A stretch of DNA of 64,000 bases from Labilibaculum antarcticum (lineage in GTDB: Bacteria > Bacteroidota > Bacteroidia > Bacteroidales > Marinifilaceae), in assembly GCF_002356295.1 (NCBI RefSeq), contig NZ_AP018042.1, forward strand, positions 2,450,361 to 2,514,360, read 5' to 3'. Of the stretch, positions 1 to 64,000 are shown piece by piece. The notes below the pieces were generated by a model that made no database searches, was not told the DNA's origin, and saw only the letters and a program-made list of their open reading frames with translations. A program made the position numbers and the translations under genes. The stretch's first letter is position 1. Every line of letters begins with the position of its first letter.

Positions 1-174
1 AGAGTTGAAGGAAATTTAAACTTAGGTAAGATTTTAAAATTAGCCGACAAGAAAATACTGATAGAGGGAGACGAGGTATTGAATGGTATCGCTTGGGATT
101 CCACTAATAATCGTTTGTTCGTTACGGGGAAAAGATGGCCTAAACTTTTCGAGATTAAAATAGCTAAGAAATAG
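1..174 (+). CDS. Glutaminyl-peptide cyclotransferase, C-terminal fragment
   Basis: The window opens inside this gene; 57 codons and the stop are present. The tail reads EVLNGIAWD, then RLFVTGKRWPKLFEI, which matches the end of the bacterial (plant-type) glutamine cyclotransferase beta-propeller. That family converts N-terminal glutamine to pyroglutamate on exported proteins in the periplasm. The signal peptide and most of the propeller lie outside the window, so catalytic integrity cannot be judged. It converges with the LacI-family gene, whose stop is only 20 bases downstream. Confidence 0.8.
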   Translation, partial: RVEGNLNLGKILKLADKKILIEGDEVLNGIAWDSTNNRLFVTGKRWPKLFEIKIAKK

Positions 175-194
175 ATGACTGACGGCGGTTTTTT

Positions 195-1223
195 TTAGCT
201 GGTTTTTAAAGTTGATTCACGTTGTATTAACCTCGTTTTTAGTACAATATTTACGTTCGATATATCTTTCTTCTGATTGATATTTGATAAAATGAGCTTA
301 ATTCCCTTTTTTCCAATCTCTATTCCTGGCTGATGAATTGTAGATAGTTGTGGTGTACATACTTCAGAAATATCAGAATTACTGAATCCCAATACGCCCA
401 CTTCTTCAGGGATTTTGTAACCTAACTTTAGCAAACCTCTAATAACACCAACAGCTATGTGATCGTTGATGCAAAAAATAGCATCGGGTTTATTCTCTAA
501 TGACATCAGCTGTTTAGCTAAATCCTCCCCTTCTTCCCTTGTGAAAATCTGACACGATACAATCCATTCATCTCTCATCTCCATCTTGTTTTTTGTTAGT
601 ATTTCAAGATAGGTTTCATGCCTTATATTTGATATGGATGAAGTGTCGACACCTTTTATGTGAGCAATTTTTTGATAGCCTTGCTTAATTAGATGGTTAA
701 TTCCTTCTTTTGTTCCAACATAATCATTGGATGAAATACAAGGAAGCTTTCTATTTTTCAGGTAGAGAATTCTATCCATTACTAGAAAAGGAATATCATC
801 TCGAATTTGTTGCTCCAGCTTTTCTTTCATCATATTAAGCTTCCTACTGGGGAGTATAATTACCCCGTCAACATTTTGTTCGTAGAATTCCTGTATTAGG
901 TTCAGTTCCTTTTTAGGATCATAGTTACTCTCAGCGATAATTAGCTTATATCCATTTTTTGTAGCCTCTTGTAAAAGGCCGCTTAGTATCTGTGTAAGGT
1001 AATAATGAGCCAATGTTGGAAAGATTACTCCAAAGGTGTAAGATTTCTGAAATTTAAGGGAAAGTGCAGTTGAATTCGGCTTGTAATTGTACAGTTTAGC
1101 AACTTCCCGCACCCTATTTTTCATTTCCGAACTAATCTCAGAATTATCATGTAACGCTCTTGAAACAGTTGCAATAGTGGTGTTTAACGCTTTGGCGATA
1201 TCTTTTAAGGTTGTTTTTTTCAT
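195..1223 (-). CDS. LacI/GalR-family transcriptional regulator
   Basis: A 342-residue protein with a LacI-type helix-turn-helix at about residues 3-50 (TLKDIAKALNTTIATVSRAL) and the hinge region, followed by a periplasmic-binding-protein-like sugar sensor domain from about residue 60 to the end. The length is typical of the family. It is divergent from the TonB receptor at 1378, with a perfect LacI-type palindrome between them, so it very probably controls the solute-utilisation genes downstream and perhaps itself. The effector is not readable from sequence; from the neighbouring enzymes, a glycosyl-glycerate or one of its breakdown products is a reasonable guess. Confidence 0.93.
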   Translation of the reverse strand: MKKTTLKDIAKALNTTIATVSRALHDNSEISSEMKNRVREVAKLYNYKPNSTALSLKFQKSYTFGVIFPTLAHYYLTQILSGLLQEATKNGYKLIIAESNYDPKKELNLIQEFYEQNVDGVIILPSRKLNMMKEKLEQQIRDDIPFLVMDRILYLKNRKLPCISSNDYVGTKEGINHLIKQGYQKIAHIKGVDTSSISNIRHETYLEILTKNKMEMRDEWIVSCQIFTREEGEDLAKQLMSLENKPDAIFCINDHIAVGVIRGLLKLGYKIPEEVGVLGFSNSDISEVCTPQLSTIHQPGIEIGKKGIKLILSNINQKKDISNVNIVLKTRLIQRESTLKTS

Positions 1224-1287
1224 TGATAATCAGTATCTTATTTGTATTCTTTCTAAAATGCTAATATAGGTATAAAAAGTTATTAAC

Positions 1288-1301
1288 CGTAAACGTTTAC
1301 G
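1288..1301. promoter_or_regulatory. LacI-family operator (perfect 14-bp palindrome)
   Basis: CGTAAACGTTTACG is a perfect inverted repeat centred on CG, the usual core of LacI/GalR operators. It lies between the divergent regulator and TonB receptor genes. A second, imperfect AACGTT-centred site follows at 1308-1320 and overlaps the predicted -33 element of the receptor promoter, which fits repression. Confidence 0.8.
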
Positions 1302-1314
1302 TAACACTTCAACG

Positions 1315-1346
1315 TTTGCATAGTGTTTATTAATGGCATTACTTTG
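1315..1346 (+). promoter_or_regulatory. Probable Bacteroidota promoter of the TonB receptor
   Basis: TTTG at 1315-1318 and TTACTTTG at 1339-1346 (one mismatch to TAnnTTTG) are separated by 20 bases, the spacing of Bacteroidota -33/-7 promoters. The start codon follows 32 bases later. The -33 element falls inside the imperfect second operator. Confidence 0.5.
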
Positions 1347-1377
1347 TTTCAAATCTAATTTCTAAACCATTGATAAT

Positions 1378-4005
1378 ATGAAAAAATTTAGAGTTTTAAT
1401 CTTGTTGGTTTTAGCATGTTTCGCATTTACAAGTCAGGCGCAAACAACCGTAACAGGATTAGTTCAGGATGCTGCCGGAGCTACAATTCCCGGTGTGAGT
1501 GTTATCGTTCAAAATACGACCAATGGTACTGTAACCAATATGGACGGAATATTTGAACTGAAAGTAGAGTCTCTCCCCGTAACTTTGGTTACAAGTTTTG
1601 TAGGGTTTACAACAAAAGAAACCGTAATAACTTCTGCAGAACAAGTTACAATTATCTTGTCGGAAGGTGTTGGTTTAGATGAGATCATGGTTACAAGTAC
1701 AAGAACCATACGTTCTCAAAAACAATCAGCAATGTCTATGAGTTCTATGAAGGCTGAAGAAATTCAGCAAAAAGCTGCAAGTAGTCAGGCTGATATTTTA
1801 AGATCAGTTCCTGGTATTACTGCAGAAGGTGGTGGTGGTGAAGTAGCTACCAATGTATTTGTTCGTGGTCTTCCCTCTGGTGGTCAGTATGTATTTAATC
1901 CTCTTGAGTACGATGGAATGCCGGTTATAAGTACGTTTGGATTGAATTCATCAGCTCATGATGTTTACGTTCGAAACGATATGGGAATTAAGTCTCTTGA
2001 TTTTCCTCGTGGTGGTGCTGCGATTCTTTACGGTGCAGGTTCTGTTGCGGGTGTAATCAATTACATTTCAAAAACAGGTACCGATAAACCTGAGAATATC
2101 ATTCAAATGGAAGTTGCTGACAAAGGCAGAGTAAGAGCGGATTTCTTTTCTGGAGGAAAATTAGGTGGCGAAGATTCAAGAACTTATTATGCATTAAGCG
2201 GATTCTACCGTTACGATGAAGGGCCTTTGGATACAGGTCTTCCAACTCAAGGTATGCAGTTGCGCGGTAATATCAAGCAAGAATTCGATAATGGTGAATT
2301 AATCGTATCAGGTCAGTTTATTGATGACCGTGTGCAGTTTTTCTTACCTCTTCCTTTGGATGGAAATTCTCGTGATTATGCCAAAGGAAACGATGGTAAG
2401 GATGTGAAAACAGTTCAAACCATGCATGCTCAAAACCTATCTTACCAAACTCCGGATGGAGTGTATAGAACTCCAATTAAAGATGGTGTTGTTACAAAAG
2501 GTGGATATTTTATGGCCAATTACAAGCACAAATTCGACAATAATTTGAAAATGGACGCTAAAATGCGTTATGCAAGATATGCTCACCAATTTAACTTGTT
2601 TCTTGCTGGATCGAATAATCCTATTTCATTGAATAATTTTGTTACCGGTATGGATGCAGCGGCTACTGATATTGTGGCTACTAAAACAGGACTTTCCAGT
2701 ACTTTAAGTGGAAGTGATTTGGTTTATGAAAATACTTTATTAGATCGTAATCGTCCAATGACGGATATGGCAACAGAAATTAATGTGACTAAGAAACTGG
2801 AAGGAGTTTCAGTTGAGCACAATATTACAGCAGGTATTTTCTTATCAAGAACTGAAGCTGACGATCAGAATGTTCAAACTACATATATTACAGAATTTGC
2901 TTCAAAACCTCATTTGCTGGATATTAGTTATATGAATGGGGGAAATCAAATGATTTTGAGTAAAAATGGCTTGTATAACCCGGGTGCTGCTTACGCAAAC
3001 AACTTTATTACAGCGAACAAAAAAGCGATCTATTTCACAGATGAAATGAAAATGGATCGTTGGAGAATTGATGTTGGTTTACGTTTCGAAACGATTGAAG
3101 CAACGGTTTCCCGCGAAGGAAATGCAAGTTATTTGATGGATGGCGATGCCAGTCTTTCTTCTAATCTTCAAACAGTGAAATGGGGTAATAACGCTTACCT
3201 GACAGGAAAAGGAAAAGATTCTGACTGGGCTGGAGTTATTGCAGCTAACTACGAGCTAAACGATAAAATTAACTTATACGGTAATGTTACCAAAGGTTAT
3301 TTCTTCCCTCAACCCCGAGGAATTCAGATAGCGGCGGATGGTACTGTTGGTTCCTACGAAACTGAAGAGATTTATCAGGGTGAACTAGGTATTAAATATG
3401 GTTCTGAAAGATTTAGAGGAACTTTTGCTGGTTACTATGTTGATTTGAACGACAGACGAAATGTTGACCTTAGAGATGATCCAAACAATCCGGGTACTAC
3501 TATCGAAACTGTTACTACATTAAGTACAAAAGCTATTGGTATTGAAGCAACATGGAGATATGACTTAGCTGACAACCTTAATTTTAATGGTAGTATTACT
3601 TACCAGGAGCATGAGTATAATAAAAGTGAAGCCAATCCAGAAATTGTTGGTAACGAGTTAGAAAGACAACCAAATATAATGTCTTATTCCGCATTAGAGT
3701 ATGACAATGACGCATTCGATGCTGGTTTCTCATGGAGCTATACAGGTAAAAAGTTTGCCAATATAGCCAATACAGTGGAACTGGATGCAATCAACATCTT
3801 TAGATTTGATGCTGGTTACACAATGGATTTAGGTGATGATGGTGAAACATTACGTTTTGGAGTAGCGGTATTCAACGTGTTTGATGATAATGGAATTACA
3901 GAGGGTAATCCTAGAGATGCTACGCAAGCTGATGCAGGAGAATACTTTGTTGGCCGTCCTATTCTTCCTAGAAGAATATTTTTCAGAACAACATTTAGTT
4001 TCTAA
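1378..4005 (+). CDS. TonB-dependent outer-membrane receptor (FecA-like, with CarboxypepD_reg-like domain)
   Basis: An 875-residue protein. Residues 1-21 are a signal peptide ending SQA; a carboxypeptidase-regulatory-like beta domain spans about 22-105; a plug domain follows (about 110-230, with RGLPSGGQYVF and GGAAILYGAGSVAGVINYIS); the rest is the beta-barrel, ending in the aromatic FRTTFSF typical of BAM substrates. It is the first gene under the LacI operator. No SusD partner is adjacent and the plug is of the siderophore-receptor kind, so it is not a classical SusCD polysaccharide system. By context it imports a small glycoside such as a glycosyl-glycerate; the substrate is inferred, not seen. 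Confidence 0.9.
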   Translation: MKKFRVLILLVLACFAFTSQAQTTVTGLVQDAAGATIPGVSVIVQNTTNGTVTNMDGIFELKVESLPVTLVTSFVGFTTKETVITSAEQVTIILSEGVGLDEIMVTSTRTIRSQKQSAMSMSSMKAEEIQQKAASSQADILRSVPGITAEGGGGEVATNVFVRGLPSGGQYVFNPLEYDGMPVISTFGLNSSAHDVYVRNDMGIKSLDFPRGGAAILYGAGSVAGVINYISKTGTDKPENIIQMEVADKGRVRADFFSGGKLGGEDSRTYYALSGFYRYDEGPLDTGLPTQGMQLRGNIKQEFDNGELIVSGQFIDDRVQFFLPLPLDGNSRDYAKGNDGKDVKTVQTMHAQNLSYQTPDGVYRTPIKDGVVTKGGYFMANYKHKFDNNLKMDAKMRYARYAHQFNLFLAGSNNPISLNNFVTGMDAAATDIVATKTGLSSTLSGSDLVYENTLLDRNRPMTDMATEINVTKKLEGVSVEHNITAGIFLSRTEADDQNVQTTYITEFASKPHLLDISYMNGGNQMILSKNGLYNPGAAYANNFITANKKAIYFTDEMKMDRWRIDVGLRFETIEATVSREGNASYLMDGDASLSSNLQTVKWGNNAYLTGKGKDSDWAGVIAANYELNDKINLYGNVTKGYFFPQPRGIQIAADGTVGSYETEEIYQGELGIKYGSERFRGTFAGYYVDLNDRRNVDLRDDPNNPGTTIETVTTLSTKAIGIEATWRYDLADNLNFNGSITYQEHEYNKSEANPEIVGNELERQPNIMSYSALEYDNDAFDAGFSWSYTGKKFANIANTVELDAINIFRFDAGYTMDLGDDGETLRFGVAVFNVFDDNGITEGNPRDATQADAGEYFVGRPILPRRIFFRTTFSF

Positions 4006-4081
4006 TTTAAAAGACATTTGAAATTAATATTGAATGCAGATAAATGCACTTGGTGAAATTGAAATGCTGAAATAATAAATA

Positions 4082-4107
4082 AAAGGAAGAGGGTAACCTC
4101 TTCCTTT
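4082..4107 (+). terminator. Hairpin terminator after TonB receptor
   Basis: A perfect 11-bp stem with a GTAA loop. The T run on the right arm is short (TTT, then ATT), so termination may be partial, leaving some read-through into the symporter gene. Confidence 0.65.
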
Positions 4108-4183
4108 ATTGCAAGTGTCAATTGGTAACACAGTAGGCAAAAAAATAATACGATTCCATATTTAAACGAAAAACCTGTATTTG

Positions 4184-5827
4184 ATGAATTGGCTCGACTA
4201 CTTAATTATATTCTTCTATTTTGTTGGCTTTTTAGGAATGGGATATTTCTTTAAAGAGAATAAGAATTCTACAGATTACTTTTTGGGTGGAAAAAGTTTG
4301 GGATGGTTTCCTTTAAGCTTATCGACTATGGCTACTCAGTTATCGGCCATTAGTTTTGTATCTGCACCAGCGTTTGTTGCCTTAAAAGTGGGTGGTGGAA
4401 TGAAATGGCTCTCTTTTGAGTTTGCTGTACCATTGGCAATGTTTTTTATCATGATTGTGGTAATTCCGCCTCTATTTCGTTCAGGTGTTGTTAGTATTTA
4501 TGAGTTTGTAGAAAGACGATTCGATACATCGACTAGAATGATTTTGAGTATTGTTTTCCAAATCAGCAGAGCCCTGGGAACAGGAGTAATGGTTTATACA
4601 ATAGCCATTATTTTACAAGCCGTTTTGGATATTGGCTTTATCTATACAATTCCTTTGATTTGTGTAGTTACCATTATTTATTCGTGGCAAGGTGGAATGA
4701 AAGCTGTTGTGTGGGGCGATGCCATTCAGATGCTTATTCTGTTTGCAGGTCTGCTTATTTGTTTGGTGTATGGTTACGATTTAATGATACAGCATGGTGG
4801 TTCACTTTCAAGTGTTGATCCAGAGAGACTTGTTGTGATTCAAAGCAACTTTGGCTTTGGTGAAGGAAATGAATACGGTATCTGGCCAATGTTAATTGGT
4901 GGTTTCTTTCTGTATGTTTCTTACTACGGATGTGATCAAACTCAGGCGCAAAGATTGTTATCGGCTAAAGATGAAAAAACCGTAAGAACCTTACTTTTTG
5001 CCAATGGAATGCTTCGATTACCAGTTGTTTTAGTGTACTGTACCATGGGATTAGTCTTGGGTGCTTTCATACTTGTTGCTCCTGATTTCTTAGAAGAAAT
5101 TGCTATGGTAACTCAAAAATATTTTCCTGAGGAATATGCAAATTATGGTATAAAGCCTGATTTAATGGTGCCGGTATTTATTGTAAAATATTTACCACAT
5201 GGTCTGATTGGTATTTTAATGGTAGGAATTTTGTCTGCAGCAATGTCTTCATTAAGTTCTACCGTTAATTCATTATCCGCAGTAACTGTTGAAGATTTCT
5301 TTAACAGAGGGAAATTTAAATTGACAGGAAAAAAGTACATGATGATTTCGAAAATGGCAGTTGTCTTTTGGGGTGTGGTGTGTATCGCTTGTGCATTTCT
5401 ATTAGGTGGCAGTCAAAGTTCTGTAATCGAGATTATTAATGCCATTGGTTCTGTTTTCTATGGTCCGGTTTTAGCAACCTTTCTATTGGCTATTTATTCC
5501 AAGAAAGTTAATAAGTACGGAATGAATGTAGGGATCATTATATCAGTTCTGGTTAATTTGATTTTTTCTAAAACAATGCAAGGGATAATTGGTTTTGATC
5601 CAGGAGTAGAAATATTTTGGATTTGGCTGAACTTTACCGGATTCGCAATGTGTACGGGATTGGCTTATTCCGTTAGTCTGTTAATTCCAGATCCAAACAA
5701 CAAGGTTCCTGATGTTACATTCAAGATAACAAAAGAGGACATCCTGATTAAGGAAACTTATATACTTGTTGCCTTCTTCATTGCAATCGTGATTTTTAGT
5801 TTATACATCCCTCAAATTTTCGGATAA
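4184..5827 (+). CDS. Sodium/solute symporter (SSS family)
   Basis: About 547 residues, with roughly 13 hydrophobic membrane segments and the SSS-family N-terminal signature NSTDYFLGGKSLGWFPL near residues 28-45. It should carry a small solute across the inner membrane using the sodium gradient. I chose the ATG at 4184 over the in-frame TTG at 4181. The stop overlaps the start of the glycosyltransferase gene by one base (TAATG), so the two are translationally coupled. Together with the TonB receptor it makes a two-step uptake route for the solute handled by the downstream phosphorylase and mannosidase. Confidence 0.9.
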   Translation: MNWLDYLIIFFYFVGFLGMGYFFKENKNSTDYFLGGKSLGWFPLSLSTMATQLSAISFVSAPAFVALKVGGGMKWLSFEFAVPLAMFFIMIVVIPPLFRSGVVSIYEFVERRFDTSTRMILSIVFQISRALGTGVMVYTIAIILQAVLDIGFIYTIPLICVVTIIYSWQGGMKAVVWGDAIQMLILFAGLLICLVYGYDLMIQHGGSLSSVDPERLVVIQSNFGFGEGNEYGIWPMLIGGFFLYVSYYGCDQTQAQRLLSAKDEKTVRTLLFANGMLRLPVVLVYCTMGLVLGAFILVAPDFLEEIAMVTQKYFPEEYANYGIKPDLMVPVFIVKYLPHGLIGILMVGILSAAMSSLSSTVNSLSAVTVEDFFNRGKFKLTGKKYMMISKMAVVFWGVVCIACAFLLGGSQSSVIEIINAIGSVFYGPVLATFLLAIYSKKVNKYGMNVGIIISVLVNLIFSKTMQGIIGFDPGVEIFWIWLNFTGFAMCTGLAYSVSLLIPDPNNKVPDVTFKITKEDILIKETYILVAFFIAIVIFSLYIPQIFG

Positions 5828-7173
5828 TGAATATTGCTCTCTGTCATTTTAGAGTTGGGGAAACCGATGGTGTTTCTTTGGAGATGGACAAGTGGAAAGC
5901 AGCACTTGAACAGCTCGGTCACAAGGTGATTTATATTGCCGGAAGTGCTGGGAATTGTGAGGCTGAAATTATTCCTGATTTGCATTACCAACATCCTATA
6001 AATAATAGGATTGTTGAGAATGTATACAAAAATTTGGTGTCCTATTGTTCTGAAAAAGACCTCAAAAAAGAGATTTTCAGTTTGGCCGACTCCATTGAGC
6101 GTGATCTAATTAATTTGATTGAGAAAAATAATATTGATCTGATTGTTCCAAACAATATACTATCCCTTGGATGGGGACTTTCGGCAGGAATTGCTTTTAC
6201 AAAAGCCATTCAAAAAACCGGGGTACGAGCTCTTTGTCATCATCACGATTTTCATTGGGAGCGAGATTTGTATTCAAATCCAAAAGTGGATTTTGCAGCT
6301 GATTTACTGAAAGAATATTTTCCTCCTGTTCACGAGAGAATCTCGCATGTTTGCATCAATCATATTGCAAAAGGAGAATTGAAAGCCCGATACGGTGTCG
6401 AAGCCGATGTGGTTCCAAATGTATTTGATTTTCAGGAGGAGGTAATCGTTGCTGATGAATACAATAAAGACCTGAGAAAAGTCTTAGGAGTAAATCCTGG
6501 CGATTTGGTTTTTATGCAGGCAACCAGGCTTGTTGAACGGAAAGCTATTGAATTAGCAATCGATTTTGTTAGTGAAATAGGGAATCAGAAAGAGAATTTA
6601 GTAAATAAAATACTTTATAGTGGGCATAAATTTGAATCAAATAGTGAGATTTATTTAGTGTTTGCCGGGAAAAATGAATCCCCGGATTACTATGAGAGGC
6701 TCATGGAATATGCCGAACAAAAGGGAGTTAATGTTCTTGATAGTAGCGAAAATATTAGTCACAAAAGATCGTTTAAATCGGGAAATAAGATTTATTCATT
6801 GTGGGATGCATACTCAATTGCCGACATGATTACCTATCCAAGCATTTTGGAAGGTTGGGGAAATCAGTTTTTGGAAGCAATAGTGGCAAAATTGCCAGTT
6901 GTAGTTTATAAGTATCCAGTTTATTTGACTGATATCGAGAGTTTTAACTTCAATGTTATATCACTTGGGAGTAAACATGTTTTACAGGATGGATGGGTGA
7001 AGGTTCATGAGGAAATAGTGAAGAGTGCAGCCGATGAGGCGATCCCTTATTTGCTGGATTCGGATTATCGAAATGCGAAGGTCAATTTTAATTATAAGAT
7101 TGCATCGGAGAAGTTATCAGTAAATAGTTTACAGGAAATGTTGAGTAAAGTGTTGGGTGATGAAAGAAATTAA
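5827..7173 (+). CDS. GT4-type glycosyltransferase, candidate mannosylglucosylglycerate synthase
   Basis: A 448-residue GT-B fold glycosyltransferase. The C-terminal domain has the GT4 E-x7-E motif (Glu342 and Glu350 in EGWGNQFLEAI), and VERKAIELAI near residue 238 fits the nucleotide-binding side. No signal peptide or membrane segment is seen. It sits inside an otherwise catabolic operon for what looks like a glycosyl-glycerate. The known GT4 enzyme MggS makes mannosylglucosylglycerate from glucosylglycerate and GDP-mannose, and this gene is a plausible relative; that assignment rests on context and is inference. Alternative: another small-molecule retaining glycosyltransferase. It overlaps the next gene by 14 bases. 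Confidence 0.7.
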   Translation: MNIALCHFRVGETDGVSLEMDKWKAALEQLGHKVIYIAGSAGNCEAEIIPDLHYQHPINNRIVENVYKNLVSYCSEKDLKKEIFSLADSIERDLINLIEKNNIDLIVPNNILSLGWGLSAGIAFTKAIQKTGVRALCHHHDFHWERDLYSNPKVDFAADLLKEYFPPVHERISHVCINHIAKGELKARYGVEADVVPNVFDFQEEVIVADEYNKDLRKVLGVNPGDLVFMQATRLVERKAIELAIDFVSEIGNQKENLVNKILYSGHKFESNSEIYLVFAGKNESPDYYERLMEYAEQKGVNVLDSSENISHKRSFKSGNKIYSLWDAYSIADMITYPSILEGWGNQFLEAIVAKLPVVVYKYPVYLTDIESFNFNVISLGSKHVLQDGWVKVHEEIVKSAADEAIPYLLDSDYRNAKVNFNYKIASEKLSVNSLQEMLSKVLGDERN

Positions 7174-8815
7174 AGAAAATATAAAATTCCTATATCCGAA
7201 TCGTAAGGAGGTAATTCTTTCTGAGATTGATAAAATCGTCAATCACTATCGGAAAGTTATCCCCAAAGGTAATTTTGAATTAAAGGAAGACGACATTGTA
7301 TTGATAGCTTACGCGGATAGCTTTAAGGATGAGAAGGAAAAAGGATTAGAAACTTTAAATAAGGTATGTTCAAAATATCTGAAAGGAAGTATTAACAGCG
7401 TACATATTCTTCCATTCTACCCATTTACTTCGGACGATGGCTTTTCTGTGGTTGACTACAAAGAAGTGAATCCTGAATTTGGAGATTGGATTGATGTTGG
7501 AGATTTGTCCCAATCATTTTATTTGATGTTTGATGCCGTGATTAATCACATATCAAAGTCATCTGATTGGTTTCAGGGATATTTAAGAGAGAATCCAAAA
7601 TTTGAGAATTTCTTTATTGAGGAAGATCCTAACAATCCGGAATTGCATAAGGTTGTGCGTCCAAGAACACTGCCATTACTGCATAAGTACAACAAGAATT
7701 GGAAAGATGCTTTTGTATGGACTACCTTTTCTGAGGATCAGGTTGATTTGAATTATAAGAACCCGGAAGTTTTTCTGAGAGTGCTGGATGTATTGTTTTT
7801 TTACATTTCGCAAGGGGCAAAATTAATTCGATTGGATGCGATTGCTTTTATGTGGAAAACGCTGGGTACGGATTGTATTCATTTGGAAGAAACGCATCGT
7901 ATTATTCAGACCTATCGAAAAATCATCGATTTGGTAGCTCCACAAACAGTAATTATTAGTGAAACCAATGTGCCGCATGCAGAGAACATTTCCTACTTCG
8001 GTGATGGGTTTAATGAAGCACATATGGTTTACAATTTCTCTTTGCCACCATTGCTTGCTTACAGTTTGCACAAGGAAAATATTGATGTGTTGACCAAGTG
8101 GGCAAATTCGCTTCAGTTGCCATCCGAAAAGACATGCTTTTTCAATTTTACAGCTAGTCACGACGGAATTGGTGTTCGACCTTTGCAGGGAATTATTGAG
8201 GGAGATGAAATAAATGACTTGGCTCAAAAGGCTGAAGAACACGGAGGATTTGTATCCTATAAATCAAATCCGGATGGTTCAAAATCACCTTATGAGCTGA
8301 ATTGTAACTATATGGATCTTCTTACAAATCCGAAGGAATCGGATGAGATAAGGATGCAGAGATTCATGCTCACACAATCGGCGATGTTATGTATGCCGGG
8401 AGTTCCCGGGGTTTATTACCATTCTGTTTTTGGTTCGGGGAATGATGTGAAGGGAGCCATTGAATCAGGAATTAACAGAAGAATAAATCGTCAAAAACTG
8501 TATTATTCCGAGCTAAAGGAAAGACTCGAAGATTCGGAATCGCTGAGTGCTAAAATATTTGATTGTTATAGCAAATTGCTAAAGATACGATCGGCAGAAA
8601 AAGCGTTTAATCCAATGGGGAAAGCTAATTTTTCAAATGTTGATGGCGTTTTTATTATTGAGAGAACATGGGGTGATGATACTCTTTATTGTCTGCACAA
8701 TTTTAGCGGCGAAGAGAAAAATGCAGGAGAGGTAACAGCTGGAAGAACGGATGTGATTTCAGGAAATAAAAGTAATACCATTCTTAAAGCCTATGAGTTT
8801 AGGTGGTTGAAATAG
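7160..8815 (+). CDS. GH13_18 sugar phosphorylase, probably glucosylglycerate phosphorylase
   Basis: About 551 residues with the sucrose-phosphorylase-type TIM barrel. Predicted nucleophile Asp226 (LIRLDAIAFMWK), acid/base Glu268 (IISETNVPHAENISYFG) and transition-state Asp335 (ASHDGIGVRPL). The ETNVPHAENISYFGDG stretch is unlike true sucrose phosphorylases (which have an EVHSYY-type sequence) and matches the YcjM/glucosylglycerate phosphorylase branch. The reaction would be glucosylglycerate plus phosphate to glucose-1-phosphate plus glycerate in the cytoplasm. A glycerate kinase gene downstream supports this. The ATG at 7160 is preferred over GTG at 7157. Substrate assignment is by family branch and context. 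Confidence 0.85.
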   Translation: MKEIKENIKFLYPNRKEVILSEIDKIVNHYRKVIPKGNFELKEDDIVLIAYADSFKDEKEKGLETLNKVCSKYLKGSINSVHILPFYPFTSDDGFSVVDYKEVNPEFGDWIDVGDLSQSFYLMFDAVINHISKSSDWFQGYLRENPKFENFFIEEDPNNPELHKVVRPRTLPLLHKYNKNWKDAFVWTTFSEDQVDLNYKNPEVFLRVLDVLFFYISQGAKLIRLDAIAFMWKTLGTDCIHLEETHRIIQTYRKIIDLVAPQTVIISETNVPHAENISYFGDGFNEAHMVYNFSLPPLLAYSLHKENIDVLTKWANSLQLPSEKTCFFNFTASHDGIGVRPLQGIIEGDEINDLAQKAEEHGGFVSYKSNPDGSKSPYELNCNYMDLLTNPKESDEIRMQRFMLTQSAMLCMPGVPGVYYHSVFGSGNDVKGAIESGINRRINRQKLYYSELKERLEDSESLSAKIFDCYSKLLKIRSAEKAFNPMGKANFSNVDGVFIIERTWGDDTLYCLHNFSGEEKNAGEVTAGRTDVISGNKSNTILKAYEFRWLK

Positions 8816-8875
8816 TAATAGATTAGTAAACAGCTTAGAAGTTTTAATTCGGTTTAATGAATTAATTGTAAGGAT

Positions 8876-11707
8876 ATGAAAAAGAAGACAGCGCATATTA
8901 TATCGCATACGCATTGGGATAGAGAGTGGTATTTAAACAGTAAATACACAAACGAATGGTTAATACCTTTTTTCGACAATTTGTTTAAAATGTTCGAGAA
9001 GGAGCCAGAATATATTTTCGTTTTAGATGGTCAAATGGCCATGGTTGAAGATTATTTCGAGGAGTTGGATAAGCACAATTACAATGTAAATGAGCACAAA
9101 AGAAAAATCCGCAAGTATGTGAAGCAGAACAGGCTTTTTATTGGGCCTTACTACCTACAACCCGATTGGCAATTGCTGAGCGATGAATCCTTGGTACGTA
9201 ATCTGATGTACGGAATAATGGCGGCTAAAGATTTAGGCGGAGCCATGAAAGTGGGTTGGATGCTTGATAATTTTGGACAAATTTCTCAGACTTCTCAAAT
9301 TCATGATCAGTGTAAACTGGAAGGTTTGTACGTTTGGCGTGGTGTCGAAATGGATCCTAATGATGTGCAGTCAGAGTTTTTATGGCGTTCGCCGGATGGA
9401 ACTTCAATTCCGTCCATGTATCTGCTCGACAGTTACCGAAATGTAATGCGATTGGCAGAATTCAACGATATTATGCAGGCTAGGGTTCACGATGAAATTG
9501 AAAAATTAACCCCTTTTGCTACAACAAGCCATGTACTTTTAATGAACGGATACGATCAGGAAATGGTGCCGGATGATATTCAGCCCTATATTTCTAATTG
9601 CAAAATGGATACCGATAAATTCAGGGTGATTCAAAGTAATCCTGAAAAATACATTCGTGATGTAATGAGCGAAAATCCGAAGTTGAATACATTAAACGGA
9701 GCTTTGTATAGCGGACGTTTTATTTCAGTATTCCCAGGAGTGATGTCGGCACGTATGTATCTAAAATTACAAAACGACCAGCAACAAAAAGCACTCGAAA
9801 AACGTGTTGAACCATTGTCAACTTTGGTTTGGGCACTGGGTGGCGAATACGAAAAAACGCAAATAAAAGAGGCTTGGAAAACCTTACTCAAGAATCATCC
9901 TCACGATAGTATTTGCGGTGTAAGTATCGATGATGTTCATACCGATATGGAGAACAGATCACGAGTTGTGAATCAGCTGACTCAATCATTAACGGAGCAA
10001 AAACTGAAAGAGCTTTGCAGTTTGATTGATACTTCGAAATGCAAGGATAAGGAAGTGAAGTTGATATTTAATCCATCATTTCAGGAAAGATCGGAGAACA
10101 TTACATTTGAAAATGGCGCTTATTACGTGAAAAATATTCCAGCTTTGGGATATAAAATAGTTGAAGGTTCCGATATTCCCGATGGTAAGTTGGTGGTAGA
10201 TGGATTAAAGGTGAGTAACGATTTAATTGAAGTAGCCTTTAATTCGAATGGTTCGTTTAATATTCTGTATAAGAAATCAGGAAAATTGTTTGCCAATCAG
10301 GGAATCATCGACGATCGTGCGGATACGGGTGATGAGTACAACTACTCTTATCCCGATAAGGATGTTATAATTAGCAGTGAAAATTGCAAGGCAAATATTG
10401 TAGTGGTTGAGCAATCGGCTGGCAAAGTTGTGGTACGAACAAATATGGTGATGAATTTGCCTGAATCGGATACCGATAAGCATACCACCAGAAGTACGGT
10501 TATGCGCGACTTACCAGTGGTTAGCTACATTACAATCGAAGTAGATTCGCCAATCGTAAAATGCAAAACTGCATTGCGAAACACGGTGAAGGATCACATC
10601 ATGAGAGTATTGTTTGCTTCTGGTGTTCAAACCGAATTTGCCAATGCAGGCAGTCCGTTCGATGTGGTGAAAAGAGTAATTACGATTGAGGATTACGATG
10701 AATCATCGATTCCTGAAGACGTGAAAAAGGTGATTGTTGGTGCTCGTGAGGCCAAGCCAAATACAATTTTCCTGAATCGCGAGTTTGTCGATTTAACAGA
10801 TGATAAGGATGGATTAGCGGTATTCTCGAAAGGATTGCCGGAATATCAGATCATCAATAAAGATACCATTGCATTAACCTTGTTCAGATCGGTGGGATGG
10901 ATTGCCAAAGAAATTAATTCAAGAATTGGTGATGCAGGTCCAGAGATTTTTACTCCGGATGCTCAGTGTTTACGGGAAATGGAATTTGAGTACGCAGTAT
11001 ATCCACATCAGGGAAATACCGAGGAAGCGGAGGTTTGTCAGTTATCGAATTTGTACAATACCGAAATTGTGTGTTTTACTACCGATAAGCACGAAGGAGA
11101 ATTGGCAAGCGAAAATTCATACTTTTCAGTTTCCGATAGCTCGAATCTGGTTAAGATAACAGCTTTGAAGCGAAGTGAAGATGGGAAATCGGTTGTGATT
11201 CGAGGATACAATTCAGGTGAATCGGCAAGTAAAGTTGAGGTTTCAAGTTTATTTAAGATCGAAAAAGCTGGTTTGTCAAATCTGTTAGAGGAGCAAAATA
11301 CTGCATTGAAAGTAGCCGGAAACGCTGTCTCTTTTGATTTGGAAGCGAAGAAGATATTTACGCTAAGATTGCAAATTGTTCGTGAAGATAATCAGGTGAG
11401 TGATGATTGCGATTTGGTTTATGAATATGACCGCAAACGCGAAGAATTCGAGAATTTTGAGTACGCGAGCTATGTAAGTCAAGAAGAGATTCAATCTGAG
11501 TTGAACAGAGCGGAAGCATTAAAGGACAGGTCGCATCTTCCAATGTGGAGAAGAACTGCTTTAGAAGCTCAATTGTCGGCAATTTTGGCGCAGCACCGAT
11601 TCAACGAAAAGAGAATTACGGAACTGGGATATGGATTAAACGAGGCTCGGGTTCAGAGACGGGTTTATGACTATATCAAAAAATTTAAAGATCCGGATCA
11701 GAAATAG
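8876..11707 (+). CDS. GH38 alpha-mannosidase (MngB-like)
   Basis: A 943-residue cytoplasmic GH38 enzyme with no signal peptide. Zinc ligands are visible as His13 and Asp15 (SHTHWDREW), nucleophile Asp131 (GWMLDNFGQ) and the late His343 (NHPHDSICG). The pattern is closer to bacterial MngB (mannosylglycerate hydrolase) than to Golgi mannosidases. In this operon it could remove an alpha-mannose from mannosylglucosylglycerate or mannosylglycerate, leaving the substrate of the upstream phosphorylase. It is separated from that gene by 60 bases and is followed by a strong terminator. Confidence 0.9.
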   Translation: MKKKTAHIISHTHWDREWYLNSKYTNEWLIPFFDNLFKMFEKEPEYIFVLDGQMAMVEDYFEELDKHNYNVNEHKRKIRKYVKQNRLFIGPYYLQPDWQLLSDESLVRNLMYGIMAAKDLGGAMKVGWMLDNFGQISQTSQIHDQCKLEGLYVWRGVEMDPNDVQSEFLWRSPDGTSIPSMYLLDSYRNVMRLAEFNDIMQARVHDEIEKLTPFATTSHVLLMNGYDQEMVPDDIQPYISNCKMDTDKFRVIQSNPEKYIRDVMSENPKLNTLNGALYSGRFISVFPGVMSARMYLKLQNDQQQKALEKRVEPLSTLVWALGGEYEKTQIKEAWKTLLKNHPHDSICGVSIDDVHTDMENRSRVVNQLTQSLTEQKLKELCSLIDTSKCKDKEVKLIFNPSFQERSENITFENGAYYVKNIPALGYKIVEGSDIPDGKLVVDGLKVSNDLIEVAFNSNGSFNILYKKSGKLFANQGIIDDRADTGDEYNYSYPDKDVIISSENCKANIVVVEQSAGKVVVRTNMVMNLPESDTDKHTTRSTVMRDLPVVSYITIEVDSPIVKCKTALRNTVKDHIMRVLFASGVQTEFANAGSPFDVVKRVITIEDYDESSIPEDVKKVIVGAREAKPNTIFLNREFVDLTDDKDGLAVFSKGLPEYQIINKDTIALTLFRSVGWIAKEINSRIGDAGPEIFTPDAQCLREMEFEYAVYPHQGNTEEAEVCQLSNLYNTEIVCFTTDKHEGELASENSYFSVSDSSNLVKITALKRSEDGKSVVIRGYNSGESASKVEVSSLFKIEKAGLSNLLEEQNTALKVAGNAVSFDLEAKKIFTLRLQIVREDNQVSDDCDLVYEYDRKREEFENFEYASYVSQEEIQSELNRAEALKDRSHLPMWRRTALEAQLSAILAQHRFNEKRITELGYGLNEARVQRRVYDYIKKFKDPDQK

Positions 11708-11774
11708 ATTCAATTACGAATTGGTAATTGTTGTTGAGTAAGAACACTTTAAGTTAGAATAGTTAGTTAGATGT

Positions 11775-11845
11775 AGGTTTCTATTGTGATGCTATTAGCG
11801 ATTCATTTGGTTTGGGTAGAAAGCATCGTAATAGAAACCTTTTTT
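11775..11845 (+). terminator. Strong intrinsic terminator just before the glycerate kinase start
   Basis: A 19-bp stem (11775-11793 with 11822-11840, two G-T pairs), a 28-base loop and a T6 run. The T run ends 12 bases before the ATG of the glycerate kinase gene, so this either ends the mannosidase transcript or acts as an attenuator for the kinase. Confidence 0.75.
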
Positions 11846-11857
11846 AAGTAGAAACGA

Positions 11858-12979
11858 ATGAAGAAAATAATACTTGCTCCGGATAAATTTAAAGGTTCAT
11901 TAACCGGTATGGAATTTTGCGATGTCATTGAGAGAGGGATCAGAAAACATACTTCAGATATTGAGATCATCAAACTTCCATTGGCTGATGGTGGCGATGG
12001 AACGATTGAAGTTCTGAACTTTTACCTGGAAGGAGAGATGATATCCATTGAGGTTCACGATCCCTTACATCGAAAAATTACTGCCTCCTATTTGTATTCT
12101 GAAGGGAAGAAGACTGCTTACATCGAGATGGCTGAAGCCTCGGGAATTCGTTTGCTGAAAGGCGATGAGGCAAATCCTATGCTAACGAGTACTTATGGAA
12201 CTGGCGAGCTGATTAACGACGCGCTGAACAGAGGAGTGAATCATATCATACTTGGTATAGGAGGAAGTGCTACCAACGATGCTGGTTTGGGTATGGCGAG
12301 AGCCTTGGGATATACTTTTTTAAACGAAAAGAAGGAAGGATTGAAAGGGATTGGTGCAGATTTAATTCTGCTAAATTCTATCGATAGCTCGGCTATTCAT
12401 CCAAGATTAAATGAGGTGAAATTCGAAGTTGCCTGCGATGTTGATAATCCACTTTATGGAGAAAACGGAGCGGCATATATCTACTCTCCGCAAAAAGGAG
12501 CAACACCCGAAATGGTATTGAAATTGGATGCCGGACTGCAGAATTTTAATGAAGTGGTTAAGAAGCAATTCGAGGCCGATTTGCAGGAAATTAGTGGTGC
12601 AGGCGCAGCAGGTGGATTGGGAGCAGGTTGTATTCTGTTCCTAAATGCGATCTTGAATTCAGGTATCGATTTAATTAAAAAAGAAGCGAATTTTGATACC
12701 CACATCAAAGGTGCCGACTGGATAATTACCGGAGAAGGAAAGCTGGACGATCAAACCTTCTCGGGAAAAGTGATTCGCGGCGTATTGGATTCCATTACTG
12801 ATCAAAAGCTCGCGATTTTTTGCGGATTGCTTGATTTGAAGGATGATAGAGTAAAGGAGTTGAAAATTGAGCACATTGCCGAAATGGCTTCTTACGCCAG
12901 CAGCACCGAAGATTCAATTCAAAACGCTTTTGTTTACCTCGAAAAATCAGCGGAAGAGTTCGCGATTACTAATTTATAA
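11858..12979 (+). CDS. Glycerate kinase (GlxK/GarK family)
   Basis: A 373-residue type-I glycerate kinase of normal length. Visible signatures are APDKFKGSLTG at the N terminus, LPLADGGDGTIEVL near residue 43 and GIGGSATNDAGLGMARALGY near 130. The family phosphorylates D-glycerate with ATP, giving 2-phosphoglycerate, which enters lower glycolysis. Position after a glucosylglycerate-type phosphorylase and a mannosidase explains its job: using the glycerate released from the compatible solute. A terminator hairpin lies directly upstream, so its expression may be set separately. Confidence 0.93.
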   Translation: MKKIILAPDKFKGSLTGMEFCDVIERGIRKHTSDIEIIKLPLADGGDGTIEVLNFYLEGEMISIEVHDPLHRKITASYLYSEGKKTAYIEMAEASGIRLLKGDEANPMLTSTYGTGELINDALNRGVNHIILGIGGSATNDAGLGMARALGYTFLNEKKEGLKGIGADLILLNSIDSSAIHPRLNEVKFEVACDVDNPLYGENGAAYIYSPQKGATPEMVLKLDAGLQNFNEVVKKQFEADLQEISGAGAAGGLGAGCILFLNAILNSGIDLIKKEANFDTHIKGADWIITGEGKLDDQTFSGKVIRGVLDSITDQKLAIFCGLLDLKDDRVKELKIEHIAEMASYASSTEDSIQNAFVYLEKSAEEFAITNL

Positions 12980-13008
12980 ATTAAAATAAAGCAGGCTAGT
13001 ATAGGTGG

Positions 13009-13059
13009 TGGCAGATTGCACTCTTAGGCTTATTGACTGAGTGCGGTCTGCCATTTTTT
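13009..13059 (+). terminator. Intrinsic terminator of the solute-utilisation cluster
   Basis: A 15-bp stem (13009-13023 with 13039-13053, two G-T pairs) followed by T6, 30 bases past the glycerate kinase stop. Confidence 0.85.
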
Positions 13060-13080
13060 ATTCCGCAAAAACCAAAACCC

Positions 13081-13093
13081 GTCAGACTCTGAC
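13081..13093. repeat. Short palindrome GTCAGACTCTGAC, relative of the repeats at 22.7 and 23.8 kb
   Basis: GTCAGACTCTGAC followed by TTAATT resembles the opening of the two longer intergenic repeats at 22664 and 23823 (GTCAGGCTCTGACTTATT). Only this short core is shared here. Confidence 0.4.
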
Positions 13094-13124
13094 TTAATTA
13101 AAAAACAGTACTATACTTGTTTTA

Positions 13125-14222
13125 TTATTTAAGACTAGGGATACGCTTTTCATGATAAAGTCTTACCTTATTCAGATAGTTGATACGACCCTCGGTCAAT
13201 TCGTTACCTATAATCCTGTATCTTCTCTCTAACTCTTTCCGGAATTCTGCATTAATAATATTATCCATACCACTTGAGTTTATATGCTCGCTTAAAGGAT
13301 TGTAAAAAATTAAATGGTCAAAAACATTATACCATTTAAGATTTGTTGTGATGTATGGATAATCATCAAAACGGTCGTTCCCAAATGGCGATTTTTTCAT
13401 ACTAAAAGCAACAGCTTTGTTATCATTTTCTTGAAATGCAAGATCCCATTTTTTCTTTGCATGAAATTTACCATTCCAAGAATAACGACGGTTGGCATAA
13501 CTATTTAGAAAAACATTGGTTAATTCATTCGGAAACTCTTCTTTTAAATATCGACCAACATTATCTGTCTTTTTTTTCCTTTTCCAGTAAATATTGGTGT
13601 AAGCATGACGATAATTCATAATAATCAGTGCCTTATTGTTAGCGTTTGATTGATACCAATCACTAATGTTTTTAGCCATGTTCCGGTCTCTGTTATTTAG
13701 TGTTTTTTGGAATTCCTTATACTCGTCTTTATTTTTAATGCTATCCCAAGAAAACTTAACATCAGCACCAATTATCCTGATCTTTTTGTCGCTGCTACGC
13801 TCTCTGTTTAAGCGAGCAACTTTTCCTATAAATGTATACAGATTCGTTTTTTCCCAGAGTGGACCATAGTTTAAGTTTTGATAGATATGTTTTGTTTTTG
13901 ATTTAATTTGAGCATCCGAAAGATCTTCGGCAAAGAGCAAATCATCTAATTCTTTCTGAATACTGAGAGAAGGAGATTCGAAAATAATATTTTTCACATG
14001 ATCAGAAAACCAATCTTGGGATATGATGTCAAAGAACAAATCATATTGAGTGATTTCCCGATGATCTCTTTCACAAATCATCACTAAATCTTTTTCTTGA
14101 AACAGACTTTCTAAATAATCTATTGGTCGCGTAGTATTCTTTTGTAAAAATGTGACATAGGGGTTCTGCGCATTTACGACAAGAGATAAAAAGGCAAATG
14201 TGAGTGTTAAAAGTGTTTTCAT
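13125..14222 (-). CDS. Secreted protein of unknown function, possibly ChaN/EreA-like
   Basis: 365 residues with a clear signal peptide (residues 1-18, ending VNA before QNPY). The region LVMICERDHREITQYDLFF near residue 46 and IIFESPSLSIQKEL recall the haem-binding ChaN / erythromycin-esterase-like superfamily, where an early Glu and His-containing loop are conserved. RIIGADVKFSWDS near 150 and IIMNYRHAYTN near 200 would be further core strands. I do not recognise a closer family, and the function is unknown. It is alone: a cluster terminator lies on one side and a separate secreted gene on the other. Confidence 0.6.
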   Translation of the reverse strand: MKTLLTLTFAFLSLVVNAQNPYVTFLQKNTTRPIDYLESLFQEKDLVMICERDHREITQYDLFFDIISQDWFSDHVKNIIFESPSLSIQKELDDLLFAEDLSDAQIKSKTKHIYQNLNYGPLWEKTNLYTFIGKVARLNRERSSDKKIRIIGADVKFSWDSIKNKDEYKEFQKTLNNRDRNMAKNISDWYQSNANNKALIIMNYRHAYTNIYWKRKKKTDNVGRYLKEEFPNELTNVFLNSYANRRYSWNGKFHAKKKWDLAFQENDNKAVAFSMKKSPFGNDRFDDYPYITTNLKWYNVFDHLIFYNPLSEHINSSGMDNIINAEFRKELERRYRIIGNELTEGRINYLNKVRLYHEKRIPSLK

Positions 14223-14415
14223 ATTGTATTTTAATTGTCTTATATTTTCGGTCTACTGTTGATAATTCTGAATTATTCTGTTTTCAGAAATCTATTTGCC
14301 GACCCATGTAGGGCAGTAATGAACATTTATTATATTCAGCATGTGAATCTACAAAACAATAATCTGTACACAAAGAATACCCAATACTATTTTATTTACT
14401 AGTGTTTAGATCATT

Positions 14416-15906
14416 TTACTTCTTTTTATGGCCTCCACGAGGATTGATTTCTTTTGAAAATGTACCAATACTTTCACAGTCTGTAAAATTATTTTTAAAA
14501 CTTGGTGATACTACTCCATCAGGAGGAATTGAACTAGGAAAACCAATAGCTTTTACATTACTAATCTTTATACCAGTAGTGTTGCCGTTTTTTATTGAAT
14601 GTAAGGAAGGTCCTCGATAACTTTCAAAATCCAAACTGATATCTACAGCTAAACCTTTCTCAGGATCAGTAGGGTCTGCTCCTTTATCAATTCTTAATTC
14701 ACAAGGGATATAAGGAAAATTCTTTGATTTTATTTGAGCATTTTGACCAAAAATGGCTGTTACATTTTCTACAGTAGACTCACCAGAAAAAGAACCTGGT
14801 GTAATTCCGAAAGCTGCTACGTCTAGGCCAGCAGCCTCTTCTCTTTTGAAATTATTTATAAATCCATCACCCACATAGCCTGCATCCTGACAGCCCTCTA
14901 CGTGAATATTCTTAATAAAAACCCGTCCTTGATCTATGGTATGTGGAGACATAGAAAAAGCTGAATGCCCATCTTTACAGGATATATTATCCAGATAAAC
15001 TAAATCAATTTTTGGTTGATTATCAATCGTTAAAGGCAGATCTATGCCTCCTCGCTTATATATGGGAGCAGAACCAATAGGCCTAAATAGTTGAATTATA
15101 TTTAAGCCCGATTCTAATCTTACAATAATACCACCTGTACCTTCTAAATTTCTGTAAATAATATTTTTACCTGCTTGCATTTGTACCAATCCATACCCAA
15201 AAGCGCCATTTAAATTATCTATATTTTCAATAATTCCTTTATTCGGTGCACCATATACCTTATTTATTAGATTGGATCTAGCCGCTGTTTTATTTGCTTT
15301 TTGATCTCCTTTTGCTCCGGGGAATATGCTTACAGTACTAAACTCTGGAGATAGCACAATAGATGATGGTTGCGTATATTGATCAATTATTATAAAGTTT
15401 GACAACTTAAAATTAGTGGCATTTCCTATTCGAATAACAGCACTTTTCTTAGTATTAGCACTCTTATTGTCGTACTTAAATTTAATAACAAACCGATCAT
15501 CGGTACATCCAGATATTCTATTATCTGTTCCTAAACCCTGAAGACTAAAATTTGTCAGCGGTTTTTCTGAGCCACTTTGAGCTGAAAATATAGTTCCAGT
15601 ACCATCCAATTCAAAAACAACTCCAGCTTCGACTTTAATATGTACGTTGCTCTTAAAAACAATTCCTCCTTCTACTTTATAGGTACCCGATTTAATTTTT
15701 AATACTCCACCAGACGTAGTGAGTTTATTTATTTCCTTTTGGATAAGATTATTAACAGCTTCTCCTTTTGAATAATTTACATCTGTTGCTTCTATTTCAG
15801 CAAATCCCTTTCCTTCATCAGGATTGAAATAAAAAGAATCATCTTCTTGAATTTGACCAAAACAACTAGTGGAAATAAGCAATAGTAATAATAGTAATAC
15901 TCTCAT
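14416..15906 (-). CDS. Secreted right-handed beta-helix protein, iota-carrageenase (GH82)-like
   Basis: 496 residues with a signal peptide ending SCFG. The start of the mature part has the pectate-lyase-like pattern (LTTSGGVLKIKSGTYKV, then VHIKVEAGVVFEL), followed by repeated short beta strands typical of a parallel beta-helix. The stretch GTGGIIVRLESGLNI, then NISCKDGHSAFSMSPHTI, reminds me of GH82 iota-carrageenases and their relatives, but I cannot confirm the catalytic residues. No sulfatase, SusCD pair or other carrageenan gene lies nearby, so a full polysaccharide locus is not present. A pectate lyase-superfamily protein of other specificity is the main alternative. Confidence 0.6.
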   Translation of the reverse strand: MRVLLLLLLLISTSCFGQIQEDDSFYFNPDEGKGFAEIEATDVNYSKGEAVNNLIQKEINKLTTSGGVLKIKSGTYKVEGGIVFKSNVHIKVEAGVVFELDGTGTIFSAQSGSEKPLTNFSLQGLGTDNRISGCTDDRFVIKFKYDNKSANTKKSAVIRIGNATNFKLSNFIIIDQYTQPSSIVLSPEFSTVSIFPGAKGDQKANKTAARSNLINKVYGAPNKGIIENIDNLNGAFGYGLVQMQAGKNIIYRNLEGTGGIIVRLESGLNIIQLFRPIGSAPIYKRGGIDLPLTIDNQPKIDLVYLDNISCKDGHSAFSMSPHTIDQGRVFIKNIHVEGCQDAGYVGDGFINNFKREEAAGLDVAAFGITPGSFSGESTVENVTAIFGQNAQIKSKNFPYIPCELRIDKGADPTDPEKGLAVDISLDFESYRGPSLHSIKNGNTTGIKISNVKAIGFPSSIPPDGVVSPSFKNNFTDCESIGTFSKEINPRGGHKKK

Positions 15907-16062
15907 AATTTCATGTTTTTTTCGATGTAGAATAATGACAAAGAAAAATGAAAGAATCGTATTTAATACTCATCTCAGTTCATAGAATGTACGTCTCAGT
16001 TCATAAAATACACATTTTGCAAAAAAGAAGTATTCTTATCCTCTTTAGATTCTTTGATAAGC

Positions 16063-16146
16063 TTAGCAATCATTCAATTGTTTGAGGTCCAATATCAAAT
16101 TCTTACCCTCCCGACCATCAACAAGCCTGATCCAGTCATCTTCTGC
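16063..16146 (-). other. Short open fragment without a start, possible gene relic
   Basis: Read on the minus strand this gives AEDDWIRLVDGREGKNLILD and seven more residues before a stop, with a stop directly upstream and no start codon. The composition is protein-like. It lies in the same 550-base non-coding stretch as the RecQ relic, so the whole stretch may be decayed genes. No family recognised. Confidence 0.25.
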
Positions 16147-16172
16147 CTATAATTAAGCTGTAAATGTTATGA

Positions 16173-16403
16173 CTTGATTCTCTTCCTAAGATAGGAAACT
16201 ACGATTTTAAAGAACTGACTCAAAAGCTCATCGACAGCTTGAAGGAAAATGAAAGCCCAGAATTAATCACAAAATTCTTATGCGGTATTTGCACACCAAA
16301 ATTCACAACAATTAAGGCTAAGAGCATGCCTGGTTTTGGTAAACTTGAACGATACTGATATCAAGAGATATTAAATTGGGTAGAAAAGAAGTTAAAGGTC
16401 TAA
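16173..16403 (+). pseudogene. RecQ-family helicase C-terminal remnant with internal stop
   Basis: The plus-strand frame encodes a segment that includes ELITKFLCGICTPKFTTIKA and MPGFGKLERY, then TGA at 16356-16358, then YQEILNWVEKKLKV and a final TAA at 16401. This matches the end of Bacteroidota RecQ-type helicases (FLCGI..P......K...GFG.LE.Y...E.L.W). The frame is closed by TGA at 16170, there is no start, and the helicase core is gone. It is a decayed tail, and probably marks a past deletion or recombination event. Confidence 0.7.
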
Positions 16404-16457
16404 AGGCACAAAATTCGGAAAATCCACTTAACTAAGTAAGGTTTTCTTAGGCTTTAT

Positions 16458-17162
16458 CTATAAGTTCATTTTAACTTTGAGTGCACTTCGGTAAGAACGA
16501 CCTACAGGCAATTCCTTTTCTTTAAGGTGAACTGTGTTTCCAGATATGGATTCAATTTTTGCCAAAGGAACGATGAACTGGCGATGTATGCGAATAAATC
16601 GATCTGATGGAAGGAGTTCTAATAAATGCGCAAGAGTTTCTCGGGTGACAAGTTTTCCTCCATCATGTCTGCAAATGGCATAATCACCAAAACTTTCGAA
16701 ATAATCAATTTTATCTAAAGCTAAACGCACTATCTTTTTATCAACTTTCAAATTAATAATCTCTTCTGCAACGAATTTTGCGACAATTGATTCAGACTGT
16801 GCATCTTCCCTATCGTGATAACGATTTATGGCACGCGCCATTCGTTCTAAGGAAATTGGTTTCATCAGGTAATCAACCACATCTAAATCGAATGCTTCAA
16901 CCGCATAATTTCGATAAGCCGTAGTGAAAATAAGAGCTGGCGCTTTGGTTAAAGACTTTAAAAACTGCAAACCATTCATCTGAGGCATTTCAATATCTGA
17001 AAAGATTAAGTCAACCTCATTCTCTCTAAGAAAACTCATAGCCGCAGGGGCAGAATTAAAGCACCCCACAATTTCCATTTCTGGGAAGTTCTCCAAATGC
17101 CTTTCGATTATGCGAATGGCAATGGGTTCATCATCTAGTAGAAGGCATTTTATTTTTCGCAT
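16458..17162 (-). CDS. LytTR-family response regulator
   Basis: 234 residues: a receiver domain (about 1-118) with acidic pocket Asp10/Asp11 and phospho-acceptor Asp56 (LIFSDIEMPQMNG), and a LytTR DNA-binding domain (about 135-234; KIVRLALDKIDYFESFGDYA, RIHRQFIVPLAKIESI). LytTR regulators bind DNA through a beta-type domain and usually control envelope or secretion genes. The gene overlaps the upstream sensor kinase by 13 bases and is translationally coupled to it. The targets are not evident from the window. Confidence 0.95.
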   Translation of the reverse strand: MRKIKCLLLDDEPIAIRIIERHLENFPEMEIVGCFNSAPAAMSFLRENEVDLIFSDIEMPQMNGLQFLKSLTKAPALIFTTAYRNYAVEAFDLDVVDYLMKPISLERMARAINRYHDREDAQSESIVAKFVAEEIINLKVDKKIVRLALDKIDYFESFGDYAICRHDGGKLVTRETLAHLLELLPSDRFIRIHRQFIVPLAKIESISGNTVHLKEKELPVGRSYRSALKVKMNL

Positions 17163-18244
17163 AACTCTCTATTTAAAATCATCAATCTCAATTCCACTTC
17201 AAAATACCTTTCATCCTTTTTAATGGTCAGATTAAACTTATTGGGGTAAATCAATTCGAGGCGTTTTCTAAGATTCTCTAGACCAATTCCACCATGTCGT
17301 TTTGATTCCTCAGTATAGTTAATTGGATTTTTAATCCTAAAACAGAAATCTTCATCCAAATTAAGGCTTATAGAGATAACACTTGCCTCGTTATCCTTTC
17401 TATCAGTATACTTAAAAGCATTTTCTACCAAAGGCAAAAGCAGCAAAGGTGATATAAGCTCATGTATCAACTTACCTTTTTCTAAGTTGATATTCAAATC
17501 AATAGTATCTCCAAAACGACCTTTCTGAATAGCTGCATAATTCTCAACCAATTCAAGTTCCTTATAGATGGGTACAAATTCGCTACTGCAACCATATAAG
17601 GTGTAATCTAGAATTTCGGACAAGAGCATAATCATACGAGGAGTCTCTTCCGATTTCTCAAGACTCAAACCGTATATACTATTCAAAGAGTTGAATAAAA
17701 AATGAGGATTAACTTGGGCTTTTAGCAAACTCAGTTCGGCTTCTTTTAATCGCAATTCAGTCTCTATCTTTATTTTATCTTGTTGTTCCCTTAAATTTTG
17801 TTCCTTTAAACTTCGTTGAAGTTGGCGATAGGCAACCCCAACAAGAATAATAAAAAACAAACCCACTTGCAGAAAACGCACATCGATTGTAGCTGGATCT
17901 ATTCCCTCAAGTGAACAATTCCATACTAAAACAAGAAGTCCTGTTATAATCATTGTCTCTATACTTAGAGACAAAAATAACAAGTAGGCTAAGTACAACC
18001 AAAACCGAAAATAACGCTTTGTTAATAAATAGCGAGGTATTAAAAAATCGTTTAGAACACGAGTACAAGCATAAGCAAGAGGAACAAAACAAAGACAGAA
18101 TATAAAAGCACTGTAATAGTCTTGGCTATACAATCTGAAAAAGATAGAAATAAAAAATAAAGCCATAGACCAAGTCAGAACTGATAATGCAGATCTCCTC
18201 CAGTCTCCAAAAACTATTTTAGCCAAATTTGATATTTTCTTCAT
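17150..18244 (-). CDS. LytS-type sensor histidine kinase
   Basis: 364 residues: four hydrophobic segments in the first ~150 residues, a coiled-coil linker (LKEQNLREQQDKIKIETELR), then the His_kinase domain with the phospho-acceptor histidine in KAQVNPHFLFNSLNSIYGL and an HATPase domain whose asparagine box is VENAFKY, with GGIGLENLRKRLEL as the G box. This is the usual partner of LytTR regulators in Bacteroidota. No periplasmic sensor domain is seen, so the signal is probably sensed in or near the membrane. Confidence 0.95.
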   Translation of the reverse strand: MKKISNLAKIVFGDWRRSALSVLTWSMALFFISIFFRLYSQDYYSAFIFCLCFVPLAYACTRVLNDFLIPRYLLTKRYFRFWLYLAYLLFLSLSIETMIITGLLVLVWNCSLEGIDPATIDVRFLQVGLFFIILVGVAYRQLQRSLKEQNLREQQDKIKIETELRLKEAELSLLKAQVNPHFLFNSLNSIYGLSLEKSEETPRMIMLLSEILDYTLYGCSSEFVPIYKELELVENYAAIQKGRFGDTIDLNINLEKGKLIHELISPLLLLPLVENAFKYTDRKDNEASVISISLNLDEDFCFRIKNPINYTEESKRHGGIGLENLRKRLELIYPNKFNLTIKKDERYFEVELRLMILNRELCEK

Positions 18245-18590
18245 AGCAGTTACGAAAATAGATATTTTAGTCTGAAGCTAAAACCTTTTACTTATGATAT
18301 ACGACAAACAAACCAAATTATAAGCTCAACGACAAATCAATCTTATTCACTTAATTAAAAATGCCTTTTACATACCTCACATACAAATATCAATAAAACA
18401 GAGACTTAAAACAGACCTTCATGATACCAGCTCTGCAATAAACACGATTGGCTTGATATAAAAAACGACTTAGCCTTATCTAAATGTCATTCAACTTAAT
18501 TCCTGAACGGTTAAACGCAATAAATTTGAAAATAAATTAACAATCGATAGGTTTGATTTGTATTTTTGTTTAACCTAAACTTTATAAAAC
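18245..18590. other. Divergent intergenic region with one promoter box
   Basis: This 346-base AT-rich stretch separates the sensor kinase from the small membrane protein. A perfect -7 box TATTTTTG lies at 18561-18568, pointing to the plus strand, 22 bases before the start codon. I see no other gene or RNA in it. Confidence 0.5.
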
Positions 18591-18962
18591 ATGATCGATC
18601 TTTTCTTTCAGGGTGGTGTTTCATTCATGACAGTTGTCATGCTTACTGGAATTGCTGCTATTTTATGGTCTTTATTCTCATTAATTAAATTCATAAAAGT
18701 CGGTTTTATTACAAAACGACACCTTGATGCCATTTTATTCCTAGGTAGTCTAAGTTTTTTCATCGGTATTCTTGGACAAGGCATTGGTTTAACAGATGCT
18801 TTTGAATCCATTCAAGGTTTATCTAGTGTCTCACCAGCAGCAGTTGCTAGAGGAATAAGAGTTAGTATGATCGCTCCTTTAACAGGTGCCATCCTATTCT
18901 CAATCGCTGGGATATACTGGTTTATCTTACGATATTTAAATGCAAAAAAACAGGACAATTAG
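18591..18962 (+). CDS. Small MotA/TolQ/ExbB-like membrane protein
   Basis: 123 residues with about three transmembrane helices (near 10-30, 45-65 and 92-113). The pattern GILGQGIGLTDAFESIQG, then VARGIRVSMIAPLTGAILF, is that of the proton-channel helices of MotA/TolQ/ExbB proteins, which normally couple proton flow to work in the envelope. It is only half the usual length and has no ExbD/TolR partner next to it, so it is either a stand-alone variant or acts with a partner elsewhere. A promoter box lies directly upstream. Confidence 0.6.
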   Translation: MIDLFFQGGVSFMTVVMLTGIAAILWSLFSLIKFIKVGFITKRHLDAILFLGSLSFFIGILGQGIGLTDAFESIQGLSSVSPAAVARGIRVSMIAPLTGAILFSIAGIYWFILRYLNAKKQDN

Positions 18963-19094
18963 ATCATTATGTTGATAAAAGTATAGTTATATCCAATAGC
19001 TATTTAAGATTTAATTTCAAAGCAACTGAATCTGTATAATGAAAAGTTACAAGATCTTACTTTCCTAATTATTTTACTTGGCTGAAGCTAAATT

Positions 19095-19106
19095 TTGGGT
19101 GCTATT
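19095..19106. repeat. Left copy of 12-bp inverted repeat flanking a serine hydrolase gene
   Basis: TTGGGTGCTATT here is exactly the reverse complement of 20555-20566, which begins two bases after the stop codon of the intervening gene. The two copies bracket about 1.46 kb. Confidence 0.6.
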
Positions 19107-19224
19107 CGCCCTATAGTGAAACCATTTATTTTTCAAGCAAACGGCAGAAGTTTTAGTGGGAAAATGAAGTTTAAAATTTTATCGTTAGTCAGAATTTTAG
19201 AACAATCCTTAACAACAAATTAAA

Positions 19225-20553
19225 ATGAAAATAACACAAGCAATCTTAATAACCTTTCTATTTTTGACATTAAGCCAAATTGGCTTTACTCAAACACACT
19301 TTGACAAAGTAAAGTTGGACGAATACTTCAAAGTGCTTGAAGAAAATAATAAGTTTATGGGAAGCATTGCCGTTTCAAAAAACGGAGAAATTATTTATAC
19401 AAAATCAATAGGACTTGCTGATGTTGAAAACAACGTGAAAGCATCTGAAAATACTAAATATAAAATTGGTTCAATTTCTAAATCCTTCACGGCAGTTTTA
19501 GTTTTAAAAGCAGTTGAAGAAAAAAAGTTAGATTTAAATCAAACTATTGACAAATGGTTTCCTACAATCACAAACGCAAAGAAAATAGCTGTAAAACAAT
19601 TGCTAAGCCATAGAAGTGGAATACACAACTTTACAAATGACTCTGACTACGTGACTTGGAATACGCAACCAAAGACTGAAAAAGAAATGGTTGAAATAAT
19701 TGAAAAAGGCGGTAGCGATTTTGATCCAGACAGCAAAGCAGAATACAGCAATTCAAATTTTGTACTGTTGACTTACATTCTTGAAAAGACTTTTATAAAA
19801 TCGTATTCAGAATTGTTGCAAGAACACATTGTTAAACCAATTGGTTTGACAAACACTTATGTTTTTGGAAAAATCAATACAAGCAATAACGAATGTAAAT
19901 CATACAGATTTGTTGGTTCCTGGAAAGAACAACCCGAAACAGACTTTACAATTCCGTTAGGTGCAGGTGCTATTACGTCTACACCAAGCGACTTGACAAA
20001 ATTTGCTAACGCTTTGTTTGGTGGACAACTTTTGACTACTGAAAGTCTTGAAATAATGAAAACCGTACAAGAAGGTTACGGAAGTGGGTTGTTTCAAATT
20101 CCTTTTTACGATAGTGTTGGCTTCGGCCACACAGGCGGAATAGACGGTTTTAGTTCTGCATATTCTCACTTTCCTGACGACAATATTTCGTATGCCTTAA
20201 CTTCAAACGGAATAAATACAAATAACAACGATATTTCTATCGCGGTTTTAAGTGCAGTTTACGACAAACCATACGAAATTCCGGTATTCACAACTTACAA
20301 CTTGACTTCGGAAGACTTAGATAAATATTTGGGCGTTTACACTTCTAACGAAATCCCTTTGAAAATTATAACCACAAAAGACGGAAACACTTTAATTGCA
20401 CAAGGAACAGGACAACCAGCATTTCCACTTGAAGCAACAGATAAAGACAAATTTAAGGTTGACCAAGTAGGAGCAAAATTTGAATTTAATCCAACAGAAA
20501 AAACAATGATATTATTTCATGATGGCAGGCGAATTAAATTTACGAAAGAATAA
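19225..20553 (+). CDS. Serine hydrolase of the beta-lactamase / penicillin-binding-protein fold (S12-like)
   Basis: 442 residues with a signal peptide (about 1-22, ending GFTQ). The beta-lactamase class C signatures are visible: S-x-x-K in KIGSISKSF, the Tyr-x-Asn motif in AEYSNSNF, and H-x-G in GHTGGIDGF. The family includes D-aminopeptidases, esterases and class C beta-lactamase relatives acting in the periplasm; the exact substrate cannot be read. Codon use leans strongly to AAA/GAA/ACA and GAC compared with neighbours. A 12-bp inverted repeat brackets the gene, so it may have arrived as a mobile cassette. Confidence 0.85.
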   Translation: MKITQAILITFLFLTLSQIGFTQTHFDKVKLDEYFKVLEENNKFMGSIAVSKNGEIIYTKSIGLADVENNVKASENTKYKIGSISKSFTAVLVLKAVEEKKLDLNQTIDKWFPTITNAKKIAVKQLLSHRSGIHNFTNDSDYVTWNTQPKTEKEMVEIIEKGGSDFDPDSKAEYSNSNFVLLTYILEKTFIKSYSELLQEHIVKPIGLTNTYVFGKINTSNNECKSYRFVGSWKEQPETDFTIPLGAGAITSTPSDLTKFANALFGGQLLTTESLEIMKTVQEGYGSGLFQIPFYDSVGFGHTGGIDGFSSAYSHFPDDNISYALTSNGINTNNNDISIAVLSAVYDKPYEIPVFTTYNLTSEDLDKYLGVYTSNEIPLKIITTKDGNTLIAQGTGQPAFPLEATDKDKFKVDQVGAKFEFNPTEKTMILFHDGRRIKFTKE

Positions 20554-20554
20554 A

Positions 20555-20578
20555 AATAGCACCCAACTACGGTTATGA
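20555..20578 (+). repeat. Right inverted-repeat copy with attC-like ends (degenerate)
   Basis: AATAGCACCCAA at 20555-20566 is the partner of 19095-19106. It contains ACCCAAC (matching the integron core RYYYAAC) at 20561-20567 and, only four bases later, GTTATGA at 20572-20578, near the GTTRRRY core. The spacing is far too short for a working attC, so it is a remnant at best. Confidence 0.3.
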
Positions 20579-20638
20579 ACTATATCTTGCCTTGATCCGA
20601 CGTACGTTACTTGCCATTTAATATTCAAATCAAATTAT

Positions 20639-22528
20639 ATGAAACATTTACTCCTTATATTTTTAACAATATGTTCTTTTATTTCATCTGAGACTAAAAT
20701 ATATTCTCAAAATATAGATACACAAACATCTGAATTAAATGCCTGGATCGATTCTACATTTACAGAAGCATTGAATTCTGTTCATATTGCAGGGGCTTCC
20801 ATTGTTTTAATGCAGGGAGATTCTATTCTTCATATGAACGGTTATGGAGTACAAAATATTGAATCCAATATTCCTGTGGGTAGTAGCTCTTCTATATTTG
20901 GAATAGCCTCTATTTCAAAAACTTTTGTGGGTACAGCAATTATGCAATTAGTTGAGGATGGACAGTTAGAACTTGATCGTGATGTTAATAATTATCTCAA
21001 AACATTTCAACTTAGGTATAAATTCAACGATTCAATTACTGTAAAACATCTTTTAACGCATACGGCTGGTTTTGATGAACGCAATATTGGCACTGCAGTT
21101 CGGACTGAGAAAGATGTAATTTCCTTATCTCGATATTTAAAAAAAAGAATGCCACCACAAATAAGACCAGCTGGTGAAGTCATAACCTACTCCAATCATG
21201 GTTATGCCTTACTGGGGCTTATTGTTGAAGAAGTATCCGGATTGCCTTTTCATGAGTACGTCAGAAAAAAGATTTTGCAACCATTAGAAATGAATTATAG
21301 TGGTTATAGAAGCCAAGCCGAACTCAAAGAAAACTACGTTACCAGTTACTTGCAAAAGGATGAGCAATTAATCCCATACAAACCTAATTTTCAACTCTAT
21401 TATCCCGCAGGTTCAATGAGCTCAACAGCATCAGACATGGGACACTATATATCTATGTTCCTGAATAATGGCCATTTTAAAGGAATTCAAATTTTAGATT
21501 CCTCAACGGTAGTTAAAATGCATCAAACAGCATTTAGACAATATGAAAAATCTGAGAATGGATGGCTTTTAGGTTTTTATGAATCGCAATGGAATGGAAT
21601 AAGACTGGTAAGACACGCTGGTGCTATTCAGGGTTTTGTTAGTGAATTAATATTGATTCCTGAAAAAAACATAGGTTTCTTTATTTGTGCTAATTCTTCG
21701 AGTATGCCAAATAGTAATAGTCGAGTATTTATTGACAAATTTATTTATGATCTACTACCACGCCTTATGCCAGGTAGTATTGTCGAAAAAGAAAGGACAA
21801 AAGTATCAACTAAGATAGGTTCTGTAGATGAACCGTTGGAGATGTTCACCGGTAAGTATAGGTCTACTAGATATGCACATACAACTTTAGGTAAATTGGC
21901 TACTTTGATAGGATTTTCTCTCGAGATAGAGATTGTATCAAATGATAGTACACTTGAGGTAGTAGAATGGAACGATAAACTTGTTCCTATCTCCGATTTA
22001 ACATTTCATTCAAAATATGACAGATACTTAGCTTTTGGCAGAAATACGAAAGGAGAAATTTCTTATTTCTTTGTTGACACCTTTTCATTTAATAAATTAA
22101 AGTGGTATGAGCCTGTTAAATTTCAGATTTATTGGATGGGTGGTATTATCCTAATTTTGTTAATTTTTATAATTACCAGTGTAGTGCGTAAACTATTTGT
22201 GCGCAAAAGAAATAGTCATTTGCTTAAAAAAATTAATTTTTCGCTTGCCTCTTTAATCGTTCTTTTCCTTGCAATGCTTGCTTTTGTTTTAATAAAGACA
22301 GATCCCCAAGAATTTTTCTATGGTATACCTTTGCTCATTAAAATGGCATTAGTATTGCCTTTTTTAATTATTCCATTGGAATTTGTTTCAGTATACTTAT
22401 TGATAAAAGCCTTTAGATATAAGGAGCTGAAAACTTTAGGTTTAATTTATCAATCTGTAATTCTTGTTGCAGCTTTGCTTTTTATTCCTTGGTTGATGTA
22501 TTACAATTTAATTGGATTTAATTATTAA
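20639..22528 (+). CDS. Serine hydrolase (beta-lactamase fold) with C-terminal membrane domain
   Basis: 629 residues: signal peptide (about 1-24), a beta-lactamase-fold domain (about 30-370) with S-x-x-K in GIASISKTFVG, Tyr-x-Asn in ITYSNHGYALL and H-x-G in RHAGAIQGF, then a ~100-residue linker domain and four hydrophobic segments at about 500-520, 535-557, 568-590 and 603-625. This arrangement is common in Bacteroidota and Firmicutes periplasmic hydrolases anchored by their C-terminus. It follows another beta-lactamase-fold gene, but the two differ in length and sequence and are not a simple duplication. Substrate unknown. Confidence 0.85.
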   Translation: MKHLLLIFLTICSFISSETKIYSQNIDTQTSELNAWIDSTFTEALNSVHIAGASIVLMQGDSILHMNGYGVQNIESNIPVGSSSSIFGIASISKTFVGTAIMQLVEDGQLELDRDVNNYLKTFQLRYKFNDSITVKHLLTHTAGFDERNIGTAVRTEKDVISLSRYLKKRMPPQIRPAGEVITYSNHGYALLGLIVEEVSGLPFHEYVRKKILQPLEMNYSGYRSQAELKENYVTSYLQKDEQLIPYKPNFQLYYPAGSMSSTASDMGHYISMFLNNGHFKGIQILDSSTVVKMHQTAFRQYEKSENGWLLGFYESQWNGIRLVRHAGAIQGFVSELILIPEKNIGFFICANSSSMPNSNSRVFIDKFIYDLLPRLMPGSIVEKERTKVSTKIGSVDEPLEMFTGKYRSTRYAHTTLGKLATLIGFSLEIEIVSNDSTLEVVEWNDKLVPISDLTFHSKYDRYLAFGRNTKGEISYFFVDTFSFNKLKWYEPVKFQIYWMGGIILILLIFIITSVVRKLFVRKRNSHLLKKINFSLASLIVLFLAMLAFVLIKTDPQEFFYGIPLLIKMALVLPFLIIPLEFVSVYLLIKAFRYKELKTLGLIYQSVILVAALLFIPWLMYYNLIGFNY

Positions 22529-22542
22529 GAAATGGGAATAAT

Positions 22543-22571
22543 ACCCAACAATATCTTACAGAGCGTTATGC
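22543..22571 (+). repeat. Second degenerate attC-like sequence
   Basis: ACCCAAC (22543-22549) and GTTATGC (22565-22571) follow the stop codon of the second hydrolase within 43 bases, echoing the arrangement after the first hydrolase. The 15-base spacer is too short for a standard attC. Confidence 0.25.
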
Positions 22572-22663
22572 CCAAGTAGAGCTGGTGTTTGAGAATTTTG
22601 AAAGGGGGTTCTTTTCTTAAAATCTCAAGCCAATCATGCTCCGATTGTAAGCAAGCTGTAAAA

Positions 22664-22762
22664 GTCAGGCTATGACTTATTTCTAATTGGGTCTGATATC
22701 AGAACTGGATGTAGACAATGCCACAAGTCACAGACTTGCGGTAGGTGGGGGGACAATGCCGC
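22664..22762. repeat. Dispersed intergenic repeat, copy A
   Basis: Begins GTCAGGCTATGACTTATTTC and contains a perfect palindrome TCTGATATCAGA (22692-22703) and a second inverted repeat CAAGTC-ACA-GACTTG. It aligns over about 95 bases with copy B at 23823. The two copies flank the hypothetical gene at 22795-23511. Confidence 0.7.
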
Positions 22763-22794
22763 CGGAACTCTATGGGTATTTAATTGTTTTGTTT

Positions 22795-23511
22795 TTATTC
22801 AGTCAAGATAGTTTTAAAAGCAGTTGTCTTAACCTCAAAGTATGTTGTTTTCATATGATCTTCTGCTAAATAACAACTTCCAGGAAGCCGAAATCTTACT
22901 ATTTCTTGTCCATCTATAACTTGGGAGTTTAGAATGAAACAAGTTTCTAAATATCCTGGTTTTTCTATTGTGTTGGTTATTTTAGCTAATAAATTTTCTT
23001 CGTTATATACATGTTCTCCACCTAAAATTTCGTTTTTGTCTGTTATATATCCGCTCATTTTACTTGTAACTTTTATATTTTCCGCAGATTTTAAGTCAAT
23101 TTTCTGTTTAAGATTTTCGTATTCTGTCGATGTTTGTATCAAAAAATAAGTGCGTTTATCAGCTTCCCAATTTTCTTGCATGTTAGGGTTTTTGTATTCT
23201 CCGCCTAATCTTTCATATAGGAATACATAGTATTTTTGTCCGCTATTTAATATTGTTGCAAATTGAATCCATTTGAAATTTTGTGAAATATGACTAACCC
23301 AATCGGATGGACAATCTCTATCGTTTATTACGTTTTTATTTTCAATCCATTTTCCTGTCTCTTTATTTTGTGCCCAACCAGTCGCTTCAGTCAATTTTTC
23401 AGATTTTGAGCTAAATTGAACGGTTACTTTATTCTCTCTACTCTGAGCAATGGATAAAATGGTCGATAATATCAGTAAAGATGTGGTTAATAGTAAATTT
23501 TTAATTTTCAT
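22795..23511 (-). CDS. Hypothetical secreted protein
   Basis: 238 residues with a signal peptide (about 1-22, ending SIAQ). No family recognised. The mature part is mostly beta-rich and charged, with motifs such as WIENKNVINDRDCPSDWVSH and YYVFLYERLGGEYKNP; three cysteines (CPSDW, CFIL, GSCYL) could form disulfides. It is flanked by two copies of an intergenic repeat, which suggests it was inserted or exchanged as a unit. It is probably a real gene: good signal peptide, full-length frame and no competing frame. Confidence 0.6.
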   Translation of the reverse strand: MKIKNLLLTTSLLILSTILSIAQSRENKVTVQFSSKSEKLTEATGWAQNKETGKWIENKNVINDRDCPSDWVSHISQNFKWIQFATILNSGQKYYVFLYERLGGEYKNPNMQENWEADKRTYFLIQTSTEYENLKQKIDLKSAENIKVTSKMSGYITDKNEILGGEHVYNEENLLAKITNTIEKPGYLETCFILNSQVIDGQEIVRFRLPGSCYLAEDHMKTTYFEVKTTAFKTILTE

Positions 23512-23822
23512 AATTTATCACTTTAATATTGAATACTAATTATGCTAGTTTTGTCTTTTAAGATTGTGACTAAGGTCAAATTTTAAATTTCTTATTCCCT
23601 TTAAAATCTATCGTTAGCTTAAGAATTTAATCTTGTTAATTCTGCGAGATGTGGGGAATGCCATATAAGGTAAAAGTATTTTATCTTTTCGTTTTTTAAA
23701 ATTAATAAAACATTATTTAGAACACTGATTTTTTCTTCTCAAAATAGTTCCGAATAAAGGATAAACAGAGTTGTACAATGCCGCCGCAAAATTCAAATTT
23801 AGTTTCTTAAAATCTAAAACTC
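23512..23822. other. Non-coding stretch upstream of the hypothetical secreted gene
   Basis: AT-rich, with stops in all frames and no hairpin terminator or RNA gene that I can see. It should contain the promoter of the minus-strand gene ending at 22795. TTTCTTAAAATCT at the right end is also found before copy A (near 22612), so the dispersed repeat probably starts here. Confidence 0.4.
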
Positions 23823-23918
23823 GTCAGGCTCTGACTTATTTCTAATGGGTCCTGATATCAGGATTGTATGTAGCCATTACTACAAGTCGTGTATTTGCAG
23901 TAGGTGTAGACGCATTGT
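23823..23918. repeat. Dispersed intergenic repeat, copy B
   Basis: Begins GTCAGGCTCTGACTTATTTC and contains the perfect palindrome CCTGATATCAGG (23851-23862). Compared with copy A the outermost pair has changed from T-A to C-G on both sides at once, preserving the pairing. It leads directly into the 42-bp tandem repeats. Confidence 0.7.
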
Positions 23919-24039
23919 AAGTTACACGAAGGGCATCACTTCTGGAAAAGTAGTGCATTGCAAGTACTGAAAGGGTATCACTTTTGGAAAAGTAGTGCAT
24001 TGCAAGTACCGAAAGGGTATCACTTCTGTAAAAATAAGG
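23913..24039. repeat. Three tandem repeats of about 42 bp
   Basis: Units start at 23913 (43 bp), 23956 (42 bp) and 23998 (42 bp), each beginning CATTG and carrying GGG(C/T)ATCACTT, then GGAAAAGTAGTG. The third is more diverged at its end. The reverse frame encodes a 14-residue repeat, but with no plausible gene around it. Confidence 0.8.
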
Positions 24040-24108
24040 CATCGTGGATGTAGAGAAACACCTAGTCTACTGCAAGTTTAGCTCGTGATTTTTTTAGTTA
24101 CCCACTTT

Positions 24109-24981
24109 TTACTCCGCAATATCCAGATTCCCTTTATTATCCTTAAAGAAAGAATTTTTGGTGTTTCGCAAGCCGTCGTAGCTTTCCAAAAGTCCCTTAA
24201 CGCTGCCAACCAATACTTTTGCTTCCACCATAATCGGAATTCGGTTGTCGTCATTGCTTAGCCATACGGTCATGTCTTCGCCGCCATTAAACATGGTGCC
24301 TTCCACCAAAAGGGGAGAGAATTTGAGGCATTCGAAACGTTCGCCCGAATTTGCTTTGATGGTTTCCAATCCAAGATATCGGATGTACAGGGAGTGAACT
24401 TCGTTATCAACCAACATCGAAAGAGGGATTTTGTCACCTTTCTTGTATTTCGAAAAATCGATATTCCGCACATAGTAAGCCACCGATAAAATATCGAAAG
24501 TACAAGGCTTATTGCTTAGGGTATCCAGCTTGACTGGCTTGTCTCTTTTCTGAATTTTAGAGGTGATTTGATTTTTTCCGTAATCGAACCAGTACTCATG
24601 ATGCGCATCGTATTTGGCCTCATGTGTTCGCCTGTCGAAGTAGATGGGAGCAAGAGTTTTAATATCGGTATAGCAGGTTAAGGTATCTCTAAGTTTAAAG
24701 AACCAGTCAAATGCTTTTGTATTTCGGCCTTCTCCTTTTATTTTATAAACCTCTTTGTTTTGAAATTGATCCGTTTCAACCGACAGCTCTACTTCACCGG
24801 CAGCCACCCAAATAAATCCCCAGTTGTAGTATCCTCTAAATACTAATTTTTCACCCGATTGAAAGGCGAAATTTTTTACCACACATTGTGCATTCGTACC
24901 AAATGTTCCCATCAGCAAAAGCAGAACCATAAATGTTCTTCTTGAAAAAATACGATACTTAAGTGAGGCTAAAAATTTCAT
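24109..24981 (-). CDS. DUF3108-domain periplasmic protein
   Basis: 290 residues. A signal sequence (about 1-32, hydrophobic core FMVLLLLMGTFG, ending NAQ) precedes a DUF3108 domain. FAFQSGEKLVFRGYYNWGFIWVAAGEVELSVE is its typical opening, and KKGDKIPLSMLVDNEV and VWLSNDDNRIPIMVEAKVLVGSVKGLL its typical end (shown in pieces). The function of DUF3108 is not established. In Bacteroidota it is often found near envelope or outer-membrane genes, as here beside an Ig-like lipoprotein. A repeated CT-rich stretch lies upstream. Confidence 0.85.
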   Translation of the reverse strand: MKFLASLKYRIFSRRTFMVLLLLMGTFGTNAQCVVKNFAFQSGEKLVFRGYYNWGFIWVAAGEVELSVETDQFQNKEVYKIKGEGRNTKAFDWFFKLRDTLTCYTDIKTLAPIYFDRRTHEAKYDAHHEYWFDYGKNQITSKIQKRDKPVKLDTLSNKPCTFDILSVAYYVRNIDFSKYKKGDKIPLSMLVDNEVHSLYIRYLGLETIKANSGERFECLKFSPLLVEGTMFNGGEDMTVWLSNDDNRIPIMVEAKVLVGSVKGLLESYDGLRNTKNSFFKDNKGNLDIAE

Positions 24982-25004
24982 TCGTGAATTTTCTTGATAC
25001 TTAC

Positions 25005-25130
25005 TACTTGTTCCTTAATCCTTGTCCCTTAACTTTTTACTTGTTCCTTAATCCTTGTTCCTTGAAACTTGTCCCTTATTCCTTGTCCTTGACCCTTGTT
25101 ATTCCTTGAAACTTGTCACTTGTCCCTTAC
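25005..25130. repeat. CT-rich imperfect repeat (CTTGTTCCTTAATCCTTGTC type)
   Basis: Consists of imperfect reiterations of ACTTGTTCCTTAATCCTTG and CCTTGAAACTTGTCCCTTA. This kind of low-complexity intergenic repeat is seen between genes in Bacteroidota. It lies between two minus-strand genes and touches the stop codon of the thiamine-binding gene. Confidence 0.75.
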
Positions 25131-25438
25131 TTCTTAACCTTACCAATCTTATTTTCGATAGATTCTACTTTGCTTGTTAGGCGATTGTGTTTGTTTTTTT
25201 GAATGTCCATTGTTAGGGTGCAATAAACACGATCCGAGTCTTTCTCTAAAACTTCGTAGCAGCTATTTACAAGCGCTAAAGCTTCCGGTAACTCATCAGT
25301 CTCAATCAGTGTTCCCATTGCTGTTAGCTGGTAGTTAATACCGCTTTCGCGGATCAGCCCAATAACCTTACTAACTTGTTTGCTTACGCTATCCCCTTTG
25401 TCGGTTGGGAAAATAGCAAATTCCATAAGTACTGACAT
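25127..25438 (-). CDS. MTH1187-family thiamine-binding protein (UPF0045)
   Basis: 103 residues, cytoplasmic. The opening MSVLMEFAIFPTDKGDSVSK, then YQLTAMGTLIETDEL, is the MTH1187/YkoF-like family, a small ferredoxin-like fold that binds thiamine or related hydroxymethylpyrimidine compounds. Length is normal. The start lies two bases after the stop of the Ig-like lipoprotein gene, so the two are co-transcribed. No thiamine biosynthesis gene or TPP riboswitch is nearby. Confidence 0.85.
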   Translation of the reverse strand: MSVLMEFAIFPTDKGDSVSKQVSKVIGLIRESGINYQLTAMGTLIETDELPEALALVNSCYEVLEKDSDRVYCTLTMDIQKNKHNRLTSKVESIENKIGKVKK

Positions 25439-25440
25439 AT

Positions 25441-27327
25441 CTAGTTGTTCTTTTTGGTTCTTGTTTTCTTCTTATTTTTTTCAGCATCTTTCAGCAATGC
25501 TTTTTTTAGCTCCTTTTCTCGTTTGATTTCAAGATCAATTAAATGCTGATTGAAATTAACTTCTGGTCCACCTTCCGGAATAAAAATTCGATCTTCAACA
25601 TCCCAGTACGAACGAACTTTAATTTCTTTTCTGAAATAGTGAACCATTTCCGGCTGGAGTCCTTCTTTGTAGTTACCCGTGTCCCATTTCCCGTTGTCAT
25701 TCTCATCAACTACTAGTTTTATCATATAGGTCTCGGGATCTAAATAATCAAATATAACCGTCTGGTCGGAATAAATCTTTTTTGTTTGAACAACGGTTTC
25801 ACTCTTACTAAATTTTAAGAGTCGAACGAGTGTTGGCTTTTTTACATTGCTTACATTCAGTAATATTCTTCCGTAATATTCTTGCTCTCGGGTTTTAATT
25901 TTCCCTGTGTATTTATCGCTGTATAATCCGTATATATTGAGAAATGCGGTGGAATCAAACTCTACTTTATATTGAGTATCCGATTTCCAATCAATTTTCA
26001 CATGATAACGAAGAAGGTTAGCTGAATCTTGTTCCATCGTATACTCAATGGGTATTTGAATGGTGTCCTGCAGTTGATAAAAGTGAATGCTATCGGTATT
26101 CATTTTGGCAAGAGGCTCATTAAAATCAAGAAGAACATCCTTATTTAAATCCTGAGAACTACTGGTTTTTAAACTAAAGCCATACATCGGAATTTTGATT
26201 TGTATCTGATTCTTTTTGTGTTTCGAGACCTTTGCTTTTTTAGGATCCTTATAGTTTAACTTTAGTGTATCGATAAAATTTGTTAGTTGTCCTAGCGAGT
26301 CTGTTTTTAAGTATTCCAGCTTGGCCAGCAGAGTATCTCTCATGTAGATCGTCGAATCAGTAATCCAGTAGGAAAGAGTGTCATTTGTTCTGTTTTTTTC
26401 AAGCAGAAACCAATCCGGATTTTCATCCACATCAATAAAATCGATTGTCAGACTATCAGTTCTTTTCGAATTAAATTCGAAATACACTTTTTCTCTGCGA
26501 TCTCTTTTGTAGGTGGTGAGGTATTGAAGCGGATTTTCTTCATCAAACATTCTAATGTAAATATTTGTAGGTTCCGTTGTCATTACCTGTCGCACAGCTA
26601 CAGAATCAGCAGTAATGCTGTCCAATTGTTCAAAAGTGTGAATCGATGGGGTAATTAGGTCATCGTTAAAACCAATCATTTCGCCCGGACCATTGTAAAA
26701 GAAATCTCGGTTTCCATCAACAATTGAAAATAGTTTGTAGTCTCCCGGACTCAGATTATTTAGTTGAAAATAACCTGCAGAATCAGTTTTGGCAACATAA
26801 CTTGGAATTACCGAGTAGGGAACAGAATCATTCGTATTTAAATAAGCCATTACCATCGCCTTTTCAACGGGTAACTGATTGAAGGAATTATCTAATTTCC
26901 CTTTAATGCTTAGTGAATCCAGAAGATCGCCGGTTGAGAAAACAAATTGATATTCTCCCAAAGGATTTCCTTCATTATTATCGGCAATACCTTTCCCAAA
27001 ATCGAGGGTATAGGTTGTGTTTTCGCGAAGTTTCTCCTCTAATTTCACATAAATAGAGCGACCTTTTAATTTTACCAAAGGTTTCTTTTTTAGTGGTGGC
27101 GAAATTGTGAAATTTTCACTTATCTCTTTAAATTGAACAAATTCATCAAAGAAAATTTCTACTTTTCCACCTTTAAAATTTGTTGAGAAATTAAGGGGTT
27201 TTGTAAGTGTAACCTTAGGCGCAGTGTAATCAAGTGGTCCTCCAGTAGGTATTCCTCTTCGGGCACAAGCATATAGTAAAGTTGAAACTGCAAATCCTAG
27301 AAGGATCTTAAAAGCTAATTTTTTCAA
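25441..27327 (-). CDS. Ig-like domain lipoprotein (Bacteroidota-specific)
   Basis: About 628 residues. The N terminus KKLAFKILLGFAVSTLLYAC is a lipoprotein signal with lipobox LYAC. A Big_5/SbsA-type Ig-like domain follows (GGPLDYTAPKVTLTKP, VEIFFDEFVQFKEISENF, TYTLDFGKGIADNNEGNPLG). The C terminus is very rich in lysine. The usual role is as an envelope structural or surface protein; function unknown. I chose the TTG at 27327: a longer frame reaches an ATG at 27378, but that ATG lies upstream of a good -7 promoter box (27360-27367), and only the shorter form gives a proper lipoprotein leader. Confidence 0.85.
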   Translation of the reverse strand: MKKLAFKILLGFAVSTLLYACARRGIPTGGPLDYTAPKVTLTKPLNFSTNFKGGKVEIFFDEFVQFKEISENFTISPPLKKKPLVKLKGRSIYVKLEEKLRENTTYTLDFGKGIADNNEGNPLGEYQFVFSTGDLLDSLSIKGKLDNSFNQLPVEKAMVMAYLNTNDSVPYSVIPSYVAKTDSAGYFQLNNLSPGDYKLFSIVDGNRDFFYNGPGEMIGFNDDLITPSIHTFEQLDSITADSVAVRQVMTTEPTNIYIRMFDEENPLQYLTTYKRDRREKVYFEFNSKRTDSLTIDFIDVDENPDWFLLEKNRTNDTLSYWITDSTIYMRDTLLAKLEYLKTDSLGQLTNFIDTLKLNYKDPKKAKVSKHKKNQIQIKIPMYGFSLKTSSSQDLNKDVLLDFNEPLAKMNTDSIHFYQLQDTIQIPIEYTMEQDSANLLRYHVKIDWKSDTQYKVEFDSTAFLNIYGLYSDKYTGKIKTREQEYYGRILLNVSNVKKPTLVRLLKFSKSETVVQTKKIYSDQTVIFDYLDPETYMIKLVVDENDNGKWDTGNYKEGLQPEMVHYFRKEIKVRSYWDVEDRIFIPEGGPEVNFNQHLIDLEIKREKELKKALLKDAEKNKKKTRTKKNN

Positions 27328-27359
27328 GTGGATCGGTTTTGATAATTGATTATTGACAA

Positions 27360-27367
27360 CAAAATTA
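27360..27367 (-). promoter_or_regulatory. -7 promoter box of the Ig-like lipoprotein gene
   Basis: Minus strand TAATTTTG, a perfect match to the Bacteroidota box TAnnTTTG. Transcription would start near 27353, downstream of the ATG at 27378, which supports the TTG start at 27327. Confidence 0.6.
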
Positions 27368-27404
27368 CAAAGAATCAAAACAAAAATAAGTTAATAAAAC
27401 TAAA

Positions 27405-28733
27405 ATGGATGACTCCTTGCTATTTTCCGTGTTAAAAAGAAATAAATTTCTTGAAACTGCAGCAAATACTCACTTCGATTTTGTGATGTTGAATGTTGGT
27501 GTAAAGGAGGTATTGTTTGCTCTTTTGGCTATTTCTAAAGGATATAAATGTGCTGTTTTAGCTGCAAACGATTTTCAAGAATTTTTACACCCAATTGTTG
27601 ATGCTTCAGCGAGCAACAGCTCATTAGTCCTTGCATTTCGAAATCAATTTCCTCATTTAATTTTGCCCGATGAATATTTGAATGTAAAACGAAATACTTC
27701 GAAATGGAAAAAAATGCTTCCCGGAAGTGTGCGCGATAAGGACATTGCTAAATATGAATCAGCTCTTACAACAGAAGAGGAAGATGCTGTTTATATCGAT
27801 AAGGAATTTAAAATCTCAACAAATCGTTTGCTGCTTTCGCTGATAAAAAGTGCCGTTCAACAAGGTGCCGTGGTTTTAAATCATGTAGATTGGGAAGTAC
27901 AAAGCAAGACCGAACTTGTGCTCAGCGATAAGTTCAATCCAAATTCTAACTCGCATAGCCTAAACTATAATTCATTGCTCTCTTTTTCAGAGATAAAGGA
28001 AACAGAACGAAAGAAAGAGATTCATTTCTACCTGAGTAAAAAAGGCCTGTTTTTAAAAAGAAGTTTAAAGTTCATGATCGATGGGGTTTTGGTGAGAATG
28101 GTACGGTATCAGGATTACTTTTTGATTGTTTGTGATTCTCAGACAAACAACCAACTATTTGTTCGAGAGCTTATTCAGGAAATAAACCGATTGGTGAAAT
28201 GGGACGATGAATTTAGTGAAGATGACATCATCAGTTCAAAAATAGTGGAGACAACTGGTACTGATTCATTAATAAATCAATTGGAAACGCTTGCTGAAAT
28301 TGTTAAAAATAAGCTTTCAATGTCATCGTCTCAACTGCTTAAACAAATAGCTTCAATTCCCGTTTTTGATGGTAATTTTGAAGGGAAAACGGAAATACAG
28401 CAACTAATCGAATTTGGAGATTACCGTTTCGATGAGGCAAAACAAACAGGAGTGCATCCAACTCCGTTCAAAAATATGTTTTACCGATTTGGTTCCGAAA
28501 TAGAAGAGCTTACCGAAAAAGCATACGAATTAAGACCTGAATTCGGACCCGGAAATGATTTGTGGGTTTATGTGCAATTTTGGTATTTGTATCAAAATGA
28601 GATGATTTGTACAAAAGAAGATTACATTTCACGAATTCGGGGAGAAAAACCGATAATAGATTCAGACTTAGTTGCTTCAGACGATGACATTCAAAAATAT
28701 TTTGATTTGTGTGCGGGTAAACATGTTAAGTAA
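27405..28733 (+). CDS. Degenerate GlpD-like (FAD glycerol-3-phosphate dehydrogenase family) protein
   Basis: 442 residues. The overall layout follows GlpD: FDFVMLNVGVKEVLFALLAI with KGYKCAVLAANDF at the N terminus aligns with the FAD-binding loop, FPHLILPDE with the PH..P region, STNRLLLSLIKSAVQQGAVVLN with the DARL..... segment, and FYRFGSEIEELTEKAYELRP with the C-terminal cap. The GxGxxG dinucleotide motif is lost (LNVGVKEV), as are the SSRSTKLIHGG and TTTDT-type segments, so it probably does not bind FAD in the usual way. Family assignment is by eye and needs a profile search. It is divergent from the Ig-like lipoprotein gene. Confidence 0.6.
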   Translation: MDDSLLFSVLKRNKFLETAANTHFDFVMLNVGVKEVLFALLAISKGYKCAVLAANDFQEFLHPIVDASASNSSLVLAFRNQFPHLILPDEYLNVKRNTSKWKKMLPGSVRDKDIAKYESALTTEEEDAVYIDKEFKISTNRLLLSLIKSAVQQGAVVLNHVDWEVQSKTELVLSDKFNPNSNSHSLNYNSLLSFSEIKETERKKEIHFYLSKKGLFLKRSLKFMIDGVLVRMVRYQDYFLIVCDSQTNNQLFVRELIQEINRLVKWDDEFSEDDIISSKIVETTGTDSLINQLETLAEIVKNKLSMSSSQLLKQIASIPVFDGNFEGKTEIQQLIEFGDYRFDEAKQTGVHPTPFKNMFYRFGSEIEELTEKAYELRPEFGPGNDLWVYVQFWYLYQNEMICTKEDYISRIRGEKPIIDSDLVASDDDIQKYFDLCAGKHVK

Positions 28734-28768
28734 CACCATTATCCTTACCGTATACCAACATTTAGGTA

Positions 28769-28799
28769 TTGTTAAATAAATACACACAAACTACTTTTG
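28769..28799 (+). promoter_or_regulatory. Bacteroidota promoter of the His-rich / TonB receptor pair
   Basis: TTG at 28769-28771 and TACTTTTG (perfect TAnnTTTG) at 28792-28799 with a 20-base spacer; the start codon lies 33 bases downstream. Confidence 0.7.
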
Positions 28800-28831
28800 A
28801 ACCGTAATCTTACTATCATTTTGATTTGTAC

Positions 28832-29197
28832 ATGAACGGTTTCAGAAAAATAAAAATAGCAGTTTTAAGTATATTATTTCCAGCAATGATATTGTTGGCA
28901 AGTAATACTGTTTTTAATTGGCACGTTCATAAACAAGCTGACGGAACTGTAATGGTTCACGCTCACCCTTATCAAAAATCGGGGAGCACCAATGGTACTG
29001 CAAATCATCATCATTCTTCTCACGAATGTTTTTCACTGCATCAAATAACAGGCTTCCTGTTTGCGCTCGCTTCGATATTCTATTTGGCAGGCTTAATTGG
29101 GAAAGCTTTTAAGATCACTAATCTCTATCATCTTTTTGTAAAAGGAGGAGTTCTGGATACTCTTCTACCAAAGCGGGCCCCGCCTGCCTTCTCGTAA
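28832..29197 (+). CDS. Small histidine-rich membrane-associated protein
   Basis: About 121 residues. An N-terminal hydrophobic segment (about 8-24) is followed by a histidine-rich stretch (WHVHKQADGTVMVHAHPYQK, then HHHSSHECFSLHQ), a second hydrophobic segment (about 74-93) and a short basic tail. At least 11 His residues in about 50 suggest metal binding. It lies 123 bases before a TonB receptor gene under the same promoter, so I infer a role in metal or metal-complex uptake. I do not recognise a named family. ATG at 28832 chosen over TTG at 28826. Confidence 0.6.
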   Translation: MNGFRKIKIAVLSILFPAMILLASNTVFNWHVHKQADGTVMVHAHPYQKSGSTNGTANHHHSSHECFSLHQITGFLFALASIFYLAGLIGKAFKITNLYHLFVKGGVLDTLLPKRAPPAFS

Positions 29198-29320
29198 TCC
29201 CTTTATTATCACCTGAAAAGGTTCTCTTCAAATTAGAATGTATTATTGTTTCCTGGTACTAGTTGATAGTAGTAGGGAGTGATATGTATATCAACAAACA
29301 TCAAAAAAACACATCTGACT

Positions 29321-31801
29321 ATGAGGTTATTAACTCATTTATCTGTTAGCATTGCTATGCTAATTGGTCTTGCATTTTCTGTTTCGGCCGAAAATATTAC
29401 TTCCAGCGTAAAGGGAATAGTTATTGACAGCAATAGTAAGCAACCCATTCCTTATGCAAGTGTTGCTCTCGAAGGATCGAGTATGGGAGCGGTAACAAAT
29501 TTCGACGGCGAATTTGTAATCGAAAATGTTCCTATTGGACACTATCATATAATTGCTACTTGTGTGGGATACAAATTGGACAAGAAAGAATTGGAACTAA
29601 AGGGTGGAAAGAACTCTGTTCTCGAATTTAAAATAGCCGAAGATTTTATCGGATTGGATCAGGTGGTAGTTACTGCCGACCGAAACAAAATTCAGCGCAA
29701 AGATGCTCCGGTTGTTGTGAATTCGATATCTACCAAATTATTGGAACAAACTTCGGCTATCACTTTAGCTGATGGCTTGGTTTTCTCACCCGGTTTGCGG
29801 GTTGAGAATGATTGCGGAAATTGTGGCTTTTCACAAGTAAGAATGAATGGACTGGAAGGACCATACACTCAGATCTTGATTAATAGTAGGGCTATTTTTA
29901 GTGGCTTGGCCGGCGTTTATGGTTTGGAACACATTCCTGCCAGTATGATTCAACGGGTTGAGGTTGTGCGTGGCGGAGGTTCTGCTCTTTTTGGAGGAAA
30001 TGCAATTGCCGGAACAATTAATATCATTACAAAAGATCCGATTACCAACTCATTTAAGGCAGGTGTAAAATACGGAGCCGTAGGATTTGGGACAAAGGGT
30101 AGTGGAAGCAGTGCGAGGGACATTACTGCAGATTTTAACGCATCCGTTGTATCCGAAGATCACAAAAGTGGAATATTTATTTTTGGTATGAACCGTCAGC
30201 GGGATGCTTGGGATGCTAATAATGATGGCTATTCCGAATTGGTTGAAATGGAGAATTTAAGTGCCGGTTTGCGTGCCTATCATCGGGTTTCCGATTTGGC
30301 TAAATTGACTATTGAATACCATGTAGTTGATGAGTACAGAAGGGGTGGAGATCAGTTGAACGTGAAAGCGCATGAAGCAACAGTTGCCGAAGAGGTGAGT
30401 CATCGTATTAATTCAGGAGGATTGTCCTGGGATCAATTCTTTAGTCAAGAACGAATCAGTAAGCTGTCAATTTATGCATCAGGACAAAGCATCGACAGAA
30501 ACAGTTATTATGGTGCCGCCACTACTCTAGATGAAAACGGTATTGAGTTATCTACACCACTTCCAGATTATGGCGCTTACGGTCAAACCGATGATTTGGC
30601 CATTTCAACTGGCGTACAGTTCTTCACAAAAGCTAATAACTTACTGTTCGCTCCTGCGGATATCACGCTTGGCGTAGAGAATGTTTACAACAGTCTGAAA
30701 GATAATAAATTGGGCTATTACGATTTTACAAGCAGTGAGTTTGTGGAGACAACCAATATTGCCGATCAAACATCGAATACTCTAGGTGCTTTTGCTCAAA
30801 GTAAATGGGACCTGGGTGCCGTTAAATTCCTTTTGGGCGTAAGAATGGATTCTTATAAGATCGAAAACTCTGCTGATGGCTCTAATTATTCAAATACAGT
30901 ATTTAGTCCAAGGACTAATGTATTAGTAAACATCACTGAAGCTGCTCAGTTTCGCATGAGCTATGCAAGAGGTTTTAGAGCGCCGCAAATTTTCGATGAG
31001 GATTTGCACATCGAAGCTTCTACAGCCAGAAGAATTACTCACGAATTGGCTGATGATTTAACCGAGGAAACCTCTAATAGTTACACTGCATCATGGGATT
31101 ACTCCAAATCTTTTGGGAAAATGCAGGCTTACTTCCTTGCCGAAGGATTCTATACCCAATTAATAAATCCATTTTTTAATGAGTTTAGTGATGTTGATGA
31201 GGCTGGAAATATGGTCATGATTCGAAAAAATGCCAATGGAGCAGTTGTTAAGGGAATGAATTTTGAGTTCAAGTTAGCTCCTTCTTATAAGCTCGATTTC
31301 CAGATGGGAATGACGATTCAATCGAGCAAATATGACGACGCTGTTGATCAGGGAAATGATGCTGATAAGCTAAGTACAACTACCGATGAAATATTAAGAA
31401 CACCGCATCATTACGGGTATTTTGCCATGAACTGGAAACCTCTTCATGAATTTACAGCAACTCTGTCTGGTTCGTACACAGGTCCAATGACCTTGGTTCA
31501 TTTAGGAGCAGGTTTAGATGATGGTGGCAATAAAATTGTGGGTGCATTGGATCAATATGGAAACGAGATTCCGGAAAGTTTAGTAAAGACAACTGACTTT
31601 ATGGATTTGGGAGTTAATATTTCCTATCATTTTGACCTGGGAAAAGATGTTAAGTTACAGTTCGATTTAGGCGTAAAAAATATTTTCAATTCTTTTCAGG
31701 ATGATTTTGATTACGGATCTGCCCGCGATGCAGGTTATGTATACGGTCCTTTAAACCCACGAACAATTTATTTGGGTGTGAAATTGGGAAACATATTGTA
31801 G
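29321..31801 (+). CDS. TonB-dependent outer-membrane receptor with CxxC in the plug
   Basis: About 826 residues: signal peptide (RLLTHLSVSIAMLIGLAFSVSA), CarboxypepD_reg-like domain (about 24-105), plug domain (about 115-225) with NDCGNCGFSQVRMNGLEGPY and then RGGGSALFGGNAIAGTINII, then a barrel to the C terminus. The CxxC in the plug occurs in a Bacteroidota receptor subgroup; the substrate is not known to me for certain. The histidine-rich small protein upstream points to a metal or metal complex. ATG at 29321 starts a good signal peptide; an in-frame GTG at 29279 would add 14 residues of poor leader. A terminator follows. Confidence 0.9.
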   Translation: MRLLTHLSVSIAMLIGLAFSVSAENITSSVKGIVIDSNSKQPIPYASVALEGSSMGAVTNFDGEFVIENVPIGHYHIIATCVGYKLDKKELELKGGKNSVLEFKIAEDFIGLDQVVVTADRNKIQRKDAPVVVNSISTKLLEQTSAITLADGLVFSPGLRVENDCGNCGFSQVRMNGLEGPYTQILINSRAIFSGLAGVYGLEHIPASMIQRVEVVRGGGSALFGGNAIAGTINIITKDPITNSFKAGVKYGAVGFGTKGSGSSARDITADFNASVVSEDHKSGIFIFGMNRQRDAWDANNDGYSELVEMENLSAGLRAYHRVSDLAKLTIEYHVVDEYRRGGDQLNVKAHEATVAEEVSHRINSGGLSWDQFFSQERISKLSIYASGQSIDRNSYYGAATTLDENGIELSTPLPDYGAYGQTDDLAISTGVQFFTKANNLLFAPADITLGVENVYNSLKDNKLGYYDFTSSEFVETTNIADQTSNTLGAFAQSKWDLGAVKFLLGVRMDSYKIENSADGSNYSNTVFSPRTNVLVNITEAAQFRMSYARGFRAPQIFDEDLHIEASTARRITHELADDLTEETSNSYTASWDYSKSFGKMQAYFLAEGFYTQLINPFFNEFSDVDEAGNMVMIRKNANGAVVKGMNFEFKLAPSYKLDFQMGMTIQSSKYDDAVDQGNDADKLSTTTDEILRTPHHYGYFAMNWKPLHEFTATLSGSYTGPMTLVHLGAGLDDGGNKIVGALDQYGNEIPESLVKTTDFMDLGVNISYHFDLGKDVKLQFDLGVKNIFNSFQDDFDYGSARDAGYVYGPLNPRTIYLGVKLGNIL

Positions 31802-31848
31802 AAAAAATCTACGTCATAAAAAATAAGCAGTAGGCTTAGTTTTAAAAC

Positions 31849-31888
31849 GGGGCGCATTCTTTAACAGAATGTTAGCCCCATTATTTTT
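31849..31888 (+). terminator. Intrinsic terminator after the TonB receptor
   Basis: Stem GGGGC/GCCCC and CATTCT/AGAATG with one bulge, then a TTATTTTT run. Confidence 0.8.
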
Positions 31889-32080
31889 GTTAAGTATTTG
31901 TAATATTCAGTTTTTGGTTTACTTATTGCTACTGTTACCAAATCATTGTATTTAATTTCTCAATGCATTGTGTTCATTTTATTATTGATGAGTAGTATGT
32001 GTTCAAACTAATATGAATCAGAGAATACTATTTAAAAAAAAGATAAGTAAATTTGTGCGAATTAAATAAGTAGATTTTTT

Positions 32081-32968
32081 ATGGCTGAGAGTATAGGGAA
32101 CGGTAAAAAAGACAACATTTATATTGGAGTGTTGGCATCTTTAGGAGTAATTCTTGTGATTGTAGCAGTAATGTATTACATGGAGCATCGAGATAATAAA
32201 CGCTATATATCTGAAATTACTACTGAGAAAGTAAATTTGGAAAATGAATTGAAATTGCTTTCCCAGGATTACGATTCTTTACAAACAAGTAATGATACCT
32301 TGAATGTTCAGCTAAAAATGGAACAGGAAAAGATTTCAGAGCTTTTAGAGAGAATGAAAGTTTTTAGAAACAATTCTTATTTCGAAATCAATAAATACAA
32401 AAGGGAATTAGGAACACTAAAAGGAGTTCTAAGAGATTATATTGTTCAAATTGATTCCTTAAATACGCGTAACCAGTTGTTAACGGCAGAAAATCAAAGG
32501 GTTAAAAAACAAATCGATTGGGTGAAAAACCGTAATACTAAACTGGAGGAATCAAGCGAATCGATGAAGGAGGTGATCAGTAAGGCGGCTACTCTTTCTC
32601 TTACAGACCTTACCTGTACACCAATAAATAGAAAAGGCAAGGAGGTGAAAAAGATTTCCAAAACAGAGAAATTAGTAGCCAATTTTACCCTGCAAAAGAA
32701 TATAACTGCATCTACAGGAGTAAAAGAAATATTTATTCGCATTGCCCGGCCAGATGAAATTGTATTGGGAAATCCGCAAAATCTTTTATTCGATTATGAG
32801 AATACGAAATTAAGCTATACTGCTAAACGTGAAGTTGAGTATGAAGGCCAACAACTTGAAGTTGCCATATTTTGGGATAACGATGGAAGTCTTATTGAGG
32901 GAGAATATAAAGTGGATGTTTTTGCAGAAGGAAACCATATTGGTTCAGTTAAATTTTTGCTGAAATAA
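32081..32968 (+). CDS. Membrane-anchored coiled-coil protein of unknown function
   Basis: 295 residues: a short cytoplasmic start, one transmembrane segment (about 14-31, YIGVLASLGVILVIVAVMYY), a long coiled coil (about 40-170) and a C-terminal beta-rich domain (about 175-295, with FIRIARPDEIVLGNP and EGEYKVDVFAEGNHIGSVKF). This build is common in Bacteroidota, where the proteins are often loosely named chromosome-partitioning or SMC-like, without proof. Role unknown; an envelope or scaffold function would fit. A strong terminator follows directly. Confidence 0.75.
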   Translation: MAESIGNGKKDNIYIGVLASLGVILVIVAVMYYMEHRDNKRYISEITTEKVNLENELKLLSQDYDSLQTSNDTLNVQLKMEQEKISELLERMKVFRNNSYFEINKYKRELGTLKGVLRDYIVQIDSLNTRNQLLTAENQRVKKQIDWVKNRNTKLEESSESMKEVISKAATLSLTDLTCTPINRKGKEVKKISKTEKLVANFTLQKNITASTGVKEIFIRIARPDEIVLGNPQNLLFDYENTKLSYTAKREVEYEGQQLEVAIFWDNDGSLIEGEYKVDVFAEGNHIGSVKFLLK

Positions 32969-32988
32969 TTGATGAAAATATAGGAATG

Positions 32989-33020
32989 AAAAAACCATCC
33001 TTTGCGGGATGGTTTTTTTT
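32989..33020 (+). terminator. Intrinsic terminator
   Basis: Stem CCATCC/GGATGG extended by A-T pairs, loop TTTGCG, then T8. The A run on the left arm also makes it usable for the convergent minus-strand gene. Confidence 0.9.
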
Positions 33021-33050
33021 GTATTTTGTAATTTCCTTTCAGTAAAATGA

Positions 33051-33509
33051 TTAATTGAAAATTGTTCTCGATCCAAATGCTCTAAAGCCTATTAATATTG
33101 AAACACAACCACTTTCAACTTTGTTCTTTTGTTGATCTTCAGGTATCACTATACGAATTATAAAGTCATCTGTGTTTTCAACCATAAAGTCCCAAAGGTT
33201 GGTGTGATCTTCTTCCGAATTGTCATACAATAAGTTGTAATCAGTATCAAATAGCTGAAATTGAATTTTTCCAAGATTGTTTTCACCTTCAACTAGAATT
33301 CGATATTCCTGATCCTTATAAAAGGTAAGTTGCAATTCAGCTGTTTCACCTTCTGAAAGAACCGCATTATTGATCTGTCCGTTAAATGTGTAGGGTGTAA
33401 GTTGAGGAATACATTCATTTTTGGTGTATTCGTTACACTGCGCAAACAAAATAGCTGGCAATGCAGTCAAGTAAAATATAATTAAAATGGTTTTTATAGT
33501 CGTTTTCAT
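33051..33509 (-). CDS. Hypothetical secreted protein
   Basis: 152 residues with a signal peptide (about 1-24, ending LFAQ). The rest is beta-rich, with four cysteines, three of them close to one another or near the end (CNEYTKNECIPQL, ESGCVSI). YRILVEGENNLGKIQFQLFD and NTDDFIIRIVIPEDQQ give an alternating-strand pattern like a small beta-sandwich. No family recognised. It is 26 bases downstream of another secreted lipoprotein gene and is probably in the same transcript. Confidence 0.65.
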   Translation of the reverse strand: MKTTIKTILIIFYLTALPAILFAQCNEYTKNECIPQLTPYTFNGQINNAVLSEGETAELQLTFYKDQEYRILVEGENNLGKIQFQLFDTDYNLLYDNSEEDHTNLWDFMVENTDDFIIRIVIPEDQQKNKVESGCVSILIGFRAFGSRTIFN

Positions 33510-33535
33510 TCTATCATTTTAAATTCACTAAAAAC

Positions 33536-34432
33536 CTATAATTGAGTAATGGTTTCTCTTATTTTGTTGTTAATTTCTTTTATTTCTTTCAAGGTTTGAT
33601 TTGAAGCAGTTAATGTAACTTGATTTTTAATTATCGTCTTACCATTTTTTGTTTTAATTTTTGTAGCTGTCCCTTTCGTTTGAGATATTTCCTGAAATTT
33701 TGCGTCCAGTCTCTTTAAATCTGGAAGAATCTGATTTATTTTATAATTGTCTCGGTACTGATTTAGTAAGCCAATTAAATTTTTCACAGAATGTTTTTGC
33801 TGTGTAATCAAATTAACCATTTCTTTTTGAGGATTTTTTAAATCTACAATATTTGTGGCCAAATACAAGGTCTCAACCCATCCACCAAAAATAATTAAAG
33901 CGGCAACCCCACCTCTTTGGTTTTCTTTCAGATAACTGTCTGATTTTGTAAACGTATCGGTAATGATATTGAGTAAGGAATCTTGGTTTTCAATATTCGC
34001 TTCCATTCTTCGAGCTGTAATTTTTTCCTGCTCTTCAGGAATCCCTAATTCACGGGTGAATTTCTTGATTATGGCTAAATATCTTGCAGCATCCTGAAAC
34101 TGGTTATAAATTCGAATGTAACTTAAATCGGCACCATAAATTCCAATGTTGATGGCAATATCAGCTTGAGATAAATAATTATCAGCATTACTAACAGAAT
34201 TCATCAAGTCTCGTTGGTATGGCAGATCCATTTTTTTAATGATTTCCGTTACTTCAAGAGGACTTGGAACATTGTAAAACAATGTTTTAACCGATTTTAA
34301 TTTTTGTTGCTGTGGCGCTTCAACCTCAGTTTGTTTTTCGACAGATGGTTTCTTATTTTGACAACCAAAAGTTAGTAACGATGTGGTGAAAAAAAGAATG
34401 AAACAGCTTATTTTGATAGATGTTTTAAACAT
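33536..34432 (-). CDS. Conserved Bacteroidota lipoprotein of unknown function
   Basis: 298 residues. The N terminus ends in a lipobox (LLTFGC at about 19-24), and the mature protein is mostly helical, with SPLEVTEIIKKMDLPYQRDL near residue 57 and QRGGVAALIIFGGWVETLYLA near 175. Proteins with these two segments are common in Bacteroidota with no assigned function. It probably sits in the outer or inner membrane as a lipoprotein. Co-directional with the following small secreted gene. Confidence 0.75.
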   Translation of the reverse strand: MFKTSIKISCFILFFTTSLLTFGCQNKKPSVEKQTEVEAPQQQKLKSVKTLFYNVPSPLEVTEIIKKMDLPYQRDLMNSVSNADNYLSQADIAINIGIYGADLSYIRIYNQFQDAARYLAIIKKFTRELGIPEEQEKITARRMEANIENQDSLLNIITDTFTKSDSYLKENQRGGVAALIIFGGWVETLYLATNIVDLKNPQKEMVNLITQQKHSVKNLIGLLNQYRDNYKINQILPDLKRLDAKFQEISQTKGTATKIKTKNGKTIIKNQVTLTASNQTLKEIKEINNKIRETITQL

Positions 34433-34753
34433 AGATTTATTGTTTTCTCTTAGGTTTTAAGATGTAATAAACTTAAAGTTATACTTTTAGGTATAGAATG
34501 CAAACAAAAAAGAAATATATACTCTAATTGGAAAAAAACTCCTGAAATGGAGGAACAAAAGAGATTTGTAGACGTAGAAGTGCAGTTGAAACCGCTAGAA
34601 CTAAACGATTGTAACAGCTTTTTCACTAGCTTCTATCGCCTAAAAAATGGCAATAACTCACTACCTAATTATACTTCATGCAAGACTGATTTTGTTTTTA
34701 TTAAGGAAACCAGTTGTCATTTATACAATTCTTCATTTCTTAAATTAGCCGGT
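34433..34753. other. Intergenic region, nothing clear
   Basis: This 321-base stretch between two minus-strand genes holds a 74-codon plus-strand frame (34547-34771), which runs into the 3' end of the convergent gene and has no promoter, no recognisable family and unremarkable composition. I do not accept it as a gene. No terminator or RNA is visible. Confidence 0.4.
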
Positions 34754-35569
34754 TTAAACGAGTACTTTTAACTCACTATTCGCGCTAAACTTCTGGTTTG
34801 GATAGTCAAGATTTGTAAGTAGATTTAGGCCTGGTTTCTTACCGATTTCAATACTTCCAAATTCTTTTTCAATCTGTAAATGTTTTGCTCCGTTAATTGT
34901 TCCCCATTTAATTAATTCCCAGAAAGTGAATTCTGGAAGAAGTCCTTGCAGAGCTTTTAACTCATCAAAAACTGATAGCTTCAAATGTGTTCCAAGAGAT
35001 CCTGTTCCAACACAATATCTATTCATTTCACTCTCCAAAGGCTTAAAATCTGTTCTGTTTTCAAGGATCAGTCGATTAAGTAGAATGGATTCTTCCCTTT
35101 TAAACTGTGCCCCAATGGAAGGTATTTGGAGTGACGAACTACGCAGGGATAAATTTATATCTGAAAAAGTAATTCTAGACTTTTGCTTCTGTTCAACGAG
35201 AGTATTTTTAAAATAAAAGTCAACGGCCGCAACAGTTCCATATGCTTCTAATTGATTAATTCCTCTCTGTATGGTTTCAGGAGTTGTTGGTTTATGCAAT
35301 AGGTTCTCTCTAAGGGCAGAACCAAAGTTAGCATGCAAACAGTTTTCAAAATCCTTTTTAGAAAAGGAGGAAAAATTTAGTAATGTAAATACATCAATAA
35401 AACCAGGAACGATTAAGCCACTGTAGAATTCGAGATTCTGAATTTCTTTAATTTCGCCTTTGGTATCTATAATATCAACGATATAGTTTTTCTCATCAAG
35501 AACAATAATTCCATTTTTTAATGGAGTAGAGCTAACAGGAAAAATATAGTTTGCAGCTATTTTTCTCAT
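34754..35569 (-). CDS. Degenerate amidohydrolase-family protein
   Basis: 271 residues. Both ends match the cytosine deaminase/chlorohydrolase-type amidohydrolases (GLIVPGFIDVFTLLNFSSF near the N terminus; ELIKWGTINGAKHLQIEK and FGSIEIGKKPGLNLL at the C terminus). The family's metal-binding HxH after PGF(I/V) is replaced by VFTLL, and the GTDS aspartate has become GTGSLGTH. It is about 110 residues shorter than usual, so the central barrel is reduced. It is therefore very probably not a metal-dependent hydrolase any more. It overlaps the DUF4296 gene by four bases (ATGA), a tight operon. Confidence 0.75.
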   Translation of the reverse strand: MRKIAANYIFPVSSTPLKNGIIVLDEKNYIVDIIDTKGEIKEIQNLEFYSGLIVPGFIDVFTLLNFSSFSKKDFENCLHANFGSALRENLLHKPTTPETIQRGINQLEAYGTVAAVDFYFKNTLVEQKQKSRITFSDINLSLRSSSLQIPSIGAQFKREESILLNRLILENRTDFKPLESEMNRYCVGTGSLGTHLKLSVFDELKALQGLLPEFTFWELIKWGTINGAKHLQIEKEFGSIEIGKKPGLNLLTNLDYPNQKFSANSELKVLV

Positions 35570-36390
35570 CGCCTTCTAAGTTGCATTTGTTCCTCCTCCT
35601 TTAATTCTTTCATTACTTGTAAAGAATCAGGTCTTATTTGCGGATTAAAAATCATAATGTCTTTAATTTCGAAATGTTGCGTAAAGTCAACAAGGTCGTT
35701 TTCTCCGGTAAATAAATTGCCACGTAATTCAGTATAGGTGGAATCCGGATATTCCATTATTAATTCATAGGTGTTGAATTTCATGTCTTGGGCAATCGGT
35801 TGTGGCCTGAAACTAACAATCTGCTCTTCTCCTAAACTATCTTTTTTCCAAAAATAGGCTTCTATTTTAGGATTGTCGGTCTGATCATCTTTAAATATTT
35901 TAATGGAAGCTTTAAGAGTGTAGATTCCTTGTTCCTTAATTGGAATAGCAAATTCAAGGTTATTTTTAGCTCTTTCAGTCACTCTCCAATTTTGTTTTTT
36001 CTTCCAAAGATTCACTGTATCCAGTTCCAGTCGTTTATTCTTAATTTCAATGTGATATTTTGTTTCAAGATGGTTTAACGAATCGATAATAACATCATAA
36101 ATTTGGGTGAATTTATTAGTGTCGTAAGAGTAATATGATATGCATGAGTCGAACTGTTCGCGTGTAATATTGTATTTCTTGTATATCGAATTGTAATAAT
36201 AGCTTGGTCGATAATTATCACCCGACCGATATATATTCTGGGAGCTTAATGTGCCATCAATAATATGAATATCAATAAGCATCTTAGTGAATTGATCTTC
36301 ATTAAGTGGTGGAGTGTTCTTTTTGTTGTCTTTGCAGGAAATTAAAAATGTGAATCCACAGCAAATAAAGAAAATTAGTAGTTTATTCAT
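35566..36390 (-). CDS. DUF4296 lipoprotein
   Basis: 274 residues. A signal with lipobox FLISC (Cys19) precedes a DUF4296 domain: NEDQFTKMLIDIHIIDGTLS, YYYNSIYKKYNITREQFDSC, SYYSYDTNKFTQIYDVIIDS. This domain is restricted to Bacteroidota and its function is unknown. The second half (about 130-270) is a beta-rich extension not always present in the family. The gene is coupled to the degenerate amidohydrolase by an ATGA overlap. Confidence 0.85.
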   Translation of the reverse strand: MNKLLIFFICCGFTFLISCKDNKKNTPPLNEDQFTKMLIDIHIIDGTLSSQNIYRSGDNYRPSYYYNSIYKKYNITREQFDSCISYYSYDTNKFTQIYDVIIDSLNHLETKYHIEIKNKRLELDTVNLWKKKQNWRVTERAKNNLEFAIPIKEQGIYTLKASIKIFKDDQTDNPKIEAYFWKKDSLGEEQIVSFRPQPIAQDMKFNTYELIMEYPDSTYTELRGNLFTGENDLVDFTQHFEIKDIMIFNPQIRPDSLQVMKELKEEEQMQLRRR

Positions 36391-36454
36391 GAAATTTTTT
36401 CTTGTTTATCTGGTAGCAAAGATAATAAATCGAATAGAATGTAGTAGTTTGTTT

Positions 36455-37207
36455 TTAGCTGAGACTTTTAATCTTTTTATACAATTCCGAAGCAAAAACA
36501 AAATTATTTAATTCAGTATTATCAGTATTAAAAATTTCGTCTTTATTTCCTTCCCAAGCCTTGTACCCATTGCTTATAAAAATGATCTTTTCACCATTTT
36601 CTATAACCGAATTCATATCGTGAGTATTAATAATGGTAGTCATATTGTACTCTTTTGTAATTTCGTGAATCAAATTATCAATTACAATTGCGGTTACGGG
36701 ATCTAAACCAGAATTAGGTTCATCACAGAATAGGTATTTTGGATTAAGAGCAATTGCTCTTGCGATTGCTACACGCTTTTGCATACCACCACTAATTTCG
36801 GCAGGAAACAAATGATTCGAATTTTGAATATTTACACGATCTAAACAAAAGTTTGCACGATTTATTTTTTCTTTTTCACTCAAATCTGAAAACATCTGCA
36901 ATGGAAAAAGTACATTTTCTTCGACACTCATTGAATCAAATAATGCACCACCCTGAAAAACCATACCCATTTCTTTGCGAATTTCTTTTTTCGCTTTCAA
37001 ATTCATCGATGTAAAATCTCTGTCATTGTAAAAGATGCTGCCTGAATCAACATCATGCAAACCAATAATGGATTTCAACAAAACTGTTTTACCAGAACCA
37101 CTTTGTCCTATAATAAGATTGGTTTTGCCAGCTTCAAAAGTAATCGAGATATCATTTAATACCTGTAAGTTGGCAAAAGATTTATTGACATTATTTAGAG
37201 TGATCAT
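36455..37207 (-). CDS. mlaF: ABC transporter ATP-binding protein, MlaF-like
   Basis: 250 residues: Walker A GQSGSGKTVLLKSI (about 34-47), ABC signature ISGGMQKRVAIARAIAL (about 137-153), Walker B KYLFCDEPNSGLDP. The IGxxxxMVFQGGALFDS-like Q-loop region and the ISGGMQKR signature are those of the MlaF branch, which with MlaE moves phospholipids between the membranes to keep outer-membrane asymmetry. It overlaps the permease gene by four bases. MlaD, MlaB and MlaC are not in the window. Confidence 0.9.
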   Translation of the reverse strand: MITLNNVNKSFANLQVLNDISITFEAGKTNLIIGQSGSGKTVLLKSIIGLHDVDSGSIFYNDRDFTSMNLKAKKEIRKEMGMVFQGGALFDSMSVEENVLFPLQMFSDLSEKEKINRANFCLDRVNIQNSNHLFPAEISGGMQKRVAIARAIALNPKYLFCDEPNSGLDPVTAIVIDNLIHEITKEYNMTTIINTHDMNSVIENGEKIIFISNGYKAWEGNKDEIFNTDNTELNNFVFASELYKKIKSLS

Positions 37208-37944
37208 TTTAAAAGGATTTGTGTGAGTATCACATTCGCGAGAAGAATAAGAATACTACTGTTTACAACTGCTTTTGTACTGGCTTTACCTACTTCCAGC
37301 GCGCCACCTTTTACATAGTATCCGTAGAAAGATGGTATTGCAGTAATAATAAACGCAAATACTGCTGTTTTTATCAGAGAATAGGTAATGTAATAAGGTA
37401 CAAAAGCAAATTGCACACCATCAATATAATCAGTGAAATTAACGGTGCCTGATAAGTAACCAGCCAGTAAACCTCCTGTAATACCAACAAATACACTTAG
37501 CACATATAGAAAAGGATTAATAAATATTGCCGCTATAATTTTAGGTAAGACTAAATGATTCGCAGAATTCACACCCATAATCTCCAATGCATCAATTTGC
37601 TCAGTTACCCGCATCGAGCCAATTTCTGAAGCAATATTGGAGCCTACCTTTCCTGCTAATATTAAACCAACTATCGTTGATGAGAATTCAAGAATCATCG
37701 ATTCTCTGGTTGTATAACCAACCAAATAATCAGGGAGTAATGGATTCTGCATATTATACGCAGTCTGTAAGGTTATTACAGCACCCATAAACAAAGATAT
37801 AATTACAACAATTCCAATGGAATTGATTCCGAGTTTATCAATTTCACGTAATATTTGCGAAAATAAAGTCTTGCCTTTTTCTGGCTTTGAAAATACCAGT
37901 ACAAGAAATCTAGAGAATTTACCTACGTTTTCAAACAGATTCAT
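37204..37944 (-). CDS. mlaE: ABC transporter permease, MlaE-like
   Basis: 246 residues with five to six hydrophobic helices. The signature segments are VVIISLFMGAVITLQTAYNM, EFSSTIVGLILAGKVGSNIA and GSMRVTEQIDALEIMGVNS, the MlaE/TRIGALACTOSYLDIACYLGLYCEROL1 permease domain. It pairs with the ATPase encoded directly downstream to translocate phospholipids or related lipids. Normal length. Confidence 0.93.
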   Translation of the reverse strand: MNLFENVGKFSRFLVLVFSKPEKGKTLFSQILREIDKLGINSIGIVVIISLFMGAVITLQTAYNMQNPLLPDYLVGYTTRESMILEFSSTIVGLILAGKVGSNIASEIGSMRVTEQIDALEIMGVNSANHLVLPKIIAAIFINPFLYVLSVFVGITGGLLAGYLSGTVNFTDYIDGVQFAFVPYYITYSLIKTAVFAFIITAIPSFYGYYVKGGALEVGKASTKAVVNSSILILLANVILTQILLK

Positions 37945-38096
37945 AGTTATTTTATTTACGATAAAATTACAAATTATTTGTTTAGCATCTTCTAGCTTAA
38001 TTGTATCTATTGAATATTCTATTCTTTTTTGAATTGAGAAGGCTTTTCTGTATTTTAGAGTATAATTTTACTACTCTTGAATTCGAAGCTAAAAGT

Positions 38097-39209
38097 ATGA
38101 GTTCAGATAAATATTTCCCAATGGATAAAAATAATTATTGTGTAATAATGGCTGGCGGCGTCGGTTCTCGATTTTGGCCTTTAAGTAAACACAAACAGCC
38201 CAAACAATTTCTTGATATTCTTGGAACAGGAAAAACTTTAATTCAGATGACCTTTGAACGCTTTGCTTCTATTTGTCCTGTTGAGAACTTTTTCATTGTT
38301 ACCAATGCAAACTACAAAGATCTTGTATTGCAACAACTTCCTAATATTAAAGAGGATCAGGTTTTATTGGAACCAATTAGGCGAAATACGGCTCCATGCA
38401 TTGCGTATGCCAATCATAAAATTCAGAAACGAAACCCAAAGGCATCGATTATTGTAACGCCTGCAGATCATTTAATATTAAATGAGACTAAGTTTTTAAG
38501 TGTTTTGTCTGAAGGAATTCAATTTGTGCAAGCTGGAAATCAATTATTAACCTTGGGGATACATCCTTCCAGACCAGAAACAGGTTATGGATATATTCAG
38601 GTTGCAAATAAAGCGGTTAAGGATTACACAAATGTTTATCCAGTAAAAACCTTTACGGAAAAACCACATCTGGAATTGGCTAAAATTTTTCAGGAATCAG
38701 GGGAGTTTTTCTGGAATTCGGGAATTTTTATTTGGAAATTGTCTGCGATTCAGGAGGAATTTAATAAGTATTTGCCAGATGTTAATGCATTATTTGAGAG
38801 TATCTTCGAAAAGTTGGATACTCCACAGGAGCAAGAGGTGATTGATGAAATTTATCCGGAATGTCAGAATATATCTATTGATTATGGAATTTTAGAGAAA
38901 TCAGAAAATGTATTTGTTTACTGTTCTGAGTTTGGCTGGTCCGATCTAGGAACTTGGGGTTCACTTTACGAGCATACGGCTAAGGATAGTAACCAGAATG
39001 CAATTCAGGGCGAAAATGTGATGCTTTACGAATCGAAAAATTGTTTGGTAAACGTATCTAATGGCAAATTAGTTGTTGTACAGGGATTGAAGGATTATAT
39101 TGTTGTAGAAACGGATAATACTTTACTTATTTGTCCTAAACGGGATGAACAGGAAATCAAGAAAATTGTAAATGATGTTAAAATAACAAAAGGGAAAAAG
39201 TTTATATAA
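38097..39209 (+). CDS. manC: Mannose-1-phosphate guanylyltransferase
   Basis: About 370 residues. The nucleotidyltransferase signature YCVIMAGGVGSRFWPLSKHK is near the N terminus, with FTEKPHLELA and FFWNSGIFIWK further along, and a C-terminal beta-helix. It makes GDP-mannose from mannose-1-phosphate and GTP. GDP-mannose is the donor that the GT4 enzyme in the solute cluster would need. I chose the ATG at 38097; the frame is open upstream to 38001, but the extra 32 residues are not family-like. Divergent from the MlaE gene; a terminator shared with gldN follows. Confidence 0.9.
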   Translation: MSSDKYFPMDKNNYCVIMAGGVGSRFWPLSKHKQPKQFLDILGTGKTLIQMTFERFASICPVENFFIVTNANYKDLVLQQLPNIKEDQVLLEPIRRNTAPCIAYANHKIQKRNPKASIIVTPADHLILNETKFLSVLSEGIQFVQAGNQLLTLGIHPSRPETGYGYIQVANKAVKDYTNVYPVKTFTEKPHLELAKIFQESGEFFWNSGIFIWKLSAIQEEFNKYLPDVNALFESIFEKLDTPQEQEVIDEIYPECQNISIDYGILEKSENVFVYCSEFGWSDLGTWGSLYEHTAKDSNQNAIQGENVMLYESKNCLVNVSNGKLVVVQGLKDYIVVETDNTLLICPKRDEQEIKKIVNDVKITKGKKFI

Positions 39210-39210
39210 A

Positions 39211-39238
39211 AAAAAGGACCTCAAGAGGTCCTTTTTTT
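39211..39238. terminator. Bidirectional terminator between manC and gldN
   Basis: Stem AAAAAGGACCTC/GAGGTCCTTTTT with T7 on the plus strand and an A run on the left, so it can serve both convergent transcripts. Confidence 0.9.
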
Positions 39239-39254
39239 GTGGCATATATTTTCT

Positions 39255-40103
39255 TTAGTATTCCCAAAGATCGTGTTCAAATATGAATATATCATTCTTA
39301 ATACGTTCAGCTTCAAGCATTGAATTTAAACCAACAGTATACTCGCTAATCTGACGATTGTTGTGCACATTAGAAACCTGAGAAATAAAACTGGAAAAAT
39401 GTCTTTTTAAGAAGAGATCATCGAATGAATAACGAGCGGCATCGTTATTTGGATTAAATACCTCATGAGAAGCAAGCAAAGGTCTAACTTCAGGGAAATA
39501 GATCCAAAATAGTTTTTTCTGTTGGATACCATCTAAATCCGAATCACCATCTTTAACGTATTCACGAATTGGACAAATCCCAATAATTCGAACCTGTAAA
39601 GTAGATGTTTGTTTATCAAAGAACCATTGTTCTTTTACCATGTATCTTTTTACATCATCAGTATGCATCTCACCTGGAAGAATCTTTTGCTCCAGCTCTC
39701 CAGTCAATCTGTTTCGTTGCATAATGGTATCGTTTTGTGCATCAAACTTCGAACGTATCTGATCAATGGTCATAGGAACCTTAAATTCATCGTCATTCGT
39801 TTCGTAAGCAGTTAAGCCTTCGTTTTCAATGCCATACATCAAAAGATCGATCAAACTGTAACGATCATCTTCAGGTGTTGTTGGATAATACATGGGAAGG
39901 TTCATTTTTTCACGTAAATCCATAAACCTCCACACCAACTTCGACCACATTACATCCGACTCACGTATATTCGAATAAGGAATAGGCTTTCTGTTTTTAA
40001 TGTGATCTTTTGAATAAACACTTGTAGCATTTGTTTGTGCACCCGAATATGAAGTACAAATCAAAACAAGACCAATTATTAGTAATAAGCTTTTTTTCAT
40101 CAT
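39255..40103 (-). CDS. gldN: Type IX secretion system protein GldN/PorN
   Basis: 282 residues with a signal peptide (about 1-22). The GldN signature follows: YSNIRESDVMWSKLVWRFMD near 43, YYPTTPEDDRYSLIDLL, VRIIGICPIREYV, KLFWIYFPEVRPLL. GldN is a periplasmic partner of GldK; together they form the ring of the T9SS translocon and gliding apparatus. It is the last gene of the gldKLMN operon, followed by a shared terminator. Confidence 0.95.
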   Translation of the reverse strand: MMKKSLLLIIGLVLICTSYSGAQTNATSVYSKDHIKNRKPIPYSNIRESDVMWSKLVWRFMDLREKMNLPMYYPTTPEDDRYSLIDLLMYGIENEGLTAYETNDDEFKVPMTIDQIRSKFDAQNDTIMQRNRLTGELEQKILPGEMHTDDVKRYMVKEQWFFDKQTSTLQVRIIGICPIREYVKDGDSDLDGIQQKKLFWIYFPEVRPLLASHEVFNPNNDAARYSFDDLFLKRHFSSFISQVSNVHNNRQISEYTVGLNSMLEAERIKNDIFIFEHDLWEY

Positions 40104-40115
40104 ATATAAATTTTA

Positions 40116-41663
40116 TTACTCTATTCTAAATGAAATTGTAGGTAAGTTTCTAGTCACGCCATCCGGACCAACTGCCCTAATATCTTCAATATATACTTTT
40201 TGACTTCTTTTTAAATTTCTGAACATCCTTAGCTGTTCAGTTGAAAACATATCTGATCGGGATTCTTGATCTACCGTAAAACCTTTAACGAGTGTTGAAA
40301 CTGTAAAAGCGGTAATTTTAAATTTTAAGTCAAAATCAAAATTATCCATTACGGCATCTACACCGGTTTGTGCCATCAGTAAATTCTTTTTAATCTTTCC
40401 TCCACTTAAATCAGCAACTTTTGCAATTGGATCAGGAATTGGTTTCACCCTAAAATCTACAGTTCGTAATGGTCTCCAACCGTCCTCAAATTGCGCTTCA
40501 ACAAGTACTTTAGCATTCTTAAATGCTACTTTAGGTCTGGCAACATAAGCATCTCCCTTTTTAATCAAACGGCCATTATTCATGGTAGCTCGAACTCTAT
40601 CTGAAGAAAATCCAGGAGCTGAAACGCTTACGGGATTATCAACACCAACATAAAACACATTCATTTTAGTGGCCGATACAACTACATTAGGTTCTGCTAC
40701 AATATAACTTGATTCAAATTCGTATGGTGTTTCTATTCCAGATGGACTTTTATATGTGATAATCCCTCCCCATTTTACTTCACCAACCTGATCCGCTTTT
40801 GCAGAATAAATTCCTCTGCCATCTTTAAAAGTTGTAATTGCACCTCTTCTATCAACAACTATTTTAGGATTTTGCGTTGTGTCAATCGCAGCAAGGAAAA
40901 CCTGAGCTTGGTATGTGTCACCTTTTAAAATATAGTTTGACGGTGAGAAAACTTCAGCTCTTAATTTATTGAATTTAAAAGACTCAGCCTCAATTTGATT
41001 AAACAAATAGCTTACAATATCTGATTCTGTACTTCGGATATCTGTTTGAATTTTAGAGAGTAGAGTGATTGCCCCAATTAATGGTGTGTGTGAAAATTGT
41101 ATTGATTCCCACGAATAATTAGGATCACCTTTGGTCTGCTTTTTCGGCTTTTCAGTATTCAGAGTTTTTAAAATCGCTCTGCGAAGAGTTGAGTCCTTTT
41201 CTGCAATTTGACTTAAAACCAAATTACGATAAGTATCTATCGATTTTCTTAATCTTTCTCCTTGACCTAACACAATCATAATTTCAGCAGGAACATCCAA
41301 ATTGTCTTTACTCTCAATGTTATCCATGTCATATTCAATGCCATCTGCTGATTTTACAATTCGATGTTTTAGAGAATCAATTAAATCTGACAATTCATTT
41401 GATTCTGATTTTATGATGTTCGCTTTATCCCAGGAGTCCTGAACTTTAGTGGGGTTTGCGTCCAATGCATTTTCAAATTCAGAATATTTGGACTCATTTT
41501 TATCTTCAAATGTTTGAATGGTTTTTGCTAAACCATTATCAATAATCGTAAACGCATTAAGCACTTCGTTTGATACATTTATCGCTAACATTGCTGTTAG
41601 GAATAAATACATCATTCCAATCATTTTTTGCCGTGGCGTTTCTTTACAATTCGATGCTCCCAT
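40116..41663 (-). CDS. gldM: Type IX secretion / gliding motor protein GldM/PorM
   Basis: 515 residues. The N terminus KETPRQKMIGMMYLFLTAML carries the single membrane helix of GldM; the rest is the periplasmic part with tandem beta domains (YILKGDTYQAQVFLAAIDTT; VGVDNPVSVSAPGFSSD). GldM pairs with GldL in the proton-driven motor that powers secretion through the T9SS and gliding. Normal length, 12 bases before gldN. Confidence 0.96.
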   Translation of the reverse strand: MGASNCKETPRQKMIGMMYLFLTAMLAINVSNEVLNAFTIIDNGLAKTIQTFEDKNESKYSEFENALDANPTKVQDSWDKANIIKSESNELSDLIDSLKHRIVKSADGIEYDMDNIESKDNLDVPAEIMIVLGQGERLRKSIDTYRNLVLSQIAEKDSTLRRAILKTLNTEKPKKQTKGDPNYSWESIQFSHTPLIGAITLLSKIQTDIRSTESDIVSYLFNQIEAESFKFNKLRAEVFSPSNYILKGDTYQAQVFLAAIDTTQNPKIVVDRRGAITTFKDGRGIYSAKADQVGEVKWGGIITYKSPSGIETPYEFESSYIVAEPNVVVSATKMNVFYVGVDNPVSVSAPGFSSDRVRATMNNGRLIKKGDAYVARPKVAFKNAKVLVEAQFEDGWRPLRTVDFRVKPIPDPIAKVADLSGGKIKKNLLMAQTGVDAVMDNFDFDLKFKITAFTVSTLVKGFTVDQESRSDMFSTEQLRMFRNLKRSQKVYIEDIRAVGPDGVTRNLPTISFRIE

Positions 41664-41681
41664 TTCAGCTTGACAGTTAAA

Positions 41682-42719
41682 TTAATTTTTCTTTTTTACA
41701 TCCATAGCGCTTAGCATGTTACCGTAAATGGTATTAAGTGCCGAAAGGTTTTCGTTTAACTGTTCTGTTTCTTTCTTGTAAGCTTGTGCGTTTTGTAGTG
41801 TTGTAGTCAGCGTTTCAAGAACTTTACTCAAATCCTGTTGTACAGTTTTCGAATTAGTTATTTGCTCGTTACTTTGTTTTAGTTGCAACTCGTAAATCGC
41901 ATTTAAGGAAGACAGGTTGTCATTCAAGGAAGTCATTGATCCATTAAATGTATTGCTGTTTTCAGAGATTTTATCAAATCCGCTTTGCAAATATTTATCC
42001 ATATTTTTATAAGAATCTAACAACTTATTTCCTGAATCGTTCACGTTTTTAGCGAATCCTTCACCGGATAAGGAAATTGATTTTGCAGTTTCTTGATAAG
42101 ACTCTACCAATTTATTTCCTGATTCGTTTACGTTGTTAGCAAATCCTTCACCTGATGAAGAAACAATATTTGCTGTTTCCTGATAAGAATTACTCAATTT
42201 TTGAGCTGAATTTGCTATCTCTTCACTTGACTCAGCATATTTATTAGAGAATTCACCAACAGAGGTGGATGCTTTTTGAATATTTTCTATATAACCATTA
42301 GTAGCAACAGCGGCTTCTGATAAGTTGGAAAGGTTTTCTGCTGCATTGGTTAATTTTGCAAGACCTTGACTTAAATTTGATAGTTTATCAGGTTGCACAC
42401 TCATTTTCTCTAAGAGTGATTGTAACTGCTCCAGTCCTTCAACTTGAACACCACCTCCAAAACTACCTTCTCTTGGTTCCAATCCAATTAATTCAGGATA
42501 AACCAAACTCCAGTCTGGTTGTTCGTGTGGTGGCTCAAATGCTGAGAAGAAAAAGATTATAGCCTCCACAGACATACCAACGGTAAGTAGTTCTCCAGCA
42601 AATGGGTAATGTTGTATTTTAAATAGTGCCCCAATCAAAACTACGGAAGCACCCCAGCCATACACATAGCCCATAAATTTCTTCCATCTAGGAGATTGAA
42701 CAAGTTCGGTAATATTCAT
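41682..42719 (-). CDS. gldL: Type IX secretion / gliding motor protein GldL/PorL with repeat extension
   Basis: 345 residues. Two membrane helices lie in the first ~60 residues (KKFMGYVYGWGASVVLIGAL; FAGELLTVGMSVEAIIFFFS), typical of GldL, with the conserved Glu in the second helix available for proton coupling. The C-terminal cytoplasmic part is long and coiled-coil-like, and contains two near-identical 29-residue repeats. Standard GldL proteins are about 215-310 residues, so the tail is longer than usual. It lies between gldK and gldM. Confidence 0.94.
   Translation of the reverse strand: MNITELVQSPRWKKFMGYVYGWGASVVLIGALFKIQHYPFAGELLTVGMSVEAIIFFFSAFEPPHEQPDWSLVYPELIGLEPREGSFGGGVQVEGLEQLQSLLEKMSVQPDKLSNLSQGLAKLTNAAENLSNLSEAAVATNGYIENIQKASTSVGEFSNKYAESSEEIANSAQKLSNSYQETANIVSSSGEGFANNVNESGNKLVESYQETAKSISLSGEGFAKNVNDSGNKLLDSYKNMDKYLQSGFDKISENSNTFNGSMTSLNDNLSSLNAIYELQLKQSNEQITNSKTVQQDLSKVLETLTTTLQNAQAYKKETEQLNENLSALNTIYGNMLSAMDVKKKN
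42015..42188 (-). repeat. Two 87-bp in-frame tandem repeats inside gldL
   Basis: Encode SYQETANIVSSSGEGFANNV... and SYQETAKSISLSGEGFAKNV..., each 29 codons (42188-42102 and 42101-42015), followed by a partial third unit beginning SYKN. Most differences between units are single residues. Confidence 0.85.
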
Positions 42720-42771
42720 GATCAGTTAAGTTTGAAAAAAGGTCTAAAATAAATTGTTTACAGGTGATATA

Positions 42772-44106
42772 TTATCTACCTAAGTGAGTTCTAACACAAC
42801 GGAAGCCAATATAGGATTTTGCAGTATCCTGATACTCGTAAGTTCGGGTTGCACATTGTAAATAGTATCCTATATCTTTCCATGATCCTCCTCTGGTAAC
42901 CTTTCTTTTTAAAGCTGGAGGATCATCTGGTAATGCATTGTATTCATAATTCGGATTCATATCATGTGTAAATGAATAGGCTGACTCATCATAAGCTCCA
43001 GAAGTCCATTCCGCAACATTACCAGCCATGTCATATAGTCCAAATTCATTAGGTTCATAACTACCAACAGGTAGGGTTACAAGTCCTCCATCATCTACAT
43101 AATTTCCTCGTAGAGGTTTGAAATTTGCAAGGAAACATCCTTGGTCGTTTCTAGTATAAGGACCACCCCAAGGATACATGTTTAATGCGATTCCTCCTCT
43201 AGCGGCATATTCCCATTCTGATTCGGTAGGTAATCGATAATCCTGAACAGGATAATCCCCTTCAGCTTTTAATGCCGAATTGTGAAAGCGGGTTCTCCAT
43301 ATAGAAAATGCAGATGCTTGTTTCCAGGAAACGCCAACTACAGGATAATCATCGTAACCAGGATGCCAAAAATATTGTTTTGTCCAGGGTTCATTATATG
43401 AATAGGTGAAATCCTGAATCCAGCACAATGTGTCAGGGTAAATATTAAGGGCTTCTTTCATGATAAAAGAAGAACGGTCTTCAATTTGTTTGTGACCACC
43501 TTTGTAATCATCAACCATACCTTCATATTCTCCCGTTTCGTAATTGTAACGATTCGATTTTTTTGCTGCTTGTTGAAGATCAACCCATTCGTACTGATAC
43601 TTTAATTTACGAGAATCAATTTCTTTATTTCTGAAAAATCTTTCGTGAACAGGCAGAAACATGTCCTCAAGAATTTCAGAATATTCTTCATTATCCCATT
43701 CCAATCTTTCTTCCCAATTAAGAAAAGGAGGATCTATAGGATTGCCATTTATATCTTCGGCAATTAAGAATTCTTCGAATTGTTGTCCTAGTAATTCACG
43801 CGCCATTGAATCTCTTACCCAATAAACAAATTGACGATACTCATTGTTTGTAATTTCAGTTTCATCCATCCAATAGGATTCAACAGATACAGTTTTAGCA
43901 GTAGCGTTAAGTGCCCAAGCTACATCTTGATCATTTGGACCTACGGTAAAGCTTCCACGTGGAATCAACACCATCCCGTAAGGTTTAGGTTCAAACCATT
44001 TGCCTCTTTGACCTGCACCAATAAGTTCTCCATTTCCAGTGTTTTTACCACAACCGGACAAGAACAATAAAACAATTACACAAAGTGTTGTAAGTAGTTT
44101 ATTCAT
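42772..44106 (-). CDS. gldK: Type IX secretion lipoprotein GldK/PorK
   Basis: 444 residues: lipoprotein signal (LLFLSGC, about 13-19), then a formylglycine-generating-enzyme/sulfatase-modifying-factor-like fold with GMVLIPRGSFTVGPNDQDVA, YPVVGVSWKQASAFSIWR, RLPTESEWEYAARGG, LYDMAGNVAEWTSGAYD and GFRCVRTHLGR. GldK is the outer-membrane lipoprotein of the GldK/GldN ring in T9SS. It comes first of the gld genes after the PorP-like gene. Confidence 0.95.
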   Translation of the reverse strand: MNKLLTTLCVIVLLFLSGCGKNTGNGELIGAGQRGKWFEPKPYGMVLIPRGSFTVGPNDQDVAWALNATAKTVSVESYWMDETEITNNEYRQFVYWVRDSMARELLGQQFEEFLIAEDINGNPIDPPFLNWEERLEWDNEEYSEILEDMFLPVHERFFRNKEIDSRKLKYQYEWVDLQQAAKKSNRYNYETGEYEGMVDDYKGGHKQIEDRSSFIMKEALNIYPDTLCWIQDFTYSYNEPWTKQYFWHPGYDDYPVVGVSWKQASAFSIWRTRFHNSALKAEGDYPVQDYRLPTESEWEYAARGGIALNMYPWGGPYTRNDQGCFLANFKPLRGNYVDDGGLVTLPVGSYEPNEFGLYDMAGNVAEWTSGAYDESAYSFTHDMNPNYEYNALPDDPPALKRKVTRGGSWKDIGYYLQCATRTYEYQDTAKSYIGFRCVRTHLGR

Positions 44107-44152
44107 AGTGGTTTTATAGATTATACTAATTGTATAGATTTCTTGTTAATTA

Positions 44153-45085
44153 TTATAAAAATCGAATACTCTTATATTTCTGGTTTCGTTTTTCCAATTT
44201 CGTATTGAATCGATAAGCTAATAAAAACTCATGCGATCCTTTTGCAATTTTTGAGGTTGAAATGTCGTAAGCATATCCAATTTGGATACCATTATTAAAC
44301 AAAACGCCCAACAATCCGACAATGGCGTCATCAACCCTATATGAAACGCCTCCCCAAATCTTTTTATTGTATCTGATGTTCGTATTTATATCAAATTGAG
44401 ATACTACGGCATCAGTTTTATAAAAAATCGATGGTAAAACTTCCCACGATTCATCTAATTCGTATCGATATCCTGCCATGGCATAATAATGACGAGCAAG
44501 ATAGGTTTCAATATTTTCATTATATCCAATATTTGGTTTGTTCAGATGGCTTACGGAAGTTCCAACATAAAAGTTGTCTGTTTTATAATAAATTCCTAAT
44601 CCTAAATCAAAAACCATTTTACTATCGTCTACGCTAGCAGAGCCAAGATCGTCTTCAGGACTTGAGAAACCATCTCCATCTGGAACAAACCATTCTCCTT
44701 TTAAGGAATTATTTTGAAACCCGAAACTAAACCCAATATTTAAAGAACTTTCACCTATTTTTTTTTGATATGCATAACTAAAACGCATGCCGGTATTCTT
44801 TTCGAAGCCTAATTTATCACTTAATATAGTTAAGCCAACTCCATGATCTGCTCCCATAAATGTAATGGGTGTGCTTATATTAAACACTGTGGTAACGGGT
44901 GCATTTTCGAAACCAACCCATTGTTGACGATTAATCGCCGATACAACTATATCCTTGTCTGCACCAGCAAAAGCAGGGTTTACAGAAAGAATATTAAACA
45001 TGTTTTGACTGAACTGTGGATCCTGTTGAGCCTTTATTGATAAGGAAAAACAAGCTAGGAATATGAAGAAAATAAATTTTTTCAT
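44153..45085 (-). CDS. porP: PorP/SprF-family type IX secretion outer-membrane protein
   Basis: About 310 residues with a signal peptide (KKFIFFIFLACFSLSIKAQ). The opening QDPQFSQNMFNILSVNPAFAG and NRQQWVGFENAPVTTVFNI are the PorP/SprF signature; the protein is an outer-membrane beta-barrel that helps secretion or surface attachment, and anchors the periplasmic ring in some systems. It is the first gene of the T9SS transcript here. I chose the second Met (45085) since it starts a cleaner signal peptide; the first Met at 45094 adds three residues. Confidence 0.93.
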   Translation of the reverse strand: MKKFIFFIFLACFSLSIKAQQDPQFSQNMFNILSVNPAFAGADKDIVVSAINRQQWVGFENAPVTTVFNISTPITFMGADHGVGLTILSDKLGFEKNTGMRFSYAYQKKIGESSLNIGFSFGFQNNSLKGEWFVPDGDGFSSPEDDLGSASVDDSKMVFDLGLGIYYKTDNFYVGTSVSHLNKPNIGYNENIETYLARHYYAMAGYRYELDESWEVLPSIFYKTDAVVSQFDINTNIRYNKKIWGGVSYRVDDAIVGLLGVLFNNGIQIGYAYDISTSKIAKGSHEFLLAYRFNTKLEKRNQKYKSIRFL

Positions 45086-45094
45086 GTATAACAT

Positions 45095-45462
45095 TATGGT
45101 TCAGTAACGGTCAAAAACTGTGAAAAGTAAAGTAAATAAAAATAAACGTTCCTTACAAGTTTTATCAGAGGTTCAGGTACATTAATCATTAATTTTGATG
45201 TTTCTATTTGAAACTTAATTTTAGGACTTATAATATTAGATTAAATAACATGAAATCAGACTTAACTAGTTAATCGTTGATTCAGGTACTTAATTGTAAG
45301 TCTTATTTACGAGGGTTTTATTGTTTTGTTAAGAATTTTCAGGTTTTTTAATGAGGGGTTAACAATAAGGACGGATTATGGAGGGTTTGATTTCAATTGT
45401 AAAGCAATAAAAAAGGGCTGTCTGTGTAGATAGACAACCCTTAACTTTTTTTTTAGATATTT
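45095..45462. other. Intergenic region between the T9SS operon and topA
   Basis: This 368-base stretch should hold the promoter of the porP-gldKLMN operon (right end of porP), but I found no exact TAnnTTTG box near 45100-45180. TTCAGGTAC followed within a few bases by TTAAT appears twice (45172 and 45281). A terminator for topA lies at 45413-45454. Confidence 0.4.
45413..45454 (-). terminator. Terminator of topA
   Basis: Hairpin AAGGG-C-TGTCT / AGACA-A-CCCTT with one mismatch; T runs on both strands (minus TTTTTTATTG; plus T9), directly after the topA stop. Confidence 0.8.
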
Positions 45463-47871
45463 TTATTTTTTTGCCTTCTTTGCTGTGGAGGTCTTTTTTG
45501 CAGTTGTTGCTTTCTTCTTAACAGGCGCTTTCTTTGTAACTGGCGCCTTTTTAGTAGTTTTCTTTTTTGGTGCTGATTTAATGATTTTCAAACAATCCTC
45601 GTAGGTAAGCGTTTTAGGATCTTCAATATCTTTAGCAAGTCGGTAATTTTCCTTTTGAAATGATATGTATGGTCCCCAGCGTCCGTTAAGAATTTGCAAT
45701 TCTGCATCTTCATCAAAGGATTTGATATGCTTTAAACGATCTTTTTCCTTTTTTTCCTCTATAAGGACAATTGCCCGCTCCAAATCAATTTCCATTGGAT
45801 CATCTACATCTTTCTGTAAAGATGCAAATTTCCCATCGTGACGAACGTAAGGGCCAAATCGACCGATAGCAACCACAACTTTCTTATCTTCATACAGACC
45901 AAGGTCTCTGGGAAGTTTAAATAAATCGATAACTTCTTCAAGAGTGATTGTTTCCAAGTGCTGACCAGTGCGTAGGCTTGCAAATTTTGGTGCTTCTGCT
46001 TCCTTATCTTCCGAGCTTTCACCTAATTGCGCCATTGGACCATATCTTCCAATACGTACCAATATTACTTTTCCAGTTACTGGATCATTTCCAATAATTC
46101 GTTCTCCTGTTTCTCTTTCAGATTCCGCAAGAGTTTTCTCTACGTTAGCATGAAATGGATTGTAAAATTTCCCGATCATTTCGTACCATACCAATTTCCC
46201 AATAGCGATATCATCAAATTCTTTTTCCACGTCAGCAGTGAAATTATAATTCATGATTTTTGTAAAATGCTTATTTAAAAAGTCAGTAACAACCATTCCT
46301 ATATCCGAAGGAAAAAGTTTTTTGTTTTCGGCTCCGGTAATTTGAGTCTTGGTTTCTTCTGAAATATTATTTTCCTGAAGAGTAAGTACTTCAAAGTTTC
46401 TTTCTATTCCATCTCTAGATTCCTTAACAACATATCCCCGATTTTGAACGGTTGTAATTGTTGGTGCGTAGGTAGATGGTCGGCCAATTCCTAATTCTTC
46501 CAGTTTTTTCACCAAACTCGCCTCGGTATATCTTGCAGGACGGTAGGTGAAGTTCTGAGTGGCATTCATTACTTCTTCGCTTAGCAAATCACCAACTGTA
46601 ACAGTTGGCAGAAGAGCTTCTTCTTCTTTTTGATTTTCATCATCCGAAGATTCCATATATACTTTGAAGAATCCATCGAACTTAATCATTTCACCCGATG
46701 CTACAAGTAATTTGTCGTTCGTAGAGATGCTAATTTTGATGTTTGTTTTTTCTAATTTAGCATCAGCCATTTGAGAGGCTATGGTTCGCTTCCAAATTAA
46801 ATTGTATAAACGAATTTCATTTGATTCTCCAGAAACACTATCCTTATTTAAATTTGTTGGACGAATAGCCTCGTGAGCTTCTTGCGCTCCCTTGTTTTTT
46901 GTTTTATATCTTCTAATTTTTACATATTCAGAACCATGACGTCTGGTGATTTCTTCCTCTGCTCCATTAAGTGCAGTTTCAGATAGATTCAAGGAGTCAG
47001 TTCTCATGTATGTAATATTTCCCGCTTCATACAAGCGTTGAGCAACGGTCATTGTTTGTGCAACAGAAAAGCCAAGTTTTCTACTTGCCTCCTGCTGTAA
47101 TGTAGAAGTTGTAAAAGGTGCTGCCGGTTTACGCGTCGAGGGTTTTTTCTCGATATCGCTAACTCGGTATTCACCATTTTTACAACTGTTTAAAAAAGCA
47201 AGAGTCTCTTCTTTTGTTGAAAATCTTTTAGGGAGTTCTGCTTTTAGTGTTCTTTCATCACCATTATTATCCGTGACTGTAAGATGTGCAACAACTTTGA
47301 AGTAAGATTCAGATTTAAAGTCAATAATTTCTCTTTCTCTTTCAACAATCAATCGAACAGCTACCGATTGTACTCGTCCAGCAGATAATTGAGGTTTGAC
47401 TTTTTTCCACAAAACAGGAGAAACCTCAAAACCAACTAATCTGTCTAGAATTCTTCGTGCCTGCTGAGCATTAACCAGATTCACATCGATATCACGTGGA
47501 CTTTTGATTGCATTTAAGATTGCATCTTTTGTGATTTCATGGAAAACAATCCGTTTTGTGTTTTCTTTTTTAAGCTTAAGGACTTCGAATAAGTGCCAAG
47601 CAATTGCTTCTCCCTCGCGATCCTCATCAGATGCGATCCATACAGTAGTTGCTTCTTTTGCTAATTTTTTCAATTCGGCAACCACCTTTTTTTTATCAGT
47701 GGATACGATATAATTTGGGGCGAAATTATTCTTGATATCAATTCCAAAATCTTTCTTCTCTAAGTCTCTAATGTGCCCAAAGCTAGACTTTACCACAAAG
47801 TTTTCACCTAAAAACTTTTCGATAGTTTTTGCTTTTGCTGGGGACTCAACTATAACTAAATTCTCTACCAT
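45463..47871 (-). CDS. topA: DNA topoisomerase I
   Basis: 802 residues. The Toprim domain is at the N terminus (NLVIVESPAKAKTIEKFLG; IASDEDREGEAIAWHL), the active-site tyrosine lies in GNITYMRTDSLNLSE, and SAGRVQSVAVRLIVERE is the topoisomerase IA signature. C-terminal topoisomerase-like repeats lack the zinc-binding cysteine clusters seen in many proteobacteria and end in a long Lys/Ala/Thr tail (about 35 residues), probably DNA-binding. Relaxes negative supercoils. Confidence 0.97.
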   Translation of the reverse strand: MVENLVIVESPAKAKTIEKFLGENFVVKSSFGHIRDLEKKDFGIDIKNNFAPNYIVSTDKKKVVAELKKLAKEATTVWIASDEDREGEAIAWHLFEVLKLKKENTKRIVFHEITKDAILNAIKSPRDIDVNLVNAQQARRILDRLVGFEVSPVLWKKVKPQLSAGRVQSVAVRLIVEREREIIDFKSESYFKVVAHLTVTDNNGDERTLKAELPKRFSTKEETLAFLNSCKNGEYRVSDIEKKPSTRKPAAPFTTSTLQQEASRKLGFSVAQTMTVAQRLYEAGNITYMRTDSLNLSETALNGAEEEITRRHGSEYVKIRRYKTKNKGAQEAHEAIRPTNLNKDSVSGESNEIRLYNLIWKRTIASQMADAKLEKTNIKISISTNDKLLVASGEMIKFDGFFKVYMESSDDENQKEEEALLPTVTVGDLLSEEVMNATQNFTYRPARYTEASLVKKLEELGIGRPSTYAPTITTVQNRGYVVKESRDGIERNFEVLTLQENNISEETKTQITGAENKKLFPSDIGMVVTDFLNKHFTKIMNYNFTADVEKEFDDIAIGKLVWYEMIGKFYNPFHANVEKTLAESERETGERIIGNDPVTGKVILVRIGRYGPMAQLGESSEDKEAEAPKFASLRTGQHLETITLEEVIDLFKLPRDLGLYEDKKVVVAIGRFGPYVRHDGKFASLQKDVDDPMEIDLERAIVLIEEKKEKDRLKHIKSFDEDAELQILNGRWGPYISFQKENYRLAKDIEDPKTLTYEDCLKIIKSAPKKKTTKKAPVTKKAPVKKKATTAKKTSTAKKAKK

Positions 47872-48078
47872 ACTTGTATCTTTACTTTGGAAAGTTTAGG
47901 TTTAAATTTTTGCAAAGTAAAACAATAAGGATTCTAATTTCAAAATTTATGATGATTATTTTGAAATTAGCTATTTCAGATATCTTAAATAATTTGATAT
48001 AATTAGATGATGTACCTCCTTTAATTGTTCGAATAATATTTGCTATTTTTACAGCACAATTAAATTAATTGATTTAAA

Positions 48079-50451
48079 ATGTCAGAAAACAATATCGAGA
48101 CTAATCCGATTATCGAACAGGAATCGAAATTAAGAACTTTTAAAAAACCTCTCATTATATTCTGGTCGGTTTTTTTGATTGGTGTCTTACTAGTTATTTT
48201 ATTTTTTGCCGGTGTTTCAAATGGTACATTTGGTTTTATGCCTTCATTTGAAGAGCTGGAAAATCCAGATAATAGTTTGGCTACCGAAGTGTATACCGTA
48301 GATGGTAACCTGATTGGTAAGTTCTATTTTGAAAATAGATCTTTTGTTGAATATCCTGATTTATCTTCATTTTTAGTAGATGCCTTGATAGCTACAGAGG
48401 ATGTTCGGTTTAATGATCATTCAGGAATTGATATTCGCGGTTTAGGTCGTGTTGCTATCGGATTGGTAACTGGAAATAGAAGTGCGGGAGGGGGAAGTAC
48501 AATTTCTCAGCAATTGGCGAAAATGTTGTTTCCACGTGAGAGTTTTGAGAAAAAATTTGATATCGTTTTTAGAAAATTTCGTGAATGGGTGATTGCGGTA
48601 AAGTTGGAGCGAAGCTATACTAAAGAGGAAATCATGACAATGTATTTTAATAAATTTGATTTTTTAAACCTGGCTGTGGGAATTAAATCGGCTGCGAACG
48701 TATATTTTAATACGACACCCGATTCTCTTCGTGTTGAACAGGCTGCTATGCTTGTGGGCATGGCAAAGAATCCATCCTATTTTAATCCCTTACGTAGGCC
48801 TGAATTGACATTGGATAGAAGAAATGTTGTTTTATCGCAGATGGTCAAGTATGATTACTTATCGGAGATGGAGTTCGATTCTTTAAAAAATATTCCATTA
48901 GAAATAGATTTCCAGAAAGTGGATCATAAAAGAGGAATGGCACCCTATTTTAGAGAGTACTTACGTGCTTCTTTTACAGCAAATAAACCGTTAAGAAATC
49001 AATATCCATCCTATGCATATCAGCAATTTCATAAAGATTCTTTAGAATGGGAAAGTAATCCTTTTTATGGATGGTGCAATAAAAATGTGAAAGTAGATGG
49101 AACTCCATACAATATATATACGGATGGACTGAAAATATATACAACCCTTGATTCCAGAATGCAGCGATATGCGGAAGAGGCTGTGGTTGAGCATCTGGGC
49201 TTGGATTTACAGATGGCATTTAACCGCGAGAAAGAGAATCATAAGAATCCTCCTTTTTCTGATGATTTAACTGACGAGGATGTCGCGCAAAATATTGAAA
49301 CTTCCATGAGAAGAAGTGAAAGATATCGTGTTTTAAAGAAAAATGGCATGAGTATGGATTCCATTCGATTGGTATTTAAGGATCCAACGAAAATGAAAAT
49401 TTTCACATGGAAAGGAGAAAGAGATACCATTTTGAGCCCTAATGATTCCATGCTTTACATGAAAGGATTTTTACGTGCCGGATTTATGTCAATGGAACCT
49501 CAGACCGGAGAAGTACGGGCGTATGTAGGAGGACCGAATTTTGAGCACTTTATGTACGATATGGTTAATGTTGGTAAACGCCAGGTAGGATCAGTGATAA
49601 AACCGTTTTTGTATACACTCGCGATGAAGGAAGGTCTAAGTCCTTGTGATAGGGTGCCAAACATTCCACAAACATTTATTTTGCCTGACGGTTCTCCATG
49701 GACAGCAAAAAATTCTACTGATGCCAGGAGCGGTGAAATGGTGACTTTAAAGTGGGGATTGGCTCATTCGGTGAATTATATATCCGGTTGGGTGTTGAAG
49801 CAAACCACACCAGAATCGGTTGTTGAAATGGCTCATAAAATGGGTATTATTAGTGAAATTGATCCGGTTCCATCTATCTTTTTAGGAACCTCAGAGATTA
49901 CGGTATATGAGATGGTTGGTGCGTACTCAACTTTTGTAAATAAAGGGGTTTACATCAAACCAAGTTTCATTACAAAAGTAGAAGATCACAAGGGAAATTT
50001 GCTTGCTCAATCGGTTCCTCGAAAACGCGAGGTGATGGATGAACGAACAGCCTATTTAATGACGAATTTATTGGAAGGTGTGGTTCAGAGAGGTACAGGG
50101 GTGAGATTACGGTTTACTTACGGTTTAAATAATCCGATTGGGGGTAAAACCGGAACTACTCAGAATCAGTCAGATGGCTGGTTCATGGGGATTACTCCCG
50201 AATTAGTATCCGGCGTATGGGTTGGTGCAGAAGATCGTTCTGTTCATTTTGAGGGGATTAGACTGGGACAGGGAGCGAATATGGCATTGCCAATTTGGGC
50301 TCTTTATATGCAGAAGGTTTATGCCGATAAAAGTTTAGGACTTACTCAGGGAGATTTTGAAAAACCAAGAGGTGTAAGTATAAATCTTGATTGTGATGAC
50401 GACTCAAATACGAATGAATTAATTGAGTCGGAGAATGACGATTTCTTTTAA
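48079..50451 (+). CDS. Class A penicillin-binding protein (PBP1A-type, bifunctional)
   Basis: 790 residues: a cytoplasmic tail, one membrane segment (about 27-50), a GT51 glycosyltransferase domain (ALIATEDVRFNDHSGIDIRG, GGGSTISQQLAKMLF) and a transpeptidase domain with GSVIKPF (Ser in S-x-x-K), SVNYISG and GGKTGTTQNQSD. It polymerises and cross-links peptidoglycan at the outer face of the inner membrane. About 40 bases after its stop a cobalamin riboswitch begins on the same strand. Confidence 0.96.
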   Translation: MSENNIETNPIIEQESKLRTFKKPLIIFWSVFLIGVLLVILFFAGVSNGTFGFMPSFEELENPDNSLATEVYTVDGNLIGKFYFENRSFVEYPDLSSFLVDALIATEDVRFNDHSGIDIRGLGRVAIGLVTGNRSAGGGSTISQQLAKMLFPRESFEKKFDIVFRKFREWVIAVKLERSYTKEEIMTMYFNKFDFLNLAVGIKSAANVYFNTTPDSLRVEQAAMLVGMAKNPSYFNPLRRPELTLDRRNVVLSQMVKYDYLSEMEFDSLKNIPLEIDFQKVDHKRGMAPYFREYLRASFTANKPLRNQYPSYAYQQFHKDSLEWESNPFYGWCNKNVKVDGTPYNIYTDGLKIYTTLDSRMQRYAEEAVVEHLGLDLQMAFNREKENHKNPPFSDDLTDEDVAQNIETSMRRSERYRVLKKNGMSMDSIRLVFKDPTKMKIFTWKGERDTILSPNDSMLYMKGFLRAGFMSMEPQTGEVRAYVGGPNFEHFMYDMVNVGKRQVGSVIKPFLYTLAMKEGLSPCDRVPNIPQTFILPDGSPWTAKNSTDARSGEMVTLKWGLAHSVNYISGWVLKQTTPESVVEMAHKMGIISEIDPVPSIFLGTSEITVYEMVGAYSTFVNKGVYIKPSFITKVEDHKGNLLAQSVPRKREVMDERTAYLMTNLLEGVVQRGTGVRLRFTYGLNNPIGGKTGTTQNQSDGWFMGITPELVSGVWVGAEDRSVHFEGIRLGQGANMALPIWALYMQKVYADKSLGLTQGDFEKPRGVSINLDCDDDSNTNELIESENDDFF

Positions 50452-50493
50452 AATTATAGTTGGAAGATCGATATATTTTCTTAAAATTGCAAA

Positions 50494-50663
50494 GATGTTT
50501 AGGTTCCCGAAAGGGAATAATAGGGAATCCTGTTTAAAGCAGGAGCTGTCCCCGCAGCTGTAGATTCCGGTTCGTTTTTCGAATCAATATTTTAAGTCAT
50601 TAGACCACTGTTCTGTAGAATGGGAAGGCACTTAAAATTGGAATAAGCCAGAAGACCTGCCTG
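50494..50663 (+). promoter_or_regulatory. Cobalamin riboswitch (complete aptamer)
   Basis: The conserved blocks of the cobalamin aptamer are all present in order: AGGTTCCCG (50501), GGGAATCCTG (50523), GGAGCTGTCCCCGCAGCTGT (50542), CCACTG (50605), TGGGAAGGC (50621) and the B12 box AGCCAGAAGACCTGCC (50646-50661). No gene for B12 uptake or use follows: there is only a 43-codon ORF and a terminator, and then the convergent radA gene. Confidence 0.93.
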
Positions 50664-50668
50664 AGATC

Positions 50669-50800
50669 ATGGATTTTAGCTTTCGGTGGAAAAAGCGGAA
50701 AGATTCAGTTTATTTCTTTCTATTCCGACGCTATCTGGTTCGAGCTGCCATACTCGAATCGACAAAATTCATAGTAACTGTTTATAAGGCCGAGACTTAA
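50669..50800 (+). CDS. 43-residue ORF directly after the cobalamin riboswitch (doubtful)
   Basis: ATG at 50669 lies a few bases after the B12 box; the product starts MDFSFRWKKRKDSVYFFLFR and ends with KAET. It is basic and hydrophobic and matches nothing I know. The sequence also folds: GGTTCGAG (50737-50744) pairs with CTCGAATC (50753-50760). It may simply be the RNA expression platform of the riboswitch, or a small regulated RNA or peptide. Confidence as a protein is low. Confidence 0.2.
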   Translation: MDFSFRWKKRKDSVYFFLFRRYLVRAAILESTKFIVTVYKAET

Positions 50801-50818
50801 GTTTCGGCCTTTATTTTT
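50786..50818 (+). terminator. Terminator of the riboswitch transcript, overlapping the end of radA
   Basis: Stem AAGGCCGA / TCGGCCTT, with further pairing possible inside and a TTATTTTT tail on the plus strand. The tail overlaps the convergent radA stop codon, so the plus transcript ends at the edge of radA. Confidence 0.85.
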
Positions 50819-52193
50819 ATCTGAAAAGGGTCTGAAATACTTCCCCGACCTTGCTAACCAAATGAATTTTTATTTTAAATTTTGAAGTGTCAAGTCCTTT
50901 GGAATTGTGCTTTGGAATGAAAATTTGTTTGAATCCCAGTTTCTCAGCCTCACTAATTCGCTGATCAATTCTACTAACAGGTCGGATTTCTCCTGATAAT
51001 CCGATTTCTCCGGAAAAACAGACCTCCTTTGGAATAGAGATATCTGTACTTGAAGATAATACGGCCAAAATTACAGCCAAATCGATGGCTGGATCATTTA
51101 CTTTGATTCCTCCGGCAATATTCAAAAATACGTCCTTGGTTGATAGTTTAAAGCCTGCTCTTTTTTCCAATACGGCTAAAAGCATATTTAATCGACGAAG
51201 ATCGAAACCTGTTGAAGAGCGCTGAGGAGTCCCGTAAGCAGCAGAACTAACTAATGCTTGTGTCTCTATAAGAAAAGGGCGCATTCCTTCTATTGATGCC
51301 GAAATAGTAACACCACTTAGGCTTTCATCATCTTGAGAAAGCAAAAGCTCGGATGGGTTCGAGACTTCTCGAAGTCCGTTGTGTTGCATTTCGTAAATTC
51401 CCATTTCAGAGGTAGAGCCAAATCGATTTTTTGTGGATCGCAAAATTCGATACATGTGGTTTTGATCTCCTTCGAATTGAAGAACAGTATCTACCATGTG
51501 TTCCAGAATCTTTGGACCTGCTAAATTTCCATCTTTGGTGATGTGACCAATGAGAATAACGGGTGTAGACGATTCTTTAGCAAAGCGCAGTAACTGAGAT
51601 GTACATTCTCTAATTTGCGATACACTGCCAGGGCCCGCTTCTATCGATTCGGTTGCAAGTGTCTGAATGGAATCAATAACGATGATATCCGGAGAGGTAT
51701 TTTTCACATGAGAAAAAATATTCTCCATTGAGGTTTCGCTTACAATCAGACAGTTTTCGTTATCCGAGTTAATGCGATTGCCACGAAGTTTTATTTGTTG
51801 AGCGCTCTCTTCGCCTGAAACATATAAAGTGGTGTAATTTTTTAAGTTTAAAGCAATTTGAAGCGCAAGTGTTGATTTCCCAATTCCAGGTTCACCGCCA
51901 ATTAATATTAATGATCCGGGAACTAATCCTCCTCCTAAAACTCTATTTAATTCCTCATTTTTGGTGTCGAATCTTGATGCTTCAGATGAAGATATTTCAG
52001 ATATTTTTTGTGGCTTGTTTTTCTTGCCTTGTCCATTGGATCCAATAATTTGTGAGGGGCTTGATTTTACCACAACTTCCTCGACAAAGGAATTCCATTC
52101 TCCGCATGAAGGACATTTCCCTACCCATTTTGCAGATTCTACTCCACAAGTTTGACAAAACCAGGCACTTTTTGTTTTTGCTTTGGTGGCCAT
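50817..52193 (-). CDS. radA: DNA repair protein RadA
   Basis: 458 residues. N-terminal C4 zinc finger (CQTCGVESAKWVGKCPSCGEW in pieces), RecA-like ATPase with Walker A GGEPGIGKSTLALQIA, the KNRFG motif (STKNRFGST) that marks RadA, and a C-terminal LonC-like domain (GGIKVNDPAIDLAVILAVLS, GEIGLSGEIRPVSRIDQRI). It assists branch migration in recombinational repair. Normal length. Confidence 0.97.
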   Translation of the reverse strand: MATKAKTKSAWFCQTCGVESAKWVGKCPSCGEWNSFVEEVVVKSSPSQIIGSNGQGKKNKPQKISEISSSEASRFDTKNEELNRVLGGGLVPGSLILIGGEPGIGKSTLALQIALNLKNYTTLYVSGEESAQQIKLRGNRINSDNENCLIVSETSMENIFSHVKNTSPDIIVIDSIQTLATESIEAGPGSVSQIRECTSQLLRFAKESSTPVILIGHITKDGNLAGPKILEHMVDTVLQFEGDQNHMYRILRSTKNRFGSTSEMGIYEMQHNGLREVSNPSELLLSQDDESLSGVTISASIEGMRPFLIETQALVSSAAYGTPQRSSTGFDLRRLNMLLAVLEKRAGFKLSTKDVFLNIAGGIKVNDPAIDLAVILAVLSSSTDISIPKEVCFSGEIGLSGEIRPVSRIDQRISEAEKLGFKQIFIPKHNSKGLDTSKFKIKIHLVSKVGEVFQTLFR

Positions 52194-52205
52194 AAATCTG
52201 AATTA

Positions 52206-52709
52206 TTATTTATTGGTTGAGTTGATTATTTTTTTAATGATTCCTGTTGACGAGAATCCTTCTAGGAAATCAAGAGTTTTAATTTCCCCGCCTTTAGCTT
52301 TAACAATATCGTACCCAACAATATCTTCAGCATCGTAATCGCTTCCCTTCACAAGAATATCAGGCTGTACAAAATTAATTAATTCATAAGGTGTTTGTTC
52401 ACCAAAGTAAATTACCATGTCAACAAAGCCCAATGATGCTAATAGAAAGGCTCTTGAATATTCATCAATTATTGGTCGGTCAGGACCTTTAAGTTTTTGA
52501 ACGGAGGCATCGGTATTTAAACCAATAACAAGTTTGTTACCCATTGAGGCTGCAGTAGCTAAATAATCTAAATGACCTCGGTGAACAAGATCAAAACAAC
52601 CATTAGTGAAAACAATTTTCTTTTCTTTAAAACGCCAAGTTTGCAGTAAGTTAAAAGCATTTTCTTTCTCTGTAATGATTTTATTTTTTACAATATCAAG
52701 TTTATTCAT
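52206..52709 (-). CDS. rfaE2: D-glycero-beta-D-manno-heptose 1-phosphate adenylyltransferase
   Basis: 167 residues, a stand-alone cytidylyltransferase-like domain with VFTNGCFDLVHRGHLDYLA (HxGH-type) and VQKLKGPDRPIIDEYSRA, then a C-terminal ILVKGSDYDAEDIVG. It corresponds to the C-terminal half of HldE and activates heptose-1-phosphate for lipopolysaccharide inner core synthesis. The kinase domain (rfaE1) is not in the window. It is 12 bases upstream of radA and is co-transcribed with it. Confidence 0.92.
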   Translation of the reverse strand: MNKLDIVKNKIITEKENAFNLLQTWRFKEKKIVFTNGCFDLVHRGHLDYLATAASMGNKLVIGLNTDASVQKLKGPDRPIIDEYSRAFLLASLGFVDMVIYFGEQTPYELINFVQPDILVKGSDYDAEDIVGYDIVKAKGGEIKTLDFLEGFSSTGIIKKIINSTNK

Positions 52710-52830
52710 TTAACTGATTTTTTTGAAGGTAGTAATTTACAAGTATAAAGTAACTGAAATAAAGGATCAAGATTCGGGATGAAATTGTTTCAACATTATT
52801 TTGAATTAAATATTTTTGACACAAGGCCAT

Positions 52831-52861
52831 AAAAAAAGGGCTGATCGGTTAGAACAGCCCT
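52831..52861 (-). terminator. Terminator of panCD
   Basis: Minus strand stem AGGGCTG/CAGCCCT with an 11-base loop and T7, just after panD. Confidence 0.9.
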
Positions 52862-52882
52862 GCACTTATAAAATAAGTTAGT

Positions 52883-53233
52883 TTAAATCAATTTGTTAGT
52901 GGCAGTATCTGGAAAAACCAAACTTGGTTCCCATGATTTTGCCTCCTCAAAATCCATAGATGCATAAGAGATGATGATAACAACATCACCAGCAGCACAT
53001 TTTCTGGCAGCAGGCCCATTTAAACAAATGATTCCCGATCCTCTTTCACCACGAATAACGTAGGTTTCTAAACGTTCTCCATTGTTTACGTTAACAATTT
53101 GAACCTTTTCATTTTCAATCAAATTGGCTGCATCCATTAAGTCTTCATCAATGGTTATGCTTCCAACATACTGAAGATTAGCACCAGTTACTGACGCTTT
53201 GTGAATTTTCGATTTACAAACTTCAATGTACAT
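52883..53233 (-). CDS. panD: Aspartate 1-decarboxylase
   Basis: 116 residues. The self-cleavage site is Gly24-Ser25 ([10 protein letters not shown]), from which the pyruvoyl cofactor is made. [21 protein letters not shown] is the other family signature, given in pieces. Converts aspartate to beta-alanine for pantothenate. It lies 11 bases after panC, the enzyme that uses its product. Confidence 0.97.
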
Positions 53234-53244
53234 ATCGTTTTTTA

Positions 53245-54090
53245 CTAATATTTAAAAGTAACATTATCTATCAGGCGGGTTTTTCCAACCTGAACCGTAA
53301 TACAACCTATTTTATTATTTGACTCATTCCAGTCTTTAATCACCTCAAGAGTTGTATCGTTAACAATCTCAAAATACTCGACCGAAAGATAAATGTTTTT
53401 ATTGATTTCGTCAACAACCCATTCTTTCAATTGAGATACACTTAATTCTGGTGCTAAGTTACGAGCTTTAAATAAAGTTTCAGAGATTTTGCAAGCATTT
53501 TTTCGTTGCTCCTCAGTAAGTAAAACATTTCGTGAGCTCATTGCTAAACCGTCTTTCTCCCTTATAATAGGGCAGGACACAATGTTTACACTTAACTTAA
53601 GGTCTTTTGTCATCTGCTTAATAACAGCTATTTGTTGGAAATCTTTTTGTCCAAAATAGGCGTTGTTAGGGCTTACAATGTCAAAAAGTTTGCTGACAAC
53701 TTGTGCAACACCATTGAAATGCCCTGGACGATTTTTTCCTTCCATTACTTTATCCAGTAATCCGAATTCAAATATTCTTGTGTCTTGTTCAGGATAAATC
53801 TCACTCACATCAGGAATAAAAATCAGGTCTGGTTTGTAGACTGAAAGTTTTTCTAAATCATTTTCAATAGTTCTAGGATAAGATGATAAATCCTCTGGAT
53901 TATTGAACTGAGTGGGGTTCACAAAAATACTAACAACAGTTATGTCGTTGTTTTTTACAGACGCATCGGCTAGAGACAAGTGTCCCTGATGAAGTGCTCC
54001 CATTGTTGGAACAAATCCGATTGTCTTTCCTTCCGACTTAAACTTGCTGATTTTACTTTTAATTTCAGCAACAAGTTTTACTATTTCCAT
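53245..54090 (-). CDS. panC: Pantothenate synthetase
   Basis: 281 residues with the start chosen at 54090. HIGH-type signature in [15 protein letters not shown], substrate-binding [24 protein letters not shown] and [12 protein letters not shown]. Ligates pantoate and beta-alanine using ATP. An earlier Met at 54141 would add 17 residues with no family match; the shorter form has the usual length. Operon with panD; divergent from the glycogen synthase-like gene. Confidence 0.97.
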
Positions 54091-54271
54091 TTCTTTAATT
54101 GTGTTCTGTAAAATCTGATTGATTTTCATTTGAGACTGCAAATAAAATAAATAAATACAAATTGAGAAATTATTATTGCATTTAATTGTTTTGTAGGATC
54201 TTTAAGGCTCAGTTTCGAACAGTTTTGTTAATTATTTTTATTAATTTTGCGCAGATAAATTATTAGCGACT

Positions 54272-55081
54272 ATGGAAAAGACAAAAGTATTGTTTGTTTC
54301 ACAAGAAATTACCCCTTATCTTCCTGAAACTGAAATGTCTGAAATAGGTAGGCATCTACCTCAAGGAATCCAAGAAAAAGGAAAAGAGATCAGAACTTTT
54401 ATGCCTCGATATGGCTGTATCAACGAGAGAAGAAATCAGTTACATGAGGTAATCCGTCTTTCTGGAATGAATTTAATAATTGATGATACTGATCATCCGT
54501 TAATTATTAAAGTTGCCTCTATTCAAGCGGCTCGCATGCAAGTTTACTTCATTGATAATGAGGATTATTTTCATAGAAAAGAGATTCTGATAGATGGAAA
54601 TGGCAATGCATTCGAAGATAATGATGAAAGAGCTATTTTCTTTGCTAGAGGTGTGCTTGAAACGGTAAAAAAATTGAGATGGGCACCAGATGTTGTGCAT
54701 TGTCAAGGCTGGTTTACTGGCTTAGTACCTTTGTACATGAAAAAAGCATTTAATGAGGATCCATTATTTACAGATACAAAAGTGGTTTTCTCGATGTATG
54801 ATGATGAATTCCCGACTCATTTCAGTAGTCAGTTTAGAGAAAAATCAATTATTGAAGGAGTTAGCCTGGAAGATGTAAGTATTTTAGAAGATGCAAATTA
54901 TGTAGCACTTCATAAATTAGCAATTGATCAGTCTGATGCTTTGATTATGGGTAGTCCTCAAATAAATGAAGAAGTTATGGCTTATGCCATTGCTTCAGGG
55001 AAGCCTTTGGTTGAGTATAAGAACAAGGATGAATATGTTTCAGCTTATTCAGAACTTTACGATGAATTAGTAGCACAATAG
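54272..55081 (+). CDS. Short glycogen/starch synthase-like protein (GT5 N-terminal domain only)
   Basis: 269 residues. The start KVLFVSQEITPYLPETEMSE and the segment PDVVHCQGWFTGLVPLYMK are the N-terminal half of GT5 glycogen synthases (ADP-glucose:glucan). The C-terminal GT-B domain with the second catalytic Glu pair is missing, and the usual KTGGL loop after the first strand is replaced by PETEMSEIGRHLPQG. Such half-size proteins beside panC are widespread in Bacteroidota. A regulatory or structural role is more likely than full synthase activity. Confidence 0.8.
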   Translation: MEKTKVLFVSQEITPYLPETEMSEIGRHLPQGIQEKGKEIRTFMPRYGCINERRNQLHEVIRLSGMNLIIDDTDHPLIIKVASIQAARMQVYFIDNEDYFHRKEILIDGNGNAFEDNDERAIFFARGVLETVKKLRWAPDVVHCQGWFTGLVPLYMKKAFNEDPLFTDTKVVFSMYDDEFPTHFSSQFREKSIIEGVSLEDVSILEDANYVALHKLAIDQSDALIMGSPQINEEVMAYAIASGKPLVEYKNKDEYVSAYSELYDELVAQ

Positions 55082-55101
55082 TTACTGATTACAATATTAT
55101 A

Positions 55102-55145
55102 AAAAGGTGTAAGTAAGCGTTGGCTTATTTACACCTTTTATTTTT
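55102..55145 (+). terminator. Intrinsic terminator
   Basis: A 17-bp stem (AAAAGGTGTAAGTAAGC, one G-T pair, loop GTTG), then a T-rich tail, right after the GT5-like gene. Confidence 0.9.
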
Positions 55146-55336
55146 TATCCTTTTTGCAATATTCTTCAAGAAGTTTGGAGAGCTTTCTAACTTATAGTAT
55201 TTTTAGCTGAATTTATAATAATTCAATCGATGATACTGGTATGGTGTTAACGTATTGAAAGTAAAACTAGTGTCTTGTTGAATGAATTGTTTTAACAAGT
55301 TTCGAGTGGTACCGAAACTGAAATATTTGTATTATT

Positions 55337-57172
55337 ATGTGTGGAATAGTTGGTTACATTGGGAATAAGCAAGCTTATCCTATACTTATAAATGGTCTGA
55401 AAAGATTGGAATACAGAGGGTATGATTCTGCCGGAGTTGCCCTTCGTACAAATCAAACTAAGGTATTTAAGTGCAAGGGAAAAGTTCAGGACTTGGAAAA
55501 TCATGTTAAAGGAAATGATGTTTCAGGAACAATTGGAATTGGACATACGCGTTGGGCGACTCACGGAGAGCCTAATGATGAAAATGCTCATCCTCATAGT
55601 TCGATGAATAATAAGTTTGTAATTATTCATAACGGTATTATTGAAAATTACTCACTTTTAAAAGAGAAGCTTACTAAAAGGGGATATACCTTTCAAAGTG
55701 ATACTGATACGGAAGTTCTTGCAAATTTGATTGAGTATATCTATTTGAAAGGTGAAGTTTCTGCAGAAATTGCTGTTCGACTGGCTTTAACAAAAGTGGT
55801 TGGGGCTTATGGTTTGGTTGTTATTTGTGAAGACGAACCTGATAAATTGATTGCTGCCAGAAAAGGAAGTCCTTTAGTAGTTGGAGTTGGTAATGGAGAA
55901 TACTTTCTTGCATCGGATGCTACTCCGATTATTGAATATACCAATAGCGTTATCTATCTGAATGATAATGATGTTGCTATTATAAGCAGGGATGAGTTGG
56001 TTTTGAAAACCATACAGAATGATAAGTTGACTCCACACATTCAACAATTGGATTTGGATATCGAGCAAATTGAAAAAGGTGGTTACGATCATTTCATGTT
56101 AAAAGAAATTTTTGAGCAAACCAGTTCTATACACGATACAATTCGAGGAAGAATTTCAACAACAAATAAAGAAGTCTTTTTAGGTGGGATAAATGATGTT
56201 ATTCCCCAATTGGTGAATGCGCGTCGAATATTAATTATTGGATGTGGAACATCATGGCATGCGGGAATGGTAGGTGAGTATTTGTTTGAAGAATTTGCCA
56301 GAATTCCTGTTGAAGTTGAATACGCATCAGAGTTTCGTTACAGAAACCCTGTAATATTTAAGGATGATATCGTTTTGGCAATCAGTCAGAGTGGTGAAAC
56401 TGCTGATACCTTGGCTGCTATTAAATTAGCCAAAGAGGCTGGAGCTACCGTTATAGGTATTTGTAATGTTGTTGGTTCAAGTATTCCTCGTGAAACACAT
56501 GCAGGAGTTTATACTCATGCCGGACCAGAAATTGGAGTTGCTTCTACAAAAGCATTTACAGCTCAGGTAACTGTTCTTACTATGATGGCAATGCTAGTTG
56601 GATACCGTAAAGGAACATTAGCTAAAGATTTGTATGAAGAGTTGATTGCAGAGATCGCGAATCTTCCTAAGAAGATCATGAGGATTTTAGATAAGGCTGA
56701 TGATATTAAAGAATTGTCGAAGAAGTATATGAATTCGACTAATGCACTTTACTTAGGACGTGGTTTCTTGTTTCCTGTAGCTCTGGAGGGTGCTCTAAAA
56801 TTAAAAGAGATTTCATATATACATGCTGAAGGATATCCTGCCGCGGAAATGAAACACGGACCAATTGCACTTATTGATGAGCAAATGCCAGTTTTCGTTG
56901 TTGCAACAAAGGATAAATCTTACGATAAAATAGTAAGCAATATTCAGGAAGTAAAAGCCAGAAAAGGTCATGTAATTGCTATTGTAACTGAAGGTGATAC
57001 CGTGATTAGTAAAATGGCCAATCACGTAATTGAAATTCCTGAGACTTTGGAAGCATTGGCTCCATTGTTAACTGTAATTCCTTTCCAGTTACTATCCTAT
57101 TACATTGCTGTTTACAGAGAGTGTAATGTTGATCAACCAAGAAATTTAGCTAAATCTGTTACTGTAGAGTAA
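55337..57172 (+). CDS. glmS: Glutamine-fructose-6-phosphate transaminase (isomerizing)
   Basis: 611 residues. The N-terminal glutaminase uses Cys2 (MCGIVGYIGNKQ) with RLEYRGYDSAGVAL, and GHTRWATHGEP and HNGIIENY as substrate loops; two SIS isomerase domains follow (GCGTSWHAGMVGEY; SQSGETADTLAAI; YAAEMKHGPIALIDE-like ending near 520). Makes glucosamine-6-phosphate for peptidoglycan and lipopolysaccharide. No glmS ribozyme upstream was seen. A terminator follows. Confidence 0.98.
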   Translation: MCGIVGYIGNKQAYPILINGLKRLEYRGYDSAGVALRTNQTKVFKCKGKVQDLENHVKGNDVSGTIGIGHTRWATHGEPNDENAHPHSSMNNKFVIIHNGIIENYSLLKEKLTKRGYTFQSDTDTEVLANLIEYIYLKGEVSAEIAVRLALTKVVGAYGLVVICEDEPDKLIAARKGSPLVVGVGNGEYFLASDATPIIEYTNSVIYLNDNDVAIISRDELVLKTIQNDKLTPHIQQLDLDIEQIEKGGYDHFMLKEIFEQTSSIHDTIRGRISTTNKEVFLGGINDVIPQLVNARRILIIGCGTSWHAGMVGEYLFEEFARIPVEVEYASEFRYRNPVIFKDDIVLAISQSGETADTLAAIKLAKEAGATVIGICNVVGSSIPRETHAGVYTHAGPEIGVASTKAFTAQVTVLTMMAMLVGYRKGTLAKDLYEELIAEIANLPKKIMRILDKADDIKELSKKYMNSTNALYLGRGFLFPVALEGALKLKEISYIHAEGYPAAEMKHGPIALIDEQMPVFVVATKDKSYDKIVSNIQEVKARKGHVIAIVTEGDTVISKMANHVIEIPETLEALAPLLTVIPFQLLSYYIAVYRECNVDQPRNLAKSVTVE

Positions 57173-57198
57173 TGTAAGTTTTGAAATACTATAAAAAG

Positions 57199-57232
57199 AG
57201 CGATGTGATTAATTCACATCGCTTTTCTTTTT
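57199..57232. terminator. Bidirectional terminator between glmS and rfbB
   Basis: Stem AGCGATGTGA / TCACATCGCT with A-rich left and T-rich right flanks; serves both convergent genes. Confidence 0.9.
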
Positions 57233-58286
57233 ATCGGTTGGTATATTGTTGTTCGTAAAATTTTTCGTAGTCGCCCGACAGGATATTTTCCAGCCAGTCC
57301 AAGTTCTTCAAATACCAATCAACTGTTTGTTCAAATCCTTCTTCGAATCGTATGCTTGGTTTCCAACCCAATTCTTTCTCAATTTTTGAAGCATCAATGG
57401 CATAACGTTGGTCATGACCTGCCCGGTCTTTAACGAAAGAGATTAATTGCCGAGAGCTACCCATTTGCCGATTTAATTTATGATCCATTATATCGCATAA
57501 CTTTTTCACCAAATCGAGGTTAGACCATTCATTATTTCCACCGATATTATAGGTCTCACCAATTTTCCCATCATGATAAATTGAATCAATTGCTAAAGCA
57601 TGATCTTCAACAAACAGCCAATCTCTGATGTTATCCCCTTTGCCATAAATAGGCAATGGTTTGGAATTTTTAATGTTGTTAATTACCAAAGGAATGAGTT
57701 TTTCGGGAAACTGATTTGCGCCATAATTATTAGAGCAATTCGACAAGACAACAGGCAGTTTGTAGGTGTGAAAATAAGCTCGGACCAAATGATCAGAACT
57801 AGCTTTTGAAGCGGAGTAAGGACTTCTTGGATCGTAGGATGTTTCTTCTGTAAACTTCCCTGTTTTTCCTAAAGAACCATATACTTCATCGGTAGAAATA
57901 TGGTAGAACTTTTTACCCTCCATATCATTTTCCCAGCATTCTTTAGCCACATTAAGAAGGTTTACGGTTCCCACAATATTTGTCATGATAAAGGCTAAAG
58001 GATCAGAAATTGATCTGTCTACATGCGACTCAGCCGCTAAATGTAAAACTCCTTCAAATTTGAATTTTTTGAATAAGCGCGAAACAAATGCCAAATCTGT
58101 AATATCACCTTTAATAAAAGTGTAATTCGATTCGGTGTCGATATCTTTTAAATTTTCTAAATTGCCGGCATAAGTAAGGGCATCCAGATTAATGATTTGA
58201 TAGTTAGGATATTTGTTTACAAACAAACGAACTACATGTGAACCTATAAATCCGGCTCCTCCTGTAATTAATATATTTTTTTTCAC
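57231..58286 (-). CDS. rfbB: dTDP-glucose 4,6-dehydratase
   Basis: 351 residues of the extended SDR family. NAD-binding ITGGAGFIGSHVVR, active site YSASKASSDHLVRAY with HISTDEVYGSLG, and HLAAESHVDRSISDPLAF. Makes dTDP-4-keto-6-deoxyglucose, precursor of dTDP-rhamnose and other surface sugars. The other rml genes are not in the window, so its sugar product is not fixed. Confidence 0.96.
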   Translation of the reverse strand: MKKNILITGGAGFIGSHVVRLFVNKYPNYQIINLDALTYAGNLENLKDIDTESNYTFIKGDITDLAFVSRLFKKFKFEGVLHLAAESHVDRSISDPLAFIMTNIVGTVNLLNVAKECWENDMEGKKFYHISTDEVYGSLGKTGKFTEETSYDPRSPYSASKASSDHLVRAYFHTYKLPVVLSNCSNNYGANQFPEKLIPLVINNIKNSKPLPIYGKGDNIRDWLFVEDHALAIDSIYHDGKIGETYNIGGNNEWSNLDLVKKLCDIMDHKLNRQMGSSRQLISFVKDRAGHDQRYAIDASKIEKELGWKPSIRFEEGFEQTVDWYLKNLDWLENILSGDYEKFYEQQYTNR

Positions 58287-58522
58287 GTTCGGTTAAATTA
58301 ATTGTTGTTTTCTATCTTAAAATACTCATAATTAGTAAAGAGTTAAAATAAGTAAACAGTTTCTTGTTAAATCATTTCGTAATTAAAACAAGTTGAGATG
58401 CACTATATATCAAAAATACAATTATTTCCACGATAACCGATCGGAATAAGGGGACAGATATTTCTTTTTGCATTTCGAAAAGCTTGGTTTATAGCTGATT
58501 AATTTTTTTACCGTGAATTCGA

Positions 58523-58553
58523 TTTGAGTGGTGTGTATTTTTGATTATATTTG
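58523..58553 (+). promoter_or_regulatory. Bacteroidota promoter of the HU/SPOR gene
   Basis: TTTG at 58523-58526, a 19-base spacer and TATATTTG (perfect TAnnTTTG) at 58546-58553; a second box TATTTTTG lies at 58536. Transcription would begin within a few bases of the ATG at 58560, giving a very short or no leader. Confidence 0.6.
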
Positions 58554-58559
58554 TCTACT

Positions 58560-59504
58560 ATGCTTGATGTATCAAAATATATAAAAGAACTTTTATTTAT
58601 TCACGATTGTGTGATATTGCCTGGGTTTGGTGGTTTCGTTGCCAATTATAAGCCAGCTAATATTGATGATAATTTGAATGTGGGTTTCCCGCCATCCAAA
58701 GCTATTGGATTCAATCGTAATTTGTCTAAAAATGATGGATTACTGATTAATAGATTGGCTGAATCGGAAAATTTGAGTTATTCAGAAGCTGAAAAGTCAG
58801 TTCAGTTTTTTACGGAAGATATAGGTGTTAGAATTCAACGCGGAGAAAGAGTAAATCTTGCTCAGCTTGGTTGCTTTTATAATGATAGAAGGCATAATCT
58901 TCTTTTTGAACCATCCAAGGAATTAAATTATTTAGCAGATGCATTTGGATTGGAACAGCTTGAGCTACCTAAACTTTCAGTATTAGGAGCAGAAAAAAAT
59001 AATCCGGTAGTTATTTCTCAGACTAAGGTGAGATCTCTATTTACTGCAAAACGATTGTGGTATGCAGCAGCTACTATTCCTTTTGTATTGACAATAGCTT
59101 TACTACCAATGAATTCGGAACGTTCATTTTTGGGTAACGAGGCTTCCATGGGAATGATGGAAAGTAAAAAGGAAATAACTGAGAAAATAGTTCAATTAAA
59201 ACCTGTTATTTCTCCACTAGAGGAGTTGGTAGCATTCGAACCTAAGATAAAGCTTGATACTGAGGTGAATCTGGTACAAGAGGGAAAATTCTATTTAATT
59301 TCAGGAAGTTTCACATCGATACAAAATGCGGAAATATTGAAACAGGAATTGGTTAGTAAATCATATCCTGCGCTGATAATTAAAAATAAGAATTTGTATT
59401 CCGTTGCTATCAATCAGTTTGAAAAAAGAGCAGATGCAGATTCATTTAAAAAGAAAGTTATTGGCAAAAATCCAAAAGCTTTTTGCTGGGTTTTGAAAAA
59501 ATAA
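58560..59504 (+). CDS. HU-CCDC81 and SPOR domain protein
   Basis: About 314 residues. The N-terminal HU-CCDC81 domain (LDVSKYIKELLFIHDCVILPGFGG, given in pieces; GFVANYKPA) is Bacteroidota-typical, a membrane segment lies near 165-182 and a SPOR domain near 240-314 (YLISGSFTSIQNAEILKQEL). SPOR domains bind denuded peptidoglycan at division sites, so the protein probably takes part in cell-wall or division work. ATG at 58560 preferred over TTG at 58551. A terminator follows. Confidence 0.88.
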   Translation: MLDVSKYIKELLFIHDCVILPGFGGFVANYKPANIDDNLNVGFPPSKAIGFNRNLSKNDGLLINRLAESENLSYSEAEKSVQFFTEDIGVRIQRGERVNLAQLGCFYNDRRHNLLFEPSKELNYLADAFGLEQLELPKLSVLGAEKNNPVVISQTKVRSLFTAKRLWYAAATIPFVLTIALLPMNSERSFLGNEASMGMMESKKEITEKIVQLKPVISPLEELVAFEPKIKLDTEVNLVQEGKFYLISGSFTSIQNAEILKQELVSKSYPALIIKNKNLYSVAINQFEKRADADSFKKKVIGKNPKAFCWVLKK

Positions 59505-59557
59505 GGCATTATGAGTCGTCCTTAAATAGGCTGACAATCTTTATAAATTATTATATG

Positions 59558-59588
59558 ATCCAGTGAGGCTAGCTTCACTGGATTTTTT
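59558..59588 (+). terminator. Intrinsic terminator
   Basis: Stem ATCCAGTGA / TCACTGGAT, loop GGCTAGCT, then T6; within 55 bases of the HU/SPOR stop. Confidence 0.9.
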
Positions 59589-59791
59589 GTTGTGCTAGAT
59601 TCGAGGTTTTAAAATTTTGTATACACACAAAAACTCCGAGAACTCCTGAACTCAGAGAAAGGGATAAAGAATTGGAACAACAGAACAATAGTATCTGAAG
59701 TTGTGTTTGAACAAGACAATAATTAATAGGCTGTTCAAAAAATGGATACTCTTTTTTTTCACAACATTTTTTATTTTTCAATCGGTTAAAA
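59589..59791. other. Intergenic stretch upstream of the GntR-type regulator
   Basis: AT-rich, without a plausible gene. The minus-strand frame 59575-59841 (88 codons) runs through the terminator and the operator and is not accepted. GGTTAAAACC near 59784 is a short palindrome next to the operator repeats. Confidence 0.4.
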
Positions 59792-59811
59792 CCCAACCAG
59801 TACCTAACAGT
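59792..59811. promoter_or_regulatory. Putative operator: two 10-bp direct repeats upstream of the regulator
   Basis: CCCAACCAGT and ACCTAACAGT lie in tandem, one helical turn apart. The pair is nearly the same as ACCAACCAGT-ACCAACCAGT at 60956-60975 in front of the gal operon. It covers the -33 region of the promoter whose -7 box is at 59824, which suggests self-regulation. Confidence 0.6.
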
Positions 59812-59823
59812 TGAAAAAATGAT

Positions 59824-59831
59824 TACATTTG
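59824..59831 (+). promoter_or_regulatory. -7 promoter box of the GntR-type regulator
   Basis: TACATTTG is a perfect TAnnTTTG box, 34 bases before the start codon. Confidence 0.6.
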
Positions 59832-59865
59832 TTTTTTTCAATTACGATTTAAATATCAATACTAT

Positions 59866-60879
59866 ATGCCTTCAAGCCTCTTTGCAGTCTCTAGCGAGTC
59901 AGGAGTTCCAAAATACAAGCAACTAATAAATTCTTTGTATCATTCCATTGAAAATGGGGATGTTACCATTGGTGATCAGTTGCCTTCAATTAATGCAATT
60001 TGTAAAGAATTTAAGTTGTCCAGAGATACTGTACTGGTTGCTTTTAATGAATTAAAAGCACGTGGAGTTATCTCATCAGTTCCTGGGAAAGGTTACTATT
60101 TGGAGAGCAATATTACTCAGCTTAAGCACAATATTTTCTTGCTTTTCGAAGAATTTAATGTATTTAAAGAAATTCTGTACAATTCATTTTTGGAAAGTCT
60201 TCAAGGACAGGCTACTGTTGATATTTATTTTCATCATTTTAATGAAAGAGTATTTAAAGAGTTGATTGAAAATAATAATGGCAAGTATACTTCCTATGTT
60301 ATAATGCCTGCAAAATTTAAAGATGTTTACTCCGTTTTAAAACAACTTCCTCAGGAAAAGGTTTATATTTTGGATCAAACAAACCTTACTTTAAAAAAGC
60401 ATTATCCTGCGGTTTATCAAAATTTTAAGAAAGATGTGTTTGAGGCTCTTTCGTCTGGGATTGATTTGTTAAAGAAATATAAGAAGGTGTATATGGTTTA
60501 CCCTGGAGGAAAGGAACCCGAAGGGCAGTTATTGGGATTTAAAAAATTTGCAGAGCAATTTGCAGGCGAGTGGGAGTTTGATGTAATACCTAGTTTAAAG
60601 GGGCATACAATTAATAAATTGGAGGCGTATATTGTTCCCAATGATATTGATATGGTTTCTTTGGTTAAAGAAGCGAATGCCAATCAGTTTAAAATAGGTG
60701 AGGAATTAGGGATTATTTCCTATAACGACACTCCACTTAAAGAAATTGTTGCCAGTGGAATAACTACCATAAGCACTGATTTTAAGGAAATGGGAGAATT
60801 GTTAGCAAGAATGGTTTTAGGCGGTGAAAAAAAATTGATACAAAACAAGTGTGAATTAATAAGGAGAGGATCCTTATAA
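59866..60879 (+). CDS. GntR-family regulator with sugar-binding domain, probable gal regulator
   Basis: 337 residues: a GntR winged helix-turn-helix (about 10-78; PKYKQLINSLYHSIENGDV, INAICKEFKLSRDTVLVAFN, KGYYLESN) followed by a LacI-like Peripla_BP_3 sugar-binding domain (about 90-330; GIISYNDTPLKEIVASGITT). This hybrid resembles AraR-type repressors of Gram-positives. It lies directly upstream of galT-galE-galK on the same strand and shares tandem 10-bp motifs with the gal leader, so it very probably controls galactose use and itself. The effector is inferred. Confidence 0.9.
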   Translation: MPSSLFAVSSESGVPKYKQLINSLYHSIENGDVTIGDQLPSINAICKEFKLSRDTVLVAFNELKARGVISSVPGKGYYLESNITQLKHNIFLLFEEFNVFKEILYNSFLESLQGQATVDIYFHHFNERVFKELIENNNGKYTSYVIMPAKFKDVYSVLKQLPQEKVYILDQTNLTLKKHYPAVYQNFKKDVFEALSSGIDLLKKYKKVYMVYPGGKEPEGQLLGFKKFAEQFAGEWEFDVIPSLKGHTINKLEAYIVPNDIDMVSLVKEANANQFKIGEELGIISYNDTPLKEIVASGITTISTDFKEMGELLARMVLGGEKKLIQNKCELIRRGSL

Positions 60880-60955
60880 TCTGGAATTGATCGAATTAAG
60901 CCCAATTTGCGAATAGTTTTTTGGGATTTAATGAAAAAAAACTATATTTACGGAC

Positions 60956-60975
60956 ACCAACCAGTACCAACCAGT
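60956..60975. promoter_or_regulatory. Putative operator: perfect 10-bp tandem repeat upstream of the gal operon
   Basis: ACCAACCAGT occurs twice without a gap. The same arrangement with three mismatches precedes the regulator gene. The most economical reading is binding of the GntR-type regulator at both places. Confidence 0.65.
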
Positions 60976-61493
60976 CGGTAAATCATGTTTAAGATGTTAA
61001 TTTAGTATGTAATGTTCTGTTGATCAGGTTTTAATGTTATATTTTCATACTTGTTAACGTAAAAATTTGTTGTTTGATTTAATGGACTGCTAACGATTGT
61101 TTTGTTTATTAAATCAGGATTTATTTTAAGTGGAGTAATTTATTTACTCTTTATAGATTTTGAGAAGGGAAAAAAAGTTTACTCAATACATTTAAAATGT
61201 AAGAGACTTAATTGTGGATTTGTTTTGAATAGGATTGAGGTAAGTAAAGAATACATATGTAATTGGTATCGTTTAGATGCAGAAAGATACAATGAACGAG
61301 TTGAAGAATGTCGGGCTGCTGTTGACGCAATTACCCCCTCAAAGTTAATTGCACAATTGGGTGAATTAGGCCCGGCATAATTCAATTTTTAGTCAGATAA
61401 AATAGAAATAAAATGGTTCTTAAAGAGTCTGTTACCTTTTTACAGAAATTGGCAGCGGAGGGAAATGAATCGAAAATATTAAATAAAGTAGCT
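60976..61493 (+). other. Long leader before galT with an unassigned 92-codon frame
   Basis: 518 bases separate the operator from the galT start. A frame from TTG 61102 to 61380 has no ATG; its last 40 residues (RYNERVEECRAAVDAITPSK, then LIAQLGELGPA) look protein-like and more GC-rich than the rest. A second stretch, 61413-61493, is open in the galT frame ([20 protein letters not shown]). I cannot assign either. They may be a leader peptide, gene relic or part of an RNA leader. Confidence 0.35.
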
Positions 61494-62540
61494 ATGAGTA
61501 AGTTTGATTATATCGAGAATCCTCACAGAAGGTACAATCCTTTAACTGGAGAATGGGTGCTTGTTTCACCACACAGATCGAAACGTCCTTGGCAAGGACA
61601 AGTTGAGAAAGTTATTGAAGATGTTCGTCCATCTCATGATCCGAAATGTTTTTTGTGTCCCGGAAACGATAGAATTGGTGGGGAGAAAAATCCTAACTAC
61701 GAGGATGTTTACTCTTTTCAGAATGATTTCAGTGCTTTATTACAAGATACTCCAAAAGGAAAATTTGAAGATGGTGATCTTTTCAAAGCAGAAAGCGAAT
61801 CAGGTGTTTGTAAAGTAATTTGCTTTAGTCCTGATCATAGCTTAACCGTTCCGGAAATGAAGGTGGAGAATATCCGCAAGGTAGTTGATCTTTGGTGCAA
61901 GGAATATAAGGAATTGGGAGATCGCGAAGATATTGGTTATGTGCAAATCTTTGAAAATAAGGGTTCTATCATGGGATGTTCAAATCCACACCCACATGGA
62001 CAAATTTGGGCATCAGGATTAGTTCCTTTAGAAACGTCGAAAGAATCTGAAACTCAGAAAGAATATTTCGAAAAACATGGCAGAACAATGCTATTGGATT
62101 ATTTAAATAGCGAATTGGAAAAAAAGGAAAGAATTTTAGCTGAAAATGATTCTTTTGTTGCTTTGGTTCCATTTTGGGCTGTTTGGCCTTTCGAAACCAT
62201 GATTATAAGTAAAAGAGCAGTTTCTGACTTATTGGAATTAACCGACGAGGAGAGAACTGATTTAGCAGATATCTATAAGAAACTGACAATAATGTATGAT
62301 AATTTATTTGAAGTTTCTTTCGCTTATTCAGCAGGATTGCATCAGGCTCCTACCGATGGAGAAGAGCACCCTGAATGGCACTTACACATGCATTTCTATC
62401 CACCATTATTACGCTCGGCTAGCGTTAAAAAGTTTATGGTTGGATATGAAATGTTGGGTACTCCACAAAGAGATATAACTGCCGAAGGTGCAGCTAAAAG
62501 ATTGAAGGATTTGTCTTTGCAACACTACAAACAAAAATAG
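61494..62540 (+). CDS. galT: Galactose-1-phosphate uridylyltransferase
   Basis: 348 residues with the start at 61494. The active site lies in [15 protein letters not shown], with His166 and His168 (the latter being the uridylylated one) at almost the same positions as in the E. coli enzyme (164/166; also 348 residues), which supports this start over ATG 61413. Zinc-site CFLCPGN and [16 protein letters not shown] are also present. Exchanges UDP between glucose-1-phosphate and galactose-1-phosphate in the Leloir pathway. galE begins three bases later. Confidence 0.95.
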
Positions 62541-62543
62541 ACC

Positions 62544-63575
62544 ATGAAGGGAAAAATATTAGTAACTGGTGGAACTGGGTATATTGGTTCGCATACAACA
62601 GTTGAGTTAATCAATAAGGGGTACGAAGTTGTTATTATTGACAATTTATCAAACTCTAAAGCAGGTGTTATTGATAGCATCGAAAAAATAAGTGGAACTC
62701 GCCCAAAGTTCTATGAAATGGATTTGCTTGATCAAGTTAAATTGGATGGTTTCTTTGCAGAAAATAATGATTTACAGGGGATTATTCATTTCGCAGCAGC
62801 AAAAGCTGTAGGTGAATCGGTGCAAATCCCATTGCATTATTACCGCAATAACTTGGTTACCATGCTAAATTTATTGGAGGGAATGAAGAAGTATGAAATC
62901 GAAAATTTTGTATTCTCATCATCTTGTACTGTTTATGGTCAGCCAGATGAATTGCCAGTAACAGAAAATGCTCCTATTAAACCCGCAGAATCTCCTTATG
63001 GATATACCAAGCAGGTGAACGAAAGTATTTTGAAAGATACTATTGCATCTGGTGCGAAAATTAAAGGAATTGCTTTACGTTATTTTAATCCTATTGGAGC
63101 TCATCATTCGGGGCTTATCGGAGAATTGCCAATTGGTGTTCCTGCTAATTTAATGCCATTCATTACTCAAACAGCTTTTGGTTTACGTGATCAGTTAAGT
63201 GTATTTGGTGACGATTATGATACTACAGATGGTTCTTGTGTTCGTGATTATATTCATGTTGTTGATTTGGCTAAGGCTCATATTATTGCTATCGAGCGTA
63301 TGATGAATGGTAAAAATAATGCCTCTTACGAGATGTTTAATATCGGCACAGGTAATGGGTTTTCGGTATTTGAAGTTATTAAATCTTTCGAAAAAACATC
63401 CGGTAAGAAGTTGAACTATGTAGTTGCTCCACGAAGAGCTGGCGATATTGTTAAAATTTGGGCTGATACAACCATTGGAAATACCGTTTTAGGTTGGAAA
63501 GCTGAAAAAACGCTTGATGAAATGACCAAATCTGCATGGGATTGGGAGAATAACTATAGAGCATCAATTAAATAA
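62544..63575 (+). CDS. galE: UDP-glucose 4-epimerase
   Basis: 343 residues of the extended SDR family. ILVTGGTGYIGSHTTVELI binds NAD, with SSSCTVYGQPDELPVTEN and the catalytic YGYTK (Tyr and Lys) and PIGAHHSGLIGELPIGVPAN in the substrate region. Interconverts UDP-galactose and UDP-glucose. Middle gene of galT-galE-galK, starting three bases after galT. Confidence 0.97.
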   Translation: MKGKILVTGGTGYIGSHTTVELINKGYEVVIIDNLSNSKAGVIDSIEKISGTRPKFYEMDLLDQVKLDGFFAENNDLQGIIHFAAAKAVGESVQIPLHYYRNNLVTMLNLLEGMKKYEIENFVFSSSCTVYGQPDELPVTENAPIKPAESPYGYTKQVNESILKDTIASGAKIKGIALRYFNPIGAHHSGLIGELPIGVPANLMPFITQTAFGLRDQLSVFGDDYDTTDGSCVRDYIHVVDLAKAHIIAIERMMNGKNNASYEMFNIGTGNGFSVFEVIKSFEKTSGKKLNYVVAPRRAGDIVKIWADTTIGNTVLGWKAEKTLDEMTKSAWDWENNYRASIK

Positions 63576-63608
63576 TAGATTCAACACAAATTTTTTAAAT
63601 ATAATACG

Positions 63609-64000
63609 ATGAAAATAAGTGCAATAATTGAAAAAATTAATGGTGGCGATAATAAAGCATTTAATGCTTTATATGGTAATGATGCTGCTGTATTAAAACA
63701 ACAAGCAGATCGTTATACAAAACAATTGGCAGATTTTAAAACTGCTTTTAGCTGTGATGATGCAACATTGTTTAGTGCGCCAGGTCGTACTGAAGTTGGT
63801 GGTAATCATACTGATCATCAACTTGGAAGAGTGTTGGCCGGTGCTGTAAATTTGGATAATATTGCAGTTGCTGCAGCTAATGGAACAAATGTAGTTCGTA
63901 TTAATTCGGTTGGTTTTCCTCCATTCGAGGTTGATTTAGCTAATCTTGAGGTTACTGAGTTTCAGGTGACACCAACAAATTTAGTTCGTTCAATTGCTTC
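63609..64000 (+). CDS. galK: Galactokinase, N-terminal part
   Basis: The first 130 codons are present; the gene runs off the window. TLFSAPGRTEVGGNHTDHQ is the galactokinase signature in the variant form found in many Firmicutes and Bacteroidota (APGRVN.IGEHTDY in the classical enzyme becomes APGRTEVGGNHTDHQ). Phosphorylates galactose with ATP at the head of the Leloir pathway, feeding galT. It lies 33 bases after galE. Confidence 0.9.
   Translation, partial: MKISAIIEKINGGDNKAFNALYGNDAAVLKQQADRYTKQLADFKTAFSCDDATLFSAPGRTEVGGNHTDHQLGRVLAGAVNLDNIAVAAANGTNVVRINSVGFPPFEVDLANLEVTEFQVTPTNLVRSIA

Follow-up and report, generated by a model that had tools for sequence, protein, structure and literature searches.

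A cobalamin riboswitch without a downstream gene in Labilibaculum antarcticum as a candidate B12-gated antisense RNA to methylmalonyl-CoA mutase

A predicted cobalamin riboswitch in Labilibaculum antarcticum that is followed by no protein gene probably belongs to a B12-gated, trans-acting small RNA (sRNA) that represses mutAB at low B12. The locus, found in a 64,000-nt stretch of the genome (the window), joins a predicted aptamer to a conserved, structured, non-coding tail and a terminator, and the tail has conserved complementarity to mutA at two sites. mutA is the first gene of the AdoCbl-dependent methylmalonyl-CoA mutase. In the model that we propose, about 50490-50818 would be the gene for an sRNA of ~330 nt made of a cobalamin-sensing aptamer, an antisense domain and its own terminator. 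A linear element, GUAACUGUUUA, and a hairpin loop, CUGCCAUA, both exposed, would pair antiparallel with the leader of mutA and its start codon. Under B12 shortage, the free RNA would block mutA translation, and the cell would be spared an enzyme that it could not load with cofactor; with B12 available, the aptamer in its bound form (with P13 and its loop) would disarm or remove the RNA, and MutAB would be made.

A sequence-only reading of this DNA had claimed a complete cobalamin riboswitch, and cmscan bore this out with a full-length match to RF00174 (model positions 1-189 of 189; 92.3 bits, E = 1.3e-21; gathering score 31.5), the sole Rfam match at gathering score across the window. The aptamer starts ~10 nt upstream of the 50494 given earlier. 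It is followed by a tail of ~110 nt and then by a terminator at the end of the convergent radA; a protein gene is absent here, and none stands between riboswitch and terminator at the related loci that we read. The small hairpin at 50737-50760, the terminator, the 43-codon ORF and the convergent radA are all present as first described. The locus has the following features:

48079-50451, forward strand: PBP1A-type transglycosylase/transpeptidase, the upstream neighbour (Pfam PF00912, PF00905)
50482-50489, forward strand: putative promoter-like element TAAAATTG, aligned in relatives
50484-50678, forward strand: predicted cobalamin riboswitch aptamer (RF00174, cmscan), with B12 box
50669-50800, forward strand: 43-codon ORF, not a conserved gene (alignment of 22 sequences)
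50786-50818, forward strand: intrinsic terminator and U tract, the predicted sRNA end (stem 50786-50811; 11 pairs, 6 GC)
50817-52193, reverse strand: convergent neighbour, a RadA-like ATPase with Lon_C/ChlI domain (Pfam; synteny), which we take to be radA from the domain make-up of its product

The genome (5.72 Mb, one contig) has five cobalamin riboswitches, and each of the other four is followed by an ORF of at least 100 aa within 430 nt. By reading, TACATTTG or TAGATTTG stands at the equivalent place in these four. Their likeness to TAAAATTG, which in turn resembles what we assume to be the Bacteroidota -7 box (consensus TAnnTTTG), suggests that the sRNA would be transcribed from a promoter of its own.

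The B12-controlled sRNA, which the sequence-only reading had preferred, gains support from the tail. R1, a covariance model built on the 113-nt tail, matched 22 of the 56 family genomes, spread over 6 of 17 genera, and in these the tail is structured, terminated and as conserved as the aptamer. The predicted elements of the RNA, all on the forward strand, are:

50669-50676 with 50765-50772: long-range helix A, which closes a multi-way junction (99.4% of cells paired in 22 sequences)
50677-50733: helix B (anti-P13), UAGC..UCGG at 50677-50686 with CCGA.GCUA at 50725-50733 (RNAalifold)
50679-50696: P13 hairpin GCUUU/AAAGC, loop with UCGG (5 pairs invariant in 22 sequences)
50698-50720: P14 hairpin, inside helix B
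50737-50760: hairpin H2, stem 50737-50744 with 50753-50760
50745-50752: seed 2, formed by the H2 loop CUGCCAUA and complementary to UAUGGCAG at the start codon of mutA
50774-50784: seed 1, GUAACUGUUUA, complementary to UAAACAGUUAC, which lies 5-15 nt upstream of the mutA start codon (11-nt match)

Across the 22 aligned sequences, 93.6% of cells are paired in the whole fold (helix A, helix B, P14 and H2), compared with 31-60% when the partners are slid. The strongest structural support comes from H2, which shows compensatory changes at 6 of its 8 pairs; in the g221 genomes its stem is rewritten and its loop UUUGCCAUA kept. Helix A, helix B and P13 are more weakly supported, because changes in helix A are one-sided only, helix B (94.9% of cells paired; P14, 88.2%) has no compensatory changes, and the five P13 pairs, being invariant, offer no covariation. 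By reading, UUCGG hairpins like P13 also follow the genome's other four riboswitches, and the P13 loop is presumably the kissing loop L13. Since helix B pairs away this loop, alternation between P13 and helix B would be the expected B12 switch. Modelled folds with and without P13 forced, however, gave the seeds no consistently different accessibility.

The core of seed 1, GUAACUGU (then UUA), is invariant in the 22 sequences, and the seed 2 loop core GCCA is found in 22 of 22; in Marinifilum (g5) the seed 2 loops retain GCCA only. Both are complementary to one leader and start site of mutA, AAACAGUUAC-agu-UAUGGCAG, which in the own genome reads TTTTTAAACAGTTACAGTTATGGCAGAT, with the ATG inside it as start codon. 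This mutA lies at G000:C1:1836992, ~664 kb from the sRNA, and the order of the seeds is antiparallel to the site, as two-site pairing needs. A conserved seed is thus predicted to face a conserved target leader, as would be expected of a trans-acting base-pairing sRNA. The dual-site pattern ACAGTTAC-N0..28-ATGGCAGA occurred in 42 of 56 family genomes, at mutA in 41 of them, and only once in the own genome; the single match in G009 lies elsewhere than mutA, and a reversed control pattern gave 3 matches in the 56 genomes. ACAGTTACAGTTATGGCAGA is present in each of the 20 RNA-bearing genomes from which the mutA start was retrieved, mutA not having been found by search in two further RNA-bearing genomes (G001 and G434), and the AACAGTTAC element is present twice in five g221 genomes, G016 and G441. 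The protein sequence MAD/MAE already sets part of AUGGCAG, a point against the pairing model.

Duplex energies of the seed region were computed with the starts (-120 to +80) of 197 ORFs at loci of the own genome. Among these loci, L036-L059 form a biased set chosen by seed pattern, and L104-L110 were chosen by B12-binding domains. By duplex energy alone mutA came seventh, behind genes at the pattern-picked loci L054 and L045, an acyl-CoA dehydrogenase (L108), metH (pairing at +54 to +70; entered under two handles, L106 and L099) and a CoA-transferase (pairing at +24 to +37); what picks out mutA is the place of its site together with the second match. Its duplex energy of -14.8 kcal/mol was reached by 1 of 300 shuffled seeds. 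Within -40 to +20, energies of -12 kcal/mol or lower were found for 4 of 68 genes at B12 loci, mutA included, versus 0 of 72 controls (genes of the window and of two riboswitch loci, with 53 genes at pattern-picked loci set aside); shuffled seeds reached this energy in 0.52 genes on average, and 1 of 300 reached it in four. Taken by itself, the 11-nt match of the window RNA was not significant (p 0.089 for L004 in the ungapped test described below). A 15-mer seed pattern was not enriched in the own genome (24 matches versus 20 for the control), and mutA, whose site takes up 11 nt plus the loop, was absent from its list.

Two acyl-CoA dehydrogenase-like genes of the own genome, in the regions of B12-dependent mutase genes (L108 2691 and L109 11751), both have starts in ACTATGAATTTT, a 12-13-nt complement of the RNA's AAAATTCATAGT, and by this complementarity are possible further targets. 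Between mutA and mutB of the own genome lies a 131-aa ORF beginning MISKIRYEEIGQIIVQASYEVHKELGPGLLESVYE (L107 4884-5279, near G000 C1:1838883), which we take to resemble GxxExxY proteins.

The leader motif of mutA is also found in genera without an R1 match. Combining the B12 box with GTAACTGT gave matches in 23 of 56 family genomes, namely the 22 with R1 and G020, and none for the control. We then read every cobalamin riboswitch of 14 genomes, 81 in total: 58 from G018, G424, G013, G426, G440, G019 and G020, 18 from G165, G009, G022, G011, G015 and G431, and the own five. Of the 34 R1-negative family genomes, 12 are covered in this way. Ungapped runs of complementarity to mutA leaders were given p values from 100 dinucleotide shuffles (floor 0.01) for the best four riboswitches per genome, and gapped local scores were given z values from 60 mononucleotide shuffles. 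Several orphan riboswitch RNAs carry antisense to the mutA leader of their own genome. In G020, the terminator loop of L196 holds AACTGTAACTGTT, a 13-nt perfect complement of the leader (p 0.01), and the same RNA also has a hairpin loop CTGCCAT. L200 (G426) carries antisense TAACTGTAGCTG (p 0.01), L215 (G424) has ACGTAACTGTTT matching leader AAACAGTTACGT (p 0.01), L239 (G019) has an 18-nt run with one G-U pair, plus a gapped match that covers most of the leader (p 0.01), and L234 (G013) carries antisense TTCTCTGCCA (p 0.02). The stretches GTAACTGTTT and TCTCTGCCA of L206 (G018) were not significant (p 0.109). For L207 and L219 of G440 the antisense was gapped only (z 4.9 and 5.3), L219 having an ungapped p of 0.208 through another stretch and L207 falling outside the best four of its genome. 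Six gene-linked tails (L002, L005, L211, L233, L232 and L189) also came in at ungapped p ≤0.05.

Taken together, antisense to the own mutA leader had a mean z of 2.6 in 13 automatically called orphan riboswitches versus 0.2 in 68 gene-linked ones (Mann-Whitney p 0.0018), a comparison that keeps three orphans doubtful by reading (L201, with a 338-codon frame from TTG at +314; L242, with a broken 45-codon lipoprotein-like ORF; and L283) and one true orphan, L238, that has no antisense to mutA. L238 (G019:C89:22114-22315 and downstream) is a second riboswitch in G019 and is followed only by a 37-codon ORF, with the next frame at +483. L283 (G165:C14:25324-25523 and downstream) precedes a 94-aa ORF with the MetE-like start MQTHNLGYPRIGS, which then departs; we take it to be of the metE family and likely a remnant. 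In a cross test among 14 leaders, the own leader of the orphan RNAs ranked 1, 1, 2, 4, 9, 2, 1, 3 and 4, so that own-genome specificity is partial only, as expected because leaders are shared. An orphan riboswitch with some antisense to mutA was found in 8 of 8 family genomes with the AACAGTTAC leader (the own and seven others) and an orphan riboswitch in 0 of 5 without it, two of the five being only 83-84% complete and one, G009, having the near form AACAGTTAG. Outside the family, the AACAGUUAC leader motif was seen in 1 of 27 mutA leaders read (from 29 rows, leaving out one from within the family and one in which no start was found). That one belongs to G165, of another family, and an orphan RNA with antisense is absent among its six riboswitches. 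Because the relatives are not independent, all these counts overstate certainty.

By reading, there are at least five tail types, one of which resembles an inverted copy of its target. A wider proposal, somewhat on the doubtful side, is that pairing between seed and mutA would be the conserved unit of a cofactor-sparing system widespread in the family, whose scaffolds, genomic places and seed positions were replaced several times, with a possible extension in Labilibaculum to further B12 pathways and to a TonB-receptor leader as second antisense. That leader, the riboswitch region of a TonB-receptor mRNA (L002, G000:C1:4296633-4296838 and downstream), holds ATCTGCCATGACTG, a 14-nt complement, with one G-U pair, of the mutA start CAGTTATGGCAGAT (p 0.01). 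Of 11 loci read as leaders of this type, the own included, nine have TGCCAT and two (L294 and L301) are without it; L300 and L305 have the perfect 14-nt form. Judged by this complementarity, the leader may be a second antisense to mutA. Eight cobalamin riboswitches of relatives (L019-L022, L032, L186, L187 and L189) precede a gene whose product we take from its start to be like ATP-cone ribonucleotide reductase; such a reductase is perhaps a B12-independent alternative.

It is unlikely, but worth serious consideration, that this B12-controlled non-coding RNA acts through a protein, as a decoy or sponge of the Rli55/EutX kind, or on other mRNAs, and that its complementarity to mutA is incidental. 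The conserved multi-helix tail with its invariant hairpin-loop core could be a protein site, and the energies above show that other B12-linked starts score well too; these we take by reading to be acyl-CoA dehydrogenases (in icmF-like and lysine-aminomutase regions) and a corrinoid-methyltransferase gene. However, both conserved elements meet at one site, which the dual pattern finds singly in the genome, and orphan RNAs with other tails in other genera match the same leader. As for a decoy, direct reading of the tail showed that tandem short-loop hairpins of the ANTAR type are absent.

The sign of the proposed control is a separate question. That the seeds pair with mutA and the RNA nevertheless activates, or that B12 raises its activity, is improbable. 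Such readings draw on modelling, in which the seeds are largely accessible both in the free fold and in a fold with P13 forced and its loop unpaired, no consistent change in seed accessibility being predicted between the two across the 22 sequences. Against them, the pairing spans the start codon together with most of the preceding 15 nt, and pairing over a start codon usually blocks initiation; nor did a reading of the leaders reveal a clear inhibitory structure. In Xylanibacter ruminicola, B12 raises mutA and mutB mRNA and protein (log2 1.3-1.7), and the excerpted text of PMC11575231 reports no riboswitch near mutAB and gives the mechanism as not known. For strain KHP1 the paper describes four riboswitches, two of them ahead of genes for transport or biosynthesis and two with no partner of that kind. 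Pairing at the start codon, the AdoCbl dependence of the mutase and B12-raised MutAB in this other species of Bacteroidota are our reasons for favouring repression by the sRNA, its activity being lowered by B12 through a conformational or stability step.

The distribution of the tail bears on its history. A 379-nt query found counterparts for the greater part of its length in 12 of 40 genomes, the own included (the 11 others at 78-91% identity), and gave some match, mostly to the aptamer, in 25 of 40; by reading, the matches are syntenic, between PBP1A and radA. Only one genome of the same genus is without an R1 match, G005, which is 63% complete. In a sample of the order R1 was found in the own genome only (1 of 393), the listing of this sample showing five family members, and a pattern scan for the tail returned 15 named contigs, 6 from Labilibaculum, 8 from Marinifilum and 1 from a Marinifilaceae MAG. 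Mean pairwise identity among 12 sequences was 86% in the tail core, 81% in the aptamer and 55% in the terminator, and 17 of 18 columns of AAAATTCATAGTAACTGT were invariant. The terminator is replaced in sequence and kept in position in Marinifilum-like and g221 genomes. In g221 the RNA still follows PBP1A, radA is not found in the 1.6 kb downstream, and at five g221 loci a same-strand response-regulator gene begins beyond the RNA's own, different terminator. One locus, L071 (G441:C3:88677), reads as a mosaic, with an aptamer nearly equal to that of the g221 genome G417 and a tail like that of the sister genome G017, which suggests recombination inside the RNA gene.

The riboswitch could also be a relic that remained once a btuB-like gene or another B12 gene had been lost, an alternative raised in the sequence-only reading that we now consider very improbable. 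The genome's other four riboswitches do precede ORFs, and the aptamer has been exchanged in G441, but the invariant blocks and compensatory changes contradict decay, the tail is kept across 6 genera with terminators replaced yet retained, and a B12 gene at the equivalent place was found in none of the relatives among the loci read. Nor was the situation that would have spoken against an sRNA, a normal B12 gene in relatives and decayed sequence in this strain, seen among these loci. Control of PBP1A read-through, the other alternative raised, is rejected as unlikely because the riboswitch lies 3' of PBP1A with its own promoter-like element and because the RNA is kept in g221 without an adjacent radA (1.6 kb). 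Finally, a small protein under B12 control is ruled out for practical purposes: the window does offer an ATG and 43 codons, but in 22 aligned sequences (own included) the ATG is missing in 2, a stop follows within 2-23 codons in 14, and indels make the frames of the remaining 6 diverge, with the sequence still conserved as RNA.

Among the openly licensed PMC matches listed, we found no B12-riboswitch sRNA acting on methylmalonyl-CoA mutase or occurring in Bacteroidota; the excerpted report of a Flavobacterium transcriptome describes a cobalamin riboswitch before a transporter (PMC9723704). If the proposal of a B12-gated antisense RNA is correct, it could explain B12 induction of methylmalonyl-CoA mutase, and hence of propionate production, without a riboswitch at mutA. 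By analogy, it suggests a testable answer to a question left open in the available part of PMC11575231, namely how B12 raises the mutase with no riboswitch near mutAB. Other riboswitches annotated without a downstream gene would then merit a fresh look.

The parallel with Listeria and Enterococcus drawn in the sequence-only reading holds for the logic, as in decoys of EutV, and fails for the mechanism, since the evidence points to antisense with mutA mRNA. As in RNAs of the Rli55/EutX/AspocR kind, the riboswitch here precedes a conserved, apparently non-coding stretch that holds no gene and ends in a terminator of its own. In Listeria, according to the excerpted sources, B12 riboswitches govern the antisense RNA AspocR and the decoy Rli55, and a SAM riboswitch, SreA, acts in trans on prfA mRNA (PMC8079631, PMC9943018). 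AspocR, antisense to pocR in Listeria monocytogenes, would be closest in effect, as these excerpts describe a B12-riboswitch antisense RNA that keeps a B12-dependent pathway off without B12 (PMC8079631, PMC9943018). The same accounts place its gene opposite the target, with inhibition in trans also possible; the RNA runs to 1,400 nt, its target is a transcription factor, and a B12-triggered terminator shortens it. Here, by contrast, no early terminator was seen, the candidate seeds are short and the target lies ~664 kb away, and no cis overlap with a target was found, the RNA ending about at the radA stop codon. Rli55 is described in those excerpts as a B12 riboswitch followed by a non-coding RNA without a gene that restricts a B12-dependent pathway without B12; like EutX of Enterococcus, which we take to have the same arrangement, it sequesters the antiterminator EutV through ANTAR elements, whereas the elements here would be antisense to an enzyme mRNA. 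ANTAR-type hairpins have short A/G loops; by direct reading, the loops of P13, P14 and H2 are long and differ from these in sequence, and no tandem pair of the Rli55/EutX type is present among them. SreA is a riboswitch transcript that pairs in trans with the leader of an mRNA, as we propose for the candidate RNA; it differs, as far as it is described there, in being a terminated operon leader that senses SAM; the RNA here has no operon, and its predicted target enzyme uses the sensed cofactor. Sparing sRNAs of the RyhB type turn off the users of a scarce cofactor, and RyhB itself is controlled by the protein Fur. The RNA described here would share that logic with the sensor placed within the RNA itself, so that, if the proposal is true, one molecule would combine a metabolite sensor with a trans-acting antisense regulator directed at the very enzyme that depends on this cofactor.
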